A stretch of DNA of 64,000 nucleotides from Brevibacillus laterosporus LMG 15441 (lineage in GTDB: Bacteria > Bacillota > Bacilli > Brevibacillales > Brevibacillaceae): assembly GCF_000219535.2 (NCBI RefSeq), contig NZ_CP007806.1, positions 2,390,501-2,454,500 on the forward strand. The letters are read 5' to 3'. Below are positions 1 through 64,000 of this stretch, piece after piece. The position numbers were made by a program, and so were the translations under genes. Under the pieces are notes generated by a model that was not told the origin of the DNA, did no database searches, and saw only the letters and a list, made by a program, of their open reading frames with translations. Position 1 is the stretch's first letter. The number at the start of each line of letters is the position of its first letter.

Positions 1-285
1 GAAAGCAATAATCAGGCTGTTCGGACAGCTCTCGCCATGATGGGAATCCAGCTTAAGGACAAGGAAAAATCACTGGTTGCTAGTAAGCAGAATGAACAAG
101 AAGATAACAAGGTTTCTGAATCCATTGTTAAACTTTTGAGTGGAAAGCCGGTAGTGATTAATGTGGGACTCAAAAAATTTGTAAACGCAGTAACTAGCTA
201 CGGTGGAAGTGCTGTACATTTTGATTGGCGCCCGGTAGCTGGAGGAAATGAAAGAATGCGTAAGATTTTGAGCTTATTGAAGTAA
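1..285 (+). CDS. FdrA/AllF-type protein, C-terminal end only
   Basis: The reading frame is open from base 1, so the 5' part of the gene lies outside the window. The last ~94 residues carry a VINVGL strand followed by VHFDWRPVAGGN, a tail I associate with FdrA-family acyl-CoA-synthetase-like proteins. In E. coli FdrA is one of three subunits (AllF, AllG, AllH) linked to oxamate transcarbamylase, which cleaves oxalurate to oxamate and carbamoyl phosphate. The next three genes on the same strand are the DUF1116, DUF2877 and carbamate kinase partners, and this order is the main support for the call. A 102 bp gap separates it from the next gene. The N-terminal domains cannot be checked here. Confidence 0.7.
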   Translation, partial: ESNNQAVRTALAMMGIQLKDKEKSLVASKQNEQEDNKVSESIVKLLSGKPVVINVGLKKFVNAVTSYGGSAVHFDWRPVAGGNERMRKILSLLK

Positions 286-387
286 GCTGACATTTAGAAC
301 ATAAACAATTCGTTATTATTAAAACGCTTACAAAGCATATATATAAGAACATACAAATAAACTAATATCCAATTAGGAGGATGTAGC

Positions 388-1653
388 ATGTACGGACCTT
401 ATCAAACAATTGATGAAGCAAATCAGGCAGTTATTCAAAAAATTGTAGCTGGTGCTCCTTTTCTAGTAGATGTAGTTCCTGCCAAATCCGTAGTAGAGGA
501 ATTAAACGGTCGGGTGCTTCTCCACGCAGGTCCACCTATTCAATTCGAGGACATGACAGGACCAATGCAAGGGGCTTGCGTCGGAGCATGCTTATTCGAA
601 GGGTGGGCAGCGAATGAAAAAGAAGCGATGACCATGTTAAAACAAGGGGACATCACATTCATTCCGTGCCATCATGTCAAAGCTGTAGGACCTATGGGCG
701 GTATTACATCAGCCAACATGCCACTATTGGTTGTGGAAAATCAGACAGATAGAAATCGTGCCTATTGTACGATGAATGAAGGAATCGGAAAAGTACTACG
801 ATTCGGAGCCTATTCTGAGGAGGTTATCCAGCGTCTAAGATGGATGAGAGATGTTCTGGCGCCTACTCTCTCTAAGGCTTTGCATCAAACTGAGAACGGC
901 TTAAATATTAACGTCATGATGGCAAAGGCAATTACGATGGGAGACGAATTCCATCAACGCAACATCGCAGCCTCTCTTGTATTTTTAAAAGAAATCAGTC
1001 CTTATATCCTGCAAACCGATGCATCTGAAAAAGACAAATTCGATGTAGTGAAATTCCTAGCAGATACTGACCAGTTTTTCCTGAACGTTGCGATGGCAAC
1101 CTCGAAAGCGGTGTTAGATGCTGCAAGAACAATTCAGCACGGCACAGTGGTAACAGCTATGTCTAGAAATGGAAAAAACTTCGGAATACGTATCAGCGGT
1201 ATGGGAGACGAGTGGTTTACAGCGCCAGTTAATACGCCTCAGGGATTATTCTTTACAGGCTATTCCCAGGAAATGGCGAATCCTGATATCGGTGATAGCG
1301 CTATTACAGAAGCATTTGGCGTTGGCGGTATGGCTATGGTTGCAGCTCCAGGTGTTACTCGTTTCGTCGGTGCGGGCGGATTTGAAGATGCGCTAGCAAC
1401 CAGCAATGAGATGACAGAAATTTGCATTGATCATAACCCTAACTTCACGATTCCAACTTGGAACTTCCAAGGTATCTGCCTCGGAATCGATGCACGAAAA
1501 GTAGTAGAAACAGGCATCACACCAGTCATCAATACTGGAATTGCCCACAAGGAGCCTGGTGTAGGTCAAATTGGTGCAGGTACGGTTCGTGCACCTCTCG
1601 CTTGCTTTGAAAAAGCACTGGAAGCTTATGCACAAAAACTGGGATTAATTTAA
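388..1653 (+). CDS. allG: DUF1116 family protein (YlbE/AllG-like)
   Basis: This 421-residue cytoplasmic protein has no signal peptide and matches the full length expected of YlbE (DUF1116). The ATG follows an AGGAGG box at 375-380. Gly-rich motifs include GVGGMAMVAAPGVTRFVG in the last third and EPGVGQIGAG near residues 389-398. In E. coli this family is the AllG subunit of oxamate transcarbamylase; that assignment is family knowledge, not visible in the sequence. It sits between the fdrA-like and DUF2877 genes, 26 bp before the latter, in what looks like one operon ending in carbamate kinase. The predicted role is catabolism of ureide-derived oxalurate to yield carbamoyl phosphate. Confidence 0.85.
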   Translation: MYGPYQTIDEANQAVIQKIVAGAPFLVDVVPAKSVVEELNGRVLLHAGPPIQFEDMTGPMQGACVGACLFEGWAANEKEAMTMLKQGDITFIPCHHVKAVGPMGGITSANMPLLVVENQTDRNRAYCTMNEGIGKVLRFGAYSEEVIQRLRWMRDVLAPTLSKALHQTENGLNINVMMAKAITMGDEFHQRNIAASLVFLKEISPYILQTDASEKDKFDVVKFLADTDQFFLNVAMATSKAVLDAARTIQHGTVVTAMSRNGKNFGIRISGMGDEWFTAPVNTPQGLFFTGYSQEMANPDIGDSAITEAFGVGGMAMVAAPGVTRFVGAGGFEDALATSNEMTEICIDHNPNFTIPTWNFQGICLGIDARKVVETGITPVINTGIAHKEPGVGQIGAGTVRAPLACFEKALEAYAQKLGLI

Positions 1654-1679
1654 CAAAACGCAGAAAAGGGGAGAGCGAC

Positions 1680-2594
1680 ATGAAAGAATTACTGCAGATA
1701 AACGGGATGTACAGCCAGTCTGTACACCCTCTCCTCCAGACCGGCACCCCCGGCTATATCCATAGTGTGTTTCAGAACGGATTTAATATCGGAATGGAAG
1801 ATGGGCTTATTTTTATCGGGGGAACAAAGAACGGACTGCTTCCTTTTGGCATTCACGTGGAGGATAGTCTGGTACCCAAGCTTGTTTCTTTGATCAAGCA
1901 AGGGGAAATCGTTCGCTATGACAGCGGCATGTCGGCTCTTCTCTTTTCCACGTTTTATATAAAATTGAACCCTAAACATGCTTATCATCTCTATGTAGAA
2001 CCGATGACGGAGCATCCTGCATCTTTGCTTCGACATTTGAAGGCGTTTGTAGTTGAGCTAATAGAGGATAATCGACCTACAGGAGCTGATATTTCCGTAG
2101 AGCATTTCATCCACTGCTTCATGAAGGAATCCTTTGGGTTTTGTTCGGAAAGCGAACGGAAGGTGTTACAACTGATGGATGCTGCTTCAACCGAGAGCTT
2201 CTCACAGATCGATGAAGTTCTCAGGTACTGGATTGGTCGAGGAAAAGGCCTCACTCCTTCTGGAGACGACATGCTGGTGGGACTGCTTGCAGTGGATGCG
2301 GTAACGGAAGTGCTGACGGACTCCTTCCGCTTGCACGTAACCAGTCTGGTGGAGAACGAAGCACTGACAACAGATATCAGTCGAGAATATCTGAAGTATG
2401 CGCTGAAGCGGGACTTTAGCTCGGTGGTGACAGATGTTTTACATTCTCTACTACAAAAGGATACAGACAGCTTGGATGAGAGGATTAGAGATTTGTTACG
2501 CGTAGGTCATAGCTCAGGTCTGGATACAGCATTTGGCATACTGATCGGTATGCTGATAATAAGGAGGAATTCAAATTGTCACAAAAAGTTGTAA
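1680..2594 (+). CDS. allH: DUF2877 family protein (YlbF/AllH-like)
   Basis: The protein has 304 residues. The ATG at 1680 is preceded by an AGGGGAGA-type ribosome binding site. A GKGLTPSGDDMLVGLL segment in the middle and a GHSSGLDTAFGILIGML segment near the C-terminus are the conserved Gly/Asp-rich stretches I associate with DUF2877. In E. coli the family is the AllH subunit of oxamate transcarbamylase. Its 3' end overlaps the carbamate kinase gene by 19 bp, and the ribosome binding site for that gene lies inside this one, so the two are probably translationally coupled. No membrane segment or signal peptide is seen. Confidence 0.82.
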   Translation: MKELLQINGMYSQSVHPLLQTGTPGYIHSVFQNGFNIGMEDGLIFIGGTKNGLLPFGIHVEDSLVPKLVSLIKQGEIVRYDSGMSALLFSTFYIKLNPKHAYHLYVEPMTEHPASLLRHLKAFVVELIEDNRPTGADISVEHFIHCFMKESFGFCSESERKVLQLMDAASTESFSQIDEVLRYWIGRGKGLTPSGDDMLVGLLAVDAVTEVLTDSFRLHVTSLVENEALTTDISREYLKYALKRDFSSVVTDVLHSLLQKDTDSLDERIRDLLRVGHSSGLDTAFGILIGMLIIRRNSNCHKKL

Positions 2595-3532
2595 TTGCTC
2601 TTGGGGGCAACGCTATCTTACAACCCAAACAGCAGGCTACTTATGAAAATCAACTGGAGAATATCCAGAAAAGCTGCGAGGTAATCGCACGTATTGTGAA
2701 GCAGGGCTACGAGGTAATTATCACACATGGGAACGGTCCGCAGGTCGGAAATATTTTGCGTCAACAGGACGAAGCAAAAGAAGTAGTTCCGCCATTCCCT
2801 CTTGATGTGTGCAGTGCAGAATCCCAAGGCTTTATCGGGTATATGATGAATCAATGTCTATTAAATGAGCTACAAAAGCTCGGACTAACTAATTCCGTAA
2901 TAAGCATGCTGACACAAACGGAAGTATCAAAGGAAGATCCAGCATTCCAAAACCCGACAAAACCGATAGGCGTTTTTTACAGTGAAGAAGAAGCCAAGCG
3001 CCTTACTGAGGAAAAAGGTTGGATTGTGAAGGAGGACGCAGGCAGAGGCTGGCGTCGTGTAGTTCCGTCTCCAATGCCAAAAGCGATTATCGGAGCTGAC
3101 TTAATCCAATCCCTGACCGATCAAGAGAACATCGTTATTGCTGCGGGTGGAGGAGGCATACCTGTATCCCGTCAATCGGACGGAACTCTTGTAGGGGTGG
3201 AAGCTGTAATCGATAAAGATCGAAGTGGTTACCAGCTTGCTCAAGATGTGAATGCCGATATATTTATGATCTTGACAGATGTTGAGAATGTGTATGTGAA
3301 CTATGGCAAACCAAATCAAAAATCACTCGAAACGATATCGCTGGAAGAAGCTAAGCAGTATGCTGATGAAGGTCAGTTCAGTGCCGGAAGCATGGGACCT
3401 AAAATGGAATCAGCCATAGGCTTTGCCGAAAAAGGTGGGACTGCTATCATTTGTTCCTTGGATCAGGCGGATTTAGCTTTGGCAGGAAAAGCAGGTACCC
3501 GCATCACTCAAGCTATATCTAGCGCAAAGTAA
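2576..3532 (+). CDS. arcC: Carbamate kinase
   Basis: This 318-residue amino-acid-kinase-fold enzyme transfers phosphate from carbamoyl phosphate to ADP, giving ATP and carbamate. Family motifs are ALGGNAI (residues 8-14), HGNGPQVGN (51-59), AAGGGGIPV (189-197) and KDR (214-216). The start is TTG, chosen because AAGGAGGAAT lies 6 bases upstream and translation from it gives the canonical N-terminus. It is the last gene of the fdrA-DUF1116-DUF2877 operon, so it should act as the catabolic kinase that recovers ATP from oxamate transcarbamylase, like E. coli YbcF/AllK. No arginine deiminase genes are present, which argues against an ADI-pathway role. A strong hairpin follows. Confidence 0.93.
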   Translation: MSQKVVIALGGNAILQPKQQATYENQLENIQKSCEVIARIVKQGYEVIITHGNGPQVGNILRQQDEAKEVVPPFPLDVCSAESQGFIGYMMNQCLLNELQKLGLTNSVISMLTQTEVSKEDPAFQNPTKPIGVFYSEEEAKRLTEEKGWIVKEDAGRGWRRVVPSPMPKAIIGADLIQSLTDQENIVIAAGGGGIPVSRQSDGTLVGVEAVIDKDRSGYQLAQDVNADIFMILTDVENVYVNYGKPNQKSLETISLEEAKQYADEGQFSAGSMGPKMESAIGFAEKGGTAIICSLDQADLALAGKAGTRITQAISSAK

Positions 3533-3557
3533 ATAATAGAAGAGCTAATTTCGATAC

Positions 3558-3605
3558 GAGCAGTTCTATAGTCATGGAAATGACAATAGGACTGCTCTAT
3601 TCTAC
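3558..3605 (+). terminator. Rho-independent terminator of the allG-allH-arcC operon
   Basis: GAGCAGT and ACTGCTC form the outer stem, CTAT/ATAG and GTCAT/ATGAC the inner stems, with a GGAA loop. TATTCTACTTT follows. It lies 25 bases after the carbamate kinase stop. Confidence 0.8.
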
Positions 3606-3782
3606 TTTATGGCAAAGAAAACTATTCCAACTAACAATCAACTACAAATTTGTTATTTTTATATGAGTAAAATGTCATCTCAGCATCATTGTAAAACCAA
3701 TCAGATCAGTTATAGTATGTAAAAGGATGAATGTAATAAACACAACGTGAGCTATCAACAAGAGATGGAACAGGAGAAACCA

Positions 3783-4766
3783 ATGAACATGATAAAGAAA
3801 CTATTGAAACGAAAAATCGTCTGGATATGTCTTGTCCTATTTGTATTTATTTATGGTAACAACAGTTCTTTGTTTGCCCATCGACCCGATGGATCACCTC
3901 TGTTGCTTGCCCATCGAGGACTTGCTCAGACCTTTAGCATGGAAAATATCACGAATGATACCTGTACAGCCGAGCGAATAATGATGCCAGAGCATCCTTA
4001 TTTAGAAAATACCATCCTTTCTATGGATGCCGCTTTTAAAGCTGGTGCGGATATAGTAGAATTCGATGTTCAATGGACAAAAGATAACAATTTTGTTGTT
4101 TTCCACGATTGGACTCTTGAGTGTCGTACGAATGGGAAGGGTGTTACAAGAGATTTTACAACCAAAGAGCTGCAAGCACTCGATATTGGATACGGCTACA
4201 CGGCAGATGGCGGTAAAACCTTTCCATTCCGAGGGAAAGGAATCAATCTAATGCCAACTCTGGATGAGGTGCTAAACCATTTTCCTGATCGTTCCTTTCT
4301 GATTCATATCAAAAGCAATGATGCCAATGAAGGAATTCAAATGGCAGCTTATCTGCAAAAACTACCCGCTAGCCGTCTGGACCAATTAACTGTGTATGGC
4401 GGGGATAAGCCGATAGCCGAGATAAAAGAGCGAATTCCTAGCCTGAGAACCATGTCAAAGGCTTCGTTGAAAAAAGATCTTCTTACTTATATGGCAATAG
4501 GGTGGACCGGCTACGTTCCCGCTAGTCTAAAGCATGCCCAGTTACATATACCTGATCAGTTTGCTCCTTGGTTATGGGGATGGCCAAATCGTTTTCTGAA
4601 TCGGATGGATGAAATGGACACACGAGTCATTATTGTTGGTGGAGATGGAGAAGGATTTTCAAGTGGATTTGACTCTCCTGAGGATATCAAACGCCTACCA
4701 AACAATTACAGCGGTGGGATATGGACAAATCGGATTGATAAAATAGCTCCTTTATATAAACAGTAG
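3783..4766 (+). CDS. Glycerophosphodiester phosphodiesterase family protein, membrane-anchored
   Basis: From the ATG at 3783 the product has 327 residues. An upstream in-frame GTG at 3747 has no ribosome binding site, whereas CAGGAGA precedes 3783. One N-terminal membrane segment (about 11-25) follows Lys/Arg residues, so the catalytic part should face outside. GDPD motifs are clear: AHRG (His44-Arg45), EFDVQWTKD (Glu93, Asp95) and FHDWTLECRT (His108-Asp109). The family hydrolyses glycerophosphodiesters from lipids or teichoic acid to glycerol-3-phosphate and an alcohol. The gene stands alone, with a terminator upstream and a 400-base gap downstream. The exact substrate is unknown. Confidence 0.88.
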   Translation: MNMIKKLLKRKIVWICLVLFVFIYGNNSSLFAHRPDGSPLLLAHRGLAQTFSMENITNDTCTAERIMMPEHPYLENTILSMDAAFKAGADIVEFDVQWTKDNNFVVFHDWTLECRTNGKGVTRDFTTKELQALDIGYGYTADGGKTFPFRGKGINLMPTLDEVLNHFPDRSFLIHIKSNDANEGIQMAAYLQKLPASRLDQLTVYGGDKPIAEIKERIPSLRTMSKASLKKDLLTYMAIGWTGYVPASLKHAQLHIPDQFAPWLWGWPNRFLNRMDEMDTRVIIVGGDGEGFSSGFDSPEDIKRLPNNYSGGIWTNRIDKIAPLYKQ

Positions 4767-5051
4767 ACTATCCTTTTAGGGGAAATAGATTTTTCTCGGT
4801 AGTACTTTCTATAGAATAGGCAGAAAGATAATAAGAGACGAGGCACATTTAAATAGGAAGGAATCGGTATAAAAATAATACACATAATATTTATTATGTA
4901 AAGTCAGTCTTTTTTTCATGAGGTTAGCATCCTTTCTGCTAGGGTTCAGAGATATAAAACTACAACACTTCCCACACAAAATTGGCAAGAAACATTTTTA
5001 GATCACACAAATTTCTCAACTTACGAAACAAAAGCAAAAGTGTTTTTTGTA

Positions 5052-5108
5052 AACAGATAAGGACTAAAGATAGAAGCTCATTTATCTTAGTCTTTATCTG
5101 TTTTATTT
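5052..5108 (+). terminator. Long hairpin with T-rich tail in the 4767-5175 intergenic stretch
   Basis: AACAGATAAGGACTAAAGAT pairs almost fully with ATCTTAGTCTTTATCTGTT around a short loop. TTTATTTATTTT follows on the + strand. It may end the upstream + gene or act for the converging ridA remnant. I see no gene in the rest of 4767-5175. Confidence 0.6.
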
Positions 5109-5175
5109 ATTTTAAGGTTATATACAATTGATGATTATGTAATACAAACAGCAACTCTGTAAGGTACGTGAAAGA

Positions 5176-5572
5176 TCAGTTTCCTACCGCAATTGCCTCT
5201 ACTTCAATTAATAGTTCATCTTTTATCAGTTTTCTAACTTCTACTGCTGAACTAGCTGGAGGATTCATTGTATTAATGTACTGATCCCGAATATCTCTAA
5301 CAACTGGCATTTGCGAGAAATCTGTCAAGAAAAAAGTTAATTTCACTACATCATGAAAGTTTAATTCCGAAGCCTCCAAAGCTATTCTGATATTTTCAAA
5401 TACTTGTTTTGTTTGTAAAGCTAAATCTCCCAATTCCTACTATATTACCCTCTACGTTAATTGCAACCTGTCCAGAAAAATAAATTGTTCTACGGGCATT
5501 GCTAACATCTACTACATGGGAGTAACCAAAAGTCGCTGGCATTGCTTCAGGATTTATAAATTTTTTTTGCAA
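5176..5572 (-). pseudogene. ridA: RidA (YjgF/YER057c/UK114) family gene with a frameshift
   Basis: Two minus-strand frames join into one RidA protein of about 131 residues. The N-terminal part carries INPEAMPATFGYSHVVDV and IYFSGQVAIN; the C-terminal part carries GDLALQTKQVFENI, DVVKLTFFLTD and PPASSAVEV. RidA enzymes hydrolyse reactive enamine/imine intermediates. The frames meet at the CCC run at 5429-5431; removing one base restores the expected GIGDLALQ. The likely start is TTG at 5572, preceded by AAGGAGGAG, rather than the ATG at 5602. Only one lesion is present and it is in a homopolymer, so a sequencing error is as possible as true inactivation. Confidence 0.82.
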
Positions 5573-5602
5573 GGTGCTTCTCCTCCTTGTTTTATCAAAC
5601 AA

Positions 5603-5997
5603 ATTTTAGAGTGACACACTCACCTTGTAGATGAGAACCACCAAATCTAAATCTAAAAATTAGGATTCATATGGGGGTATAATTATGTCATTTCCCGTAA
5701 GATTGGTACAATTATTTCACATAAAATGACAAAAATCTACCTACTTAAGCCCTTTATGAATTGCTATACAAGGAACACAGGTCGCTATTCAAAAGGAAAA
5801 TAGATAGAGAATAAAAATGTAAAATGTATCCAAAGACTCTTGTAAAATATAAATTAATCAGAATAATGCGGTTAGTTCCTAAATGCCCATGACTTTCTGC
5901 TTAATTATTCACAACTTATATATCATTTACCATTATTAAATCAATTGTTAAGATTACGTTTGTATATCATACTAATTTTGACAATGGAGGCATCTAG
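5603..5997. other. Intergenic stretch between ridA remnant and DUF2167 gene
   Basis: This is about 395 bases of AT-rich DNA. I see no coding frame with support. It should contain both divergent promoters, but I cannot place either with confidence. Confidence 0.3.
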
Positions 5998-6993
5998 GTG
6001 AAATCGAAAAGCATTTATTCCGTCATTCTTGTATTACTTATTGCCGTTTTTACCACTTCTGTCTATGCAGCAGAAAATCTAAAGTGGGTGAAAGGGGGGA
6101 CAACCGTTCATGTAGGAGATCGTTTAGCTACTTTTAAAATCCCTGATAAGCTTGCTTATTTGAACAAAGAAGATACAATCATGGTCCAAAAACAATTCGG
6201 TAACTCTACATCGTCACGTGAGATTGGAAGTGTATATCCTACTTCGGATCAGGAAAATTGGTTCGTAGTAATGGAATATGATGAAGTAGGACACATCATG
6301 GACGATGAGCAAAACAATATTGATCAAGATGCAATTCTGAAGAGTTATAAAGAAGGAACAGAAGAGCATAACAAAGAACGTAAGCCAGAAGAACAAATTC
6401 ATGTAGTAGGCTGGGATGTACCCCCTTCCTATGATGCAAAAACACATACCCTTCAATGGTCAATGCTTGCCGAGGATAATAACAAAAATCCGATTATCAA
6501 CTACAATTTGCAAATGTTAACAAGAAAAGGATATGTTTCGTTTATTCTTGTATCTGATCCAGCAACACTAGCGAAGGATAAAAAGACCTTAACGGAGCAA
6601 ATTGTGCCTCAGTTCAAGTTGGTAGAAGGAAATCGATACGACGATTATGATGCGTCTACAGACAAGCTAGCTGACTATGGCTTGACTGGACTCGTTCTAG
6701 GTGGTTTAGGCTTAGCTGTCGCTAAAAAAGTAGGTTTTCTTGCACTTATTTTAGTATTTTTGAAAAAAGCATGGATTGTTGTAGTTCTTGTATTAGGTGG
6801 TATCTTTAAAATGGTCATGAACATCTTCAAAAAGAAAAAGAACCATATGGACACATCCAGTGATATGAATGCGGAGGCTAATCCTACTTCTTCAATTGAG
6901 CAAGCTCCAGTAGTAGAATCAACTGAATCATCGGCTCCTTCTAATCAAACTGATTCGACATCTGCTTCAAACGATAATTCTAAAACGCTATAA
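5998..6993 (+). CDS. DUF2167 family membrane protein
   Basis: The product has 331 residues and a GTG start preceded by ATGGAGGCATC. Residues 1-24 form a signal peptide ending in VYAAE. The body has DUF2167 signatures: the KWVKGGTTVHVGD opening, an ENWFVVMEYDEVGHI segment and WDVPPSYDAKTHTLQWSM. A Gly-rich hydrophobic region (about 229-275) gives one or two membrane segments, followed by a Lys cluster and a Ser/Thr/Asn-rich low-complexity cytoplasmic tail. The family is widespread in membranes and has no firm function. It is monocistronic, with a terminator 7 bases after the stop. Confidence 0.85.
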   Translation: MKSKSIYSVILVLLIAVFTTSVYAAENLKWVKGGTTVHVGDRLATFKIPDKLAYLNKEDTIMVQKQFGNSTSSREIGSVYPTSDQENWFVVMEYDEVGHIMDDEQNNIDQDAILKSYKEGTEEHNKERKPEEQIHVVGWDVPPSYDAKTHTLQWSMLAEDNNKNPIINYNLQMLTRKGYVSFILVSDPATLAKDKKTLTEQIVPQFKLVEGNRYDDYDASTDKLADYGLTGLVLGGLGLAVAKKVGFLALILVFLKKAWIVVVLVLGGIFKMVMNIFKKKKNHMDTSSDMNAEANPTSSIEQAPVVESTESSAPSNQTDSTSASNDNSKTL

Positions 6994-6999
6994 ATAGTG

Positions 7000-7031
7000 A
7001 AACCATCTTGGGTAACCGAGGTGGTTTTTTA
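7000..7031 (+). terminator. Terminator of the DUF2167 gene
   Basis: AACCATCTTGG pairs with CCGAGGTGGTT and is followed by six T residues. Confidence 0.8.
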
Positions 7032-7043
7032 CTTGTTTGACTG

Positions 7044-7079
7044 GGGGACAGTTAGCCGATTTTTGGCTAATTTGTCCCT
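7044..7079. repeat. Inverted repeat of unknown role
   Basis: GGGGACAGTTAGCC pairs with GGCTAATTTGTCCC across a 7-base T-rich loop. It lies just after a terminator and 100 bases before the XendoU-like gene. It resembles the end of a small mobile repeat, but I saw no second copy. Confidence 0.5.
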
Positions 7080-7183
7080 AAAATAAATACGGCAGCTTGT
7101 TCAAAAAAATAAAAGAATAAGTAGAAGGCGAGAAGGAGAATCTATTGATGAAAAAAATGAGCTATTAAGGAGGGACCGACAGG

Positions 7184-8107
7184 ATGCTGTGGAATAAAAT
7201 CTGGCAAGCTGATATGGCTAACAATGGGATACTACCGTTAATCAAAAATGTAAGTGAGGATCAAAAGGATGATTCTAAAGGATATGTGATTGTAGATGAA
7301 AACCCCCGTTTAGGATGTAATAACCCTAATCACGAGCCTAGCGAGAATCGAGAAGTGAACGTTCTTACTAATGTTGTTATTCCTTCCCATAAAAAGAAAT
7401 CCTATGAATTATTTGAAAAGCTGACTGATAAGTATAATATGAAGCTTGGGGAAAAAGAGCAATTTGATCCTATCAAACTTGATGAAATCAATACATTTTT
7501 ACAATACGTGATCAGTACAGAACCTATGAAAATAGCAAGAGAATACGTAATGAATCATAACGGCAATCATACTATTTCATCTGATGCTGAATGGATAAAA
7601 TTATTGTATGATATATGGTTTGAACCCCGTCGAAGAGGCACTACATCTGCTTTTGAGCATATTTTTCTTGGTGAGGAAGGACTAGATCATGGAGAAATAA
7701 TCTTAGATGGTCATCATTTCTGGTATCATTATTATCTAAAGGATGGTCCCTTTGAAATCACGCATCAGGAAGATGTCATTTACTTCCTTCATTATTTTGA
7801 ACTGCAACGATCAGAAAAAAGTAAGCTGGGAGAGGTTATTACTATTACTTATAAATATCTGGAAAAAACGTCGGAAACTGATGGACGAGTTTTATATAAA
7901 AGAACTGGGGGATTCTTTGTAGGATTGAGTCCAGAAGGATTATTAGCGATGGGTACAGTCGCCTATATCAATGGAGACGAAGAGCAAATGATCACCATTA
8001 ACGATGAAACATATAAACTAATCACGGCTATAAAAACAGAAGAAGGTGTTACTTTTTTCAGAACCTTCTATCCTAAGCTTCAAAATGCGATTCGGGTTAG
8101 CTGTTAG
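7184..8107 (+). CDS. XendoU-type endoribonuclease family protein
   Basis: The product has 307 residues, with an ATG preceded by AAGGAGGGACC. The second half has the ordered signatures of the XendoU/EndoU family: FEHIFLGE (157-164, His159), DGHHFWYHYYL (175-185, His177 or His178), a Lys at 239 followed by GFFVGLSPEGLLAMGTVAY, and a terminal FFRTFYPK. This matches the eukaryotic pattern of FEHVFxGE, GxHNW and SPEFExALYT. The family cleaves single-stranded RNA at uridines using two His and one Lys. No signal peptide or toxin-carrier domain is present, so it may act in the cytoplasm. The adjacent genes are remnants, suggesting transfer. The fold call is firm enough to test, but activity is inferred. 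Confidence 0.72.
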   Translation: MLWNKIWQADMANNGILPLIKNVSEDQKDDSKGYVIVDENPRLGCNNPNHEPSENREVNVLTNVVIPSHKKKSYELFEKLTDKYNMKLGEKEQFDPIKLDEINTFLQYVISTEPMKIAREYVMNHNGNHTISSDAEWIKLLYDIWFEPRRRGTTSAFEHIFLGEEGLDHGEIILDGHHFWYHYYLKDGPFEITHQEDVIYFLHYFELQRSEKSKLGEVITITYKYLEKTSETDGRVLYKRTGGFFVGLSPEGLLAMGTVAYINGDEEQMITINDETYKLITAIKTEEGVTFFRTFYPKLQNAIRVSC

Positions 8108-8140
8108 TTCCATCAACAGAACAAGGTGAACTAGGGAATT

Positions 8141-8496
8141 GTCCAGTACACATGGACCAAAAATACAACTGAAAAAAGACCTGTCCTTTTCTGTATCCAT
8201 GGGGGAGGGTGGCTAACTGGTGGGTGGGCTTTGCCATGGGAACGGACCTGACCTGGCTTTAAATGGCGATATCGTTGTAGTTACAGTCAATTACCGGTTA
8301 GAAGCTTTAGGAAATCTATTTTTACCAGGCATATCCGAGGGAAACCTTTGCATTAAGGGATTTGATTGCTGCCTTGCATTGGGTAAAGAATAACATTGAG
8401 GTTTTCGGTGACGACCCAACCCAGATCACGGTACCTGGACAATCGGCTGGTGCGTGGTATTCTGTTGCATTAATGGCTACCTTATTTACTGGGTAA
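8141..8496 (+). pseudogene. Carboxylesterase type B remnant
   Basis: Translated fragments in shifting frames give IHGGGWLTGG (oxyanion-hole motif), GDIVVVTVNYRLEALG, LRDLIAALHWVKNNIEVFGDD and a GQSAG nucleophile-elbow motif, in the order found in PnbA-like carboxylesterases. At least two frame changes are needed, and both ends are missing. Its 3' end overlaps the stop of the opposite-strand multicopper oxidase remnant, so two decaying genes have been joined tail to tail. Confidence 0.75.
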
Positions 8497-9231
8497 TATT
8501 TTTAACGGTCTCATCATTTCATTATCCTCATGGGCAATCATATGGCAATGCCAGACATATCCCGGACCAATGCTAGGATCAAAAGGATAGGGACTGCCAT
8601 CTTGTGACGCGAACCTAATCCTTATTGTCGTTACTTCTCCAGGATTCATTTGTATTGTATCCTTCCAGCCTTTCTCATTGCCTGCAGGCTTAATGGGCTT
8701 ACCTTGCAAATATGGTTTTGTCGGCAGTTTCTTTGGCTTAACATAAAAAGGTGGGGTTCCAGGCGGTGTTGCTTTATTTCGTTTCTCCCAGTCTACTAAA
8801 TAGTCGGCAGTTCGGAGCTTTTGGCGGTTAACAAGTAGGAACTGAACGAGATGAATATGGATTGGATGAGTGTCATTGGTAAGATTTACAATTTGCCAAT
8901 CCTCTGTAGTTCCCGCCTGAGGCAGTTCTGAAACAAGATTTTGCCACAGTTGGCCATCTAATGTGACCTGCAGGGGACGATTAGGACCTTCCAGCTCGTA
9001 TAATGTTAAGGTTCGCGTTTTGGTTGGCTTTAATTTCGGAATCTTCTGGAGGATGGATGGTAATTTCTTTGGCGATAATACTTTTTTCTTTATGACTGTA
9101 AATTGCATAATTTGACCGACTGTTTGCGGGTCCGCCATTGTTCCATCAGGGAACGGAGCACTAGCAGTTAGAGCAGAGAAATCAATCAGAATATCTGCTC
9201 GTTCATCATTCGTAGAAAATATGATACAGAC
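8482..9231 (-). pseudogene. Multicopper oxidase (CotA-like), C-terminal half only
   Basis: The frame is open from about 9231 down to the stop at 8482. It begins in ERADILIDFS, a mid-protein motif, so the N-terminal cupredoxin domains are gone; an in-frame ATG at 9138 would give 218 residues. The C-terminal copper sites are intact: HPIHIH and HCHMIAHEDNEMM, together supplying type 1, 2 and 3 ligands. Intact CotA-type laccases have about 510 residues with a matching N-terminal copper motif pair. Without it the trinuclear site cannot form, so this fragment is unlikely to be an active oxidase. Confidence 0.83.
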
Positions 9232-9822
9232 AGCAAACTACTTACAGCCCAAAATGGCTTGTATTACATGAAAGTGCAGTAGCATTATCATCTCGGACAG
9301 ATGTGTTTCCTAAAACCGTGATATTTTACTTGATGACGTGACTGAGGGGCAGAATGAACAAACGAGAATCATTACCAACCTTACATTATTTCTTATTTAA
9401 GAAGAATGGATTTTTATGCCTTCATACTTCTCATAGATGAAAGATGACTATGAATAGGAGTTCTTGCACAATATGGATTCAAAGTCGAATTCATCATTTT
9501 ATAGGTCTTCAGCTTGCAGATCCCCAATACCTCCTGTTCTTTTATCTCCACGTTGTAGAACGCTATTGACTTAGTGTTCTTTTTTATTGTCAAAAGCAGT
9601 TTATTTTTGTCGAAAAATTTAATGCCGTTGCGAATAAAGTTAAAAAACTGAAATCGTAGAACAGCGTGGTAAAATATTGCTCTAAAGGAAGGGCGAGGGG
9701 AATGTCATTAAGATTTTTTATAATGGAATAAATTAACTTCATGAATACCCTTGTTACGATCCAGCTTTCATTATAAGATAACTATGTTTTGCCAATTTGG
9801 AAATGGGAGGTAACTATCTCGT
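9232..9822. other. Gene-free stretch before the toxin locus
   Basis: I find no supported frame on either strand. The last 30 bases carry a GGGAGGTAACT ribosome binding site for the gene at 9823. The upstream promoter of the Rhs locus should lie here but is not resolved. Confidence 0.3.
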
Positions 9823-11878
9823 ATGTACAACACGATTAAAAAGTGGACAGCAATGATATGGATTATCACGCTGTGTATCAGTATCTTGCCAGGAGGTGAA
9901 GTCATTGCTTTAAGCAATACCGTTAGAACAAACGACAAGCCAGACGTTGGAACAGAGGGAAACAGAGGGGATTTTACAAACTGCGAAGGAAAAGACGCCC
10001 AGCTCTGATTCTTCCTCTCTAGCTACACCAGAAACGACAGCGCTCTCAGAAAACACGGCTTCAACCGTTGAACAAAAATCTGAGAAAGAATCTGGGATAG
10101 AACCGGATCATGAAAAACAAGAAAATCAGGGAAACCAGGGAAACCAGCAAAAACAACAGACCCAAGAGCCTCAAACAAACTCCGAACTCATTTCTATACC
10201 GGGATATGAATCTTCCGTTTCCTCTCAGCTTACTCAAGAAAATGAGGTAACGCTTGAAAAAGAGACCGTGGAAAAAATTCTGCAAGAACAAGAGACAAAA
10301 CAAGCCGTTACCATTTCTCTTACGTCTGAACGAACATTACCACAAGAAGAGCTTGATCCAAGTAAACTTATCGAAATAGAGAAGTTGATGTATGAAGCTG
10401 CTGCGCCAGAGATTACTTATAACGACAATCAGTATAGGGGTCAACTGGTTAAAGGAAAATACTTCGCTACTGTACTAGATAAAGACGATCAAAAAACAGT
10501 GATTCTCAGCATTGAATACAGTGGGAACATTGAGCGTTCCCCGCTTACCCTTGAGCATTTTGAACTAGGAGACGAGCAGCCTACAAATCAACCTAAGGTC
10601 TCGCTTCGCAAGAAAAGATCGATTTTAGAAGAGGAAGAGCCGCCAACAAGACCCGGTCTTTTGAAAGCATTTGAAACGGATGATCAAAAAATGGTCATCA
10701 ACTGGACTGGTTCGAAAAGCAATGTTGCTTTAGCAGGCTATGAAATCTATCGAAATGGAAAGCGTATTGCTATGACAAAAACGACTACGTTTACGGATAG
10801 TGATCAAGACCCCTTGGTTTACAGCTATGTGGTTCGAGCGATCGATATAGCAGGTAGACGTTCCGAGCCAAGTAATGTCGCGGTTCCCATTCCCTATAAA
10901 AAATCGGTCCAAATCTATAAGAAAGAACGGTTTTATGATGATACATCCTGTGCAATTAGAGAGGAATCTGCTTTCAGAGAGGCACCTAGCCGAATTACCT
11001 ATCAGGATAAAGATAACTACAGTGGATATGTAAAGAAGGATAGTTATATTCTCATCGGTTGTGGCGGAAAAAATGAGGATAAGTATGCTGATATCGATGT
11101 GATTTACAAGGGTGAGGTTTATCGAAGCTTACATGAACTTTCCACGAAGCCGGTTAATCTCGTAGCATCATCTGTTAGCGAAAACGAAGTTACGTTAACA
11201 TGGGACCCTGTCGTAAAACCAAACGATCCGATTCTATCGTATACCGTGATCCGAAATGGGGAGAATCCCAAAAATGTAAGCCAGAATAAGTATATTGATA
11301 AGAATGTACAGCCTGGCATGCAATATCATTATCAGGTTGTTGTCATTTTTGAATCCTTAACCGTCTCGCTACTCAGCGATGAGTTAAAAGTCCAGATACC
11401 TGGTACCGTTACGAATCCGCAACTAATCCTATCTACGAATGTACTTCAGGAGTCAAGTCAAAACGATGGCAGCATAGCTATGCCTTTAAGCGTTTATCTC
11501 AAGCAGGGAGTTTTTGCAAAAGATCTCTCGAGCGGAATCACGATTGAAAATTTGCCAGAAGGTTTAATCGTATCGACAAAGCGTGATTCAGACAATCAGA
11601 TAACCATTCAATTGAATGGCAAAGCCAAGATCCATGATAAGCCAGTGGACAACCTGATGGTGAAAATAGAGAAGAATTGTATTGTTGGTGCAACTGCTGA
11701 AGTAAAAAGCGATGCCTTCTCGATTGCTTTTCGAGAGAACCATATCGCAGCCTTGTATGAATACGAATACAATGAGCAGAATCAATTAATCGCTATTAAA
11801 AAAGACGGAACAGTTATCCTTCGTTATTTATACGATGAAAATGGAAATCTACTAACGAAAAAAACCGTACAGGAGTAA
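9823..11878 (+). pseudogene. Secreted FnIII/YD-repeat protein of the Rhs locus, with one frameshift
   Basis: The N-terminal 50 residues (signal peptide MYNTIKKWTAMIWIITLC...) and the remaining ~640 residues are in different + frames. Removing one base of the GGGG run at 9967-9970 joins them. After a Glu/Gln/Ser-rich linker come two fibronectin type III domains (PTRPGLLKAFETDDQKMVIN... and KPVNLVASSVSENEVTLTW...) and a final YD-repeat, YEYNEQNQLIAIKK, with YLYDENGNLL. The stop lies 23 bases before the Rhs gene, so the two are co-transcribed. It is probably a cell-wall or secreted partner of the toxin carrier. A single homopolymer lesion could be a sequencing error; an alternative TTG start at 9947 would give a protein without a signal. 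Confidence 0.7.
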
Positions 11879-11901
11879 AATAAAGGGTTTGGGAGGAATT
11901 T

Positions 11902-14900
11902 ATGTATAGAAAATGGGTTTCCTCTTTTTTATGTGTTGCCATTCTTTGGACAGGGTTATTTACAAACGCATTTGTTGTTGGGGCAACAGATGCGCCAGAG
12001 AAAAACGAGGAAATAAGAAAGACAAATGAAAAGGATACAAAAGATTGGATTATAGAGGAACAGAAAAAAGTAGAACAGCAGGAAAAAGAACCAACATCTA
12101 CGAAAGGGGACGTAACTAAAGAACAAATAGCCCAAATGAAGTGGGAACAGCTTCCGCTTGCGTCTGTTCAACAGCTTTTTGATCAGGGGGATCGCACACT
12201 TTTACAAATCGTTGCCTATTATTATACCGATGTGCATCAGCTTTTGACAGAAGAAGAGATCAATCAGCTGTACACGTGGAATGACGAACAGGTCATGGAC
12301 CAGATTGCCAACTTATCAGCCGAAAAAGTACAGCTGTTAGAGCAAAAAGCCCCTAGTGTCGTTCAGGCTCTACAGGATTGGAGAGACAAGGACAAACCAA
12401 AAGCTAGAGTAAAGCGCATGGCATCGGCTCCTGCACCAAGTCCAAGTATGCACTTTACAGAAAAGGAACAGCCTATTCGTCATTTTACCAATCATGTGGA
12501 AAATCCCGTAGATGATATCTATCTTACCTCGAACATGCTGGAAACAGATTTGACCCTTGAAGGAAAGCATGGAATGGATTTGGTTATCCAGCGCCGATAT
12601 AACTCGCTATCTAGTAAAATTACGGCCCCTGGTTTCGAATATAGTGAAACGGCGAAAGAGAATAGAACCACGATCGTAAGAGAAGAATCCGGTACCTTGC
12701 CCCATACGGTAGGAACAGGCTGGAGCTTTAATCTTCCAACCTTTGATGAGATAACAAAGGAATTAGGGATTAACGTACATGATTATAGTAATCAGCAATT
12801 TTATGAGGCAAAAAATACAAAACACCCTGTTTCCCAATTTATCATGTCCGGTGATGATTGGAGTACGATTGATAGTAGTAAAAAGCTTCCCTACCAGAAT
12901 ATTAAATTGCCTTCTCTTATGACAAACAGAGAGTTAGGTTTTGCAAAAGATGGTTATTCCTATTCCATTGAATATAGGGAAAAAGGTAGTACGTATATTG
13001 TTGAAAAGCAAAATATCTATGGAGATAAAATTACGTACAAGATTCCAGATTATAAAAGTACGATCGAAATTATTGATACCGTTGGAAGAAGAGTGGAGAT
13101 TGGGTATGGGAAGGAAGGAACGATCGATTTCCTTAAGGTGTATAACCAAAAAAATAACCTGATCAAAGAGCTTAGATACCATTATGGAGATCTGAACAAT
13201 ACACAGCGGCTGGAGAGTGTAGAAGAAGTAAAGGATGGAAAATCTACTACAATTGCTAGATACAGCTATAAAACAGCAACTGCGGAATATAACTACATCA
13301 AGTCATACGAATTACCAAAAGAAAATAACGAGGCTGTGAAGCCAGATCAGCTTGAATCGGAAGCCTATCTAGCAAAAGACAAACAAAAACGGCAGTTTAT
13401 TGAATACTTATTGCTGCAAAAGGTAGAGTATCCTACACAGGGCTTAACAGTCGATTATACCTATAGCACCTTTAATCCTGAATCTGCCAATCCGTTTGAA
13501 CGCGGAGTCATTAGGCTTTATCAGGATAACCAAGCGATATCCTACTATACGTATCATCCGGTCACTTCGGTTCGATTTAGCTATGATCAAACCTCTTCCT
13601 TGTTTGGGAATTCCGAAAGAAAAAGCTTTATCTATTACTACAAATTCACTAATCAAGGAAAGCCAACAAAAGAGATTTGGAAGACACCTAAGTCTGGTAT
13701 TACGCGTTTGAGTAACCATCCGCTTCGTCAGGGAGACATTGTGACCATTGAAGAAACTAATAGTTTTTCCTCGCAATCGACGGAAAGAACCTATCGGGTT
13801 AATGAAAACGAACATTTTAATCTGGTTCTTGAAAAGAAGACAAGTCCCAAAGAGCAATCCGAGTCGGTAGCAGCAGATGGGAAAGCTTATCGATATAACC
13901 CGGTGAGCTATACCAGCTACGCCTACGAAGGGATTAAAACGAAGCCATCGTATGTCTATCATTTTGTAGATAACTTGCCAGAGGGAGAGGCTAAGCAGTA
14001 TTTATTGGCACCTCAGATCGATAAGCGCGACAAGATCGAAAACCTCTCCTCCTTAGCAAATGAGGCGATCTATGAGTATGACCAAAATGGAGATGTGACA
14101 GAGCAAAAGGACCCGAATGGTTTAACAACCCATTACAGCTACAAAGAAGTAGGGACCTTGCGACTGCCTGTTCTCGTGGAACAAGTTGCTGAAAATGGAC
14201 ATTCCAAAAAGCAAGAGTATGTTTACAATCGGGACAATTTACTGGAAACAGAAACCATTACAGCCAAATACCCAGGGCAGGAATATGAGGATAAGCTGCT
14301 TCGTACATACAAGTATGGGGACAAAAAGCTTCCAATTTCCTTAACAGAGGTTCAATTTGGGGCAAGTGATGAATTCTCCCATTTCTCGAAGTCCTTTACC
14401 TATGACCAGAATGATCTGCATGTCTCAACGGAACAAATTACGGTCTATAACGGAGAAAACTCCCTAGAAACGTATGCATTTACCTATAGGTATGACGATT
14501 TAGATTTCTTAGTAACTAAACAATTTCCTGATGAGAGCATAGTAGGGTATTTCTACGATGAACTTGGAAGGATTCAAAAGGAAATGTTTATTTCCTCAGA
14601 TGGCGATAATCGGGAAACAAAATATTCGTATACAAACAGGGATCGTACAGTGATGAAATCGTTGCCTAACAAAACAGGTCTGATCACTTCATATACACCT
14701 GCTGGGGAAGTCGTGTTCTCCGTAGAGGTAGATAGTCAGGGCAATCGACGTACTCTTGTAGAAAATAGCTATGCAGAGGATGGAAAACGATTAGTAGCAA
14801 CATATCCGTATGGGAAAAAGGAAAAAGGAACCACATACAGCTATCACAGTGATGGAACCCTAAAGACTGTCACAGACGCGCTGAAACGCACGACCACCAT

Positions 14901-17595
14901 GCAATACGCTAATCAGGCCGAGGATAGCAGTTTGATAATTCCGGTAGAAAAAACGATTGCTCCCAATGGATTAGAAACCACAGAGCTTTATGATCGCTAT
15001 GGACAAATGATTACCAGTAGGGTTCATACGGCAGACGGCACGTTATCAACGGAAACTCAGATGCAGTATGACCGCTTTGGCAATCCAACGCATAAGCAGA
15101 TCACAAACGAAGAGGGAGAAAAGCGTAAATGGGACTATAAGTATGATTTACGAGGAGAACCCATCTATGTAAAAGACCCGGAAAAGAACATATACAAATT
15201 CCAATATGATGCGAACGGGAACCTGATGAGTACCTTTGAAAATGACAAGGAGACGGCCCGTTACGTATACAATGGACTTTCATGGAAGCTGCGTGAAATT
15301 GATCCAGCTACCAAAAAGGTCAAAGAGAATTACGAATATGATCAGAGTGGAAATCTAACCAGCTTTACGGATCAGAAGGGAAATACTCGTAAATATACCT
15401 ATACACCATTCTATGAGCTTGATACAATGCAGGTCTTGTCAGGTAAAAAAGTAGTAGAGACGGAGAAGAATACCTACGATCCAACGACACGCCAGCTAGT
15501 CACCCAGCAAAACAACGATACAAGGGTTTCCTATACGTATGACAGCTTTTTACGTCCGACTTCCATGACCACATTTGGACGTACGTACGAACAAAGATAC
15601 GAGGATGAAGATGACACCCCGGATTCGATTGTATATCCAGATGGAGCTATCACAGCTTACAACTATGATGAGCTAGGACGCATCTTATCCGTCAAACATC
15701 CAGGAATGGACAAAATCACCTATGAGTACGATACATCTACGACAGGGGATACCGTGCATGTCCAGTATCCAAACGGTACCAAAATCGAGAAAGGCTTCAA
15801 CTCATTTGGCCAGACAACAGACGTACAGCATTTCCAAGACAACAACAAAGCATGGATAGAGAAAAACCAATATAATGGCTTTGGAAATCTAGTAGAAACA
15901 ACGGTAAACCAATCTGCGTCTACTTTCGGCTATGATAAACTGGATCGGATTCGCAAGGAAACAACACCGACAAGAGAACAAACGTATACGTACGACGAAC
16001 GGGGCAACCGCCAAAGTATTTTGACGGCAAAATCTCCAATGATTGCAGATAGTTCTTACACCTACGATGCTCTTAACCGTCTTAACACCTATACAAAGAA
16101 CGGAAAGGAAAGCACCTACACATACTATCCGGGTGAACTTAGGGCAAGTAAGGAAATAGACGGCAAAACAACTCACTATGTCTATCTAAATGGCAACGTG
16201 ATTGAGGAGTTAGATGAAAAGAACAACCTCCAAGCCCGTAACATCTGGGGGAATGAGCTTCTCTACCGGGATGATGTAAAAGGTGACAAACAAGGCTATT
16301 ACTATACAAATGCCCACGGAGATATTGTAGAAATAAAGGACAAAGCTGGGCAGACCCTGAATAAGTATGAGTACGACCTCTGGGGAAATATAGAGAGCAA
16401 GCAGGAAACGATGTCCAATCCGTTCTTGTATGCGGGAGAGCTATATGACGAAGAATCCGGCTTGATTTATCTGCGTGCCAGGTATTATGATCCAAATGAT
16501 GGAAGGTTTATAACAGAGGATACGTATAAGGGGCAAGTGGATAATCCGCTTAGTTTGAACCGGTATACGTATGTTTACAATAATCCATTAATTCATTCTG
16601 ACCCGACAGGGAATGTTGCTTTTCCGGTTTCTCCGTCTTTAACATGTGCTGTTGATATGGCGAATTGCAAGACAAATCTTGATGCACAAGTATCGTCAGG
16701 TAAGAAGATAGCAACTGAAGGAGCAAATTTCTTAATAGTAGACGATATAAATACGCTTTTGGATCCGACTAAATCATTGGGTGAAAAAGCTTTTACTGCC
16801 GCTAGCCTTTTCCCATTTGCAAAAGTTCTAAAAGCAGCTAAAGTTAATGTTAAAATTAATAAAGCTGTCAAAGCAATTGTAAAATGTAATTGCTTTACAG
16901 CAGGTACAAAGGTATTGACTGACGAAGGGGAGAAACCTATTGAGGAAATTGAGGTAGGGGATAAAGTTCTCTCTAAATCAGATGAAACTGGAGTAGTGGC
17001 ATATAAAGAAGTCGTGGGGCTGTTTCAAAAACAGTCTGATCAAATCTATAATGTACACGTCGGGGATGAAGTTTTAGAGGCTACTGCGGAACATCCTTTT
17101 TGGGTGGATGGCAAGGGTTGGACGTTTGTTAAAGACCTAAAAGTTGGAGACTTACTTGTTTCGAGTAGTGGGACTACATTGGCAATAGAAAAGATTGAGA
17201 AAGCACCAAGAGAAACGACAGTATACAACTTTGAAGTTAAGGACTTTAATTCTTACTTTGTTTCAAACCTAGGCATTTGGGTGCATAACTGTGAAATTCT
17301 CAAAGCTCAAAATATGTCTCAGTTTTTCAAGCTTGATTTTGGTGGTTCTTTAAAGAATGTCTCGCAAAAAACTAGCACAGTGGTTAAAGGTTCTACAGTC
17401 TACAAGATAAATGGAAAAACAGGGAATAATTATTTAAAAAAAGGTGATGGATACTACTTAGACACATTGCATTATGACCACATAGAAGTATTCGATAGCC
17501 GAGGAAAGGTCAAAGCGGTACTGAATTTGGATGGTTCGTTTAATTCTAAGAAAACAGAAGCGGCTCTAAAAGAAGGTCGTAGAATTAACTTGTAA
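11902..17595 (+). CDS. wapA: Secreted Rhs/WapA polymorphic toxin carrier with Hint domain and C-terminal toxin
   Basis: The product has 1,897 residues, with TTGGGAGGAATT before the ATG. Residues 1-30 form a signal peptide. A Glu/Lys-rich region and a DUF6531-like segment follow (HFTEKEQPIRHF, LTSNMLETDLTL). The long middle is YD/Rhs repeats such as YEYDQSGNLTSFTDQKGN. The Rhs-associated core ends at DPTGN (1567-1571). A Hint domain runs from Cys1664 (CFTAGTKV) to HN-Cys (Asn1796-Cys1797) with TAEHPFWV inside, so self-cleavage should release the last 101 residues. That tip ends DHIEVFDSRGKVKAVL...GRRINL and loosely recalls colicin E3-like RNases. The next gene is the probable immunity gene. 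The role is contact-dependent killing of competitors; the toxin activity is inferred. Confidence 0.88.
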   Translation: MYRKWVSSFLCVAILWTGLFTNAFVVGATDAPEKNEEIRKTNEKDTKDWIIEEQKKVEQQEKEPTSTKGDVTKEQIAQMKWEQLPLASVQQLFDQGDRTLLQIVAYYYTDVHQLLTEEEINQLYTWNDEQVMDQIANLSAEKVQLLEQKAPSVVQALQDWRDKDKPKARVKRMASAPAPSPSMHFTEKEQPIRHFTNHVENPVDDIYLTSNMLETDLTLEGKHGMDLVIQRRYNSLSSKITAPGFEYSETAKENRTTIVREESGTLPHTVGTGWSFNLPTFDEITKELGINVHDYSNQQFYEAKNTKHPVSQFIMSGDDWSTIDSSKKLPYQNIKLPSLMTNRELGFAKDGYSYSIEYREKGSTYIVEKQNIYGDKITYKIPDYKSTIEIIDTVGRRVEIGYGKEGTIDFLKVYNQKNNLIKELRYHYGDLNNTQRLESVEEVKDGKSTTIARYSYKTATAEYNYIKSYELPKENNEAVKPDQLESEAYLAKDKQKRQFIEYLLLQKVEYPTQGLTVDYTYSTFNPESANPFERGVIRLYQDNQAISYYTYHPVTSVRFSYDQTSSLFGNSERKSFIYYYKFTNQGKPTKEIWKTPKSGITRLSNHPLRQGDIVTIEETNSFSSQSTERTYRVNENEHFNLVLEKKTSPKEQSESVAADGKAYRYNPVSYTSYAYEGIKTKPSYVYHFVDNLPEGEAKQYLLAPQIDKRDKIENLSSLANEAIYEYDQNGDVTEQKDPNGLTTHYSYKEVGTLRLPVLVEQVAENGHSKKQEYVYNRDNLLETETITAKYPGQEYEDKLLRTYKYGDKKLPISLTEVQFGASDEFSHFSKSFTYDQNDLHVSTEQITVYNGENSLETYAFTYRYDDLDFLVTKQFPDESIVGYFYDELGRIQKEMFISSDGDNRETKYSYTNRDRTVMKSLPNKTGLITSYTPAGEVVFSVEVDSQGNRRTLVENSYAEDGKRLVATYPYGKKEKGTTYSYHSDGTLKTVTDALKRTTTMQYANQAEDSSLIIPVEKTIAPNGLETTELYDRYGQMITSRVHTADGTLSTETQMQYDRFGNPTHKQITNEEGEKRKWDYKYDLRGEPIYVKDPEKNIYKFQYDANGNLMSTFENDKETARYVYNGLSWKLREIDPATKKVKENYEYDQSGNLTSFTDQKGNTRKYTYTPFYELDTMQVLSGKKVVETEKNTYDPTTRQLVTQQNNDTRVSYTYDSFLRPTSMTTFGRTYEQRYEDEDDTPDSIVYPDGAITAYNYDELGRILSVKHPGMDKITYEYDTSTTGDTVHVQYPNGTKIEKGFNSFGQTTDVQHFQDNNKAWIEKNQYNGFGNLVETTVNQSASTFGYDKLDRIRKETTPTREQTYTYDERGNRQSILTAKSPMIADSSYTYDALNRLNTYTKNGKESTYTYYPGELRASKEIDGKTTHYVYLNGNVIEELDEKNNLQARNIWGNELLYRDDVKGDKQGYYYTNAHGDIVEIKDKAGQTLNKYEYDLWGNIESKQETMSNPFLYAGELYDEESGLIYLRARYYDPNDGRFITEDTYKGQVDNPLSLNRYTYVYNNPLIHSDPTGNVAFPVSPSLTCAVDMANCKTNLDAQVSSGKKIATEGANFLIVDDINTLLDPTKSLGEKAFTAASLFPFAKVLKAAKVNVKINKAVKAIVKCNCFTAGTKVLTDEGEKPIEEIEVGDKVLSKSDETGVVAYKEVVGLFQKQSDQIYNVHVGDEVLEATAEHPFWVDGKGWTFVKDLKVGDLLVSSSGTTLAIEKIEKAPRETTVYNFEVKDFNSYFVSNLGIWVHNCEILKAQNMSQFFKLDFGGSLKNVSQKTSTVVKGSTVYKINGKTGNNYLKKGDGYYLDTLHYDHIEVFDSRGKVKAVLNLDGSFNSKKTEAALKEGRRINL
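15403..16566 (+). repeat. Rhs core direct repeat, copy A (inside the full-length gene)
   Basis: This 1,164-base stretch is repeated at 17967-19130 with no indel that I can see (constant offset 2,564) and a few percent of substitutions. It runs from TPFYELDTMQVLSG to LSLNR of the Rhs core. Copy B opens orphan module 2. Confidence 0.85.
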
Positions 17596-17607
17596 GGGGT
17601 AGATTTT

Positions 17608-17907
17608 ATGCAAGAAGAGCTTATTAAAACAATCGGTATTCTTTCTCGGCTGAACGACTCTTGTCGTAAAAAGATTATTTCCCAAGAAGAATTAGAAGAA
17701 CAAATGGCGAATTTAGAAGAGTTCACAAATTTGGTTGTAGAACTTAGGACGGTCTTATCTAAACTGGACGGGGATAAACATTCAGTGGGGGATGTGGTTG
17801 AGAACCTGTTACAATTACACTTGAAATACTCGGATTATATATGGCATATTGACCAAATCCATGAGTTAATAAAAAAAATGGCAGGGAATTATCGAGATTC
17901 CTATTAG
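17608..17907 (+). CDS. Putative immunity protein 1 (for the Rhs tip)
   Basis: The product has 99 residues, is acidic and mostly helical, and has no signal peptide. It starts 12 bases after the Rhs stop with AAGGGGTAG as ribosome binding site. I do not recognise the family. Position, size and tight coupling directly behind a polymorphic toxin tip are the evidence for immunity: it should bind and neutralise the released tip in the cytoplasm. A perfect terminator follows at once, closing the transcription unit. Confidence 0.65.
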   Translation: MQEELIKTIGILSRLNDSCRKKIISQEELEEQMANLEEFTNLVVELRTVLSKLDGDKHSVGDVVENLLQLHLKYSDYIWHIDQIHELIKKMAGNYRDSY

Positions 17908-17917
17908 TATCTTAAGA

Positions 17918-17953
17918 CCTTGAGAACGAAAGTTCTCAAGGGTTTTCTTTTTT
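17918..17953 (+). terminator. Terminator closing the full-length Rhs/immunity unit
   Basis: CCTTGAGAAC and GTTCTCAAGG pair perfectly around GAAA, followed by TTTTCTTTTTT. Orphan module 2 begins only 13 bases later, so it lies beyond the main transcript's end. Confidence 0.9.
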
Positions 17954-17966
17954 AACCCCATCTAGT

Positions 17967-19130
17967 ACACCATTCTATGAGCTTGATACGATGCAGGTCT
18001 TGTCAGGTAAAAAAGTAGTAGAGACAGAGAAGAATACCTACGATCCAACGACACGCCAGCTCCTCACACAGCAAAATAACGATACAAGGGTTTCCTATAC
18101 GTATGACAGCTTTTTACGTCCGACTTCCATGACCACATTTGGACGTACGTACGAACAAAGATACGAGGATGAAGATGATACCCCGGACTCGATTGTGTAT
18201 CCAGATGGAACTGCAACAGCTTACACCTATGATGAGCTAGGACGCATCTTATCCGTTAAATATCCAGGAATGGGCAAAATCACCTATGAGTACGACACGT
18301 CTACGACAGGGGATACCGTGCATGTCCAGTATCCAAACGGTACCCAAATCGAGAAAGGCTTCAACTCATTTGGCCAGACAACAGACGTGCAGCATTTCCA
18401 AGCTAACAACAAAGCATGGGAAGAACAAAACCAATATAATGGTTTTGGAAATCTAGTGGAAACAACAGTAAACCAATCTGCTTCCACGTTCGGCTACGAT
18501 AAACTGGATCGGATTCGTAAGGAAACAACACCGACAAGAAAACAAACGTACACGTATGATGAACGGGGCAATCGTCAAAGCGTTGTAACAGCAAAATCTC
18601 CAATGATTGCAGATAGTTCTTACACCTACGATGCTCTTAACCGTCTTAACACCTATACAAAGAACGGAAAGGAAAGCACCTACACATACTATCCGGGTGA
18701 ACTTAGGGCAAGTAAGGAAATAGACGGCAAAACAACTCACTATGTCTATCTAAATAGCAACGTGATTGAGGAGTTAGATGAAAAGAACAACCTCCAAGCC
18801 CGTAACATCTGGGGGAATGAACTACTCTACCGCGATGATGTGAAAGATGACAAACAAGGCTATTACTATACAAATACCCATGGTGACATTGTAGAAATAA
18901 AGGATAAGGCCGGGCAGACCCTGAATAAGTATGAGTATGATCTCTGGGGAAATGTAGAGAGCAAGCAGGAAACGATGTCCAATCCGTTCTTGTATGCAGG
19001 TGAGATATATGATGAAGAATCGGGCTTGATTTATCTGCGTGCCAGGTATTATGATCCAAATGATGGAAGGTTTATAACAGAGGATACGTATAAGGGGCAA
19101 GTGGATAATCCGCTTAGTTTGAATCGGTAT
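17967..19130 (+). repeat. Rhs core direct repeat, copy B (start of orphan module 2)
   Basis: Copy of 15403-16566. The match begins abruptly inside an Rhs repeat right after the terminator of module 1, with no promoter, ribosome binding site or signal peptide. Confidence 0.85.
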
Positions 19131-19772
19131 GCATATGTGCATAACAATCCTGTGAGTAATGTTGATCCTACTGGGAATTGGTGTGAATCTAAGGATGGAA
19201 GGTGGGCACATCCTGGCGGATGTAGTAGTAAATCCAGCAAAAAGTCTCATGATAATGATCATAGTGGTGACTTTATCATTGAAAACGGTAAAGTTATTGG
19301 GGCTTTCAAATATGATGATGGTAGTGGGGCCAGAGAATTAGAAGGATTTGAAGATCCATTTACTTACATTACAGGTGTTGGTGGGCTACTAAAAGGGGCA
19401 ATCAAGGCTGGAGCTAAAAAAGCTTCACAAGAAGCTACAGCTACTTTTATCAAAATGGATTTGCAGTTTTTTTCTAAAATTAATTTAAGTATTAAGCCTG
19501 CTGTAAGTAATAAAAAATTACAAAACATTGTAAATGAATTGTATAAAGGGCAAAATATGCCTAAATTAATCGGAAATGGAACTACTATGGATGCTATTCG
19601 TTTTGAGCTGAAAGCAGGTATACCAGTTGGTGGAAAATTCCATAGTCAAAAAGGTCGAGACTATAGCAGAGCATTAGAAAAATTAGTGAATAATAATACA
19701 TTAAATCATCAGGAGAAACAGATTGCGCAGGCGTTATTAAATGATCTGAGAAATGCTTTAGCTGGTAAATAA
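17991..19772 (+). CDS. Orphan Rhs tip, module 2, with a different toxin
   Basis: The frame is open from 17967; the first Met (17991) is simply an internal Met of the Rhs repeat. From there the product has 593 residues and no signal peptide. About 380 residues copy the Rhs core of the full-length protein, ending DPTGNW. A pretoxin segment follows (FIIENGKVIGAFKYDD, GFEDPFTYITGVGGLLKGA) and ends in MDLQFFSK (19455-19478), a linker often seen just before toxin domains. The last ~100 residues (LQNIVNELYKG, IGNGTTMDAIRFEL, GGKFHSQKG) differ entirely from the tip of module 1. Alone it is probably silent; fused to the main gene by recombination it would be secreted. Confidence 0.8.
   Translation: MQVLSGKKVVETEKNTYDPTTRQLLTQQNNDTRVSYTYDSFLRPTSMTTFGRTYEQRYEDEDDTPDSIVYPDGTATAYTYDELGRILSVKYPGMGKITYEYDTSTTGDTVHVQYPNGTQIEKGFNSFGQTTDVQHFQANNKAWEEQNQYNGFGNLVETTVNQSASTFGYDKLDRIRKETTPTRKQTYTYDERGNRQSVVTAKSPMIADSSYTYDALNRLNTYTKNGKESTYTYYPGELRASKEIDGKTTHYVYLNSNVIEELDEKNNLQARNIWGNELLYRDDVKDDKQGYYYTNTHGDIVEIKDKAGQTLNKYEYDLWGNVESKQETMSNPFLYAGEIYDEESGLIYLRARYYDPNDGRFITEDTYKGQVDNPLSLNRYAYVHNNPVSNVDPTGNWCESKDGRWAHPGGCSSKSSKKSHDNDHSGDFIIENGKVIGAFKYDDGSGARELEGFEDPFTYITGVGGLLKGAIKAGAKKASQEATATFIKMDLQFFSKINLSIKPAVSNKKLQNIVNELYKGQNMPKLIGNGTTMDAIRFELKAGIPVGGKFHSQKGRDYSRALEKLVNNNTLNHQEKQIAQALLNDLRNALAGK
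19161..19478 (+). repeat. Pretoxin direct repeat, copy A (module 2)
   Basis: About 318 bases encoding the DPTGNW to MDLQFFSK pretoxin region recur almost unchanged at 22056-22373 (offset 2,895, frame preserved). Identity stops immediately after MDLQFFSK, where the two toxins diverge. Confidence 0.85.
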
Positions 19773-19794
19773 AGATATTGGGAGTGAATTAAAC

Positions 19795-20154
19795 ATGGAG
19801 TACAATGATTTAGTTCAAACATTGTTAGTAGAAATACCAGAACTTAACCCTGTGTATGAAGAAGAAATTGAGTGGTTAAAGGAAGATTTACCTCATGTAA
19901 TTTTTGGTATTGTTTTTAATCCGTATTTAATTGAAATTCTGAATTTACATGACCAAGAGAAAAAACTAAAAGCGATTTTTATATTCTTAGAAAAAATGGC
20001 AATGAGTTCTGATGAAAAAGTAAAGGAGGTATTAGTTACCACTATTCTTGAATCGTTAATAACGGAAAGGAACATTATTGTTAAAGCAAAGCATTATATG
20101 GGGAGTGTAACAAAGAAATTGTGTGAACAGCTAGAAATAGCATATGGATACTAA
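19795..20154 (+). CDS. Putative immunity protein 2
   Basis: The product has 119 residues and is acidic, helical and cytoplasmic. It starts 22 bases after orphan toxin 2 with GGGAGTG as ribosome binding site. The sequence (IPELNPVYEEEIEWL, LPHVIFGIVFNPYL) resembles a small immunity-type family I know from Firmicute toxin loci (possibly DUF7674), but I cannot confirm the name. Position behind toxin 2 and the intact frame support an immunity role. A weak hairpin (20170-20199) follows. Confidence 0.6.
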   Translation: MEYNDLVQTLLVEIPELNPVYEEEIEWLKEDLPHVIFGIVFNPYLIEILNLHDQEKKLKAIFIFLEKMAMSSDEKVKEVLVTTILESLITERNIIVKAKHYMGSVTKKLCEQLEIAYGY

Positions 20155-20217
20155 ATAAATTTATTCGACACCTCATTGGGCCGTTATTCTCGGTGAGGTA
20201 TTGATTTAAATTATAGT

Positions 20218-20553
20218 GATAGTGGTAGAAGACATCCTAAAATGGGTGGATGAAAACCAATACAATGATTAACGACGCTTTACTTTCGGGTAATTACTTA
20301 AAAAACTATGAATAAAGCTAAAGATATGAAGTTGGAGGATTTATCTGGCTGTCTAGCTTCATCCTTGTTAAACCATCTATTACGTCATATTGACGGAGCT
20401 TATAAGTCGGCTTTATTTCATAGTAGGAGAGCATTAGAGTTATCTCCTAACATTATTAGTTTGAAAGAAAATTTGTTGTTTTTTCATACCGTTCCAGATC
20501 GATTGATATGTAAAGAGGAGGCTATAAAGTATATATTTTACCCCAACGAGTAA
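20218..20553 (+). pseudogene. Remnant of a further toxin/immunity pair
   Basis: Bases 20218-20253 encode the last residues of a lost protein (DSGRRHPKMGG then stop). Twelve bases on, an ATG at 20265 opens a second frame (MINDALLSGNYLKNYE) that hits a stop at 20313. The matching continuation is one frame over (KAKDMKLEDLSGCLASSLL to the stop at 20553). The arrangement, toxin tail then a small gene then a module-type terminator, is that of the intact modules, so this is read as a decayed extra pair. The 81-residue frame from 20308 could still be translated, but has no ribosome binding site. I do not recognise either family. Confidence 0.5.
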
Positions 20554-20575
20554 TCTCGTTTGGGGTTTCTTTTTG
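20538..20575 (+). terminator. Module terminator
   Basis: CCCCAACGAG pairs with CTCGTTTGGGG around TAAT, then TTTCTTTTT. Its design closely resembles the hairpins at 21634 and 23014. Confidence 0.85.
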
Positions 20576-20611
20576 CTTTGAAACCGCCATTCAAAAGATG
20601 AAGAATCGGGC

Positions 20612-21043
20612 TTGATTTATCTGCGAGCAAGGTATTATGGGTATTATGATCCAAATGATGGAAGGTTTATAACAGAGGATACGTATAAGGTGCAAGTGGA
20701 TAATCCACTGTCGTTGAATCGGTATACGTATGTGCATAACAATCCTGTGAGTAATGTTGATCTTACTGGGAATTGGTACGAATCTAAGGATGGAAAATGG
20801 GCACACCCAAATACGACTAAACATATGGTTGATTACCTGACTAAAAACCCTCAAGTGAAAGAACTCAGCCCGAAGAGTAAACAGATGATAGAACAGGCAA
20901 TGTTGACTAGTTTTAGGACGGCTGTGGAGAAGGCTGTACCAAACCTTAAATCTGGAAAAAATTTTATGAATATAGGACAGTGGGAAATTGGAATAAATGT
21001 CTCTGAGACTGAGGTCGTGATTTATCACGCCTTATTCAAATAA
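20612..21043 (+). CDS. Orphan Rhs tip, module 3
   Basis: The Rhs core match starts at about 20598, 20 bases after a terminator. The frame from 20612 (TTG, an internal codon) has 143 residues. It holds the last ~50 residues of the Rhs core (with a 9-base tandem repeat giving YYGYYDPNDG) and a DLTGNWYESKDGKWAHP joint. A short toxin-like domain follows, with MVDYLTKNPQVKEL, MIEQAMLTSFRTAVEKA and FMNIGQWEIGINVSETEV. There is no pretoxin or Hint domain. It has no promoter, proper start or signal peptide, so it is a stored tip. Toxin family not recognised. The probable immunity gene begins 18 bases later. Confidence 0.65.
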   Translation: MIYLRARYYGYYDPNDGRFITEDTYKVQVDNPLSLNRYTYVHNNPVSNVDLTGNWYESKDGKWAHPNTTKHMVDYLTKNPQVKELSPKSKQMIEQAMLTSFRTAVEKAVPNLKSGKNFMNIGQWEIGINVSETEVVIYHALFK

Positions 21044-21061
21044 TTGGGGAGGTATGTATAT

Positions 21062-21619
21062 ATGAAGTTACGTTATTCGTCTGTCACTGATAGTATTACT
21101 TCTACTTCTCGCAGTATTGAATATATGGGAGATAAGTTCGTACTCGTAACTATTACTATAGATGCCCCTACACCTGAAAAGTCATATTTCTTTAAAGGGG
21201 GCTTTCAGTGGAGGCTGTATGATAAAGCAGAACCTTTAATAGCTTCATTGGATATAAGAGATGATATAGATGTTAGCAATGGGATTTTTACAGAAATTAG
21301 ATTTTTTATTAGTGAACCCTTTATTCAAAAATCTGTTAGGATGCTCAACCAAGAAAAAATACAAGGTGTACCTATATTAGGGTTAGACTGTAAAGAAACT
21401 AATGATGGATATTATCATGAGCAAATGGGAAATTACACCTTCTATCTTATTGATAACTTTTTATATTGTTTATTTGGTGATATTGAGGTGGCAACAGTGA
21501 TACAAATAAATGAGGAGTTTGGTTGTTTACTTGACTGTCAGAAGGAACTTTCAGGTTTTTTTATTAGCAACCTTAGCGATCAAGAGATAAAAGTGTTTCA
21601 TAATGCTAACTTAGTGTAA
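21062..21619 (+). CDS. Putative immunity protein 3
   Basis: The product has 185 residues. The ATG at 21062 is chosen because GGGGAGGT lies 8 bases upstream; a TTG at 21044 is also in frame but would overlap that box. The protein looks beta-rich (KFVLVTITIDAPTPEKSYFF, GGFQWRLYD, TFYLIDNFLYCLFGD), has no signal peptide, and I do not recognise the family. It follows orphan toxin 3 by 18 bases and ends 15 bases before a module terminator, which supports immunity. Confidence 0.6.
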   Translation: MKLRYSSVTDSITSTSRSIEYMGDKFVLVTITIDAPTPEKSYFFKGGFQWRLYDKAEPLIASLDIRDDIDVSNGIFTEIRFFISEPFIQKSVRMLNQEKIQGVPILGLDCKETNDGYYHEQMGNYTFYLIDNFLYCLFGDIEVATVIQINEEFGCLLDCQKELSGFFISNLSDQEIKVFHNANLV

Positions 21620-21633
21620 TCTCATATTAATTG

Positions 21634-21668
21634 CCCCAACTAGTAATCACAGTTGGGGTTTCTTTTTT
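21634..21668 (+). terminator. Module terminator
   Basis: CCCCAACT and AGTTGGGG pair around AGTAATCAC, followed by TTTCTTTTTT. Confidence 0.85.
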
Positions 21669-21687
21669 CCTATAGAAAAAGCTAGAT

Positions 21688-22049
21688 AAAAGAACAACCT
21701 CCAAGCCCGGAACATCTGGGGGAATGAGCTTCTCTACCGGGATGATGTAAAGGATGAAAAACAAGGCTATTACTATACAAATGCCCATGGGACAATCGTA
21801 GAAATAAAGGATAAAGCCGGGCAGACCCTAATAAATATGAGTACGACCTATGGGGAAATGTAAAGAGAAACAGGAAACGATGTCCAATCCGTTCTTGTAT
21901 GTATGATGAAGAATCGGGCTTGATTGATCTGCGTGTCAGGTATTATGATCCAAATGATGGAAGGTTTATTACAGAAGATACGTATAGGAGGCAAGTGGAT
22001 AATCCGCTTAGTTTGAAATCGGTATACGTATGTGCATAACAATCCTGTG
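21688..22049 (+). pseudogene. Decayed Rhs core at the head of module 4
   Basis: The bases match the Rhs core of modules 1 and 2 from KNNLQARNIWGNELLYRDD to LSLNRYTYVHNNP, but with several small deletions and at least four frame changes. Unlike the one-base lesions elsewhere, these multiple indels mark true decay. The frame is restored close to the pretoxin region. Confidence 0.8.
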
Positions 22050-22664
22050 AGCAATGTTGATCCTACTGGGAATTGGTGTGAATCTAAGGATGGAAAGTGG
22101 GCACATCCTGGCGGATGTAGTAGTAAATCTAGCAAAAAGTCTCATGATAATGATCATAGTGGTGACTTTATCATTGAAAACGGTAAAGTTATTGGGGCTT
22201 TCAAATATGATGATGGTAGTGGGGCCAGAGAATTAGAAGGATTTGAAGATCCATTTACTTACATTACAGGTGTTGGTGGGCTACTAAAAGGGGCAATCAA
22301 GGCTGGAGCTAAAAAAGCTTCACAAGAAGCTACTGCTACTTTTATCAAAATGGATTTGCAGTTTTTTTCTAAGAATATAGGACAGGGTTGGATTAAACAT
22401 GAGGTTTATAATGAGGTAAGGAATAGATTTGGTAAAGAAGGTATAGGGGTATTTCTTAAGGCAATGCAAAAGGGAATTGTTGGCCCTGAAAGTATGAGCG
22501 GCATTAAAAGACTATCGGGTAATGGGATAAAATTTGGTAAGAAAACATATCAATACCAAATTAAAGTTTTAGATAAGAGATATGGTGATTGGAGAGTTTA
22601 TGGTAACTATGATAAAAAATCTGGTCATATCATATTCGATTACTTTGATAAAGGTAAGCATTAG
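22032..22664 (+). CDS. Orphan Rhs tip, module 4: pretoxin plus a third kind of toxin
   Basis: The frame has 210 residues from an internal Met (VHNNPVSNVDPTGNW). The pretoxin part is nearly identical to module 2 up to MDLQFFSK (22350-22373). The toxin after it is different: WIKHEVYNEVRNRFGKEGI, GIVGPESMSGIKRLSGNG, and a C-terminal DWRVYGNYDKKSGHIIFDYF. The same toxin family appears, decayed and diverged, in module 5. The closing strand pattern with a conserved Tyr/Arg pair and final His recalls RelE/BECR-type RNases, but that is a guess. No signal peptide, start or promoter. The probable immunity gene starts 14 bases later. Confidence 0.7.
   Translation: MHNNPVSNVDPTGNWCESKDGKWAHPGGCSSKSSKKSHDNDHSGDFIIENGKVIGAFKYDDGSGARELEGFEDPFTYITGVGGLLKGAIKAGAKKASQEATATFIKMDLQFFSKNIGQGWIKHEVYNEVRNRFGKEGIGVFLKAMQKGIVGPESMSGIKRLSGNGIKFGKKTYQYQIKVLDKRYGDWRVYGNYDKKSGHIIFDYFDKGKH
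22056..22373 (+). repeat. Pretoxin direct repeat, copy B (module 4)
   Basis: Copy of 19161-19478. See that entry. Confidence 0.85.
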
Positions 22665-22678
22665 AAGGGGGTGACATA

Positions 22679-22999
22679 ATGGATATAAAAGCACTTAAAG
22701 AGTGGGTTCTAACAAATAACCTAGAAGATCGTGCTATAAAAGGCTTCTGGAATACATTTAGTAATTACAAAGAAGAAAATTTTGATGCATTTGAAAAAGA
22801 TTATAAGAACTATGAAAGTAAGCATATATCATTGTTTGTAGATACAGTTTCTCTTACCATTACAAATTGGCCTGATGAAGACTACAATCATGTTGTTATT
22901 TCCGTGCGGTTTCAGTATAAGGGGAAAGCATCGGGCATATACAAAATGGTCTTTAAATTAACAGGAGAGGTAGAAGACGACTACTTAACTATTTACTAG
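22679..22999 (+). CDS. Putative immunity protein 4
   Basis: The product has 106 residues, with AGAAGGGGGTG before the ATG. Features include LKEWVLTNNLEDRAIKGFW at the start and a TITNWPDED segment. A decayed homologue follows the related toxin of module 5, so toxin 4 and this protein form a pair that has been kept together through duplication and divergence. That co-inheritance is the best evidence for immunity. Family not recognised. Confidence 0.68.
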   Translation: MDIKALKEWVLTNNLEDRAIKGFWNTFSNYKEENFDAFEKDYKNYESKHISLFVDTVSLTITNWPDEDYNHVVISVRFQYKGKASGIYKMVFKLTGEVEDDYLTIY

Positions 23000-23013
23000 A
23001 TTTATCTGTTTTC

Positions 23014-23053
23014 CACTCCAAACGAGCAAACAACTCGTCTGGGGTTCTTTTTG
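23014..23053 (+). terminator. Module terminator
   Basis: ACTCCAAACGAG pairs with CTCGTCTGGGGT around CAAACAA, followed by TCTTTTTG. Confidence 0.75.
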
Positions 23054-23059
23054 TTCGAA

Positions 23060-23546
23060 TTTCGTACTGAGGATAATACGTATCCAGATGACGGTTATTG
23101 AAGCGAGAGAATTAGAAGGATTTGAATATCCATTTACTTACATCACAGGTGTTGGTGGCCTGCTAAAAGGTGCTGTAAAAACAGGAGCCAAAAAGGCTAC
23201 ACAAGAAGTTACCAACTTATTAAGATGGATTTACAATTTTTTTCAAAGGAACAAGTAAATATACTGAGCCTTGGATTCAAAAAAATGCTTATAAAGCTAT
23301 TACAGACAAATTTGAAAAAAAAAGGCTTGTAAATTTGCAGAAGCAATGAAAAAAGGTTTGGTAGGTCCAAAGGGACAAGAAGGAATAAAACCACTTAAAG
23401 GATCTCTTAAAAAAAATGGAGTAATATATACACATGAAATAAAGGTTCTTGACAAACAACTGGGAGACTATCGAATTTATGGACGCTTCGATAAAGAACG
23501 TTCACAATTTATCTTTGATTGGTTTGATAAAGGATTGCATAATTAA
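23060..23546 (+). pseudogene. Decayed orphan tip, module 5 (homologue of toxin 4)
   Basis: A trace of the Rhs core (TEDNTYPDD) is joined to a shortened pretoxin (ARELEGFEYPFTYITGVGGLLKGA). After a frame change come MDLQFFSK (23225-23248) and, after further frame changes, the toxin (EPWIQKNAYKAITDKFEKK, GLVGPKGQEGIKPL, DYRIYGRFDKERSQFIFDWF). The toxin aligns along its length with toxin 4, but clearly diverged. An intact 66-residue end frame (23346-23546) remains. Confidence 0.75.
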
Positions 23547-23571
23547 AATTTTAATTTGGGAGTGATAGTAT

Positions 23572-23850
23572 TTGACTTTTGATGAATTAAGAGAATGGTC
23601 TATACAACATAATGTTGAAAAAAGGACAAAAGAAGGGTTTTTAGATGTTATTACGAACTAGGAAATGATTCTCCTAATAGGATTGATGAATATTTTGGAG
23701 ACAAATTCAATCCTGAATATCTGGAAATCAATATTTATAAAGTTGCTTTTACAATTGCAAATTGGCCAGTCGTTAAGTTGCAACAAGCAGGCGTTACGAA
23801 TAAGAAGATATTTTATTTAATTCACATCCTTCGTCTTCAGGCATCATAGG
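23572..23850 (+). pseudogene. Decayed immunity gene 5 (homologue of immunity 4)
   Basis: A TTG start behind GGGAGTG opens MTFDELREWSIQHNVEKRTKEGF. After a stop at about 23658 the match resumes one frame over (NRIDEYFGDKFNPEYLEI, FTIANWPVV). It aligns with immunity 4 (LKEWVLTNNLEDRAIKGFW, TITNWPDED). The 3' end is lost; I see nothing coding from 23850 to 24040. Confidence 0.7.
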
Positions 23851-24039
23851 ATTTATTATTGAGTCTGTGATATTACTGCTGTTAAGGGAAGATATTGGTG
23901 CTGAAGTGTATTACGAGAATGTGATGAGACTCTTTATTTGGATATGATTATCTGATGGTTATCCATACACACAATCTATCGAACCCATAATTCCTAATAT
24001 TGAAAAGATGGGGATGTTGTGGAACTCCAAAAAGACCTT

Positions 24040-24495
24040 TTGGGTGGTACACTCTACTTGGCGGGATTTTCCCATTGAACTACTACTTCTGGTGACACCT
24101 CCTTTCCCACTCCTTGTACTTTTTTTAAACATCAAGTTGTTGTTTTAAGAGCCTATTTTCTTGTTTCAATTTCTCCAACTCTGATGTAAATTCCACCCCT
24201 TTCTCATACGTGTACTGTTTACCTACAGACTGCTCAAAACGATGTGTCTCGCCATTTCTATACCATCGCATTTATGTTTTAAGTTGTGTTTTGTTTTTAA
24301 TACAAAACTGATCCATCACTTCTTTCACGGGGATACCAGCCAATCTCATCTCAACAGCCTTCATCTTAATTTCCATAGGGTAACTCACTCTCGTTGCCAA
24401 ATCAAAACACCTCCAGGCTACTTCCATATCGTAAGATGTGGAAGTAACCTGGAGGTGTTTTGATTTGTCTCACGTTATGGGGTCAGTCCCCTAAG
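24040..24495 (-). mobile_element. IS3-family (IS150-like) remnant, orfA end
   Basis: Reading the minus strand from 24495, an end GGGGACTGACCCC is followed by CATAACGTGAGACAAATC and then a degenerate OrfA: TRVSYPMEIKMKAVEMRLAG (helix-turn-helix start), an in-frame stop, GETHRFEQSVGKQYTYEKGV, and a leucine-zipper-like LEKLKQENRLLKQQLDV. No orfB remains. The same end and the same coding sequence occur on the + strand at 60828, so the two are copies of one element. An imperfect hairpin with AACACCTCCAGG arms lies inside the end. Confidence 0.75.
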
Positions 24496-24702
24496 AGTAG
24501 CTAAGGTAGAGAACGATCTTTTTTTATGCACTTCGTGCAACAAGACAATCAAATACTGCTTAAGGTTAACTAATAAATTGGATTTCTCGACAACCTGCTA
24601 TTAAATTGTTAAATTTCCAAAATATACATTTTTACTTTCAATTGTATGTATAGTATTTTTTATAGGTATTTGCATCTTATATCTAAAAGAGGGGATAATC
24701 TC

Positions 24703-26055
24703 ATGAAACCTGAATTGAATCCCATTAACCCCCATACAGGACATACCTATAAGAAAACGTATATCCCAGTAATAACAAAATTCTGGATCAGTCACGCAGC
24801 TGCTTTGCTTTGGATGTGCTTTTCTATTTACTTGGCGCTTCCATGGTTAGAAGACCTTGCGCATATTGTATCCTTTCCTTTAGCTTTATTAATTATCGGA
24901 GGTATATCATACATTCCTGGCTATATGAATGCCTTTTTAGTAATAAGTTTAATTCTTGATCGTCAGCCTGCTTTCAAAAATGAATTTCCTCATGATGAGA
25001 TTATCGTTCTTATAGCTGCCTATAACGAAGAGAGACAAATCTATCAAACTTTGCAATATATAAATAAACAAGATTATCACGGGAAAATTAAGGTATTTGT
25101 TATTAATAATTGTTCTACAGATCAAACAGTTCACGAAGTCATAAAAGCAAAAAAAGAATTAGGTATTGAAATTACATTACTTCATGAAGAAATGCCGGGA
25201 AAATTCCATGCCTTGAACCATGCTCTAAAATTTGTTGAAACTCCTTATGTCATTACGATCGATGCAGATACACTGCTTCCTAAATCCTCTATACGTTATC
25301 TTGTAGCACGTATGAAATCTAGCCCAGAAAATGTTTGTGCTGTTGCTGGCTCGGTTCTGACCAAAAACAGCAGAGAAAACTTTTGGACAAAAATTCAAGA
25401 ATGGGATTACTTTTTGGGTATTGCGTCTATTAAAAGACTTCAAGGCCTATATCAAGGAACTTTAGTTGCTCAAGGAGCCTTTAGTATATATAAAACACAA
25501 TGTGTAAAAGAAGTCGGTGGTTGGCCAGATGCTATAGGTGAAGATATTGTTTTAACATGGCGTTTACTTGAGAAAAAGTGGAAAGTTTATTTTGAGCCAT
25601 TGGCAGTTTCATTTACTGAAGTACCTAGTTCCCTTAAGCACTTTGTCAGACAGAGAGCAAGATGGGCAAGAGGTATGATAGAAGGTTTAAATGAAATAAA
25701 GCCATGGAACCAGCCTCAAGTATTTGTTAAATACTTAACTGGAATTAATTTAATCATGCCGTATTTAGATCTTACTTATACACTATTTTGGCTTCCTGGG
25801 CTGATATTGACTTTTTTCGGTTATTACTGGATTGTTGGCCCAATGACACTTCTTGTTTTACCTTTAACCCTAATCAGTTATAGTATTCTTTATTTTTATC
25901 AAAGAAATTTTGTATTTAAACCTTTAAATCTTAGAATTAGAAAAAACTTTATAGGCTTTATTTTCTTTATTCTTGGCTATCAAATGATTATGTCACCTAT
26001 CTCTGTGTATGGTTATATACAAGAATTTCTTAAATTTAAAAGAAACTGGAAGTAA
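24703..26055 (+). CDS. Processive family 2 glycosyltransferase, membrane-bound
   Basis: The product has 450 residues from the ATG at 24703, preceded by AAGAGGGGA; the upstream in-frame ATG at 24646 has no box. Two membrane segments (about 29-47 and 59-85) precede the catalytic domain. The domain has AAYNEE (105-110), DAD (187-189), GED (279-281) and QRARW (317-321), the set typical of PgaC/hyaluronan-synthase-type processive enzymes. Three or four membrane segments close the protein. It should polymerise a beta-linked polysaccharide from a UDP-sugar at the membrane. The gene stands alone: no deacetylase or export partner is next to it, so the product cannot be named. Confidence 0.87.
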   Translation: MKPELNPINPHTGHTYKKTYIPVITKFWISHAAALLWMCFSIYLALPWLEDLAHIVSFPLALLIIGGISYIPGYMNAFLVISLILDRQPAFKNEFPHDEIIVLIAAYNEERQIYQTLQYINKQDYHGKIKVFVINNCSTDQTVHEVIKAKKELGIEITLLHEEMPGKFHALNHALKFVETPYVITIDADTLLPKSSIRYLVARMKSSPENVCAVAGSVLTKNSRENFWTKIQEWDYFLGIASIKRLQGLYQGTLVAQGAFSIYKTQCVKEVGGWPDAIGEDIVLTWRLLEKKWKVYFEPLAVSFTEVPSSLKHFVRQRARWARGMIEGLNEIKPWNQPQVFVKYLTGINLIMPYLDLTYTLFWLPGLILTFFGYYWIVGPMTLLVLPLTLISYSILYFYQRNFVFKPLNLRIRKNFIGFIFFILGYQMIMSPISVYGYIQEFLKFKRNWK

Positions 26056-26126
26056 GAGAGTTATCGAAGAATAAACGATTAGCTTAGGGTGTATTAGTTC
26101 AGCAAGCTAAAGTAGCAGTCAAATAT

Positions 26127-26426
26127 TTGTATTCCCGTCTACATAAAATTTTAATGGAACGTAACGAGTTTCTGGATAGTAATTTGTTCAAATCTATCTT
26201 ATCAGCATGTAAACGTATGACTGATTTAAATTACACCAAGCAAGATGCAATAAAAATCTCTGCTAAAAAATTTAAGGTAACTCAAAAAGAAATTAAAAAA
26301 TATGTAGATTTACTTGGTATAGAAAGTAAGCGGTATATTGAATCTAAGAAAACTTTTTTAACAAAAGACAACGCCAACTTTGGCCACAGAGAGCAGGAAG
26401 TAACACAAGATATAAATGTGTCGTAA
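26127..26426 (+). CDS. Hypothetical helical protein
   Basis: The frame has 99 residues from TTG, or about 90 from the ATG at 26154; neither start has a clear ribosome binding site. The composition is Lys-rich and helical (SACKRMTDLNYTKQDAIKIS, FKVTQKEIKKYVDLLGI), possibly a small DNA-binding fold. It lies between the glycosyltransferase and a regulator remnant. Family not recognised, and it may be a fragment. Confidence 0.35.
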   Translation: MYSRLHKILMERNEFLDSNLFKSILSACKRMTDLNYTKQDAIKISAKKFKVTQKEIKKYVDLLGIESKRYIESKKTFLTKDNANFGHREQEVTQDINVS

Positions 26427-26438
26427 CTAAGTGCGATG

Positions 26439-26705
26439 TTATTGTTTATTGTATTCCTCTGAAAGTCCATACCTTTTCATTTTGTTATAGAGTGTGCCGC
26501 GTGACATTCCTAATAGTTGTGCGGCTGCTTTTTTATTTCCATTTGTGCGCTCTAATGGCTGCAATATTTTTGTTTTTTCCACATTGCCTTCTCTTCCGTA
26601 CCGGGCTGGCACATATTCATTGGAAGAACAAATTGTTATGATACGTTGAAAAAGCTGGATGATGCGTCCACTATTAAATGATGGGGTGTTTGTGCTAATA
26701 AATCT
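26439..26705 (-). pseudogene. Sigma-54-dependent activator, C-terminal Fis-type HTH remnant
   Basis: The minus strand reads NGNKKAAAQLLGMSRGTLYNKMKRYGLSEEYNKQ-stop (split here as NGNKKAAAQLLGMS and RGTLYNKMKRYGL), the standard Fis-like helix-turn-helix ending of sigma-54 activators such as AcoR or BkdR. A short linker of about 45 codons precedes it in the same frame, but the AAA+ domain is absent. It is a 3' fragment and has no start codon. Confidence 0.72.
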
Positions 26706-26763
26706 TCAATTTAGTTTTTGATATATGAAAAACAAAACATTATTCTAACCAACCAACATGTTA

Positions 26764-27108
26764 TTAACTATTTGATAATTTGTTTACCCCTTTGAATTTT
26801 AATATTGCTGAGACTACATATAGGAAACAACATAAAGCAAACCAGATACCAGTACTTGAAAACATATAGTAGATGCTTAATGGTAGTGACCAGACGAATG
26901 AAATAATGATTATTGGTGGAGAAACGAATGACGATACTAATCGAAAAATAGCAGGAAATAGTATAAAGAACAAAAATACTAAGAATAGCGCTTTAATTGT
27001 TTCATCACGAATTATTGATACATACCATAAATAAATGCTCATTACTGAAGCAATAAAACCACATAAAAAACCGAAAAATAAATAAGGATTTCTTTTCATA
27101 TTACTCAT
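26764..27108 (-). CDS. Small four-helix membrane protein
   Basis: The product has 114 residues with four hydrophobic segments (about 9-28, 39-58, 63-82 and 84-103). The N-terminus MSNMKRNPYLFFG is positively charged. The ribosome binding site is weak (AAGAG). No family recognised. It has no operon partner; the next 700 bases upstream on its strand hold no gene. Confidence 0.55.
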   Translation of the reverse strand: MSNMKRNPYLFFGFLCGFIASVMSIYLWYVSIIRDETIKALFLVFLFFILFPAIFRLVSSFVSPPIIIISFVWSLPLSIYYMFSSTGIWFALCCFLYVVSAILKFKGVNKLSNS

Positions 27109-27868
27109 CTCTTATACAGTTCTCGGTATATGTTTACCGAACGTGCGTACGTATATTCTAAATTTGGCAAATATTGAAATTTATTAATTTAGATTATATA
27201 ATCGATTCTGTCCATATAAATAGTTTGAAAAGGAGAGTATTTTAACAAAAAAAACTCAAAGATTACCTATAGGGGTTATGCTAATTAATATAATGATGAT
27301 TTTGGTCTTAAGAACTAGAGAACGCATGTAAATCATGAACTTAAGATGATAGCTTTGCCTTTCGGTGACGGTGATGGAGGATTTATTATTCATGGGATTA
27401 TGATGCTAGTGGAGATTCTAGTGCATTGGTAAGCTTCACTTTAACCACTAGCATGGATTGATATCTAAAATTATTTCCAATGATTTATTCATTACTTTCA
27501 AAATAGTGAATTTTATCTATTGCCATTCCTATTATAAATGAGTTACATAAATACCCCTACCATTAATTTAATTAACGGCAGGGGTATTTGTATCCTTGTT
27601 TCTATAGGTACCATGTTCTATGTAAAAAAGGTACAGAATAACAGAAAGTAAAATTGACAATTGATCGTATTAAGTAATTATGAGGATTTTGAAACTTACA
27701 AGTATGCTTATAAAATGGCAGAAATCCTTCTAGGAAAAAGCTTGCAAGAGTAAAGGGTAAAGAATAGATAGCATTGAATGAATTTGTTTTTTTCAGCAGG
27801 TTGATTGTGTTGTTTGTCTTGTACACTTTATTCGTTAGAGTAAACAAATGAGATGGAGGTATAAAACA
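27109..27868. other. Gene-poor stretch with one hairpin
   Basis: No frame is supported. Isolated short frames, such as DYDASGDSSALVSFTLTT at about 27390, look like debris. A hairpin lies at 27549-27589. The end carries the GGAGGT box for the deaminase gene. Confidence 0.3.
27549..27589. terminator. Hairpin, probably a terminator
   Basis: AAATACCCCTACC pairs with GGCAGGGGTATTT around an AT-rich loop. The flanks have few T or A runs, so the direction is uncertain. Confidence 0.55.
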
Positions 27869-28321
27869 ATGGATTTTTTGAAATTGGCTGCTGAAGCGGC
27901 GATCGAAGGTATGGATAATCAAGCGGGAGGGCCGTTTGGCGCAACCATTGTTAGAGGAGATGAAGTTATTGCCGCTGTAGCCAACACAATGATCAGGGAT
28001 ACGGATCCTACTGCACATGCGGAAATGGTAGCAATCAGAGAAGCTTGTAAAAAATTAAGCACAATGGACTTGTCTGATTGCGTAATTTATGCAACATGCG
28101 AACCATGCCCGATGTGTGTAGGGGCAATCATTTGGTCTGGCATAAAAAAAGTGTACTATTGCAACACCGCAGAAGACGCGGATAAGCACGGTTTTTCCGA
28201 TATACATCTTCGTAAATATTTGACAGGAGAGGATAAGAGCATTCTGAACATGGTCAAGGTCGAGAAAAGAGAAGATTGCGATTATTTATTTGAGCATTTC
28301 CACAACCTGAACAAAAAATAG
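27869..28321 (+). CDS. guaD: Guanine deaminase-like nucleobase/nucleoside deaminase
   Basis: The product has 150 residues from the ATG at 27869, which follows GGAGGT. An earlier ATG at 27848 lies upstream of that box. The zinc-dependent cytidine-deaminase fold is clear: HAE (His50, Glu52) and CEPCPMC (Cys80, Cys83 as ligands), preceded by GGPFGATIV. Length and motif spacing fit GuaD of Bacillus, which converts guanine to xanthine and ammonia. A tRNA adenosine deaminase (TadA) is the main alternative, but the GFSDIHLRKYL tail fits GuaD better. It is a single gene, with a LysR fragment downstream. Confidence 0.82.
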   Translation: MDFLKLAAEAAIEGMDNQAGGPFGATIVRGDEVIAAVANTMIRDTDPTAHAEMVAIREACKKLSTMDLSDCVIYATCEPCPMCVGAIIWSGIKKVYYCNTAEDADKHGFSDIHLRKYLTGEDKSILNMVKVEKREDCDYLFEHFHNLNKK

Positions 28322-28476
28322 TTCATGTGGAGAAACAGATCCGGACCGTCCCTCTATTGTCAAACCCCAAGAAGCTGAACCTTTGTAAAATGGAAGCGAC
28401 GAGCAGGAGGATGAGCTTTATATGCTACTGGACCGCCTAGTGACCATCCCATAATGCAAGGAGGAGTATGTGTTGA

Positions 28477-28938
28477 CAGTGTCTAAGGAGGCATCCGCTG
28501 GCTAACCGGACCTGCATTGATCTGGATGAACTGAGAGACCTTCCCATAGTCCTGTATCCCGAAGGTTTTCTGGGGCGTGATATCGTTGAAGAGATTGTCT
28601 GTCAATGTGGATGTAAGCTCCATTCCGTTCTTGAAACCAGCTCAGTAACTTCTTCGATTATGAATCTGATGAAAGCCAATATTGGTGCAACCGTACAGCC
28701 ACATTCGTTAATACGGCAAATTTGTGATCCGGTTTTGCACACGATACGCATCAAGGATGGCGCGCTCAGCCGCAGCTTGTCAATTATTTACCACTCCGAC
28801 CGTTATCTGAGCCGAGCAGCCAAAGCATTTATTGAACAAATACAAGAGAGTACTTTCAAAGCTAGTCCAGGAGTTATAGTCAAAAAACGATGGTATTTTC
28901 TATTCCCCTATTCGAACGAGGTGAGCTATGTCCATTAG
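28477..28938 (+). pseudogene. LysR-family regulator, effector-domain fragment
   Basis: The frame opens at about 28477 in mid-domain and reads LRDLPIVLYPEGFLGRDIVE, VLETSSVTSSIMNLMKANIG, ATVQPHSLI and SLSIIYHSDRYLSRAAKAFI, the second half of a LysR substrate-binding domain. The DNA-binding half is missing. An ATG at 28660 would give 92 residues. The 3' end overlaps the histidine kinase start by 11 bases. Confidence 0.75.
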
Positions 28939-30430
28939 AGTCAAACTATTGCTGTCTTATACAGGTATGCTTATCATTAGCCTTTCGGTCTTTTTCTTGA
29001 CTGCCAGTCTGGTCACGATCGCAGCGACAGGTGACATTAACAGTATTCGGGATCTCTATAAAGTCCATTACCAGCTTAATCCGCTGACTGAACAAGAGGA
29101 ATCGATCTTTCTCGAATTAAAATATCTCGCCAAAAACGAACCAGATCAATTGCAAAATGAAGAGCTTTTGCTGGACTACGATTTCAAGCTTAAAACCGTG
29201 AGGGCAGGTCTCTTTGTCCGCCGGGAAAACCATCAGGTATTTGCGTCGCGAACCTTTAACCAGCCTGCATTGGAGGAGAATCTCCCTTCCTATGATCTGG
29301 ACAACAATCAGATTCGCAATACCTTTAACATTGGCGAAAGATTTTATGCCTACGCTAAATACGACTTCCGCTTTTCGAATGGCGCCAAAGGTGGCGTCTT
29401 CGTTATACGCGAGCGAAGCCCTTTTGGTGAAGTGATACGCAGGCTGTTACCCATCCTCATTCTGATTCTCATCGGCGTCGTCGTGGTTGCGAATATGTTG
29501 TTATACCGCTGGATTACCAGAAGCGTCGTCAAACCCCTTAATTTACTTCGGACCTCAGCTGATCACATCAAAGAGGGTAATCTCCAATTTTCACTTGATC
29601 TGCGTTCAAAGGACGAAATCGGTCAATTGAACGCGGCGTTTGAAAATATGCGAAAGAGACTGCTTGAATCGGTTCAGCTTCGATTGAAAGACGAGGAGAA
29701 TCGGAAAGAACTAATCTCCAACATCTCCCATGATTTGCGAACGCCTATTACTAATATAAAAGGCTATATCGAAGGAATTCGAGATGGGGTCGCAGATACT
29801 CCTGAGAAAATGAACAAGTACGTGAACATCATTTATTCCAAAGCCGTTGATTTGGATAAACTCGTAGACGAACTATTTCTCTACTCCAAGCTTGATTTAA
29901 AGCAAGTATCGTTCTTCTTTGAGCATGTTGATATTGTTGGTTTTTTGGATGAGTGTATTGATGAACTGTATTATGAATTGGAGGAAAAAGGAATCCTGCT
30001 TGAGTGGGGGAATCGTCCAGATCATAGCATTCAAGTAATTGCCGATGTAGAGAAATTAAAACGTATAGTACTTAATATTATTGGTAATGCTCAGAATTTT
30101 ATGGACAAAGAACAAAAAATGATTCTCGTCTCCGTACAAGTTTCCCCAGTATGGGTCACCATTGAGATACGCGATAATGGGAAAGGTATCCCATCTGAAG
30201 CCATACCCCATGTTTTCGAACGATTTTATCGTGTAGAGCAATCCCGCAATTCTTCAACAGGCGGAAGCGGACTGGGACTTGCCATTGCGAATCAAATCAT
30301 AGAAGGACACGGAGGCTCCATCTGGGTAAGCAGCGAGCTAGGCATCGGCACGAGCCTGTTCTTTACCCTGAAACGAATAACGAACCAAGGAGGTATCCAA
30401 GCCTATGACGACACGAATCCTCATCATTGA
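28928..30430 (+). CDS. Sensor histidine kinase (HAMP, HisKA, HATPase)
   Basis: The product has 500 residues, with GAGGTGAGCT before the ATG. Membrane segments at about 8-32 and 173-195 enclose a ~140-residue extracellular sensor domain of no recognised type. A HAMP domain (196-250) follows, then the phosphoacceptor segment ELISNISHDLRTPITN with His268, and the ATPase domain with an N-box (NIIGNAQNF), DNGKGIP and GGSGLGLAI. It overlaps the response regulator by 26 bases, so the two are co-translated. The signal is unknown. The SLH protein gene begins about 130 bases beyond the pair and may be a target. Confidence 0.93.
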   Translation: MSIRVKLLLSYTGMLIISLSVFFLTASLVTIAATGDINSIRDLYKVHYQLNPLTEQEESIFLELKYLAKNEPDQLQNEELLLDYDFKLKTVRAGLFVRRENHQVFASRTFNQPALEENLPSYDLDNNQIRNTFNIGERFYAYAKYDFRFSNGAKGGVFVIRERSPFGEVIRRLLPILILILIGVVVVANMLLYRWITRSVVKPLNLLRTSADHIKEGNLQFSLDLRSKDEIGQLNAAFENMRKRLLESVQLRLKDEENRKELISNISHDLRTPITNIKGYIEGIRDGVADTPEKMNKYVNIIYSKAVDLDKLVDELFLYSKLDLKQVSFFFEHVDIVGFLDECIDELYYELEEKGILLEWGNRPDHSIQVIADVEKLKRIVLNIIGNAQNFMDKEQKMILVSVQVSPVWVTIEIRDNGKGIPSEAIPHVFERFYRVEQSRNSSTGGSGLGLAIANQIIEGHGGSIWVSSELGIGTSLFFTLKRITNQGGIQAYDDTNPHH

Positions 30431-31100
30431 AGATGAAACTACGATCGCTGAGCTGCAGCGGGATTATTTTGAACTAAATGGTTTTCTCGTTGATTTATGT
30501 TATTCAGGCAATGAGGGTTTACTGCTTGCACTTCAGGGGAATTACAATCTTATTATTGTGGACTTGCAGCTTCCTGTGATGAACGGCTTTGAATTATGCA
30601 ATCAAATCAGACAAAGCAAGGAAGTGCCGATTCTGATTGTCTCTGCGAAAAAAGAAGAGATTGATAAAATTCGGGCCTTTAATCTTGGCGCCGACGATTA
30701 CATTACCAAACCATTCAGCCCTAGTGAGCTAGTGGCGAGAGCCAGGGCTCATCTAGCGAGATATGAACGGCTATTGGGCAAACAGGAGACCGATCATAAG
30801 TCCAAAATTCATATTCGCGGTCTGGTCATTGATAAAGCTGCCCACAGAGTCTACGTACGAAATCAAGAAGTAATATTTACAACCCGTGAATTTAACCTGC
30901 TTGAGTTTTTTGCAAGCCATCCCAATCGTGTCTTTAGCAAAAATGAGTTATTTGAACGAATATGGGGCATGGATTCCAGTGGGGATATTGCAACCGTTAC
31001 CGTACATGTTCGCAAGTTGAGGGAAAAGATAGAAGTCGATCCTTCCAACCCGCAGTATATCGAAACGGTCTGGGGTGCCGGATACCGATTTTCCGTGTGA
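30405..31100 (+). CDS. OmpR-family response regulator
   Basis: The product has 231 residues, with CAAGGAGGTATC before the ATG, inside the kinase gene. The receiver domain has acidic residues at 10-11, phosphoacceptor Asp53 (IVDLQLP) and Lys102 (TKPF). The C-terminal winged helix ends in the typical TVHVRKLREKIE and TVWGAGYRF. It pairs with the upstream kinase. The target promoter is not evident. Confidence 0.94.
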   Translation: MTTRILIIEDETTIAELQRDYFELNGFLVDLCYSGNEGLLLALQGNYNLIIVDLQLPVMNGFELCNQIRQSKEVPILIVSAKKEEIDKIRAFNLGADDYITKPFSPSELVARARAHLARYERLLGKQETDHKSKIHIRGLVIDKAAHRVYVRNQEVIFTTREFNLLEFFASHPNRVFSKNELFERIWGMDSSGDIATVTVHVRKLREKIEVDPSNPQYIETVWGAGYRFSV

Positions 31101-31232
31101 TCGTTTTTATAATTTGTTAAGAAAGATTTTAGAATCGGTTTATCCGGTGTTTCTTTGGGGTTTATATCCCTCCTTTATCATACAGTTATGACGAACTACT
31201 ACCATGCCTAATATCTGAAGGAGGAGTTACCG

Positions 31233-32714
31233 ATGATTAAATATTCTAATAAACTGGCTGTCATGATGCTGATATCGGCCTTGGGAACGGCATCCGTTCC
31301 ATTTACGGCTCTGCATGTAGAAGCTGCATCAACGAGTCTCTCATCACAGGAAATTCAACAAGCAGTCAATAATCTCGCTGAGCTTCGCGTGATGCATGGC
31401 TACGAAAAAGGCTCCATACGGATTGAGAACCAAATCACTCGCGCCGAACTGGCGAAAATGGTCGTCCTCGTGTTTGGTCTCCAAGGGAAAGGGGGCAATT
31501 TACCTAGCTTCACGGATGTAAATCAGGATGATTTGTACTACAAGTATGCCGCTGAACTGGTAGCACAAGAAATCATGCAGGCGGAAGAAGGACGCTTTAA
31601 TCCATATGGAACTGTGACACATGCGGAGTTAGTACAAATCGTGTCCAAAGCGTTGAAACGTGATATGAAATCTGTGAATTACTGGATGGAGCGTTTTTAT
31701 CGAGCCGATAACAATGCCACTCGCGGCGAGACAGCGTACTTGCTGAATATCGCTCGTCAGGCGATTCCTTCGGCAAATGCGAAAATTACGAGCGTTCGTC
31801 CGTTGAATACCATTACCTTGATTGTGACTTTTGACGCTCCTTTGACAGCCGAGAATGAAGTCTTTGCCAAGACAAAAGAAGACTTTGTATTTAACGATGG
31901 ATTGACATTGAATAATATGCCGCGGTTAAAAACGGGTTCGATTGCTACGTATATCGTACCAACAACCGTACAAAAACTAGGCACAACGTATACCCTGACC
32001 TACAGAGGCAAAAAAGTGAGTACATTTATAGGAAACGCAACGAAACTTGACATGACGGAAGCTAGACAGGTTTCGAACGATACTTTCGAATTGGAAGCTC
32101 TCAAGGCTAATGGAGTTGTAGACTACGGATATGTTATCAGCGCATACAGCGGTGGCCGCGGAGCGAGTGCATTCGTCCTGGATGAGGACAACAGAGCGGA
32201 TGGAAGAACCTATCAGATCATCTCCTCCGGTCAAGGTAGAGAAGTCATGATTACACCGGAAGGCGATCAACCGATCGTAGCTAAATACGTCCCGTTCACC
32301 CAATCAATGGATGGTAAGCAAGAACCAAAATTCCGTTTGCCGGAAGGTCAGGTGCTGACACCCGGAGTTAAGTATACCGTTACCTCGAATTGGACGGAAA
32401 TCGCCAATCCGACATTCGTAGCCGAGAATATCCCACCGCTAAATATTGTCAAAGCGGAGGCAATCAGTGAAACATCTATAGCCATTACTTTGGCGGAGGA
32501 CCCGGGAGATGAGCTATTCTCCGGCCGCAGTGTGGAATTGACCGATGGAGAGGGTAATAAACTGACCGGTACTTATAAATATTCCAGTCGCAAGGGTGCA
32601 GTGGGCGTGTTCGATCTTGTGCAGGACAGCAAACTGACTAAAGGAGTAACTTATACCGTTACACCCATTGGTGACTGGGCCGACCAGTCCAAGGTTGAGC
32701 TGACGGTCAAATAA
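31233..32714 (+). CDS. S-layer-homology domain surface protein
   Basis: The product has 493 residues, with GAAGGAGGAG before the ATG. A signal peptide (1-32, ending VEAAS) precedes SLH-type repeats: LRVMHGYEKGSIRIENQITR, AELAKMVVLVFGLQG and FNPYGTVTHAELVQIVSKAL. SLH domains bind pyruvylated secondary cell-wall polymer. From about 185 on, three beta-sandwich-like segments follow (ITSVRPLNTITLIVTFDAPL, VKAEAISETSIAITL, GVTYTVTPIGDW), like Big or cadherin-like modules of S-layer proteins. It should sit on the cell surface. The next gene, an ankyrin protein, is 50 bases away and may be co-transcribed. Confidence 0.88.
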   Translation: MIKYSNKLAVMMLISALGTASVPFTALHVEAASTSLSSQEIQQAVNNLAELRVMHGYEKGSIRIENQITRAELAKMVVLVFGLQGKGGNLPSFTDVNQDDLYYKYAAELVAQEIMQAEEGRFNPYGTVTHAELVQIVSKALKRDMKSVNYWMERFYRADNNATRGETAYLLNIARQAIPSANAKITSVRPLNTITLIVTFDAPLTAENEVFAKTKEDFVFNDGLTLNNMPRLKTGSIATYIVPTTVQKLGTTYTLTYRGKKVSTFIGNATKLDMTEARQVSNDTFELEALKANGVVDYGYVISAYSGGRGASAFVLDEDNRADGRTYQIISSGQGREVMITPEGDQPIVAKYVPFTQSMDGKQEPKFRLPEGQVLTPGVKYTVTSNWTEIANPTFVAENIPPLNIVKAEAISETSIAITLAEDPGDELFSGRSVELTDGEGNKLTGTYKYSSRKGAVGVFDLVQDSKLTKGVTYTVTPIGDWADQSKVELTVK

Positions 32715-32764
32715 CAAATCTGTAGATGAAGCTTTAGAAATCAAAGGAAAGGTGTGGGTTCGCT

Positions 32765-33484
32765 TTGCTACGCGGAATTAGTCTTTTGATCTTGGCTATC
32801 ACTCTTTCGGGGAGCGAGATAAATATGGACTCTTTGTTATCAAGCGGAAAGCGGCAAACAACCCAAGTGGTGAACGAAGAAATGGACAAGTTGAATCGCG
32901 CTCTGTTGAAAGCTGCAAATCAGGGAGACAAGGAAGCCATTTCGAAACTTCTGACGGATGGCGCTGATATTGACGCTACGGATGAAAGAGGCCGAACCTC
33001 TGTTATGATTGCCGTACACACGAACCAATTAGAGCTGTTTACGTTTCTAATCGAGAAGGGGGCCGATATTAACATCAGGGACAATCAACTTGACAATCCT
33101 TTACTCTATGCAGGAGCGGAAGGTAAGTTGGATTTTTTGAAAGCAGCCATTGCAGCAGGCGCTGACACGACGATTACCAACCGTTATGGAGGTACCGCCC
33201 TTATTCCAGCGGCTGATCGCGGGCATGTTGAGATTGTTCGAGAGCTGCTCACGAACTCCGATGTAGATGTGAATCACGTCAACAATCTGGGCTGGACCGT
33301 TCTGCTGGAAGCCATTATTCTTGGAGATGGCGGCAAAAATCATCAGGAGATCGTAAATCTGCTGATTGAGTACGGAGCCGATGTAAATCTGGCTGACAGA
33401 AGTGGAGTAACACCTTTGCAGCATGCCAAAAAACACGGCTATCAGGAAATGGTTGACGTTTTGACGAGCGCTGGTGGGAAATAA
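32765..33484 (+). CDS. Ankyrin-repeat protein, possibly exported
   Basis: The product has 239 residues from TTG; a GGAAAGGTG box is somewhat distant, and an ATG at 32825 is the alternative. The N-terminal ~20 residues (MLRGISLLILAITLSGSEIN) are hydrophobic and could be an export signal. About five ankyrin repeats follow: ALLKAANQGDKEAISKLLTD, GADIDATDERGRTSVMIAV, NIRDNQLDNPLLYAGAEG, TNRYGGTALIPAADRGHVE and VNLADRSGVTPLQHAKKHG. Ankyrin repeats bind proteins; the partner may be the SLH protein encoded upstream. A terminator follows. Confidence 0.85.
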   Translation: MLRGISLLILAITLSGSEINMDSLLSSGKRQTTQVVNEEMDKLNRALLKAANQGDKEAISKLLTDGADIDATDERGRTSVMIAVHTNQLELFTFLIEKGADINIRDNQLDNPLLYAGAEGKLDFLKAAIAAGADTTITNRYGGTALIPAADRGHVEIVRELLTNSDVDVNHVNNLGWTVLLEAIILGDGGKNHQEIVNLLIEYGADVNLADRSGVTPLQHAKKHGYQEMVDVLTSAGGK

Positions 33485-33490
33485 TCACTC

Positions 33491-33537
33491 AAAAAGGATA
33501 CAGCCCTGATGATTTCAGTGTGGTTCTATCCTTTTTT
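33491..33537 (+). terminator. Terminator after the ankyrin gene
   Basis: AAAAAGGATA pairs with TATCCTTTTTT across a 26-base loop that can fold further. Confidence 0.65.
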
Positions 33538-33750
33538 GCTAGCATCGCCGATCTTGAATCGAAACGTGAATCTTGTTTGCAGTGATGCTTGATGAAAAGT
33601 AATGTCTAATAATCTTTTTTGTTTTCTTTGGAGATATCATTGTGTAGGGCATAGCCCAATGAGTAAGTGGGGGATAAATGTCGGTAGGCGTTAGCTTACT
33701 CCGTTGGTATAATCATAGGTTAGTAATACTAAAAAGCTGAGGTGAGAACA

Positions 33751-34002
33751 GTGATTGTAAACAAGGCGTATAAGTTTCGTATCTATCCGAATAAAGAACA
33801 AGAAATTTTAATCGCTAAAACAATCGGTTGTTCTCGCTTTGTTTTCAATCATTTTTTTGCGCAATGAAACAGCACATACAAGAGAACGGGTAAAGGATTA
33901 ACATACATTACGTGCTCTGCCGATCTGACTCAATTGAAAAAAGAATTCGTATGGCTAAAAGAAGTGGACAGCATTTCCACAATTGGAACAAGCAGCGTGT
34001 GA
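33751..34002 (+). pseudogene. tnpB: TnpB (IS200/IS605 OrfB) N-terminal remnant
   Basis: A GTG behind GAGGTGAG starts AYKFRIYPNKEQEILIAKTI and GCSRFVFNHFFAQ, the canonical TnpB opening. An in-frame TGA falls at 33865, and the same frame continues with TGKGLTYITCSADLTQLKKE and WLKEVDS. The match then ends; the RuvC and zinc-finger domains are missing, so it is not a functional guided nuclease. The 200 bases upstream hold a short hairpin-forming stretch that may be the IS left end. Confidence 0.85.
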
Positions 34003-34066
34003 AGGTGGATACTTTTTTAATTTCCCTTCTGCTGCACCTCCTACGGCTGAAAGAAGAGCTTTGGTT

Positions 34067-34090
34067 ACTTTAAGGGGTGCACTTCATTCT
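34067..34090. repeat. Solo IS3-type end
   Basis: CTTTAAGGGGTGCAC here matches the end of the IS at 37791-38892 (bases 38873-38887). No transposase is next to it, so it is a relic end. The 34003-34350 stretch around it has no supported gene; a 92-residue frame (34120-34398) runs into a hairpin and is not convincing. Confidence 0.55.
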
Positions 34091-34357
34091 AAGATGGGTG
34101 TATATTTCTTGATGTTCCTATGATCGTTTCGAATGAGCGAACCTTTCTCATTGATTCTACGTGTACGCTAAACCTACAAAGAAGAATTACAACGGTCAAT
34201 GGACTTCAATCACCGCTCATAACACAAATGGGAGTCTATTGCGATCATTTCAAACTAATCTTAAATGGTACAAGAGACAAGCCTAAGGGTAATCACAGGA
34301 GCCGCAGAATAAGTAATATTTCTTTGATGAAAAAGGAATATATAATGATAATAAAAG

Positions 34358-34394
34358 AACAAACGTCCGAATTTAGGTTCGGACGTTTGTTTAC
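34358..34394. terminator. Strong hairpin, bidirectional terminator type
   Basis: ACAAACGTCCGAA and TTCGGACGTTTGT pair perfectly around TTTAGG, with A-rich bases before and TTTA after. Confidence 0.75.
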
Positions 34395-34507
34395 GTAATG
34401 CTTATATTCGGAATCAAACCTAGGGTTAACCTTTAAATAAGGAACTTGGTTGATTACACTAATTCACTAAATATATCATCTTCTATTTATAGTTTTTAAA
34501 ATAACTA

Positions 34508-34556
34508 TTTACACACAATCAGTATTAGTGTATTATTCATCTAGTACACTGATACT
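34508..34556 (+). promoter_or_regulatory. Promoter and operator of the GntR/ABC operon
   Basis: TTTACA (34508-34513) and TATTAT (34531-34536) are 17 bases apart. A 12-base inverted repeat, AGTATTAGTGTA and TACACTGATACT (34521-34556, one mismatch), overlaps the -10 box. This is the layout of an autorepressed YtrA-type operon. The start codon is 14 bases downstream. Confidence 0.75.
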
Positions 34557-34569
34557 GAGGAGGAAAGAA

Positions 34570-34950
34570 ATGAAAACTGAGTTTTCTCCTAATATCCCGA
34601 TTTATATTCAGGTAATGGAGTGTATCAAAAAGGAAATTGTAACAGGATGTTTAGCCCCGGGGGATAAAATTCCTGCCGTACGTGAATTAGCGGCTGAATT
34701 ACAAGTAAATCCAAATACAATTCAACGTACATTTCAGGAGTTAGAACGAGAAGGTATTGCTGAGACACGCAGAGGAACAGGGAGATTTGTAACAACTAAT
34801 GAAGAAAAAATTACAGAGCTACGTAAAGAAATGGCAAAAGAGTTGCTCGATAATTTTATAAATGGAATGAACAACTTAGGATTTACGGAAGAAGAAATTC
34901 TCTCAATACTCCTGTCCTCTTTGGAAAAGAAAAGGGAGGAAAACGAATGA
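34570..34950 (+). CDS. YtrA-subfamily GntR transcriptional regulator
   Basis: The product has 126 residues from the ATG at 34570, preceded by GAGGAGGAAAG. An upstream GTG (34528) lies inside the operator and is rejected. The winged helix is typical: PIYIQVMECIKKEIVTG, LAPGDKIPAVRELA and LQVNPNTIQRTFQELEREGI. The short helical C-terminus without an effector domain marks the YtrA subfamily, whose members repress adjacent ABC transporter operons. The gene overlaps the ABC ATPase by 4 bases (ATGA). It should bind the inverted repeat at 34521-34556. Confidence 0.92.
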   Translation: MKTEFSPNIPIYIQVMECIKKEIVTGCLAPGDKIPAVRELAAELQVNPNTIQRTFQELEREGIAETRRGTGRFVTTNEEKITELRKEMAKELLDNFINGMNNLGFTEEEILSILLSSLEKKREENE

Positions 34951-35645
34951 AAGAGTTATTAAAAATTGAAAATCTATGGAAAAGATACGATTTAAAAACA
35001 GTGATTCAAGATGTAAGCGTAACAATATCAGAAGGAAAAATTATCGGTCTTGTTGGTAATAATGGCAGTGGAAAAACGACATTTTTAAAAATGATTTCTG
35101 GTTTACGCTTCCCTTCTAAAGGAAGTATTACCATTGAAGGTAAGAAGGTGGGCTTAGTAACGAAAGAAATCGTTTCATTTATGCCTGATAGTCCTGTTTT
35201 TGAAAAGTGGATGACAGTAAAAGATGCTATGTTTTTCTATCGAGATTTTTATACTGATTTTGATTTACAACAAGCAATGGATTTAATATCCGAGTTTAAG
35301 ATACCGCTAGAAGAGAACATAATCACCTTATCAAAAGGGACAACAGGAATATTACAGCTTATATTAACTTTCTCAAGGAAAGCAAAGTTATATGTATTAG
35401 ACGAACCATTAGGTGGAATTGATCTTATTTCTAGAAAGCATGTATTAGATTTAATTCTTAACTTTTATCGTGAAAATAGTACCATTCTTATTTCAACTCA
35501 TTTAATAGAGGAAATTGAAAATATATTTGATGAGGTGATCTTTTTGAAAGACGGCACTATTGTATTGCATGAAAATGTAGAAGAAATTCGTTTTCACCAT
35601 GGAAAAGCAGTACATGAGTTATTTAAGGAGGTTTTTGAGAAGTGA
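34947..35645 (+). CDS. ABC transporter ATP-binding protein (YtrB-like)
   Basis: The product has 232 residues. Walker A is GNNGSGKT (37-44) and Walker B is LYVLDEP, followed by the D-loop LGGID and the H-loop STHL. The signature is an atypical LSKGTTG, like the LSKGM form in YtrB/EcsA-type ATPases. It is coupled by 4-base overlaps to the GntR regulator upstream and the membrane protein downstream. It probably energises an exporter, or a cell-envelope stress or antibiotic response transporter, as in ytr-type operons. Confidence 0.92.
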   Translation: MKELLKIENLWKRYDLKTVIQDVSVTISEGKIIGLVGNNGSGKTTFLKMISGLRFPSKGSITIEGKKVGLVTKEIVSFMPDSPVFEKWMTVKDAMFFYRDFYTDFDLQQAMDLISEFKIPLEENIITLSKGTTGILQLILTFSRKAKLYVLDEPLGGIDLISRKHVLDLILNFYRENSTILISTHLIEEIENIFDEVIFLKDGTIVLHENVEEIRFHHGKAVHELFKEVFEK

Positions 35646-36310
35646 ATCCACTTTTTCGCTATTTATTTAAGTGTAATAGAAAAAAGATAGTCGTCCTTTA
35701 TTTTGGATTTATTACTATTTCTTTACTTCTGTCATTTTTAAAAGTAAAAGATACAACATTACTATGTATAGCTGCATTTTCTATTCTTTTAATAGCACTG
35801 TCGTCTTTCAATAAAACGATTAACAATTCTATGATTCGCTATACAGATATCTCAGCTCAAAGAAATATATATGCAAATTTATTTTTCTTCACATCTATGT
35901 TTATTTTTTTGTTAGTAATAGGTCTAATTTTTTTAAATTATGACCATGGAATCTTCCAACATGTACTCGCTGTTTTTTTATGGGGAACTGATTTCATGAG
36001 TATATTAGTCACTTGTTATTTCATCATAGTAATTACAAAACTGATTCCTATAAAGTCATCAATGAGTAAAATAATTTTATTCATCATTTTCTTTGCTATA
36101 TTTTTAATAATCCAAAAATATGTAATAGATGTTTTAAGTAATGTAATTACTATAAGGAGTACTGGGTTTATAGATGAAAATGGATTTATTGATGCATCAT
36201 TGTATCCTAGTGAAGGATTCACTATTTCAGGTTTATGTTTTAATTGCTTGTTCATAATTATCCTAGCAGCTATTACAGGTCGTATCATCGATAAAAAATT
36301 AGAAATATAA
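35642..36310 (+). CDS. ABC transporter membrane subunit
   Basis: The product has 222 residues with six hydrophobic segments (about 15-32, 37-55, 80-103, 116-138, 143-161 and 195-214). The start is GTG in a GTGA overlap with the ATPase stop, with AAGGAGGTTT upstream. The family is not recognised by sequence; the role as the ATPase's partner rests on size, topology and coupling. The operon ends here; a short reading frame follows. Confidence 0.75.
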   Translation: MNPLFRYLFKCNRKKIVVLYFGFITISLLLSFLKVKDTTLLCIAAFSILLIALSSFNKTINNSMIRYTDISAQRNIYANLFFFTSMFIFLLVIGLIFLNYDHGIFQHVLAVFLWGTDFMSILVTCYFIIVITKLIPIKSSMSKIILFIIFFAIFLIIQKYVIDVLSNVITIRSTGFIDENGFIDASLYPSEGFTISGLCFNCLFIIILAAITGRIIDKKLEI

Positions 36311-36349
36311 AGCTTTCACTTTAAAAGTAGAATGTATGTAGGAGGAAAA

Positions 36350-36442
36350 ATGATAACATCTAATCCAATGCTAAAAAAAGACAATTTTCATAGAGGGGTG
36401 TTTTTGCCCATCCCCAGAAAAGGAGGAATAAGAACCTTATAA
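36350..36442 (+). CDS. Short reading frame with a good ribosome binding site, probably truncated
   Basis: AGGAGGAAAA precedes an ATG that opens a 30-codon frame (MITSNPMLKKDNF...). It looks like the start of a longer gene of the same operon that was cut off. Nothing else is seen in 36443-36560. Confidence 0.3.
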   Translation: MITSNPMLKKDNFHRGVFLPIPRKGGIRTL

Positions 36443-36595
36443 GGCTCACCTCGTTCAGTCAGGGTAACCCTCACAACCCTAGAGTGTATTTTTACAGTAT
36501 TATGTTCTCAAAATTGCAATAGTCATACTGGCAGTTGGAAAAATATTGGCATTCATATATTATAATGCGTGCAAAAAAATGTAAGGAGTAAGAAT

Positions 36596-37360
36596 ATGAA
36601 TAATTTTTTAAAATGGGAGCCCAAAGAATCTGATATTCCCTTTTATAATGGCACACCAGTTGAATTGACACAAAAAAATTGGTTGTTGATGTTTGGAGCA
36701 TTAATCTTCAGTTTTTTATTTTTAACAATAATCATCCTATTTGTTGAAAATGAACAATTGGCAGAATGGTTGCAAGTTATTTTATTTCCACTGGTTTTAT
36801 TTTGTGGATGGAGAATGGCAGCAGGGCGCCAGGCATATGCTCTTTTTAGAAAGATAACTTTGAGAGATTTAGGAATGGTACTAGTTTTTCTACCTGTATC
36901 TGTAATTGGTTCCGGACTTTTAGCAGTTGTCGTAAAGCTATTCTTTCCAGTGAGTGATCATCCGGCAATTACGGCAAGTGCTGATGAAGCTAGAACAGCA
37001 GTTTCAGCAGCAGTCTCAGAATTATTGATTAATAACGGTGTTCACAATTTATTACAGTTGTTTGGGGAAGAACTTCTTGCGATTTTACCCTTTATTGCTG
37101 TAATGCAATTTTTCTATAAAAAAACAAAATTTAGTCGTAAGAAGGCCATGCTCGTTGCCTTGCTATTATCATCTATTTTATTTGGATTATTACATCTCTC
37201 AACGTATGAGTGGAATTTAGTTCAAGTAATTGTTGTTATTGGGTTCGTACGTATTATTCATACTCTTGCGTATATTGTAACGCGAAATTTGTGGGTATCG
37301 TTTATTCTTCACTTCTTGCACGATATGATTGGATTCTTATTGGTATTTTTGGTTGTATAA
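36596..37360 (+). CDS. CPBP family intramembrane metalloprotease-like protein
   Basis: The product has 254 residues from the ATG at 36596 (AAGGAG box; the GTG at 36569 is upstream of it). Six to eight membrane segments are seen. CPBP (Abi/CAAX protease) motifs are present in order: GEELLAILPF (the Glu-Glu motif, but without the usual Arg four residues on), FGLLHLSTY and FILHFLHDMIG. Family members are Glu/His-dependent membrane proteases found in bacteriocin immunity and prenyl-protein processing. The lost Arg makes activity less sure. It is close to, but separate from, the GntR/ABC operon. Confidence 0.8.
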   Translation: MNNFLKWEPKESDIPFYNGTPVELTQKNWLLMFGALIFSFLFLTIIILFVENEQLAEWLQVILFPLVLFCGWRMAAGRQAYALFRKITLRDLGMVLVFLPVSVIGSGLLAVVVKLFFPVSDHPAITASADEARTAVSAAVSELLINNGVHNLLQLFGEELLAILPFIAVMQFFYKKTKFSRKKAMLVALLLSSILFGLLHLSTYEWNLVQVIVVIGFVRIIHTLAYIVTRNLWVSFILHFLHDMIGFLLVFLVV

Positions 37361-37790
37361 TATGCACTGTATACTATGAAAATAAACGTTAATAAGGTAA
37401 AGAGAATAAATTAAAAATACCTTGATGGAACCCGCTGAGTTACGGTTTTCGTCACCACTTGACTTGGGATCAGGAGTTGGCAAGAGCTTAAGTCAGAAAT
37501 ATGATAAAATGAAGGGATTGTTTCATCTTTGAATAGTTTTTTTTATGAAGAAAGTGAGACAAGCCCATATACCCGTTATTTTCTGTTCAACATTCTTTCT
37601 TGGATTACATTTCAAAAAATTGGGGTTATTGAAAAATACAAAAAGCATTTTAACGAACAAATAGAAACTGGGAGAAGTATCAGGTAGTAGAATGCTATAG
37701 TAATTCATATCTGAGGATATCTTTTGAAAAAATAAAACACTCTCATTTCCGTAGTGAACTGACTTCATAAAAAACGACCCTGCTGTAAGA
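37361..37790. other. Gene-poor stretch with a short orphan frame
   Basis: A 53-codon + frame (37528-37686, NSFFYEESETSPYTRYFLFN...IEKYKKHFNEQIETG) is open but has no ribosome binding site and no recognised family; it may be a 3' fragment. Nothing else is supported. Confidence 0.3.
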
Positions 37791-38892
37791 TGGTCAAGCC
37801 CCCGTTTTGTAGACAGTAAGAAAAGCCCCGGTCGTTAGGCCGCTAACTGACGCCTAAATTCGCTAGGCGTCAGTTTATTTAGCTTCAGTTGAAGACGTTC
37901 TTCGTTATAAAAATAAATGTAATTTTCAATTCTCCTTTGATCACCTTGAAGATCTCGTATATCATAGGGATATAGGGCTTCGGTTTTCAAATGAGAAAAG
38001 AAGCTTTCAATCGAGGCATTGTCTAGGCAATTGCCCTGTCGGGAAATGCTGATTTGGGCGCCAACCGTAGGAAGCATGTTGTGGTATGCATGGGACGTGT
38101 ACTGGGAACCTTGGTCGCTGTGAACGATCAAACCAGTCACGTCTTTTTGCATTTCAAATGCTTTCCTAAAAGTTTCTAGTACAAGCGCATTGTCATTTCG
38201 AGTACTGATATGATGAGCGATGATCTCATACGTACATAAATCTTTGATTGCGGAAAGGTAGATAGGTTCCTCACCAATTCGATATTAGGTAACGTCAGTC
38301 AGTTACCCATTTTTGATTAGGCTCTTGAGCGGTAAAATCACGCTTGAGTAAATTATCTGCAACACGTCCATCCGAACCTTTGCTTGATAGGTAGTCATAT
38401 AGACACGTTTACGGCGAATGATGGATTTAAGTCCCAGATTTTGCATGATGCGTAATACTTTCTTATGATTAACTCTACAACCAAATTGGCGTAACAGTTC
38501 AGCCTGAATTCGGCGATATCCGTATATCCCTTTCCTTTGTTCATAGATCGTTCTGATCCGTTTTTTCATTGATTTATCCCTATTTAAGTTTCTAGTAGAG
38601 AAGTACTTGTAATAGCCACTTCTCGAAACCCCTAACAACTTACAAACATCAGTAATCGGATATATTGTAGACAAGCTCTCCACAATTCGATACTTCTTCC
38701 TTACACCCCCCGCATCCAAATTTCCAAACACTATTTTAGGATTTCATTCTGTAAACGAATGGCTTCCATTTTCAATGATTCTGGATAACTTTTAAATTTT
38801 TGTCCTTTAACCGCCATGAAAAATACATCCCCTAAAGTTCATCGGATAACCTCAGGGCTTTTTCCAATGTCTACTTTAAGGGGTGCACCTCA
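37791..38892 (-). mobile_element. IS3-family (IS150-like) element, degenerate, with both ends
   Basis: The ends are imperfect 24-base inverted repeats: TGAGGTGCACCCCTTAAAGTAG (first 20: TGAGGTGCACCCCTTAAAGT) on the minus strand at 38892, and TGGTCAAGCCCCCGTTTTGT on the plus strand at 37791. They share TG at the tip, the CCCC core and GTAGAC at the inner edge. Length is about 1.1 kb against ~1.25 kb for a complete copy, so there is an internal deletion. No target-site duplication is evident. Confidence 0.75.
37835..38817 (-). pseudogene. IS3-family transposase remnants (orfA start plus orfB)
   Basis: On the minus strand, MAVKGQKFKSYPESLKMEAI (start of OrfA) is followed after a stop by an OrfB piece (38303-38731) with LLGVSRSGYYKYF and GIYGYRRIQAELLRQFG. 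A second OrfB piece (37835-38152) has VHSDQGSQYTS, CLDNASIESFFSHLK and YNEERLQLKLNKLTPSEFR. The catalytic D and E of the DDE core survive, but two frameshifts and the missing middle of OrfA make it inactive. Confidence 0.88.
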
Positions 38893-39260
38893 AAACCCTA
38901 CATGGAGCCGCTGGGCGGTCTTTCAGTATTCCGATTGTGGGAAAGTGGCTGGTATTAACGGTAATGTGGACATGAACTGTATGGAAAAAGACTTTTGGAC
39001 TGGAATTTTGAAGGTGGGAAACAACTGTGGATAGAATGTTAGCAAATGAACTCATTTTGGTATTGAAAACACAATGGAAGGTTAGTGACGCAATGGGGAT
39101 GAAGGAGCAAGCGAAATACCTTGGGGAGCTTACCGATCGGGGAAGGGTTGCAAGTGGGCAGGAGCCACAGAATAAAACGGTGAAACCTGTTGAGAAAATC
39201 TGTTATAATATCGAAACTAAGATGAGGAGTGAATTTACTCTAACGTAAGGATGATCTGCA
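38893..39260 (+). other. Debris stretch with one unexplained frame
   Basis: A 73-codon frame (39027-39248, LANELILVLKTQWKVSDAMG, MKEQAKYLGELTDRGRV) is open, and a fragment before it (AVFQYSDCGKVAGING) is in another frame. They may be parts of one decayed gene; I do not recognise it. The stretch should also contain the promoter of the next operon. Confidence 0.3.
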
Positions 39261-39944
39261 TTGAAAATTTTATTAGTCGAAGATGATAAGACGATCGCGT
39301 CGGGACTGGAATATTCGCTGCAGCAGGATGGTTATTCAACCGTTCTCTGCCATGATTTCGCTTCAGCCAAAAAGGTGCTCGCCGAAGACATCGATCAGTT
39401 CGCTTTATGCCTGTTCGATTTACAACTTCCGGACGGAAGCGGTTATGAATTGTGCAAGATGGTGAAAGAGCGACGAGACATTCCGGTCATCTTCTTAACG
39501 GTGATCGACGATGAGGTTAACGTCGTGATGGGGCTCGACATGGGAGCCGACGATTACATTACCAAACCTTTTCGAGTTCGTGAGCTTCTCTCCCGGATCA
39601 AGTCCGTCTTGCGGAGATACCAGAAGCCGTCCCATGCCAGAGCGATCATCGACATCGACAATGTTCGAATCAATACGCTGGAAGGCAAAGTGCATAAAAA
39701 CGGCGCCGAAATTCCGCTGACCGCCTTAGAATATCGCTTATTGCTGATCTTCGGCAACCACGTTGGACAGGTCCTCACAAGGAATCAGCTCTTAGAGCAA
39801 ATCTGGGACGTGGCCGGCGAATTCGTGAACGACAATACATTAACGGTGTATATCAAAAGGCTGAGGGAAAAGTTGGAGGATGATCCAGGACATCCGACTT
39901 TGATCAAAACGGTACGCGGTTTAGGCTATAAGGTTGGTGATTAG
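39261..39944 (+). CDS. OmpR-family response regulator of a Bce-like resistance module
   Basis: The product has 227 residues from TTG, with AAGGATGA upstream. The receiver has acidic residues at 8-9, Asp53 (LFDLQLPDGSGYELC) and Lys102 (TKPF). The winged helix carries LTALEYRLLLIFGNHVGQVL and TVYIKRLREKLE. Base composition is visibly more GC-rich than in the genes before it. It abuts the kinase gene (next base) and should control the VanZ/ABC genes downstream, as BceR does in bacitracin-type detoxification modules. Confidence 0.93.
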   Translation: MKILLVEDDKTIASGLEYSLQQDGYSTVLCHDFASAKKVLAEDIDQFALCLFDLQLPDGSGYELCKMVKERRDIPVIFLTVIDDEVNVVMGLDMGADDYITKPFRVRELLSRIKSVLRRYQKPSHARAIIDIDNVRINTLEGKVHKNGAEIPLTALEYRLLLIFGNHVGQVLTRNQLLEQIWDVAGEFVNDNTLTVYIKRLREKLEDDPGHPTLIKTVRGLGYKVGD

Positions 39945-40946
39945 ATGCTGCGGAATCGGGAATTTCAAATGTTATTGCTCGTCATGGGTTCGATCAGCAT
40001 AACGGCGACCGCCGTTTCTGCTTTCTTTTCATCCGTCGCAGCGATATTCGTTTTCATTGTATCCATGCTGCTTATTGGTACGAGTTTGTTATTCACGAGA
40101 TGGAGATATCGCGAGCTAGCGAAGCTGTCCGAGTATTTGAGGGAAATAAGCAACGGTAATGATTCCCTCGACGTTCGCGATAACCAAGAAGGCGAGCTAA
40201 GTATTTTAAAGAATGATATTTACAAAGTGACGCTCATGCTATCGGAACACCGGTCGCTCTTGCAGCGCGACAAAATTCAACTGACGGATGCCATATCTGA
40301 TATTTCGCATCAGCTCAAAACACCGCTCACCTCCATGACGGTGATGGCGGATTTGTTAAGTGCCCCTGACCTGCCTCCGGCTAAAAGAACGGAATTCACC
40401 AATCATATTCGCATCCAGCTTGAACGCATCGACTGGCTTGTTTCTTCTTTATTAAAGCTATCGAAAATGGACGCGAAGACCATCCAATTCAAAAAAGATC
40501 GAATCCCCATGAAAAGCCTGATCCAAAAGGCATTAGAGCCGGTTATGATTCCGATGGATATTAAGGGACAGACGTTTTCCATCGCGGGCGATGACAACGT
40601 CTCTTTTGTCGGAGATTTCAATTGGACTGCTGAGGCGGTCATCAATATTTTGAAGAACGGCGTGGAGCATACGCCTGAAGGCGGAGCGATCGACATCGCA
40701 TTTTCCGAAAACGCGCTATTTACGGAAATCGTCATTGCTGACAACGGAAAAGGCATTCCGAAAGTAGATTTGCCTTATATTTTCAAACGTTTTTACAAAG
40801 GAAAGAACGCTAGCGATGGGAGCATTGGTATAGGGCTTGCGATGGCTCACAGCATCATTGCCAGCCAGAACGGCGTGATCGATGTGACGAGCGACAGCGA
40901 GAATGGTACGCAGTTTCGGATTAAATTTTATAAGCACGTGATTTAA
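39945..40946 (+). CDS. Intramembrane-sensing histidine kinase (BceS-like)
   Basis: The product has 333 residues. Two adjacent membrane segments (about 8-28 and 31-51) leave almost no extracellular loop, the hallmark of BceS-type kinases that sense through their partner transporter. A short HAMP-like linker leads to SDISHQLKTPLTS with His122, then the ATPase motifs NILKNGVEHTPEGG, DNGKGIP and GIGLAM. The ATG begins at the base after the regulator stop. It probably receives the transport signal from the FtsX-type permease encoded two genes on. Confidence 0.92.
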   Translation: MLRNREFQMLLLVMGSISITATAVSAFFSSVAAIFVFIVSMLLIGTSLLFTRWRYRELAKLSEYLREISNGNDSLDVRDNQEGELSILKNDIYKVTLMLSEHRSLLQRDKIQLTDAISDISHQLKTPLTSMTVMADLLSAPDLPPAKRTEFTNHIRIQLERIDWLVSSLLKLSKMDAKTIQFKKDRIPMKSLIQKALEPVMIPMDIKGQTFSIAGDDNVSFVGDFNWTAEAVINILKNGVEHTPEGGAIDIAFSENALFTEIVIADNGKGIPKVDLPYIFKRFYKGKNASDGSIGIGLAMAHSIIASQNGVIDVTSDSENGTQFRIKFYKHVI

Positions 40947-40954
40947 CGGCACTC

Positions 40955-41000
40955 CGTAAGTGACTGAATTGTCACCTCCATTGTCACTGGAAAGTCATTT
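40955..41000 (+). promoter_or_regulatory. Candidate response-regulator binding site before the VanZ gene
   Basis: ATTGTCAC occurs twice, at 40968 and 40980, a 12-base period. GTGAC and GTCAC (40960-40975) also form an inverted repeat. Position in the 100-base gap between kinase and effector genes fits the OmpR-type regulator encoded upstream. Not tested. Confidence 0.5.
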
Positions 41001-41047
41001 TAGACAGATAAAATGATATTCATCAGATGAACGATGGAGGTAAGACA

Positions 41048-41986
41048 ATGCATTTGAAGCAACAGCGTAAGATTATTTTTGCAATTACTATATTCTATAC
41101 CCTTTTGATTCTTTATTTTTTGTTTTTCGCTTTCGGCAGAGTAGGTAAGGTAGATCAAATCACCAAGTACACCTTTATTTTTTTACCGGACAGTTTTTTT
41201 AGGCTGCCAGGTCTATCCGATCTTCTACACCCTACGCTGATGGATTTAATAGATTTCGGGAACATCGCAGCCTTCATCCCTTTTGGTATATTGATTCCAT
41301 TGTTATATCGAACCAACTTTGTAAGCTTGATGACTTTGTTTATCCTGTCCATTCTCGTGCTGGAGACTATTCAGGCACTAACATTCCTCGGCAGCTTTGA
41401 CATTAACGACGTCATACCAAACTCATTGGGTGCGGCAGTCGGATTCGGGGCGTACAAACTTGGCTTTCGTACAAAAAACAACTGGAGAAATATTGCTACT
41501 ACGGGTATTTCCAGTGTTGTCTTGATGCTTGGGGTGTGTGGGGTCTTCGGGATGCTTGACCAAGCGTTCACCAAAGAAATGGGCCCCTTTGTGGCGATAA
41601 ACGAATTGAAGGATAGTACCGGGAATCCATCAACGGGAACCAAACAGTCCAGTCTTAAGATTGGCGGTCAAGACGTGGAACCCAAATATAATGTGTATAG
41701 CATCGAAGGTAAAAACAAGGAAACGTACACGTATACGTTAGGCAATAAGAAGGAGTTGTATCTTTTCTTGAATTATGGAATTCCCGATCAAAAGGATTTC
41801 CAGGGCAGCATCAAGCTTACCGTTGATGGACATGAGTTCCTGTCCGTATCTGCAGAAGATCAACGCCATGAACCGGATACGAGCTTAATTTTTCTCCCAC
41901 AAGCAAATGAGCTTACGATAACCATTGAGGGGAATGAAACCCTATGGGATGTTGGATTTAAAGAGATGGTATATACCTGGAATTGA
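41048..41986 (+). CDS. VanZ family membrane protein
   Basis: The product has 312 residues from the ATG at 41048 (GATGGAGGTAAG box). VanZ-domain motifs are FGNIAAFIPFGILIPLL and LGSFDINDVIPNSLGAAVGF, with four or five membrane segments in the first ~180 residues. The C-terminal ~130 residues form an extracellular beta-rich domain (YTYTLGNKKELYLFLNYG, GSIKLTVDGHEFLSV), an extension beyond minimal VanZ proteins. VanZ gives low-level teicoplanin resistance and protects against lipid-II-binding antibiotics. Its place between the two-component genes and the ABC genes supports a cell-wall antibiotic resistance role. Confidence 0.88.
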   Translation: MHLKQQRKIIFAITIFYTLLILYFLFFAFGRVGKVDQITKYTFIFLPDSFFRLPGLSDLLHPTLMDLIDFGNIAAFIPFGILIPLLYRTNFVSLMTLFILSILVLETIQALTFLGSFDINDVIPNSLGAAVGFGAYKLGFRTKNNWRNIATTGISSVVLMLGVCGVFGMLDQAFTKEMGPFVAINELKDSTGNPSTGTKQSSLKIGGQDVEPKYNVYSIEGKNKETYTYTLGNKKELYLFLNYGIPDQKDFQGSIKLTVDGHEFLSVSAEDQRHEPDTSLIFLPQANELTITIEGNETLWDVGFKEMVYTWN

Positions 41987-42010
41987 GCATTTAGGGAAGG
42001 AGGTATGGCC

Positions 42011-42694
42011 ATGGAAATTTTAAAAATCGAGCATCTGTCTAAAGAATACGGCACAGGCGAATCGGCGGTGAAGGCGCTTGACGATGTTTCTTTTTCGGTC
42101 CAAAAGGGCGAATTCGTGGCGATTATCGGCCCGTCCGGCTCGGGGAAATCGACGCTACTTCATATGCTGGGCGGTGTGGATCGGCCGACTGGCGGTAAAG
42201 TTTATGTTCAGGATACGGACATGTATGCCTTGAACGAGACGCAGCTGGCCATCTTCAGGCGCAGGCAAATCGGCCTGATCTACCAGTTTTTCAATCTGAT
42301 TCCCGTCCTGACGGTAGAAGAGAATATTACGTTGCCGCTCTTGCTAGATAAACAAAAGGTAGATCAAAAGCAGTTGAATGGTCTTGTGAATACGTTGAAT
42401 TTGCAGCATCGATTAAACCACCTGCCGAATCAGCTATCCGGCGGACAGCAGCAACGGGTCTCGATCGGCAGAGCACTCATCGGCAATCCTGCCATTATGC
42501 TGGCTGACGAACCGACCGGGAATCTGGACAGCAAGAATAGCAGCGAGATCATTGACTTATTAAAAATGCTGAATAAGACCTATCATCAGACGCTGATCGT
42601 TATCACGCACGACGAACGGATCGCCTTGCAAGCCGACAGGATCATTTCGATTGAAGACGGGAGGATTGCTAAAGACGAGGTGATCCGACGATGA
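42011..42694 (+). CDS. ABC transporter ATP-binding protein (BceA-like)
   Basis: The product has 227 residues. Two ATGs lie close together; 42011 is preferred because GAAGGAGGT ends 1 base before the ATG at 42005. Walker A is GPSGSGKS (40-47), the signature is LSGGQQQR, Walker B is IMLADEPTGNLDS and the H-loop is ITHD. This is the MacB/BceA/LolD type that works with FtsX-like permeases. It overlaps the permease gene by 4 bases (ATGA). Confidence 0.94.
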   Translation: MEILKIEHLSKEYGTGESAVKALDDVSFSVQKGEFVAIIGPSGSGKSTLLHMLGGVDRPTGGKVYVQDTDMYALNETQLAIFRRRQIGLIYQFFNLIPVLTVEENITLPLLLDKQKVDQKQLNGLVNTLNLQHRLNHLPNQLSGGQQQRVSIGRALIGNPAIMLADEPTGNLDSKNSSEIIDLLKMLNKTYHQTLIVITHDERIALQADRIISIEDGRIAKDEVIRR

Positions 42695-45282
42695 ATATTG
42701 TCAATACATTAACCATCCGGCATCTGAAGCAGAACAAGAGACGAACGCTCGTAACCATCATCGGCGTCATCATTTCGGTTGCCATGGTGACCGCTGTCGC
42801 TACGCTTGTTTTTTCTTTTTCGGATTTAATGATCAGGCAAGCCATCGCGGATACAGGGGAGTGGCATGTCCAATATCAAGCTGTAACCAAGGAACAGCTT
42901 GCGGCGATACAGGGAGATGACGCAACCAAAACCGTTGCGATCTCAAGAGACCTTGGCTATGCCCCATTAGAAGGGGGGCAAAATCCCAATAAACCGTATT
43001 TGTTCATCAAGGAATATGATGCGCAGGGTTTCGCGCAATTTCCGGTTGACCTAAGCAAGGGGCGTCTTCCGCATACGGACAAGGAAGTCGTTATCTCCGA
43101 ACCCATTGCAACGAACGCCAAAGTGAAGTACGAAATCGGCGATCGTCTAACCCTTCGTGTCGGCGAACGATTCGAACAAGGGGGCGATCATCCCTTGGAT
43201 CAGACCGAACCGTTGCGTAGGGAAGACGGCACATTGACCGAGACGTTGCAGCATATCAAGACAAGGGATTATACGGTGGTTGGCTTCATCAAGCGTCCCG
43301 TATGGGAAACGGCTTGGGCCCCGGGCTATACGATCATTAGCTATGTCGATGACAATATCATCGGGGCAAACGATCGAGTCGATGCGGCGGTGGTCTTGCA
43401 GAAAGTTAATCCGTCCTTGTTCGCTAATGCAGAGGATTTGGCTAAGCAAAACCAAATTGAAACGGTCCAATATAATAACGGATTGCTACGTTATTACGGC
43501 TTGTCCAAAAGCGAAGCCTCGTACAGCATGATGTTCTCCTTATCGGCCATTATTATGGGGGTTATTATGATTGGCTCGGTTTCGCTTATCTATAACGCTT
43601 TTGCGATATCCGTCTCGGAACGTTCCCGCCATTTAGGGATGCTCGCGAGCGTGGGGGCTACGAAAAGGCAGAAGCGAAATTCAGTGCTTTTTGAAGGTAT
43701 CGTCATTGGCTTGATCAGCATTCCCATTGGCATCCTATGCGGTATTGCCGGGATCGGGATCACTTTTTGGTTCATGAACGCGATGATTGAAGGGGCATTA
43801 TGGACCAGTGAAAAGCTGAGGCTCATCGTCACGCCGTTATCACTCTTGATTGCTTGTCTTGTTTCGATGCTGACGATTTTCGTTTCGACGTATCTCCCGG
43901 CGATCAAAGCATCCAAGGTATCTGCTATGGACGCGATTCGCCAAACTACCGACGTAAAGCTTACGGCCAAAGCAGTGAAAACGTCGAAGTTCATTCGCAA
44001 GTTCTTCGGGATCGAAGCGGAAATCGGGCTGAAAAACTTAAAAAGGAACAAACGGAGATATCATGCCATCGTCTTTTCGCTTGTCATCAGCATCGTTTTG
44101 TTTTTGACGGTATCGTTTTTTACGGCCGGCATGACACAATCCCTGGAACTGTCACGGGAAGGCGTCAATTACGATATTGAAGTGTCGTACAGCAATGGAA
44201 AAAGAATAGATGAAGGGTTGATGCGATCGATTGTATCCCTGGATGGCGTCACTGAATACAACGTGATTCATGAGTTATATGGGAACGCTTGGGTCGATGT
44301 AGCGATTATCGCCGATGAATTGCAAGAGAAGGTTAAGAAAGATAAGAGTATGCTGCAAGACGGGAAATACCCTTACGATATTAAAATTCATGCATTGAAC
44401 GATTCGAGTCTGCAAGCCTATGCCAAAGAGGTTGGAGCAGATTACGAACAGCTTACGGATCCGGATCATCCCGCAGCGATCGTGATGGATACGATTCATT
44501 ACAAAGATATGGGCACGGGGAAATATGTTCAGACGAAGGCCATGTATACGAATGTCGGTCAAAGTATCGAGCTAACGAACTTCTATAAAGAGAATGGGGA
44601 AGAAACGAAGGCAAACAAAGTGAGCGTTGCCGCATTGACGGATCAAGCCCCTATGGGGATGAACCCGACAGGCGTAGGCGGGTTAAATATGATCGTGTCG
44701 GAACGCGTCATGAATCGACTGGCAGACGACGAGGATCTAGTTAACGTTTCGACGTACCTCCACTTGAAAAGTACGGAACCGATGAGAACGCAGCAGGAAA
44801 TTGAAGAGATGCATGAGACCAATCTGAATGTCTACAATGTATATCAATCCAGAAAAAGCGAAGAACAACAGATTCTATTGATGTCCGTCTTTTCTTACGG
44901 TTTTATAGTATTAATCTCTGCGATTTCCATTGCGAACATTTTTAATACGATCTCGACGGGGTTGTCTCTTCGCAAACGAGAATTTGCGATGCTGAAATCC
45001 GTAGGCCTGACGCCAAAAGGCTTTGCGAAAATGATGAACTATGAAAGTATTTTTTATGGGGTCAAATCGCTGTTGTTCGGGCTTCCCATTAGTTTCGTCG
45101 TGATGTATCTGACCTATAGAGCATTTTCGAACAAATTCAGCTACGGGTTCACTCTCCCTTGGATGAGCATTCTGTCTGTCATTGTCGCCGTATTTGTCAT
45201 TGTCAGTTTCGCGATTGTTTATTCCGGCGCGAAAGTAAAAAAGGAAAATATTATTGATGCATTAAAGCAAGAGAATATCTGA
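42691..45282 (+). CDS. FtsX-like ABC permease (BceB/MacB type)
   Basis: The product has 863 residues with about ten membrane segments. One segment is at the N-terminus; three (about 275-400) follow a ~230-residue extracellular domain. A second set starts at about 455, and a second large extracellular region precedes the last three (about 725-855). Two FtsX-type domains are recognisable from SERSRHLGMLASVGATKRQ and LRKREFAMLKSVGLTPKGF. This two-half layout is that of peptide-antibiotic detoxifying permeases. A perfect terminator follows within 10 bases, closing the operon of regulator, kinase, VanZ, ATPase and permease. Confidence 0.92.
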   Translation: MNIVNTLTIRHLKQNKRRTLVTIIGVIISVAMVTAVATLVFSFSDLMIRQAIADTGEWHVQYQAVTKEQLAAIQGDDATKTVAISRDLGYAPLEGGQNPNKPYLFIKEYDAQGFAQFPVDLSKGRLPHTDKEVVISEPIATNAKVKYEIGDRLTLRVGERFEQGGDHPLDQTEPLRREDGTLTETLQHIKTRDYTVVGFIKRPVWETAWAPGYTIISYVDDNIIGANDRVDAAVVLQKVNPSLFANAEDLAKQNQIETVQYNNGLLRYYGLSKSEASYSMMFSLSAIIMGVIMIGSVSLIYNAFAISVSERSRHLGMLASVGATKRQKRNSVLFEGIVIGLISIPIGILCGIAGIGITFWFMNAMIEGALWTSEKLRLIVTPLSLLIACLVSMLTIFVSTYLPAIKASKVSAMDAIRQTTDVKLTAKAVKTSKFIRKFFGIEAEIGLKNLKRNKRRYHAIVFSLVISIVLFLTVSFFTAGMTQSLELSREGVNYDIEVSYSNGKRIDEGLMRSIVSLDGVTEYNVIHELYGNAWVDVAIIADELQEKVKKDKSMLQDGKYPYDIKIHALNDSSLQAYAKEVGADYEQLTDPDHPAAIVMDTIHYKDMGTGKYVQTKAMYTNVGQSIELTNFYKENGEETKANKVSVAALTDQAPMGMNPTGVGGLNMIVSERVMNRLADDEDLVNVSTYLHLKSTEPMRTQQEIEEMHETNLNVYNVYQSRKSEEQQILLMSVFSYGFIVLISAISIANIFNTISTGLSLRKREFAMLKSVGLTPKGFAKMMNYESIFYGVKSLLFGLPISFVVMYLTYRAFSNKFSYGFTLPWMSILSVIVAVFVIVSFAIVYSGAKVKKENIIDALKQENI

Positions 45283-45291
45283 TAGCCATCG

Positions 45292-45317
45292 GCCCTGACT
45301 TGGTTGAAGTCAGGGCT
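45292..45317 (+). terminator. Terminator of the Bce-like operon
   Basis: GCCCTGACTT and AAGTCAGGGC pair perfectly around GGTTG. Only GGTTGTG follows, so the T-run is weak. Confidence 0.75.
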
Positions 45318-45336
45318 GGTTGTGTCAGCTCCTCTT

Positions 45337-45866
45337 TCATTTCTTTTTATCCAACTCCGCCTTTAATCTTGCATTCTCTTCCAACAGCTTTTGAACGTCC
45401 GGGACATCTTTGCCGGAAACCCAGCCATACAAATTGTCTCTTGCTGCATACTTCGGCAATTGATCACGAAGTACCATTTTAATGTGCCGTACATCTTCAA
45501 GATAATAGATAGGGACTTGTTCCATGACCGATTGCTTAAACTCTTAAACTTCTGATTGTATTCAATTGCTGCAAAGTCGTATGGCTTTTGTCTTAATGCT
45601 TCATTTGTGACAACATAAGCAAATCTAGGCTTGCCCGCTTTTCCGGCATACTCATATTCCCAATGCGTATAGCTCTTGGATTCATCAGGAAGCGTTAAAC
45701 CATAGAATCCTCCGAGAATCCGGATATATACATCGGACTTGTCGATCCATCTCTTCCTAATTTTCATTGGACTTTCCTTGAAAAATTGCTCGATTCCAGC
45801 AGGAATATGACCGGCTTGAAGTACGGCTTCAACAGAGGTATGTCTATCAGAATCATATGAATTCCT
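45337..45866 (-). pseudogene. DUF4062 (TIR-like) protein remnant
   Basis: Pieces in three frames on the minus strand, read in order: AVLQAGHIPAGIEQFFKES, KRWIDKSDVYIRILGGFYG, YTHWEYEYAGKAGKPRFAYV and YLEDVRHIKMVLRDQLPKYA, then a coiled tail (DVQKLLEENARLKAELDKKK). This is the order of DUF4062 proteins, a TIR-like NADase-type fold frequent in defence contexts. The N-terminal strand (RVFISSV-type) is missing and there are at least two frameshifts, so it is inactive. Confidence 0.75.
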
Positions 45867-46008
45867 TTATAAAAAACACTCCTTTCATATGCCTCTCACT
45901 TATAGTGGAGTTTGGTAGAAACATTTCCATAAAAAACTGATCAAGCAATGAAAACTAAAGCCGGCCGATAAGATTCGTCAGTGCATAATATTCGAAATTC
46001 TATTTCTT

Positions 46009-46668
46009 TTGTTCCTTGCAATCTATTACACTTGGAACTATACAGCATATAATATTATGATTATACTTGCTAGTTGTATACTGGTTTACTATGGAATCAA
46101 ATTTTATAGATCGTGCTATCATATTATATTCTGTGTATCCTTATCAGTGATTATGGCTATTTTATGGACGGTATTTGGCTATACTAGACTATCTAAGGAT
46201 TATGGGCTATTAACAAGTGTAATCGTTGGATTGATAAGGCATGATCTTTACACAAATGAAGGGGTTAAGAATAAAAGAGAACGGAAAGAAAGAATAAACG
46301 AGGTAATCGATTTAATTGAAGATGCAATTCAAGACCTTCAAGAAGATATTGAGCGTTATGAAACGGTAGTTAAAAAACTTGAGCAATTAGAAGCTAATGA
46401 AAGGAAAGAAGTAGAGTCTAATTTTTTACAATCATTAGTTGAAAACTGCGGTATTGAAGACGCGAGGGATTTATTAGAAGATTTTAAGATAGACTTAGAA
46501 GATTATATGAGTAAATTATCTAATTCCAAAAGAGAGTCCTTAGAAGAAAAATACAGTGTTCTTGATGATATTATTGAGGCATTAGATGTCTACGAAGATG
46601 ATAGGATTCAAGAATATATTGATCGATTAGAATATTGCATTCAAGAATTAGAATATACAACTAATTGA
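46009..46668 (+). CDS. Membrane-anchored coiled-coil protein
   Basis: The product has 219 residues from TTG. No ribosome binding site is visible and the frame is open upstream, so the 5' end may be missing. Two hydrophobic segments (about 1-27 and 37-57) are followed by ~150 charged, helical residues rich in Glu, Lys and Leu (AIQDLQEDIERYETVVKKLE, LEDFKIDLEDYMSKL). Family not recognised. A terminator overlaps the stop, so the 3' end is genuine. Confidence 0.5.
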   Translation: MFLAIYYTWNYTAYNIMIILASCILVYYGIKFYRSCYHIIFCVSLSVIMAILWTVFGYTRLSKDYGLLTSVIVGLIRHDLYTNEGVKNKRERKERINEVIDLIEDAIQDLQEDIERYETVVKKLEQLEANERKEVESNFLQSLVENCGIEDARDLLEDFKIDLEDYMSKLSNSKRESLEEKYSVLDDIIEALDVYEDDRIQEYIDRLEYCIQELEYTTN

Positions 46669-46690
46669 CCGTTATAAGCGGTCTTTTTTT
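46667..46690 (+). terminator. Terminator
   Basis: GACCG and CGGTC pair around TTATAAG, followed by TTTTTTT. Confidence 0.85.
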
Positions 46691-47187
46691 GTATTTTTGA
46701 TATTATAAAATTCAGAATTCATTGTATAAGTAGGAAGTAAGAATATATGAAACAACTTAATTTATTAAAAAAGATGGACAGGCTATCTAACATACGTCAT
46801 CATTGAGTCAGATAGCTCAAGGAAAGAATTGTTTTGCTTCTTTAACAAAAAATCGCTGGAATTTGCTTCAAGTTTTTGAATCATGGTTGCTACGACTTGT
46901 CTGGTAATCGGAGTCGTACGGTCATACCTAGTTTACCCGCTAGTACTATAATCATAAAAGAATAAAGGCAAGGCATGAGCCATGAGCCCGGTACAATACC
47001 GGGCCCATGCCCAAGAAAGCTGCCTAATGAAATAACGTGTCTAACTTTTGGGTGTCACTTCAAGGGCATCGGCTGTTGTTTTTATTCTTTTACTTAATCA
47101 ATCATTTTTTGACATGAAACTTATAGAACTACATGTTTCAAAAAGTAATAAAATTACCTATATTAAATATACATTTTAAAGAATTAT
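46691..47187. other. Gene-free stretch with a perfect hairpin
   Basis: No supported gene. A short minus-strand run (PITRQVVATMIQKLEAN) looks like part of an SLH domain and is probably debris. A strong inverted repeat lies at 46981-47009: CATGAGCCCGGTA pairs with TACCGGGCCCATG around CAA. It may terminate transcripts, but has no T-run. Confidence 0.4.
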
Positions 47188-48180
47188 TTAGGCACTAATA
47201 TTTTGGTTATGTGCCACTTCACCCTTATGGGAAACATAACTATGTGCTATCATTCCTAACATTATTACAAACATACCGAACCAAGATAAAATAGAAGGAA
47301 ATGAAGAATGTAATAAAACTAATTCTCCGATAACAGCAAACAGTACCTCCATGGATTGTGTCGCTTCCACAGTAGCTAATTTTTGCATATCTCCTTTAAC
47401 TATATCAGTTGCTTTAAAAAATAAAATAGTTGCAATTACACCTGAACAAATAGCAACTAAGATAGATTGCATAGCTTGTTCTTTACTAGGTACTCCTGTT
47501 GTAAAAAGACCATACAAGGATAGTAAAAACCAGAATGGTAAGCTAGCTAATGTCATTCCAAGTACACGTTGATAAGCATCCAAACGATCTCCACAAACCT
47601 CCATCATCTTACGATTACCGAGCGGGTAAGCAAAAGAAGCCACAATAACAGGGATAATACCTAACAAAATATCTTTTACGTCAAGCGATTTTGCTTGTTC
47701 CATTTGCATAAGGAAAATACCAAGAAGAATAATCAATGACATTCCCATACCCTTCATTGGGATTTTTCCTCTTTTCTTAAGAATTCCATCTGGTGTTTGA
47801 ATGGCTTGAATAAAAAGAGGAGCTAACAAAGATCCTGATATAATAGTAATTTGCCATGTCCCAGCAATTATCCATCCTGGTGCATGTGCAGCGGCAAAGC
47901 ATAATGGAGCATAAAATAGACCAAAACCTACGAAACTCCATAAAAACCATGCTCTTAAATCCTCTCTCATAACTTGTAATAATACTTTTAATTTTTTCCT
48001 ACTCATAACAAGAAGTAAAAGGAATGGAAGCATGAAAATAAACCTTAATGAGGCACTCCATATCCAGCTACCACCTGATAATTCCATTGCTCGATTCAAT
48101 ATAAATGTGAAAGCAAAAAAGAAAGCAGCACATATACCTAAAAAAATAGGGCGCAAATTTCTCACCTCAATCTGTCTCAT
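47188..48180 (-). CDS. DMT-superfamily transporter (EmrE-like PF13536 type)
   Basis: The product has 330 residues and ten predicted membrane segments in two EamA-like halves, with motifs such as FFFAFTFILNRAMELSGGSW, LFYAPLCFAAAHAPGWIIAG and VEATQSMEVLFAVIGELV. It resembles the multidrug resistance efflux (EmrE-like) branch. The start as given overlaps the GntR gene by 14 bases; an in-frame TTG 8 codons later, behind GAGGTGAG, is a good alternative. The substrate is unknown; as an FCD-type GntR controls it, a small acid or drug is likely. Confidence 0.87.
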   Translation of the reverse strand: MRQIEVRNLRPIFLGICAAFFFAFTFILNRAMELSGGSWIWSASLRFIFMLPFLLLLVMSRKKLKVLLQVMREDLRAWFLWSFVGFGLFYAPLCFAAAHAPGWIIAGTWQITIISGSLLAPLFIQAIQTPDGILKKRGKIPMKGMGMSLIILLGIFLMQMEQAKSLDVKDILLGIIPVIVASFAYPLGNRKMMEVCGDRLDAYQRVLGMTLASLPFWFLLSLYGLFTTGVPSKEQAMQSILVAICSGVIATILFFKATDIVKGDMQKLATVEATQSMEVLFAVIGELVLLHSSFPSILSWFGMFVIMLGMIAHSYVSHKGEVAHNQNISA

Positions 48181-48826
48181 AAGTCAGCAATTTCCCCAGA
48201 CTTAACCAGTTTTGTTCTACAAGATGTGCTGTTGTTTCTTTATCTTTATTTTTGCACGCTTCTATAATTTGCTGATGTTGTTCTACTGATTTTAAACCAT
48301 TTATAGAAGTGAACTGAGAAATTTCGAGGCGTTGAATCTTAAATATACTTCGTTCTAACGCACGAATGATTTCAGGATTTCCCGCCACATCTAAAAAAAC
48401 ATTGTGGAATAACTCATCAGCTTCAATTGCTTTTATAATATCTTTTTTCTCAATAGATAGTAGTAAGGCTTTATTACTGAACTCTAATTCTTGAATATCT
48501 GCCTCTTTGAGTAATGGTACTGCTAAACGAGCAGCTAATGAATGTAAAGCTGCTACTACAGTAAATGCGTGTTTCGCCTCCTCAAGATTTAATGGTGCAA
48601 CACGAGTTACTGAACCAGGAATAGATTCAACAAGTCCTTCATCTTCAAGACGTTTTAAAGCTTCTCTAACCGGAGTACGGCTAATTCCGAATTCTTCTGC
48701 TAACTCTTGGTCATTTAAGCGTTGCTCCGGTTGCATCTCTAATGTAACGATTGCTTTTTTCAAAGTTAGATATACTTCATCTCTAAATGACATACGTTTA
48801 ATGGGTTTAATAATATTTTTTTTCAT
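48167..48826 (-). CDS. FCD-domain GntR regulator (FadR subfamily)
   Basis: The product has 219 residues. The winged helix (DQELAEEFGISRTPVREAL, KRLEDEGLVESIPGSVTRV) is followed by an all-helical FCD domain (EADELFHNVFLDVAGNPEII, with a likely metal-binding Asp/His set). Such regulators bind small carboxylates or sugar acids. It is coupled to the DMT transporter. The start codon overlaps a perfect palindrome and has no ribosome binding site; the Met at residue 12 (48793) is an alternative, also without a good one. Confidence 0.88.
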   Translation of the reverse strand: MKKNIIKPIKRMSFRDEVYLTLKKAIVTLEMQPEQRLNDQELAEEFGISRTPVREALKRLEDEGLVESIPGSVTRVAPLNLEEAKHAFTVVAALHSLAARLAVPLLKEADIQELEFSNKALLLSIEKKDIIKAIEADELFHNVFLDVAGNPEIIRALERSIFKIQRLEISQFTSINGLKSVEQHQQIIEACKNKDKETTAHLVEQNWLSLGKLLTYETD

Positions 48827-48855
48827 AAAACCAATATATCGGATATTGGTTTTAT
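48825..48855 (-). promoter_or_regulatory. Palindromic operator over the GntR start codon
   Basis: ATAAAACCAATA and TATTGGTTTTAT are perfect 12-base arms separated by 7 bases. The palindrome reaches into the ATG of the GntR gene on the minus strand. It is the obvious autorepression site. Confidence 0.75.
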
Positions 48856-48894
48856 GATCAACTGTAATTTTTCAATGAAATACATTCAATTAAC

Positions 48895-49111
48895 AAGTTC
48901 TAAAAACAGACGTTTATGGAACATACATGATCGGATGCCTGTAATCCTCAAGCGAGAAGACGAAGCATTGTGGTTAGACAGAGAGGTGCAAGAAGGGGAA
49001 TTATTGGAATCTTTATTATTGCCGTAATGATGAAAGTCAAATGAAAGTATATTCTGTTTCGAAAATGGTTGGTAATGTTAGATATGATATTTATCAAGAC
49101 CTAACTTTATA
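48895..49111 (+). pseudogene. SRAP (YedK/HMCES) family remnant
   Basis: The + strand reads IHDRMPVILKREDEALWLD and EGELLESLLLP then a stop; the match continues one frame over (DESQMKVYSVSKMVGNVRYD). This is the C-terminal third of SOS-response-associated peptidase proteins, which crosslink to abasic sites. The catalytic N-terminal Cys region is absent. Confidence 0.8.
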
Positions 49112-49121
49112 GAATCGATTA

Positions 49122-49177
49122 AAATAAGCTGCTTGACATATTGTACATGACTAATATGTTAAGTAGCTTATTTTCTT
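49122..49177. terminator. Long hairpin after the SRAP remnant
   Basis: AATAAGCTGCTTGACATATT pairs with AATATGTTAAGTAGCTTATT around a 10-base loop; TTCTT follows. Confidence 0.7.
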
Positions 49178-49351
49178 AAATAGGGATATGTAAGTAGAAT
49201 ACATTCTTTTATGTTTTACAGAATATTACATTTGACTTATAATCGTGTAATGAGAACAAAGAAGAGGGAGCTATATTAATTAGCTACGGAAATTGGTACC
49301 GGCATATCGGATTATATTTATGGGGAGAGATGGTGCGGCTAATCAGAGGCG

Positions 49352-50131
49352 TTATGCAAAAGAAGATAATAGTTGGTTGAATCTATCACGCTCCTCCAAA
49401 AAAGGGCAATGGCCGCTGTATTGGAATGGAACTAATCGCGAATTTTTAATCAGCTTATTTGTTTCCTGAGCTTGGGTAAACGGAACGACTTTATCATGAA
49501 TTCCATGAATAATTAATGTGGGCACATCGATCTGTCCAAGATCGTTGTAAACATTCTCGTCTCTTAGCGTGACCATAATGGCGGAAGTCGACCAATTCGC
49601 AGCTTGTAAACCCATTAGAAAGAACCATTCGGATTTCGGTTCAGAAATGTACTGAAAGAAAAAAATCCCCGTTTGGTTTTGCAGCATTTTCGGACGGTCA
49701 TTGTTTGTTTCTTCGATGATTTTATTCGTAAATTCTTTTGGAACGCTTGATGGAGACGCAGCGTCGATCAGGACGAGTTTAGATACCCCGTACCCTTTGT
49801 AACGAGCCATATAACGAATCGAGATCGCGCCTCCGGTAGAGTGTCCTGCCAGTGTTATGTTTTTTAGCTGTAACGCTTCGATGACCATACGAAGATCATC
49901 TGCTAATCTGTCAAAACCGTAACCGTCGAATGGTTTATCCGAATTGCCGTATCCTCTCCAGTCCATTCCGATACAACGATATCCGAGCTTAGGAAGGAAA
50001 TTGAACTGATATTCGAACTGGTTATGGTTTAGCGGCCATCCATGAATAAAAAGTATCGTTTTATTTCCCTTCGGATTGATGTCCTCTATAAATACTTTTA
50101 CGCCCAGTTCCACAGTAACGAAGTATCCCAA
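49352..50131 (-). CDS. Alpha/beta hydrolase
   Basis: The product has 259 residues from TTG at 50131, chosen because GAGGTGAT lies 4 bases upstream; a GTG at 50140 overlaps that box. Motifs are FIHGWPLNHNQFE (oxyanion hole), MDWRGYGNSDKP, AGHSTGG (nucleophile Ser), IIHGIHDKVVPF (acid Asp) and YSGHCPFLE (His), a complete triad. It belongs to the epoxide hydrolase/cofactor-free haloperoxidase-like group. No signal peptide. The gene is monocistronic; the substrate cannot be inferred. Confidence 0.88.
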   Translation of the reverse strand: MGYFVTVELGVKVFIEDINPKGNKTILFIHGWPLNHNQFEYQFNFLPKLGYRCIGMDWRGYGNSDKPFDGYGFDRLADDLRMVIEALQLKNITLAGHSTGGAISIRYMARYKGYGVSKLVLIDAASPSSVPKEFTNKIIEETNNDRPKMLQNQTGIFFFQYISEPKSEWFFLMGLQAANWSTSAIMVTLRDENVYNDLGQIDVPTLIIHGIHDKVVPFTQAQETNKLIKNSRLVPFQYSGHCPFLEERDRFNQLLSSFA

Positions 50132-50361
50132 GTGTATCACCTCAATTCTAAAAAATGTACTTCCCCATTAAGATATTCGCCTTAGGCAAGGTGAATGCCT
50201 AATTTCTGCGTCAAATTGGGTTTAGATAGTGCGTAGAGATTTCTGAGGAATAGCTTGAGTGAAACAATTTCTTCAGATCATTGAGCTAACGGGACACGAG
50301 AGAACAATGACAGCAGGCTGCCAGCATTTTCTCAGGCAGTCTGTTCAACTAAAGGACAGGT

Positions 50362-50820
50362 TTGTTTGGAAAGGAAATTTTATCCGTGGCGAATGAAATG
50401 GTGTACACCACTGTAAGGAGAATTAAACCACCTCTAAGCGAAGGGGATATTATTGATATTGCATTTCCTGATGAAAAGCCAGAATTGTGTAGAATAACAT
50501 ATATCCATCGAGTTGAGCATTTAGAAATAGACCAGAAGAGTAACAAATTTCAAAAAAAAAAGGACATTCAATTTACTAAAGATCTAAAATCAGTTGAATT
50601 AAATTTAGAAGGAAAGCACGTACTTATTGTTGGGAACGATCCTAATAAGGTGCACTATAAAGAAAAAATTGAATCGAGAGGGGGCATTTTTTTATCGGTT
50701 GATGATAAAGATTCAATAGCATCCATTGAAGCTTGTGTCAAAAAAGCCGATGTTGTTATCTTGCTAGTGAATGCCAAACGAATGACAAAGCTAATAAGTA
50801 AAATGCAGCCCGTGTCCTAA
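50362..50820 (+). CDS. DUF2325-domain protein
   Basis: The frame has 152 residues from TTG; a GTG at 50386, behind AAAGGA, is a plausible later start. The N-terminal ~70 residues are beta-rich (PPLSEGDIIDIAFPDEKPEL, RITYIHRVEHLEID). The C-terminal half is DUF2325: GKHVLIVGNDPNKVHYKEKI, GGIFLSVDDKDS and KKADVVILLVN, a Rossmann-like fold of unknown function. The terminator overlaps the stop codon. It has no operon partner. Confidence 0.7.
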   Translation: MFGKEILSVANEMVYTTVRRIKPPLSEGDIIDIAFPDEKPELCRITYIHRVEHLEIDQKSNKFQKKKDIQFTKDLKSVELNLEGKHVLIVGNDPNKVHYKEKIESRGGIFLSVDDKDSIASIEACVKKADVVILLVNAKRMTKLISKMQPVS

Positions 50821-50842
50821 CCGGATACGCGCTGCATTTTTA
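50801..50842 (+). terminator. Terminator overlapping the DUF2325 gene end
   Basis: AAATGCAGC, CGT and TCC pair with GGA, ACG and GCTGCATTT; TTT follows. Confidence 0.8.
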
Positions 50843-51032
50843 ATGTACACCTATGAGGCCCCCTTCACCGAAGAGCCCTTCTCAAAATACAAGGCTTTTG
50901 CAGTACTCTCCACAGACTAAACACCTTTTTTCTAAGTGTCTAGTCTATGGAACTAGTTTAAAGCGATCGTCTTTTCTTAGTTTTAACATAACGCAAGAAT
51001 ACTCTCACTTCTAGATTTAATATAAGAAAGGT

Positions 51033-51638
51033 TTATACTTGATATTGTGGTCGCTCACAAAACCAAAGTGTACCAATCCACTTTTCCCCACTCTGTAAAA
51101 TTTTTGATCCATGTAACGATCGTAGGTCAGGAATGGATGTATCTGGTTGGCAGTTTTCAAAAACTAATAACGTTCCCGTTGTAGGAGAAACTTCGATTTT
51201 TAAATTCGGAAAATATGTTTCTCCTCCAGACACAACATCATTCAAATAAAGGATCGCAGTATATAACCGTTGACCTGAATGCTCGAGAAATGGTTTGTTT
51301 GCTTCTTGCGAATCATAACAATCCAAATGAGCCTCAAATTTCCCGCCTGCTCCATAATGAGCAACTTGTAATTTTTCCGCGTAGTGAATTGGTTGCTCAA
51401 CAATTTCTGCGATTTGCTTACATATGCTTTGTACAACTTCATTGTAATTATGGCAAAACCAAGCCAATTCTGAAATCCTTACATGAGAAACTTCTAACCC
51501 GGATTGACCGACCACGGTTGCCGGTGTTAACTGGCCACGTGCTAAATTAATCAAGGATTGACAAGCTTCTGAAGAGATCAACGAAGGATAGCACCCGATA
51601 AACGGTTGTTGATTCAGTAGCTGTGTAGGTTCTTGCAT
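51033..51638 (-). CDS. 2OG-Fe(II) oxygenase, prolyl 4-hydroxylase type
   Basis: The product has 201 residues, with GGTGGGAGATG before the ATG. The double-stranded beta-helix signature is complete: VAHYGAGGKFEAHLD (His-x-Asp iron ligands), YTAILYLNDVVSGGETYFP, SLHGS (third His) and EKWIGTLWF (Lys that binds 2-oxoglutarate). Bacterial members hydroxylate prolines in elongation factor Tu, in collagen-like surface proteins or in peptide natural products. No signal peptide and no partner gene are present, so EF-Tu or another cytoplasmic target is more likely. Confidence 0.88.
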   Translation of the reverse strand: MQEPTQLLNQQPFIGCYPSLISSEACQSLINLARGQLTPATVVGQSGLEVSHVRISELAWFCHNYNEVVQSICKQIAEIVEQPIHYAEKLQVAHYGAGGKFEAHLDCYDSQEANKPFLEHSGQRLYTAILYLNDVVSGGETYFPNLKIEVSPTTGTLLVFENCQPDTSIPDLRSLHGSKILQSGEKWIGTLWFCERPQYQV

Positions 51639-52038
51639 AGAAATTCATCTCCCACCAAGTAAATTTAGTTAAGTTAATTTATGTATAGGACTTTTTTTGG
51701 TGATATTTCGCTCCTCCACGCATATATATTTTTCACCCTTATATATCACATCACTAGCGTGTTTTGCAGAATTTCGCAAGAAACACGTAGGAGCTTCTTC
51801 TTCTATTTCCGAATTCCTACCAGCAAAAAAAGCCTGTTGCAGTGGCTTTTCTTTAGCTGCGTCTACAAGGGTGTGTATCTGTATCCAAAGTATCTAGAGT
51901 AAACTGTATTTTCTCTGCTTCTGCATTCATAATATGCGCCAATCAAGTTCTTCACTTAATTCACCGATAACCTCTTGCACTTAGCTGTTTGCGATAGAGA
52001 GACAATATAGTGTGTAAGCTACTTACTCAGGAGGGCCG
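51639..52038. other. Gene-free stretch
   Basis: Open frames here are short and have no ribosome binding site. An imperfect CGTGTTT/AAACACG hairpin lies near 51760. The end carries CAGGAGGGCC, the box for the sigma factor remnant. Confidence 0.3.
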
Positions 52039-52565
52039 GTGATCAACAGGCGTTTCATACGATGTATGATGCCACTATCAGGACGTCTACCGGACAGTCT
52101 CCTTTCTGGTGGATCATCAGCAGGATCGGGAAGATGTCATGAATGAGATCTATATGAAATGTGGACCTCACTTGCTAACTACGATACGAACCGTCCTTTC
52201 CAATTCTGGCTACACGGCTTGGTAATCCATCAAGTGCAGAGATTTCGGATCAAGAGTTGGAGGAAATTCCAAATTTTTGAACGCATCCGTATCTTCACTC
52301 GGGAAGAGTCTTATTGGGATCAACGTACTACGTTGATGGATGGGATGAACCAGGAGATATCGCAGTCAATACGAAAACTAACCGACAAACAGCGGACAGT
52401 GTTATTTTCCGCTTTTTTCACGACTATACTCTTGTAGAAATTGCGACTTTGCTCGATATTCCGTTGGGTACAGTCAAGTCCAGATATTATGCTGGCCTCC
52501 AGACGCTTCGAAAAAACTTAAGGGATCTCCCCACGGAAAGGATGGAAAAGATCAATGACTATTGA
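52039..52565 (+). pseudogene. ECF sigma factor remnant
   Basis: Starting at GTG behind GGAGGGCC, the pieces read GDQQAFHTMYDATIR, HQQDREDVMNEIYMK, SLANYDTNRPFQFWLHGLVI and finally YTLVEIATLLDIPLGTVKSR (region 4.2), YYAGLQTLRKNL. They lie in three frames with at least three shifts, so no full sigma factor can be made. An anti-sigma remnant follows directly, as in live ECF operons. Confidence 0.83.
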
Positions 52566-52817
52566 ACGAAAAATCCGTGAACATCGACACAAAGAAGCAG
52601 AAACGATGGAGTGTCCTCCAGCCATTTCCAAACGAATAGAACGATCCTATTCTCAATATTTGCAACAAAAAAGGAGCAAAGTAACATGAGAAAACGATTA
52701 ATTGGTGGAATAGTTGCTGCTTCGATTTTGATTCCAACCGCAGTAGCATTTGCGATTGACATGCTTACTAGAACACCAATGACTGCAAGGGTACACTCAA
52801 GATTGAAACAAGTATGA
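52555..52817 (+). pseudogene. Anti-sigma factor remnant (DUF3600-like), split in two
   Basis: The first piece (52555-52689, MTIERKIREHRHKEAETMEC...) is a cytoplasmic N-terminus. It overlaps a second piece (52686-52817) that supplies the membrane helix (MRKRLIGGIVAASILIPTAV). The extracellular domain is lost after about 25 residues. Paired with the sigma remnant. Confidence 0.65.
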
Positions 52818-52825
52818 TTAGTAGG

Positions 52826-53430
52826 AGCGTCTGTTACCTCTTACAGATACTGCTACAATTTGCAAAACCAATTTCTATTGTCATTGTAGGAAAGGGCACT
52901 AGAAAGAAGGGGAGTAGCTTGAATACAGATGTCATTATGGTTATAGTCCTTAATCCTAAAGATAAGAAAATCACAATGGTCTCTATCCCACGTGATACAA
53001 AGGTAAAAATACAGGATATGAGTGTTCTATAAAGTTAACTCTGTTATGATAGAGTAGAAATTGCCCGTATTAAGGGGAACAAGAAAAAAGATATCACAAC
53101 TACGGGATCTGATTTATTGAAAAAGACTTTACAAGATTTATCAGGGATACCAATTTACCACTATGTTTTGGTGGATTTTGAGGGATTCCAAAGAATTAAA
53201 GATCAAGTAAATGGTATTGATATCGTAGTTGATAAACGAATGAACTATACTGATCCCTCAGATGGAACCAATATAAACTCACAACCAGGAAACCATCATT
53301 TGGATGGGAAATAAGCGTTAGATTTTGTAAGGTACCCGGCATGATGCTCTAGGATTAAATTACTTTTCTAGTGGCATGGATAGGAATAAACGAAAGAAGT
53401 AGTAAAGGTACTTATTAATAAAATGGCTCT
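52826..53430 (+). pseudogene. LytR-CpsA-Psr (LCP) family remnant
   Basis: Pieces read TDVIMVIVLNPKDKKITMVS, IPRDTKVKI, EIARIKGNKKK, LLKKTLQDLSGIPIYHYVLV, DFEGFQRIKDQVNGIDIVVD and GNHHLDGK-stop-ALDFVRY. These are the ordered LCP motifs (Arg-Asp-rich pyrophosphate site). LCP enzymes attach teichoic acids to peptidoglycan. Several stops and one frameshift, no N-terminal anchor and no C-terminus. It lies beside the decayed sigma/anti-sigma pair and was possibly in its regulon. Confidence 0.82.
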
Positions 53431-53464
53431 GTTAAACTTTACTATTGAAATTTATATAAATAAT

Positions 53465-53497
53465 TAAGGAAACCTATTTATCAAAGGTTTCCCTTAT
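53465..53497 (-). terminator. Hairpin downstream of the SnoaL-like gene
   Basis: GGAAACCT and AGGTTTCC pair around ATTTATCAA, extended by flanking TAA/TTA bases. It lies 28 bases past the minus-strand stop at 53525. Confidence 0.65.
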
Positions 53498-53524
53498 TCT
53501 TGCAGATAGTTTAAGTTCAAAATT

Positions 53525-53932
53525 TCACAATCCTTTTAAAGTCTCTTTATTAATTAATTCTGTACCATATGAGTTATCAATTGCACAAAGCCATTCGCCT
53601 TGTCGATTTTTCTTAAACACATATGTTGCCCTTCTATCTATTGAATATTCCGAATCCTCTTTATCAGCATCAAGTAGCGTTTGGGATAAAACTAAAGCGG
53701 TATCTCCTGCTTCTAAAATAATCATTTCCCCTTGTGTTGGTACAATACTGTTATTAAAGTATTTTGCAATTGCAATAAATGCTTTTTTGATTTCCTCTTT
53801 GCCTCGTGCAATCATTCCAGGTTTTACAACTAAAATTGCATCATCTGTATAGTAATTCATCAATGTATCAAAATCTTCTTGCTTTATTGCAAGGTCACAC
53901 TTTTTAATTAGCTCTTTTAATTCGTATTCCAT
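53525..53932 (-). CDS. SnoaL/DUF4440-like (NTF2 fold) protein
   Basis: The product has 135 residues, with GGGGAGGAAT before the ATG. The pattern is typical of the NTF2-like fold: an N-terminal helix ([20 protein letters not shown]), [30 protein letters not shown], and late strands [20 protein letters not shown]. Such proteins are small enzymes or ligand binders; catalytic residues are too variable to name a reaction. It has no operon partner. Confidence 0.8.
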
Positions 53933-54283
53933 AAAATATTCCTCCCCTAAATAGTATATTAGATAAATTTTACATCATAAATATCTATTGAACTATCTTT
54001 CTATTAATGCTTCTGGTTGTGTGCTAATCTGACCCTTTGAATAGGGACTACACATTGAATTTTGACAATCGTAGGCTATCATAAGTATATGTCATTTCAA
54101 ATACAAATGATGTTAGCAGAAATTCATTAATATGCTGTATCGTGCTTTCATTATAATCCGGATCTAATCCGATTCGAGCTGGCAAGCGATAACCTTGAAT
54201 GGGAACGCGGGGATCGTTATTGTAAACCGTTTTTCTTTTTCGATAGTCCTGAATTTAAAAGACTAAAAGTGGAAATACCACGT

Positions 54284-54316
54284 AACACATAAGATCTTTT
54301 TCTTATGTGTTTTTTA
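54284..54316 (+). terminator. Terminator
   Basis: AACACATAAGA and TCTTATGTGTT pair around TCTTTT; TTTTT follows. Confidence 0.85.
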
Positions 54317-54552
54317 ATGTAGGAGGTATTTCAAAAATATTTCTTCTAATATTGATGTTTGAAGCATAGGGGTACAACCCGTTTTTTTTTTGCATGGTTG
54401 CTCGTCACTTCCATGATATCAAACAAGAAAGGGGGGGGCTTTATCAATCGCGGAATTTTCGCGTTATTTCCCATGAGTCTCCAGAGGTTGCACCGAATTT
54501 TATGATGCGAAAGTTGAGTTCATAATTAAAGCTCTAAATAATTTTTTTAAGC

Positions 54553-54582
54553 TTGCAACATTTTTCACTGCTCATTTGTATT
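54553..54582 (+). promoter_or_regulatory. Candidate ECF-type promoter
   Basis: TTGCAACATTTTT (an AAC-containing -35 with a T-run) is followed about 16 bases later by TTGTAT. This resembles ECF sigma promoters. It lies 55 bases before the first gene of an operon that encodes its own ECF sigma factor, so autoregulation is likely. Confidence 0.45.
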
Positions 54583-54637
54583 TAGGATAGAAGTTCACAT
54601 TCAAAACAATTCATACAAAGAAAGGACTGTTTTAAAA

Positions 54638-55555
54638 ATGAAAAAAATACTTGTCGGTTTATGTGCTGCAACAATGATGTCAGTTCCTGCTTTTGCCGCT
54701 GAGCCAAGCAATGTATTCTCTCCGAAACACACTTCTGTAGTGACGCAGATATCTCCTGTAGCGCAGTATACTCTTACAATCAACAACAAGACGGTGGGGC
54801 TTGGAACTGAAAAAATTGTTGTAATAGAAGACCAAATTATGGTTCCGCTCAAAATTACGTCAGAAGCACTTGGATTCACCTTGACGTTGGATGAACAGAA
54901 GCAAACCATCCATATGGATAATGGTACCATGCAAACCGATTTAAGCATGGGTAATGCTACCTATTTTGCATACAGCAGCAAAGCGATCGGAATGACAGCA
55001 CCTCTAAGCTTGGGTGTGGCTCCGGCAATCATTGAAGGATCAATTTATGTGCCTGTTGACCTCTACAAGGTATTATTGACTGATCTGAATTGTGTTAGTA
55101 TAAAAGATCGTGTTATCAACATATCAAACGACTCGATGAAACCGAAAAAACCAGCTTCCATCGGACTACCCAACCCTTTGGTAAACTACAGCACGTTGGA
55201 TGAAGCTCAAAAAGCGGTAGGATTTACGTTCGCGGTACCTGAAACCCTGCCTGATGGTTATCAAATGAAAGAGATTATCGTGATAAGTAACAATATGGCC
55301 AAAATTTCCTATTTGAATGGTGACAATCAAATTACATACCGCACTGCCAAGGGAAATGCTGATATCAGCGGTGATTATAATGTTTATGATAAAGTTAAAA
55401 CGATTCCTGTTGGAAATACCCAAATTACTGTAAAAGGTAAAGATGACAGTATCAATCTTGCTACATGGACAAAGGACGGAACAAGCTTCTCTCTATCCTT
55501 TGACGTACCTGTCAATGAGAAAACACTATCAACAATCATTGACGGGATCAAATAA
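54638..55555 (+). CDS. Secreted protein with copper-amine-oxidase-N-like and DUF4367 domains
   Basis: The product has 305 residues, with AGAAAGGACTG before the ATG. A signal peptide (1-20, ending AFAAE) is followed by a copper-amine-oxidase N-terminal-like beta domain (YTLTINNKTVGLGTEKIVVI, DQIMVPLKITSEALGF), usually a wall- or stress-related module. Residues ~185-305 are a DUF4367 domain (GFTFAVPETLPDGYQMKEII, ITYRTAKGNADISGDYNVYD, INLATWTKDGTSFSLSF). The anti-sigma factor two genes on carries the same domain. It is the first gene of the sigma operon. Confidence 0.83.
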   Translation: MKKILVGLCAATMMSVPAFAAEPSNVFSPKHTSVVTQISPVAQYTLTINNKTVGLGTEKIVVIEDQIMVPLKITSEALGFTLTLDEQKQTIHMDNGTMQTDLSMGNATYFAYSSKAIGMTAPLSLGVAPAIIEGSIYVPVDLYKVLLTDLNCVSIKDRVINISNDSMKPKKPASIGLPNPLVNYSTLDEAQKAVGFTFAVPETLPDGYQMKEIIVISNNMAKISYLNGDNQITYRTAKGNADISGDYNVYDKVKTIPVGNTQITVKGKDDSINLATWTKDGTSFSLSFDVPVNEKTLSTIIDGIK

Positions 55556-55654
55556 TAAGTTTATCTAATGAGAAAGGAGCTTAGGGTGTTTCTCTTTGCT
55601 CCTTTCTTAGATTCCATAGATTTTATACTTGTAGGCGAAAGGAGTGTAAGCAAG

Positions 55655-56152
55655 GTGCCCGATGTTTCATTGTGTACGGATGAGACAGTCGCACACGCAT
55701 TGAAATTCTACGGCAATACGATAGTAAGATTATCTTATTCGTATTTACATAATCTTTCTGATGCAGAGGATGTTCTGCAGGATACTTTGCTCAGTTTGAT
55801 GAGGAATAAGCCTGCTTTTTCCAGTCCTGAACATGAAAAAGCTTGGCTGATGCGCGTCGCTATCAACCTATGTAAAAATAAACTAAAATCTTCATGGTTT
55901 AAAACCATTGCAATTCCCGAAAATCTTCAAATAGAAAGTATGACAGAAAAAGAATCAGAGGTGTTGGAAGCAGTTCATACCCTGCCGGTAAAGTACCGCG
56001 AAGTCGTCCACCTCTATTATTACGAGGGTTATTCCACATTTGAAATATCTTGTCTTCTCCAAAAGAAAGAATCTACGGTACGTTCCCTTCTGTATAGGGC
56101 AAGAGATATGCTCAAAAAAAACCTGAAAGGAGCATATGATTTTGAAGAATAA
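55655..56152 (+). CDS. ECF RNA polymerase sigma factor
   Basis: The product has 165 residues from GTG at 55655, which has GAAAGGAGTG 8 bases upstream. The in-frame ATG at 55568 has no box and would add ~29 unlikely residues. Region 2 is FYGNTIVRLSYSYLHNLSDA and EDVLQDTLLSLM; region 4 is LPVKYREVVHLYYYEGYSTF and EISCLLQKKESTVRSLLYRA. It is coupled to the anti-sigma gene by a 17-base overlap. It should direct transcription of its own operon. Confidence 0.92.
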   Translation: MPDVSLCTDETVAHALKFYGNTIVRLSYSYLHNLSDAEDVLQDTLLSLMRNKPAFSSPEHEKAWLMRVAINLCKNKLKSSWFKTIAIPENLQIESMTEKESEVLEAVHTLPVKYREVVHLYYYEGYSTFEISCLLQKKESTVRSLLYRARDMLKKNLKGAYDFEE

Positions 56153-56837
56153 ATATCGTTCCGCAATGGAAAAAATCGAAGTTACTCCTCAAATGGAGGA
56201 AAGAATTCTAAGTAATGTGTCAAGGAAAAGAGAAGCGAGTACCGTGATAAAAAAACAACAGTATCTCAAATGGATCAGGCCAGCGAGCACTATTGCTGCC
56301 TGTTGTGCCGTTGTACTTGGTGCTATGGCCATTTATCCATCATTGATAAATAACAACGGGGACAATAAACAGATTCAAACATCTCCACATGCAGATAATG
56401 AGAAGGGAATGGGCGCCCAAACGGGAACGAATCGGGTTTTCGTTACTAGCCCGATTGAGAATATGAAAGGGATTGACGAGCTTAAAAACGCTGTTCCCTT
56501 TGAACTGTTTGTACCGGGAAAACTCCCAACTGGATATAAATTGGATAACTCTTCCGTTATTTCAGGAAAACTAGCACAAATTATTTATTCTGACGGTAGT
56601 AAAAAAATCACATATAGAGTAGCAAAGGGAGCAGAGGATATCAGTGGTAACTATACATCCTATGAAGAAAACGATGTTGAAAAAATTGGCGATATTGAGG
56701 TAACACTCAAGGGAAGTAACTCGCTTATCAACCTCGCCACTTGGATAAAGGATGGTTGTTCCTACTCCTTGTCTTTTTCAAGAGGAATAGAAAAAAATGC
56801 AGTGATTTTGATTATAGAAAGTATGGAAAAAGCATGA
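56136..56837 (+). CDS. Membrane anti-sigma factor with extracellular DUF4367 domain
   Basis: The product has 233 residues; the ATG follows GAAAGGAGC inside the sigma gene. The cytoplasmic N-terminus (~45 residues, MEKIEVTPQMEERILSNV) should hold the sigma factor. One membrane helix (about 50-70, ASTIAACCAVVLGAMAIY) leads to a linker and an outside DUF4367 domain (PFELFVPGKLPTGYKLDNSS, KKITYRVAKGAEDISGNYTS, LINLATWIKDGCSYSLSF). The domain aligns along its length with that of the secreted protein upstream. A strong terminator follows 80 bases later. Confidence 0.87.
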   Translation: MILKNKYRSAMEKIEVTPQMEERILSNVSRKREASTVIKKQQYLKWIRPASTIAACCAVVLGAMAIYPSLINNNGDNKQIQTSPHADNEKGMGAQTGTNRVFVTSPIENMKGIDELKNAVPFELFVPGKLPTGYKLDNSSVISGKLAQIIYSDGSKKITYRVAKGAEDISGNYTSYEENDVEKIGDIEVTLKGSNSLINLATWIKDGCSYSLSFSRGIEKNAVILIIESMEKA

Positions 56838-56915
56838 CCGATGCGAAAAGAAATCCTACTGCTAGGACGTTTGCATATGTAAAAAGCCGATTTTTTCCTA
56901 CGCTAAGGTATTTTG

Positions 56916-56969
56916 AACAGCAATAAAGCCGGTATTCACTTCGCTAAGGTGTAACCAGCTTTATTGTTA
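56916..56969 (+). terminator. Terminator of the ECF operon
   Basis: AACAGCAATAAAGC and GGT pair with ACC and GCTTTATTGTT around a loop of about 17 bases. Confidence 0.75.
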
Positions 56970-57134
56970 TCCAAGATAGGGGATAAAGAAGCTCTATATG
57001 CGATCATTAGGAGCAAACATATATCAGTTCAAAGATTAATGATTCCTCCTAATCAAAGCGCTCAAATATTAATACCGTTTAATGAGAAAGTTACATCAGA
57101 TCATCTAGAATTAATGGAATTCTATAGAAGTTAG
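56964..57134 (+). other. Short frame of unknown origin
   Basis: A 56-codon frame from TTG ends 17 bases before the next small ORF (ALYAIIRSKHISVQRLMIPP, PFNEKVTSDHLELMEFYRS). It overlaps a terminator arm and has no ribosome binding site, so it is probably the 3' fragment of a lost gene that once preceded the small ORF. Confidence 0.3.
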
Positions 57135-57151
57135 TCAAGGAGAGGGTACTT

Positions 57152-57304
57152 ATGACAAAACCTGAATGGGTTTTTGATTCAAGTTGGCGTGATGATCCCA
57201 GATATCATCTAAGTGAGGACATACTTATGGCAGAGCCTGATTGGTCGATTCAATACACATGTATTACAAGTGACCCCGGTTGGTCCGATGATCCTGGTTA
57301 TTAA
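57152..57304 (+). CDS. Small Trp/Asp/Pro-rich protein (50 residues)
   Basis: CAAGGAGAGGG, 6 bases before the ATG, is one of the better ribosome binding sites in this area. The 50-residue product (MTKPEWVFDSSWRDDPRYHL...) has four Trp and an inner repeat: SSWRDDPRY, then PDWSIQY, then PGWSDDPGY at the C-terminus. It has one Cys and no signal peptide or membrane helix. The repeat-bearing, Trp-rich tail recalls precursor peptides of RiPP or cyclophane systems, but no modifying enzyme (radical SAM, YcaO, lanthionine synthetase) is nearby. It may be such a precursor left alone, or another small protein. It is too short for default gene finders. Confidence 0.5.
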   Translation: MTKPEWVFDSSWRDDPRYHLSEDILMAEPDWSIQYTCITSDPGWSDDPGY

Positions 57305-57407
57305 TCCTTTCAAAGGTCAACCGCTTGTATAACTTTAAGGACTGGCAATCCTAGATTCAGTATCTGAGCCCTGAGATATCAAGGAATACACAACCTTGTT
57401 AAAGTAT

Positions 57408-57434
57408 AGTCGCCATTTACGGCGGCTTTTTCTA
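57408..57434 (+). terminator. Terminator after the small ORF
   Basis: AGTCGCC and GGCGGCT pair around ATTTAC; TTTTTCT follows. Confidence 0.75.
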
Positions 57435-57887
57435 TTTATGGAAAACAGTTGTTATTGGTGGATATATCTTAACATGGCTGAAAGTTTAACTTTCACATCA
57501 CCAAATATATAGCCAAGGGACTATATCAAAAGTACCTTATCGAGAGAGAGGACTTAAAACGGTTGGAGGAATTGTTTTAGTAGGAGAAGAAGGTTTACAT
57601 TAAATTGATTTTCTATCTGACGACGAGAAAAACGTTTTACTTCAGAATGTCACTACATGCTCATAACATTAAGAAATACTTTGAATGTATTGAACTATGT
57701 GAGGCTGGGGTTCCTTTAGAAGAAAATAATACAGAGCTAAAAGCTAGAGGCATACTTAGCAATGATTAATTCATATTCTGAGCAACATAACTATGACAAT
57801 GTTGAAAGTCATCTGGAGGTCTTTAGGGAATTTGAACATCACAGATTCAACAGATGAAATAATCAGCAAGGAAGAATGTGATGAATG
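57435..57887 (+). other. Debris stretch
   Basis: Broken + frames (for example GLKTVGGIVLVGEEGLH, HAHNIKKYFECIELCEAGVP and SYSEQHNYDNVESHLEVFRE) suggest one or two decayed genes, but I recognise neither. No ribosome binding site and frame are intact together. Confidence 0.3.
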
Positions 57888-57924
57888 GAGCAGGTCAACT
57901 CGTTAAAGAGAGTTGGCCTGCTCA
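57888..57924. terminator. Hairpin between the debris and the phosphoesterase gene
   Basis: GAGCAGGTCAACTC pairs with GAGTTGGCCTGCTC around GTTAAAGA. It lies 12 bases past the minus-strand stop at 57936. Confidence 0.65.
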
Positions 57925-57935
57925 GTGAATTGTAG

Positions 57936-58805
57936 TTATATCTGCTTATGATCAAGCGTAATAACAACCAATTCCGGTCGATTGTTGATTCGCACAGGGA
58001 TAATGCTGTTACCTAAGCCTCGGCTGACAATCATTTTAGTTTGCTCTTTTTCATGCACGCCTTCAGAATATTTAGGAAAGAAGCCCTGATTCGGCGCTAC
58101 AAGCCCTCCGATAAAGGGCAAGCGAACCTGCCCGCCATGAGCGTGACCGCTTAAAACCAGATCAATACTGTTTTCCGCATAGATGTCGAACAATTCCGGC
58201 CTGTGTGACAACAGAATCGTGTATTCATTGTTCTTACTCAGCCTAGCTTTTAATTTCGTATCAACCATGGCTACGCTTTCGTATGCATCATCAGTTGCCG
58301 TGAAGTTTGGATCATTAAGCCCAAACAACCGGATGGAAGCTCCCTCGCGTTTGATTGTAGTGCCTTCATCCTCTAACATGATAACGCCAGCTTCAAGTAT
58401 TTGCTGTTTCAACTTAGCATACTGATCAGACCGTGCTTCATGGTTGCCTGTAACGTAATACACCGGGGCAATTTCAATAGCTCCATTGATGAATTCCATC
58501 GCCTTCGCAACATCCGTATGATTTGAATCAATCAAATCTCCGGTAACGGCAATGAAGTCTGGGGATACAGCTTTGATTGCATTAAGCAGTGTGCTTTGAT
58601 TGTTTCCAAACTCTGCATTGTGCAAATCAGATACCTGCACAATGGTAAATCCATCAAAGGATTCCGGGATTTTTTCACTGTTGATGTTAATTTTTGTTGT
58701 TTGAATGGCAGTGTTTCCCCAATATACCCAACCAGAAAAGGCAAATAGACTTACAAGTAAAATTGTTACTATTTTTTTTCGTTTTTCCTTTTTTATATTT
58801 TTCAT
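57936..58805 (-). CDS. Metallophosphoesterase (YkuE/YaeI-like)
   Basis: The product has 289 residues; GAGGGAGC precedes the ATG. One N-terminal membrane helix (about 10-30) anchors it, with the enzyme outside. The metal-site motifs are in order: VQVSDLHN (Asp, His), VTGDLID (Asp), VTGNHEARSD (Asn, His), LLSHRPE (His) and LSGHAHGGQ (His, His). The family hydrolyses phosphoesters such as UDP-diacylglucosamine-like or other lipids; YkuE is exported in Bacillus. Monocistronic. Confidence 0.9.
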   Translation of the reverse strand: MKNIKKEKRKKIVTILLVSLFAFSGWVYWGNTAIQTTKININSEKIPESFDGFTIVQVSDLHNAEFGNNQSTLLNAIKAVSPDFIAVTGDLIDSNHTDVAKAMEFINGAIEIAPVYYVTGNHEARSDQYAKLKQQILEAGVIMLEDEGTTIKREGASIRLFGLNDPNFTATDDAYESVAMVDTKLKARLSKNNEYTILLSHRPELFDIYAENSIDLVLSGHAHGGQVRLPFIGGLVAPNQGFFPKYSEGVHEKEQTKMIVSRGLGNSIIPVRINNRPELVVITLDHKQI

Positions 58806-58969
58806 ATATGTAGCTCCCTCGTTAAATTTTAATTGTTATCATAGTACGCGTCGCTACTTTTTTCCATCACATTTCCCTCACATTTTCATGTGTATTCAAT
58901 AGATTTTAGAAATGTAAAAAAGGTAAGCATCACGAAAAGTACCCCATTTAGAGATGAGCAAAACGCAAA

Positions 58970-59592
58970 ACAAAGGGAGCGTTGGGCAAGAAAAGTATGG
59001 AACAGCGATGAGGGATTCCCACAAAAGGTAAAGCAAACAGACCGCAAGCAGTCAAGAGCAGAAATATAAAGGGACATTAATGAAGCGATGCGCATAAGGG
59101 ATTTTGTGCAGCGGTAAGAGGAATCTGTGTGAGTGAGAACAGCGGCCAAAGCGATGGCCAACAGAGAAATATGGGCAATAGAATTGAGATTCTGGGCGCT
59201 GAATTGGTTGCGAACCCAAAACAGCTGCTGCCCGGTGGATTTGAAGCGGAAGTTGTAACGTTCGCATTCGGTGCGCAGAGCATAGATAGATTTGAAGTGT
59301 ATGCTCTGTCGGTCAATAGAAAGGCGGTAATCATCGAGGATGGTAACATATTTGGTGCAGCCGGGATGATTCCTGCCATTGTACCAGCTTGGATGATCAC
59401 AGGGGGAGTAAGCAGTTTTGGATAGTTTGAAGGGGTAGTAGAATTTCTGGCGGGTGGGATTTGATGAGTAATTTTTCCGTCCTGGTTCATGGCAAGGCCA
59501 GCTTCGCAGATGGGAACGCAAGAAGGCAGCTTCTTGGGTTTTTTGGTTCCTCTGGGAATGACGGGGTTGAAACACTCGCCGTATAGAAACAT
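58970..59592 (-). pseudogene. DDE transposase remnant
   Basis: On the minus strand the matches switch between two frames: FLYGECFNPVIPRGTKKPKK and MNQDGKITHQIPPARNSTTP in one, then DDYRLSIDRQSIHFKSIYAL, RTECERYNFRFKSTGQQLFW, VRNQFSAQNLNSIAHISLLA in the other. This is the C-terminal half of a transposase whose ERYNxRFKSTG motif I know from ISNCY/IS1182-like elements; the family is not settled. The two overlapping long frames here are both products of this one broken gene. Confidence 0.65.
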
Positions 59593-59593
59593 A

Positions 59594-59777
59594 TTTCTAC
59601 TTGCAAATTCTTAAGGAATTAGATATTGAACCTACTAACAAAGAATCTATTGCTAATTATATATTTATTCTTGGAGTACCAAGTGGGGGATACACTTTTC
59701 AAAAAGGTGGAAATGCTTCTTTACAAGCAACTTATTATTCAATAGAGAGTTTGAAACTTCTCAATATAACAGAGTAA
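59594..59777 (+). pseudogene. Prenyltransferase/squalene-oxidase-repeat fragment
   Basis: The frame starts at the transposase remnant and reads LQILKELDIEPTNKESIANY, IFILGVPSGGYTFQKGGNAS and LQATYYSIESLKLLNITE before a stop. The PNKE..., GGY/F... and TYYS/A..L.LL spacing matches the C-terminal repeat of prenyltransferase beta-subunit or terpene-cyclase-like proteins. The rest was removed, probably with the IS insertion. Nothing supported follows up to 60000. Confidence 0.5.
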
Positions 59778-60001
59778 AAATGTTAATTAAGATTTCTTCA
59801 ATGTAGACTATTTACTAGATTATTCTCATCTATATTTCTCTAGATTAATGGAAAATCAAAATGGCATAAAGAAGATTTCTTTATATTATGAAAGGAATTT
59901 CAGTCTAGAAATTTCATAGATCGTATTGTCTTTGTTGTTTTAATAACTTATACTAATTACAAACATATAATTACCAACAGTAATGCTCAATTGGAAAAAC
60001 C

Positions 60002-60041
60002 AAGAGCACACAAGATTATTCTTGTGTGCTCTTTTTGTTTT
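60002..60041 (+). terminator. Terminator
   Basis: AAGAGCACACAAGA and TCTTGTGTGCTCTT pair around TTAT; TTTGTTTTT follows. Confidence 0.9.
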
Positions 60042-60090
60042 TCAAGATGTAAAATCATAAAACTATAAATGTTAGAGGAGGATATTTTTT

Positions 60091-60327
60091 ATGAGTGAAC
60101 AACATATTTTTTGGACGAATGATCCTTTAGACTTTGTAAAACAAGCAAAAAAGAGCAAAGAGGTATTACAAGCAGTAGTTTGGAAAATTGAATCAAAAGA
60201 TATCCCTTTAAGACTAGAAGGAGAAACGAAAATTGAACGAAGAAGGAAACATTAAAAGAACTTTATACAAGTTTTCATGAATGGATTTTGGATTATGATA
60301 GAGAAAAAATAGATCGTATTTTTCTAT
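60091..60327 (+). pseudogene. Small unknown gene with a frameshift
   Basis: AGAGGAGGAT precedes an ATG that reads MSEQHIFWTNDPLDFVKQAK, VVWKIESKDIPLRLEG and stops at about 60254. The likely continuation is in another frame (KKETLKELYTSFHEWILDYD, REKIDRIFL, stop at 60327), giving about 78 residues in all. The frame change lies near the AGAAGGAAA tract at 60240. Family not recognised. Confidence 0.45.
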
Positions 60328-60562
60328 AAATTTTCTTTTGTGTCTAAACCTTAATTGGCCAATTTTTTGTGGCTTCAAAGTATAACAAGCAAAAGTGAAG
60401 ATTGAGATCGTGCATTTTGGTGAGGTTCTCTTATGATCTTGTTCCATTTAAGCTTGGTAAAGAACTTGTTTAATACCAAAACGGTTACATGACAAAAGCT
60501 TTTACATCTCACCATCACAAAAGAACATGTATAATCGAAGCAATTTTCAATACTTTGATGTA

Positions 60563-60597
60563 GACCTTAAGAGAGCTACCCTAAGGTCTTTTCTTTT
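60563..60597 (+). terminator. Terminator
   Basis: GACCTTA and TAAGGTC pair across a 12-base loop; TTTTCTTTT follows. Confidence 0.8.
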
Positions 60598-60728
60598 CCC
60601 AAAAAAGTGCCTAATGATTTGGGCGCATAATTCATAACTTTTCGGTATGGAATAAGGGGAGTTTCGATACGGTAGTAGGTTCTGCTGAATAAGTGGGGTT
60701 CGGAAAATCGAGTTTTTGGAGGATTGAT

Positions 60729-60845
60729 ATGAAAAAGATTACTGAAATTGAAGCCATAAAAAACCTTGAAGGCAATTTCTTTAAGTTGTTTAAGAATAAA
60801 GCCCCCTTTTCAGACCTCAAGGTTGAGGGGGGACTGACCCCATAA
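60729..60845 (+). pseudogene. Gene start cut by an IS remnant
   Basis: TTGGAGGAT precedes the ATG. About 33 codons (MKKITEIEAIKNLEGNFFKL...) run into the IS end GGGGGACTGACCCC at 60828, where the frame stops at 60845. The original gene lies beyond recognition. Confidence 0.5.
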
Positions 60846-61540
60846 CGTGAGACAAATCAAAACACCTTCAAGAGAATGCAACCATGTCGTAAGATATGGA
60901 AGTAACCTGGAGGTGTTTTTTCTTTGGCAATGAGAGTGAGTTACCCTATGGATGCGATGGTACAGAAATGGCGAGACACATCGTTTTGAGCAGCATGTAG
61001 GTAAACAGTACACGTATGGGAAAGGAGGTGTTACCAGAAGTAGTAGTTCAATGGATGAACGAGATAAAGGGAGAAGTATCAACGCAATTAGCATGCCAAT
61101 GTCTCGGATTCCTCGCTCTACGTACTATCGATGGAGAAAACAAGTAGACGTACAGGTTGGTGAATCCTTTGGTTGTCCATATCCGAAGATTTGTGTCAGG
61201 AACATCGCTTTCGTTATGGATACCGTAAAATCACTGCACTTTTGCGACGAGTGATGCAAATTAACCATAAGCGGGTGCAACGAATTATGAGAGAAGAAGG
61301 ATTGCAATGTCGAGTCAAAGTAAAAAAAGCGAAAGAGAATCGGACAACCGATACAGGTTGCGGATCATCTTTTGAAACGGGATTTTCAGGCGAATCATCC
61401 GCTACAGAAGCTGGTCACAGACATTACTTACCTGCCTTACGGCGGAAAAATGTTGTACTTATCCATACAATGGCGAGATCATCGCCTACAATATTGGAGA
61501 CAAGCAAGATACTACCAAGCCTCCGTTACTTTAAATAATT
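60828..61540 (+). mobile_element. IS3-family (IS150-like) remnant, copy 2
   Basis: The end GGGGGACTGACCCC and CATAACGTGAGACAAATC match the element at 24040-24495 in the opposite orientation. OrfA debris (MRVSYPMDAMVQKWRDTSF, GKQYTYGKGG) is followed by OrfB pieces in several frames: FRYGYRKITALLRRVMQI, NHKRVQRIMREEGLQCRVKV, LVTDITYLPYGGKMLYLS. The catalytic end and the right inverted repeat are missing. It interrupts the gene at 60729. Confidence 0.8.
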
Positions 61541-61825
61541 AATTCATAATATTATTAAGTAAATTCCCTTTTACTTTCAGTAATGTACTAAAATCCATAC
61601 AGTAAAAACTCCTTACAAAACAAATGAACAGAAATTTGACCTACAAATGCATTGAGTAATTTAAATAATTTTAAATTTCCATTTCAATATCCGCATAGAA
61701 CGTACCAAAAACGGACCAATATTAAACGGAAAATTCCCCAACTCCCTGGCCCTAATTTAATACTAATAGAACAGTTCTAATCATATTCTTATAATAGAAA
61801 ACAATAAAAAGGGGTGTAAAGTTAG
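61541..61825. other. Gene-free stretch
   Basis: AT-rich DNA with no supported frame. Its end carries AAAAAGGGGTG, the box for the next gene. Confidence 0.3.
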
Positions 61826-63256
61826 GTGATAAAAGTAAAGGTTAGTTTACGACCCATTGTAAGTAAGATAAATTTACCCACCGTTTTGAAAACAACTTTA
61901 CTTCCAGGTGACTCAATTGAAAGATTATTTATTGCAACCCAAGTAGGAGAGATCTTTTACATAGGAAACGGAGTTATAAGGACTTTTTTAGATATTCGCC
62001 CGCGAATTATAAAATTAGGTAAGTCTGAACAAGGTGTTTCTGGTATTGGATATGACGAACGGGGATTGCTAGGGCTAGCGTTTCATCCAGAATTTTATTA
62101 TAACGGTTTGTTTTATCTTCATTATTCAGTAGCGGGGACACAGGGGCCAGGGGCTCTTTCTGAATCTTTTAAGCCTAATCCGTGTGATCCCAAAACTTTA
62201 AACCTAAGATGGATAAATAGAGAAACTCAATATGATCATATAGATACAGTTGAAGAATGGATTTTACAATCGAATGGTCAACCTCAAAAGCGACGGACAT
62301 TACTTAATATAAGAAGACCATTTTTTAATCATAACGGTGTTAATAGCTTAAACTTTTCACCTGAAACAGGAAAACTTGTTTTAACAACTGGAGATGGTGG
62401 ATCAGGCTATGATCCATTTAATTTAAGTCAGGATGATATGGAGATAGCTGGTAAAATAATTGAAATTGATGTAGTTAAGAATACATTTATCAATAATCCA
62501 CCCGTAGTCACGCGCTTTAATGAACTTCCCTCATCTATTCAGGAAACGCTTACGGTAATTGCTAAAGGAGTTCGCAATATAACAGGCATTTCATTTCAAA
62601 GGTTTTATAATCAGTATATCAAATATGTGGGAAATGTCGGACAGGATTTGGTAGAGTCGATTTTTTCATTCGTTCATTATAAACCAATATCGGTTACTCA
62701 GCTTATTCAAGCTTCTTTAATGAGATCTAATCCTGACCAAGAAGGATTTATTAACTTTGGTTGGCGAGGGTGGGAAGGTGATTTTCCTACTTCGTTTATA
62801 AGGGGCTGTTCTGAGAATTCGACTTTGGATGAGAAAACAATGGCTTATTACAATGAAACAGTCAAAACTTCAGTGAGGCGTCTTCAGCCTTTAACTAGTT
62901 ATTTTCATAAAGATCCCCGACCCGATAAGTTTGGAGGAACTGCACTTACAGGAGTCCAGCCATATATGGGGAATGGAATCCCAAATTTAACGGGAAGCGT
63001 TGTGTTTACCGATCTTGCCCAGAAGGAACAATCTCGACCTCTGGTTAGAGGGGTTTTAGCTTATACTAGGGCAAGTACAGATGGTAAACTAAATGATTTT
63101 AGTGTTATTGAAACCGATTATAATTTTGGATCTCAATCAGCTTATTATGTTAGTTTGGGAAGGAATCTGGATCAAACCAGATTATATTTAGGGGTTTATG
63201 GCTCTATGAAGGTGACTGATTTTAACCAAGGTACTATTTTTGAAATTGTTCCATGA
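61826..63256 (+). CDS. Sorbosone/glucose dehydrogenase-like beta-propeller protein
   Basis: The product has 476 residues from GTG. Motifs of the PQQ-dependent soluble glucose dehydrogenase (GSDH) propeller are clear: FIATQVGEIFYIGNG, ERGLLGLAFHPEFYYNGLFY, PFFNHNGVNSLNFSPETGKL (with the His), LTTGDGGSGYDPFN, GKIIEIDV, GVRNITGISF and FGWRGWEGDFP. The family oxidises sugars with PQQ or has lost activity. Unusually, no signal peptide is seen although the family normally acts outside the cytoplasm, and no PQQ synthesis genes are near. An extracellular protein with a non-classical start, or a non-enzymatic propeller, are both possible. Confidence 0.75.
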   Translation: MIKVKVSLRPIVSKINLPTVLKTTLLPGDSIERLFIATQVGEIFYIGNGVIRTFLDIRPRIIKLGKSEQGVSGIGYDERGLLGLAFHPEFYYNGLFYLHYSVAGTQGPGALSESFKPNPCDPKTLNLRWINRETQYDHIDTVEEWILQSNGQPQKRRTLLNIRRPFFNHNGVNSLNFSPETGKLVLTTGDGGSGYDPFNLSQDDMEIAGKIIEIDVVKNTFINNPPVVTRFNELPSSIQETLTVIAKGVRNITGISFQRFYNQYIKYVGNVGQDLVESIFSFVHYKPISVTQLIQASLMRSNPDQEGFINFGWRGWEGDFPTSFIRGCSENSTLDEKTMAYYNETVKTSVRRLQPLTSYFHKDPRPDKFGGTALTGVQPYMGNGIPNLTGSVVFTDLAQKEQSRPLVRGVLAYTRASTDGKLNDFSVIETDYNFGSQSAYYVSLGRNLDQTRLYLGVYGSMKVTDFNQGTIFEIVP

Positions 63257-63660
63257 TTTGTAACTATAGAATTCGACGGTTGGCGTATTTATCGTACATT
63301 TACTACATTTGTGACGATAAATCCAAAAAAGGAGAAAATTTCAAAATAGGGCTAATTGTAGCTTTGAAATAAGGTTTGTTCAACAATACCTTGCAAACCC
63401 TATGCCCATCAACTTATGGAATTCTTTGTTCCTTAAAATGAAAAATAAGAAGGAACACCAAAGGGAGAGAATGCGCCTGTCCATACTTGCTCACTTGAAA
63501 CACCGGATAAATAATTTTTTGTTCTAAAGTTTTGTCCAACTAGCAGAATAAAGGAGCAGGAATGGTCATGAAAAAAGGATTCCAGCATCTTATTAGCATT
63601 TCCCATCAATCTATAACGTTGGCAATACCGCATAAAATTACAAGGGAATGAATAGTATAG
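63257..63660. other. Gene-free stretch
   Basis: No supported gene. TTTATCGT and ACGATAAA (63290-63324) form a modest hairpin 30-60 bases after the propeller gene, possibly its terminator, but no T-run follows. Confidence 0.3.
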
Positions 63661-63730
63661 AAAGTGACTAGTTGGATATTTTTAGGAGGTTGTTTTAATA
63701 AAACGGTTTGTTCGTTATTGGTATCAATCG

Positions 63731-63979
63731 ATGATAGAGATAGATGGAGACTATGTTCATTTGAAAAAGATGTCTCTTGCAGCCAAGTTGGTTATTACAG
63801 CCTTACTGAGTACATTTGCCACTATGGTTTCAATCAGCAGGGGCTTTATGCTTGGTATAGGCTATCTGATTAGTTTTCTAGCCACATTACCAATCTTTTT
63901 AGTTACTTGCTTTCTACCCCCAAGGAATCCTCTCTTATATCCTTACAATTTTCCTTTTATTTATCATTCAGCCGAGTGA
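63731..63979 (+). CDS. Small membrane protein, start uncertain
   Basis: From the ATG at 63731 the product has 82 residues, with two hydrophobic segments (about 16-36 and 38-63). The good box TTAGGAGGT at 63682 instead points to position 63698, where the in-frame codon is ATA, giving an N-terminus of about 11 more residues (RFVRYWYQS...). So either a non-standard start is used or the original ATG was lost by mutation. Family not recognised. Confidence 0.4.
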   Translation: MIEIDGDYVHLKKMSLAAKLVITALLSTFATMVSISRGFMLGIGYLISFLATLPIFLVTCFLPPRNPLLYPYNFPFIYHSAE

Positions 63980-64000
63980 ACTAATCATCTTTCCCTTTAC

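Follow-up and report, generated by a model that had tools for sequence, protein, structure and literature searches.

A 50-codon open reading frame (ORF) in the chromosome of Brevibacillus laterosporus LMG 15441, short yet rich in Trp and Asp, raises the question of where such a frame came from and whether it is still of use. It lies in the window, by which we mean the whole 64,000-nucleotide stretch of DNA that was analysed. The original prediction saw in it a small protein-coding unit, possibly a RiPP-like precursor or a signalling protein. On balance, we consider it probable that the ORF derives from a phage micropeptide array and now stands in the chromosome in fused form. The ORF and its expression signals are the following.

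57152 to 57304, plus strand: ORF of 50 aa, very likely a fusion of two micropeptide cistrons, from copies and alignments.
57137 to 57145, plus strand: Shine-Dalgarno box AAGGAGAGG of the first old cistron, read directly; the same or nearly the same box precedes the L005 and L020 copies.
57408 to 57427, plus strand: intrinsic terminator AGTCGCCATTTACGGCGGCT, then a T-run; nearly the same hairpin lies 3′ of the arrays in L017, L018, and L027.

The product, MTKPEWVFDSSWRDDPRYHLSEDILMAEPDWSIQYTCITSDPGWSDDPGY, contains four Trp residues (6, 12, 31, and 44), one Cys (37), and the repeats SSWRDDPRY (residues 10 to 18) and PGWSDDPGY (residues 42 to 50). AAGGAG is spaced 9 bases from the ATG, and the terminator-like hairpin begins 104 bases past the stop; terminator-like sites numbered two (the same hairpin, one per strand) versus 0.6 expected from shuffles. 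The strong ribosome binding site and the terminator some 100 bases downstream were thus both correctly predicted. The ORF matched no family in Pfam, PHROGs, NCBIfam, or PADLOC, profiles being weak for such short peptides, and the protein had no homologues among phage and plasmid records at E values up to 1. A search of solved structures returned a single match, to a pneumococcal surface protein (E = 0.0011; 22.2 bits; residues 1 to 35), which we set aside as likely reflecting Trp-rich composition.

Close copies were found nearer by. A second copy in the same genome (C1:1870372) is 92% identical, the copy in genome G002 is 98% identical, and that in G004 is 97% identical over residues 15 to 50, with a different 5′ part. 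The G002 copy occupies the same chromosomal site, with ECF sigma factor and DUF4367 genes upstream and a metallophosphoesterase gene downstream. A search of 99 genomes of relatives (E up to 0.1) gave matches in 8, with best E values of ≤5e-22 in G000 (the genome that holds the window), G002, and G004; the other five (best E, 0.014 to 0.098) were taken as chance. Conservation in relatives was therefore found, and the claim that this is not a random frame is upheld by copies in the same genome and in congeners. With its ORF, ribosome binding site, and copies, the small coding unit that the original prediction described stands, at least in appearance.

Both halves of the ORF have counterparts in arrays of phage micropeptide cistrons. 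These arrays are operon-like: as many as seven cistrons, 12 to 48 codons long, follow one another, and every cistron has a Shine-Dalgarno box to itself. They occur at L017 (G002 C1:4049000), L018 (G004 C45), L022 (B. laterosporus phage Emery, 27.8 to 28.4 kb), and the IMG/VR contigs L023 to L029 and L039. Emery has seven cistrons, L018 and L027 have six, and L017, L039, and L023 have five; the L029 array is cut at the end of the sequenced stretch examined, L026 was dropped as identical to L017 over the 1,500 bases compared, and L023 and L028 share one IMG taxon number. Every sequence belongs either to a single genus or its phages or to a record that names no host. In order, the Emery peptides are MNAHNGSGWTFESFPEWKCCTDPNWVDNPGH, MTNPEWHDDPGH, MYDINWVDDPRGIIVWFVDPGF, MTESDWDADPGY, MIYDWTDNPQGITDWDYDPGF, MTVQRYCNTDDPGHAYDPGH, and MAEPDWHDDPGYVDDPGH. 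Across this array, the Emery record annotates only gp37 (L022 12075 to 12269) and gp38 (12353 to 12544), hypothetical proteins on the opposite strand that are likely wrong calls.

The arrays are built to a common plan. All 34 intercistron gaps measured in nine arrays span 16 to 21 bases, and the order of the cistron classes is broadly kept. We collected 41 peptides (39 distinct) from eight arrays, a set that leaves out L019, L021, L025, and L028. Trp is present in 40 of them, 30 end in [DN]PG[HYFQ] and 36 in G[HYFQ], and net charge ranges from −6 to 0. No hydrophobic export signal was found in the 41 peptides or the window ORF (highest 15-residue hydropathy mean, 0.67). The 12-mers, such as MTNPEWHDDPGH, are alike from end to end, with no conserved leader followed by a variable core. 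Three array peptides searched against PADLOC, PHROGs, and NCBIfam gave no matches, again with profiles that are weak at such lengths.

Set against these arrays, the ORF resolves into the following parts.

57152 to 57209, plus strand: MTKPEWVFDSSWRDDPRYH, the first of the old cistrons, corresponding to the 18-aa cistron MTEPDWIFDPGWLDDAGH of L027.
57210 to 57212, plus strand: TAA, the probable old stop, one base out of frame (window CATCTAAGTGAGGA versus L027 CATTAAATGAGGGAGG).
57213 to 57219, plus strand: GTGAGGA, a weakened form of the second cistron's Shine-Dalgarno box, which the ORF now encloses.
57227 to 57304, plus strand: MAEPDWSIQYTCITSDPGWSDDPGY (25 aa), the second of the old cistrons, corresponding to the class-F cistrons of 25 aa in phage arrays.

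The first half and MTEPDWIFDPGWLDDAGH of L027 are identical at 62 of 100 aligned bases (over 57132 to 57232), and the second half matches four phage-array class-F copies at 47 to 49 of 78 bases. In each of four peptide comparisons of the window halves with separate cistrons (one for the first half, three for the second), none of 5,000 ORF shuffles reached the observed score. We infer that one inserted base put the old TAA out of frame. The alignments make it very likely that the window ORF derives from an array, through fusion of an 18-aa-type and a 25-aa-type cistron by stop loss. As the same fused form is present in L005 and L020, the fusion predates the split of these copies and the window copy. 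Loss of the stop would give one 50-aa product, or also a 25-aa peptide, as the second cistron could still start internally at ATG 57227. The original prediction was right that the ORF looks like a coding unit and that its internal repeats matter; it overlooked the fusion of phage-array cistrons, in which each half contributes its own repeat, and it missed the second start at 57227. By eye, the 48-aa cistron of L018 (9821 to 9967) also looks like two array cistrons fused, in an event separate from that of the window: within it is an ATG (9902) that has a Shine-Dalgarno box.

To assess coding, we compared 43 hand-picked cistron sequences, leaving out the L019, L021, and L026 copies and some L025 and L028 cistrons. 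The pN/pS ratio was 0.21 to 0.35 in each of seven cistron classes, class F here including the window and L005, both of which were left out of the six-frame test. In that test, the proposed frame had a pN/pS of 0.28 and no stop codon; the other forward frames gave 0.95 and 1.01 (145 and 267 stops), and the reverse frames gave 0.90, 0.45, and 1.70 (45, 121, and 108 stops). Purifying selection acts on all seven classes and is strongest in the proposed frame. Synonymous sites of the array cistrons differ at 45 to 52% while the residues stay. We also scanned both strands of 12 loci (507,852 strand-bases) for runs of at least four Shine-Dalgarno-led mini-ORFs. Such runs occurred once per locus in seven loci (L017, L018, L019, L022, L025, L027, and L039), always at the array, the last member of the L025 run not being of array type. 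There were none in the window, L004, L005, L020, or L021 and none in 60 first-order simulated sequences; as the loci were chosen for array or fused copies, this rarity is that of their flanks and not of all phages. We regard it as very probable that the arrays function at the peptide level in phage.

The present state of the window copy is a narrower matter. It may be a dead remnant of a phage array that makes nothing useful and persists only because it has had little time to disappear; this reading is compatible with array derivation, and we give it an even chance. Truncated phage genes surround the ORF, as would suit a remnant:

56964 to 57134, plus strand: truncated remnant of the gene upstream of the L005 copy (96-aa ORF, L005 7916 to 8206).
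57464 to 57500, plus strand: remains of a phage XRE-type regulator gene, of which just the start is left, by its match to phage Sundance.
57504 to 57660, plus strand: fragment 80.6% identical to a SecTim467 hypothetical-protein gene.

The first of these matches L005 at 134 of 141 aligned bases, with 18 gap columns. The second shares 91.9% identity across 37 bases with the beginning of the Sundance gene for a "putative DNA-binding protein"; in L020, the corresponding position holds an 87-aa fragment that matches phage regulator families. The four window ORFs of >190 aa near the finding carry Pfam metallophosphoesterase, sigma factor, DUF4367, and Cu amine oxidase N domains. By eye, a 545-aa ORF in L005 (15578 to 17215) ends in almost the same sequence as a 58-aa ORF at window 59601 to 59777, so the window and L005 regions share a second duplicated piece.

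Decay would also fit the class-A cistron, which is absent from the window, present in L020 only in shortened form, and without its DPGH end in L005; the partly degraded state of L019, a third array in the same genome; and the replaced 5′ part in G004. Against a dead remnant, the frame is open in the window, L020, and L005, and second codon positions show no difference in any of the three pairs. The window and G002 ORFs are identical at 149 of 153 bases and the next 156 bases at 145, so that 4 differences in the ORF compare with 11 in the sequence that follows; the flanking DUF4367 and phosphoesterase genes match at 668 of 702 and 860 of 870 bases. The window ORF differs from that of L020 by three synonymous changes and one nonsynonymous change and from that of L005 by three and four, respectively, changes too few for a firm selection test on the fused copies. 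That the window copy is still functional, as a fused micropeptide, is possible, at somewhat less than an even chance.

The array might instead act as RNA or DNA, for instance as a translated leader, an attenuator, or a set of repeated protein-binding sites, the peptides being incidental. Several features could serve such a role. A conserved leader, TGGAAGGANTTNNNAATNNTCTTNTCGAAAG, precedes the first cistron (L017, about 9690 to 9745, and equivalents); its pattern, with up to three mismatches, matched nine times in 12 genomes and records, each time just 5′ of an array. The leader, of about 40 bases, could fold over the first Shine-Dalgarno box, and 96% of its cells are paired (nine sequences) compared with 46 to 70% when the partner is slid. 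It may mask the Shine-Dalgarno box, or it may serve as a promoter: we take its GGAAGG-N16-GTCGAA to resemble ECF promoters, and a search for sigma-type promoters before the array found no convincing one (2 sites versus 2.3 expected). Terminator-like hairpins flank the L018 array, which is followed by ORFs resembling, by eye, DNA-packaging genes. Finally, an element of about 110 bases lies 3′ of seven arrays and, judged by eye, varies less from locus to locus than the arrays do:

L022 12600 to 12752: element of about 110 bases.
L024 2315 to 2455, minus strand: the same.
L039 10404 to 10545: the same.
L023 1036 to 1176: the same.
L028 628 to 766, minus strand: the same.
L019 9615 to 9745: the same.
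L021 10020 to 10150: the same.

The element is foldable and ends before different sequences; in L023, its last hairpin has a likeness to the L31-Firmicutes leader, scoring 27.5 bits where the gathering score is 33.3. With no two-sided pair changes, and with shuffled leaders scoring the same as the observed one, the folds of the leader and the 3′ element are without covariation support. The leader and 3′ element may well be regulatory RNA. As to the array between them, no Rfam match reached the gathering score over an array in the loci searched, and synonymous divergence of 45 to 52% with residues kept disfavors action as RNA or DNA, which we consider unlikely.

Peptides, then, are the products that we take the arrays to have been selected for, and their distribution is narrow. 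A strict pattern for the peptide tail matched 3 of 39 family genomes and 3 of 398 class genomes, all in one genus (3 of its 5 genomes), and a reversed control gave no match in the 398. A relaxed pattern matched 15 places in the five genus genomes against 4 matches for its reversed control; the places at G003 C35 and G002 C1:1065845 look like chance. The relaxed pattern had no match in SecTim467, Sundance, Jimmer1, or Abouo (4 of 13 records). In IMG/VR, the strict pattern found seven contigs, one duplicating the G002 array; a second pattern added L039, and three further patterns added none.

By blastn with the G004 C45 array (E up to 0.01), Emery was the sole match among 50,697 phage records, and the 43-aa class-A peptide found Emery (E = 1e-9) among phage and plasmid records; one weak match per collection (E = 0.3 and 0.5) was taken as chance. 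We compared ORFs of at least 50 codons in 24 kb of Emery with eight loci (L017, L018, L023 to L025, L027, L028, and L039; E up to 1e-4). Outside the array and the following element, they shared only a methyltransferase (42% over 67 aa) and an XRE regulator (31% over 72 aa). Because Emery shares little else in the stretches compared, the array appears to move between different phages. A broader statement, which we would call a toss-up, is that a new kind of gene cluster exists in phages of the B. laterosporus group: a mobile operon with as many as seven micro-cistrons, whose products would be free Trp peptides, mostly acidic, that have a C-terminal [DN]PG[HY] recognition motif in common and act together on one cellular target.

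How would such peptides work? They may be made from one message as free peptides that bind a common host or phage protein via W-x-D-D-P-G-(H/Y)-COOH, with multiple cistrons to raise the dose and supply variants; the role would probably be host takeover, counterdefense, or prophage competition. Recognition by one protein is suggested by the conservation of free C termini on separate tiny cistrons. Three observations sit less well with the explanation as a whole: 5 of the 41 peptides end in GGIGW, one reverse frame also has a pN/pS below 1 (the 0.45 above, with its 121 stop codons), and the loss or shortening of class A in the fused copies resembles a decaying remnant. Binding of one host or phage protein through a common C terminus is our best guess from the peptides themselves, and a doubtful one.

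Multiprecursor RiPP gene clusters also contain several tiny related peptide genes in tandem, and the array peptides, with their Cys, Trp, and Asp, might likewise be precursors of a modified natural product, as the original prediction had proposed for the window ORF. An AgrB-family gene does lie about 7 kb from the Emery array, but no other RiPP-type enzyme is named among the 53 features around it, and none was recognized by eye among the L017 and L018 ORFs listed. No modifying enzyme was seen beside the window ORF or the arrays whose neighbors were read, and unlike in such clusters, both the start and the end of the peptides are conserved, with no split into leader and variable core. The 38-aa ORF beside the AgrB-family gene is also its likelier partner. 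We consider the RiPP proposal very unlikely. These two Emery genes, gp55 and gp56 (L022 19404 to 20046, the AgrB-family gene first), are a possible phage-borne agr-type peptide pair. Emery also has, at L022 17289 to 17552, a match to RF01412 (121.1 bits), which we take to be the BsrG-type RNA of a type I toxin-antitoxin system.

We find it just as hard to credit that the array belongs to a bacteriocin cassette, as immunity or helper peptides. Directly upstream of the array in L025 are a geobacillin-26 family bacteriocin gene (9641 to 10372, minus strand; NCBIfam NF035925; E = 2.5e-45) and a 72-aa membrane-type protein (9423 to 9641, minus strand); by eye, L019 and L028 have similar sequences. 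Seven arrays (L017, L018, L023, L024, L027, L029, and L039) instead have a 28-aa membrane-type peptide directly upstream, and in L019, L021, L025, and L028 a terminator-like sequence, by eye, separates the parts. Just before the L018 array, two such tiny peptides of 34 and 28 aa (9238 to 9342 and 9478 to 9564) have Shine-Dalgarno boxes; the PHROGs matches of these membrane-type peptides are weak and to families of unknown function.

The array peptides could also be secreted quorum-sensing signals of a prophage. AimP of the arbitrium/RRNPP type (PMC11323111) represents short signaling peptides from prophages of a related bacterium, and remnants of an XRE-type regulator lie just downstream of the ORF in the window and L020. 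Unlike those systems, the arrays have several cistrons and no export signal, the hydropathy mean over 15 residues being at most 0.67; nor was a receptor gene or an XRE-type regulator seen directly beside the arrays in L017 and L018. In Emery, a small XRE gene lies about 400 bases past the array on the other strand, with larger regulators further off. There is only a slim chance that the peptides are such signals, and for the signaling protein raised as a candidate for the window ORF, no hydrophobic stretch that would support export was found. A chance open frame, for which only the length of 50 codons speaks, is refuted by the copies, with homology, selection, and architecture also against it, and has practically no probability left.

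Very short phage proteins have precedents. T4 Stp, of 26 aa, is an anti-restriction protein. To our knowledge, the known cases are single genes, whereas the arrays comprise five to seven motif variants on separate cistrons. The likeness is that both are very short, phage encoded, cytoplasmic by sequence, and perhaps bind one protein; single phage small proteins act on host or phage proteins (PMC11323111). A search of the open-licence literature by titles and the starts of abstracts found nothing on such arrays, which are apparently of a kind undescribed in the databases and literature searched.

If the array origin is true, the window holds what is left of such a cluster after its uptake into the chromosome, a single fused gene, and it shows a route to a longer small protein, the fusion of adjacent micro-cistrons. 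Genes of 12 to 25 codons are missed by gene finders with the usual length cutoffs. A run of them kept by selection would mean that phages use whole sets of separate genes to bring very short peptides into play, and the arrays are a compact system for asking what a 12-residue peptide does in a cell.
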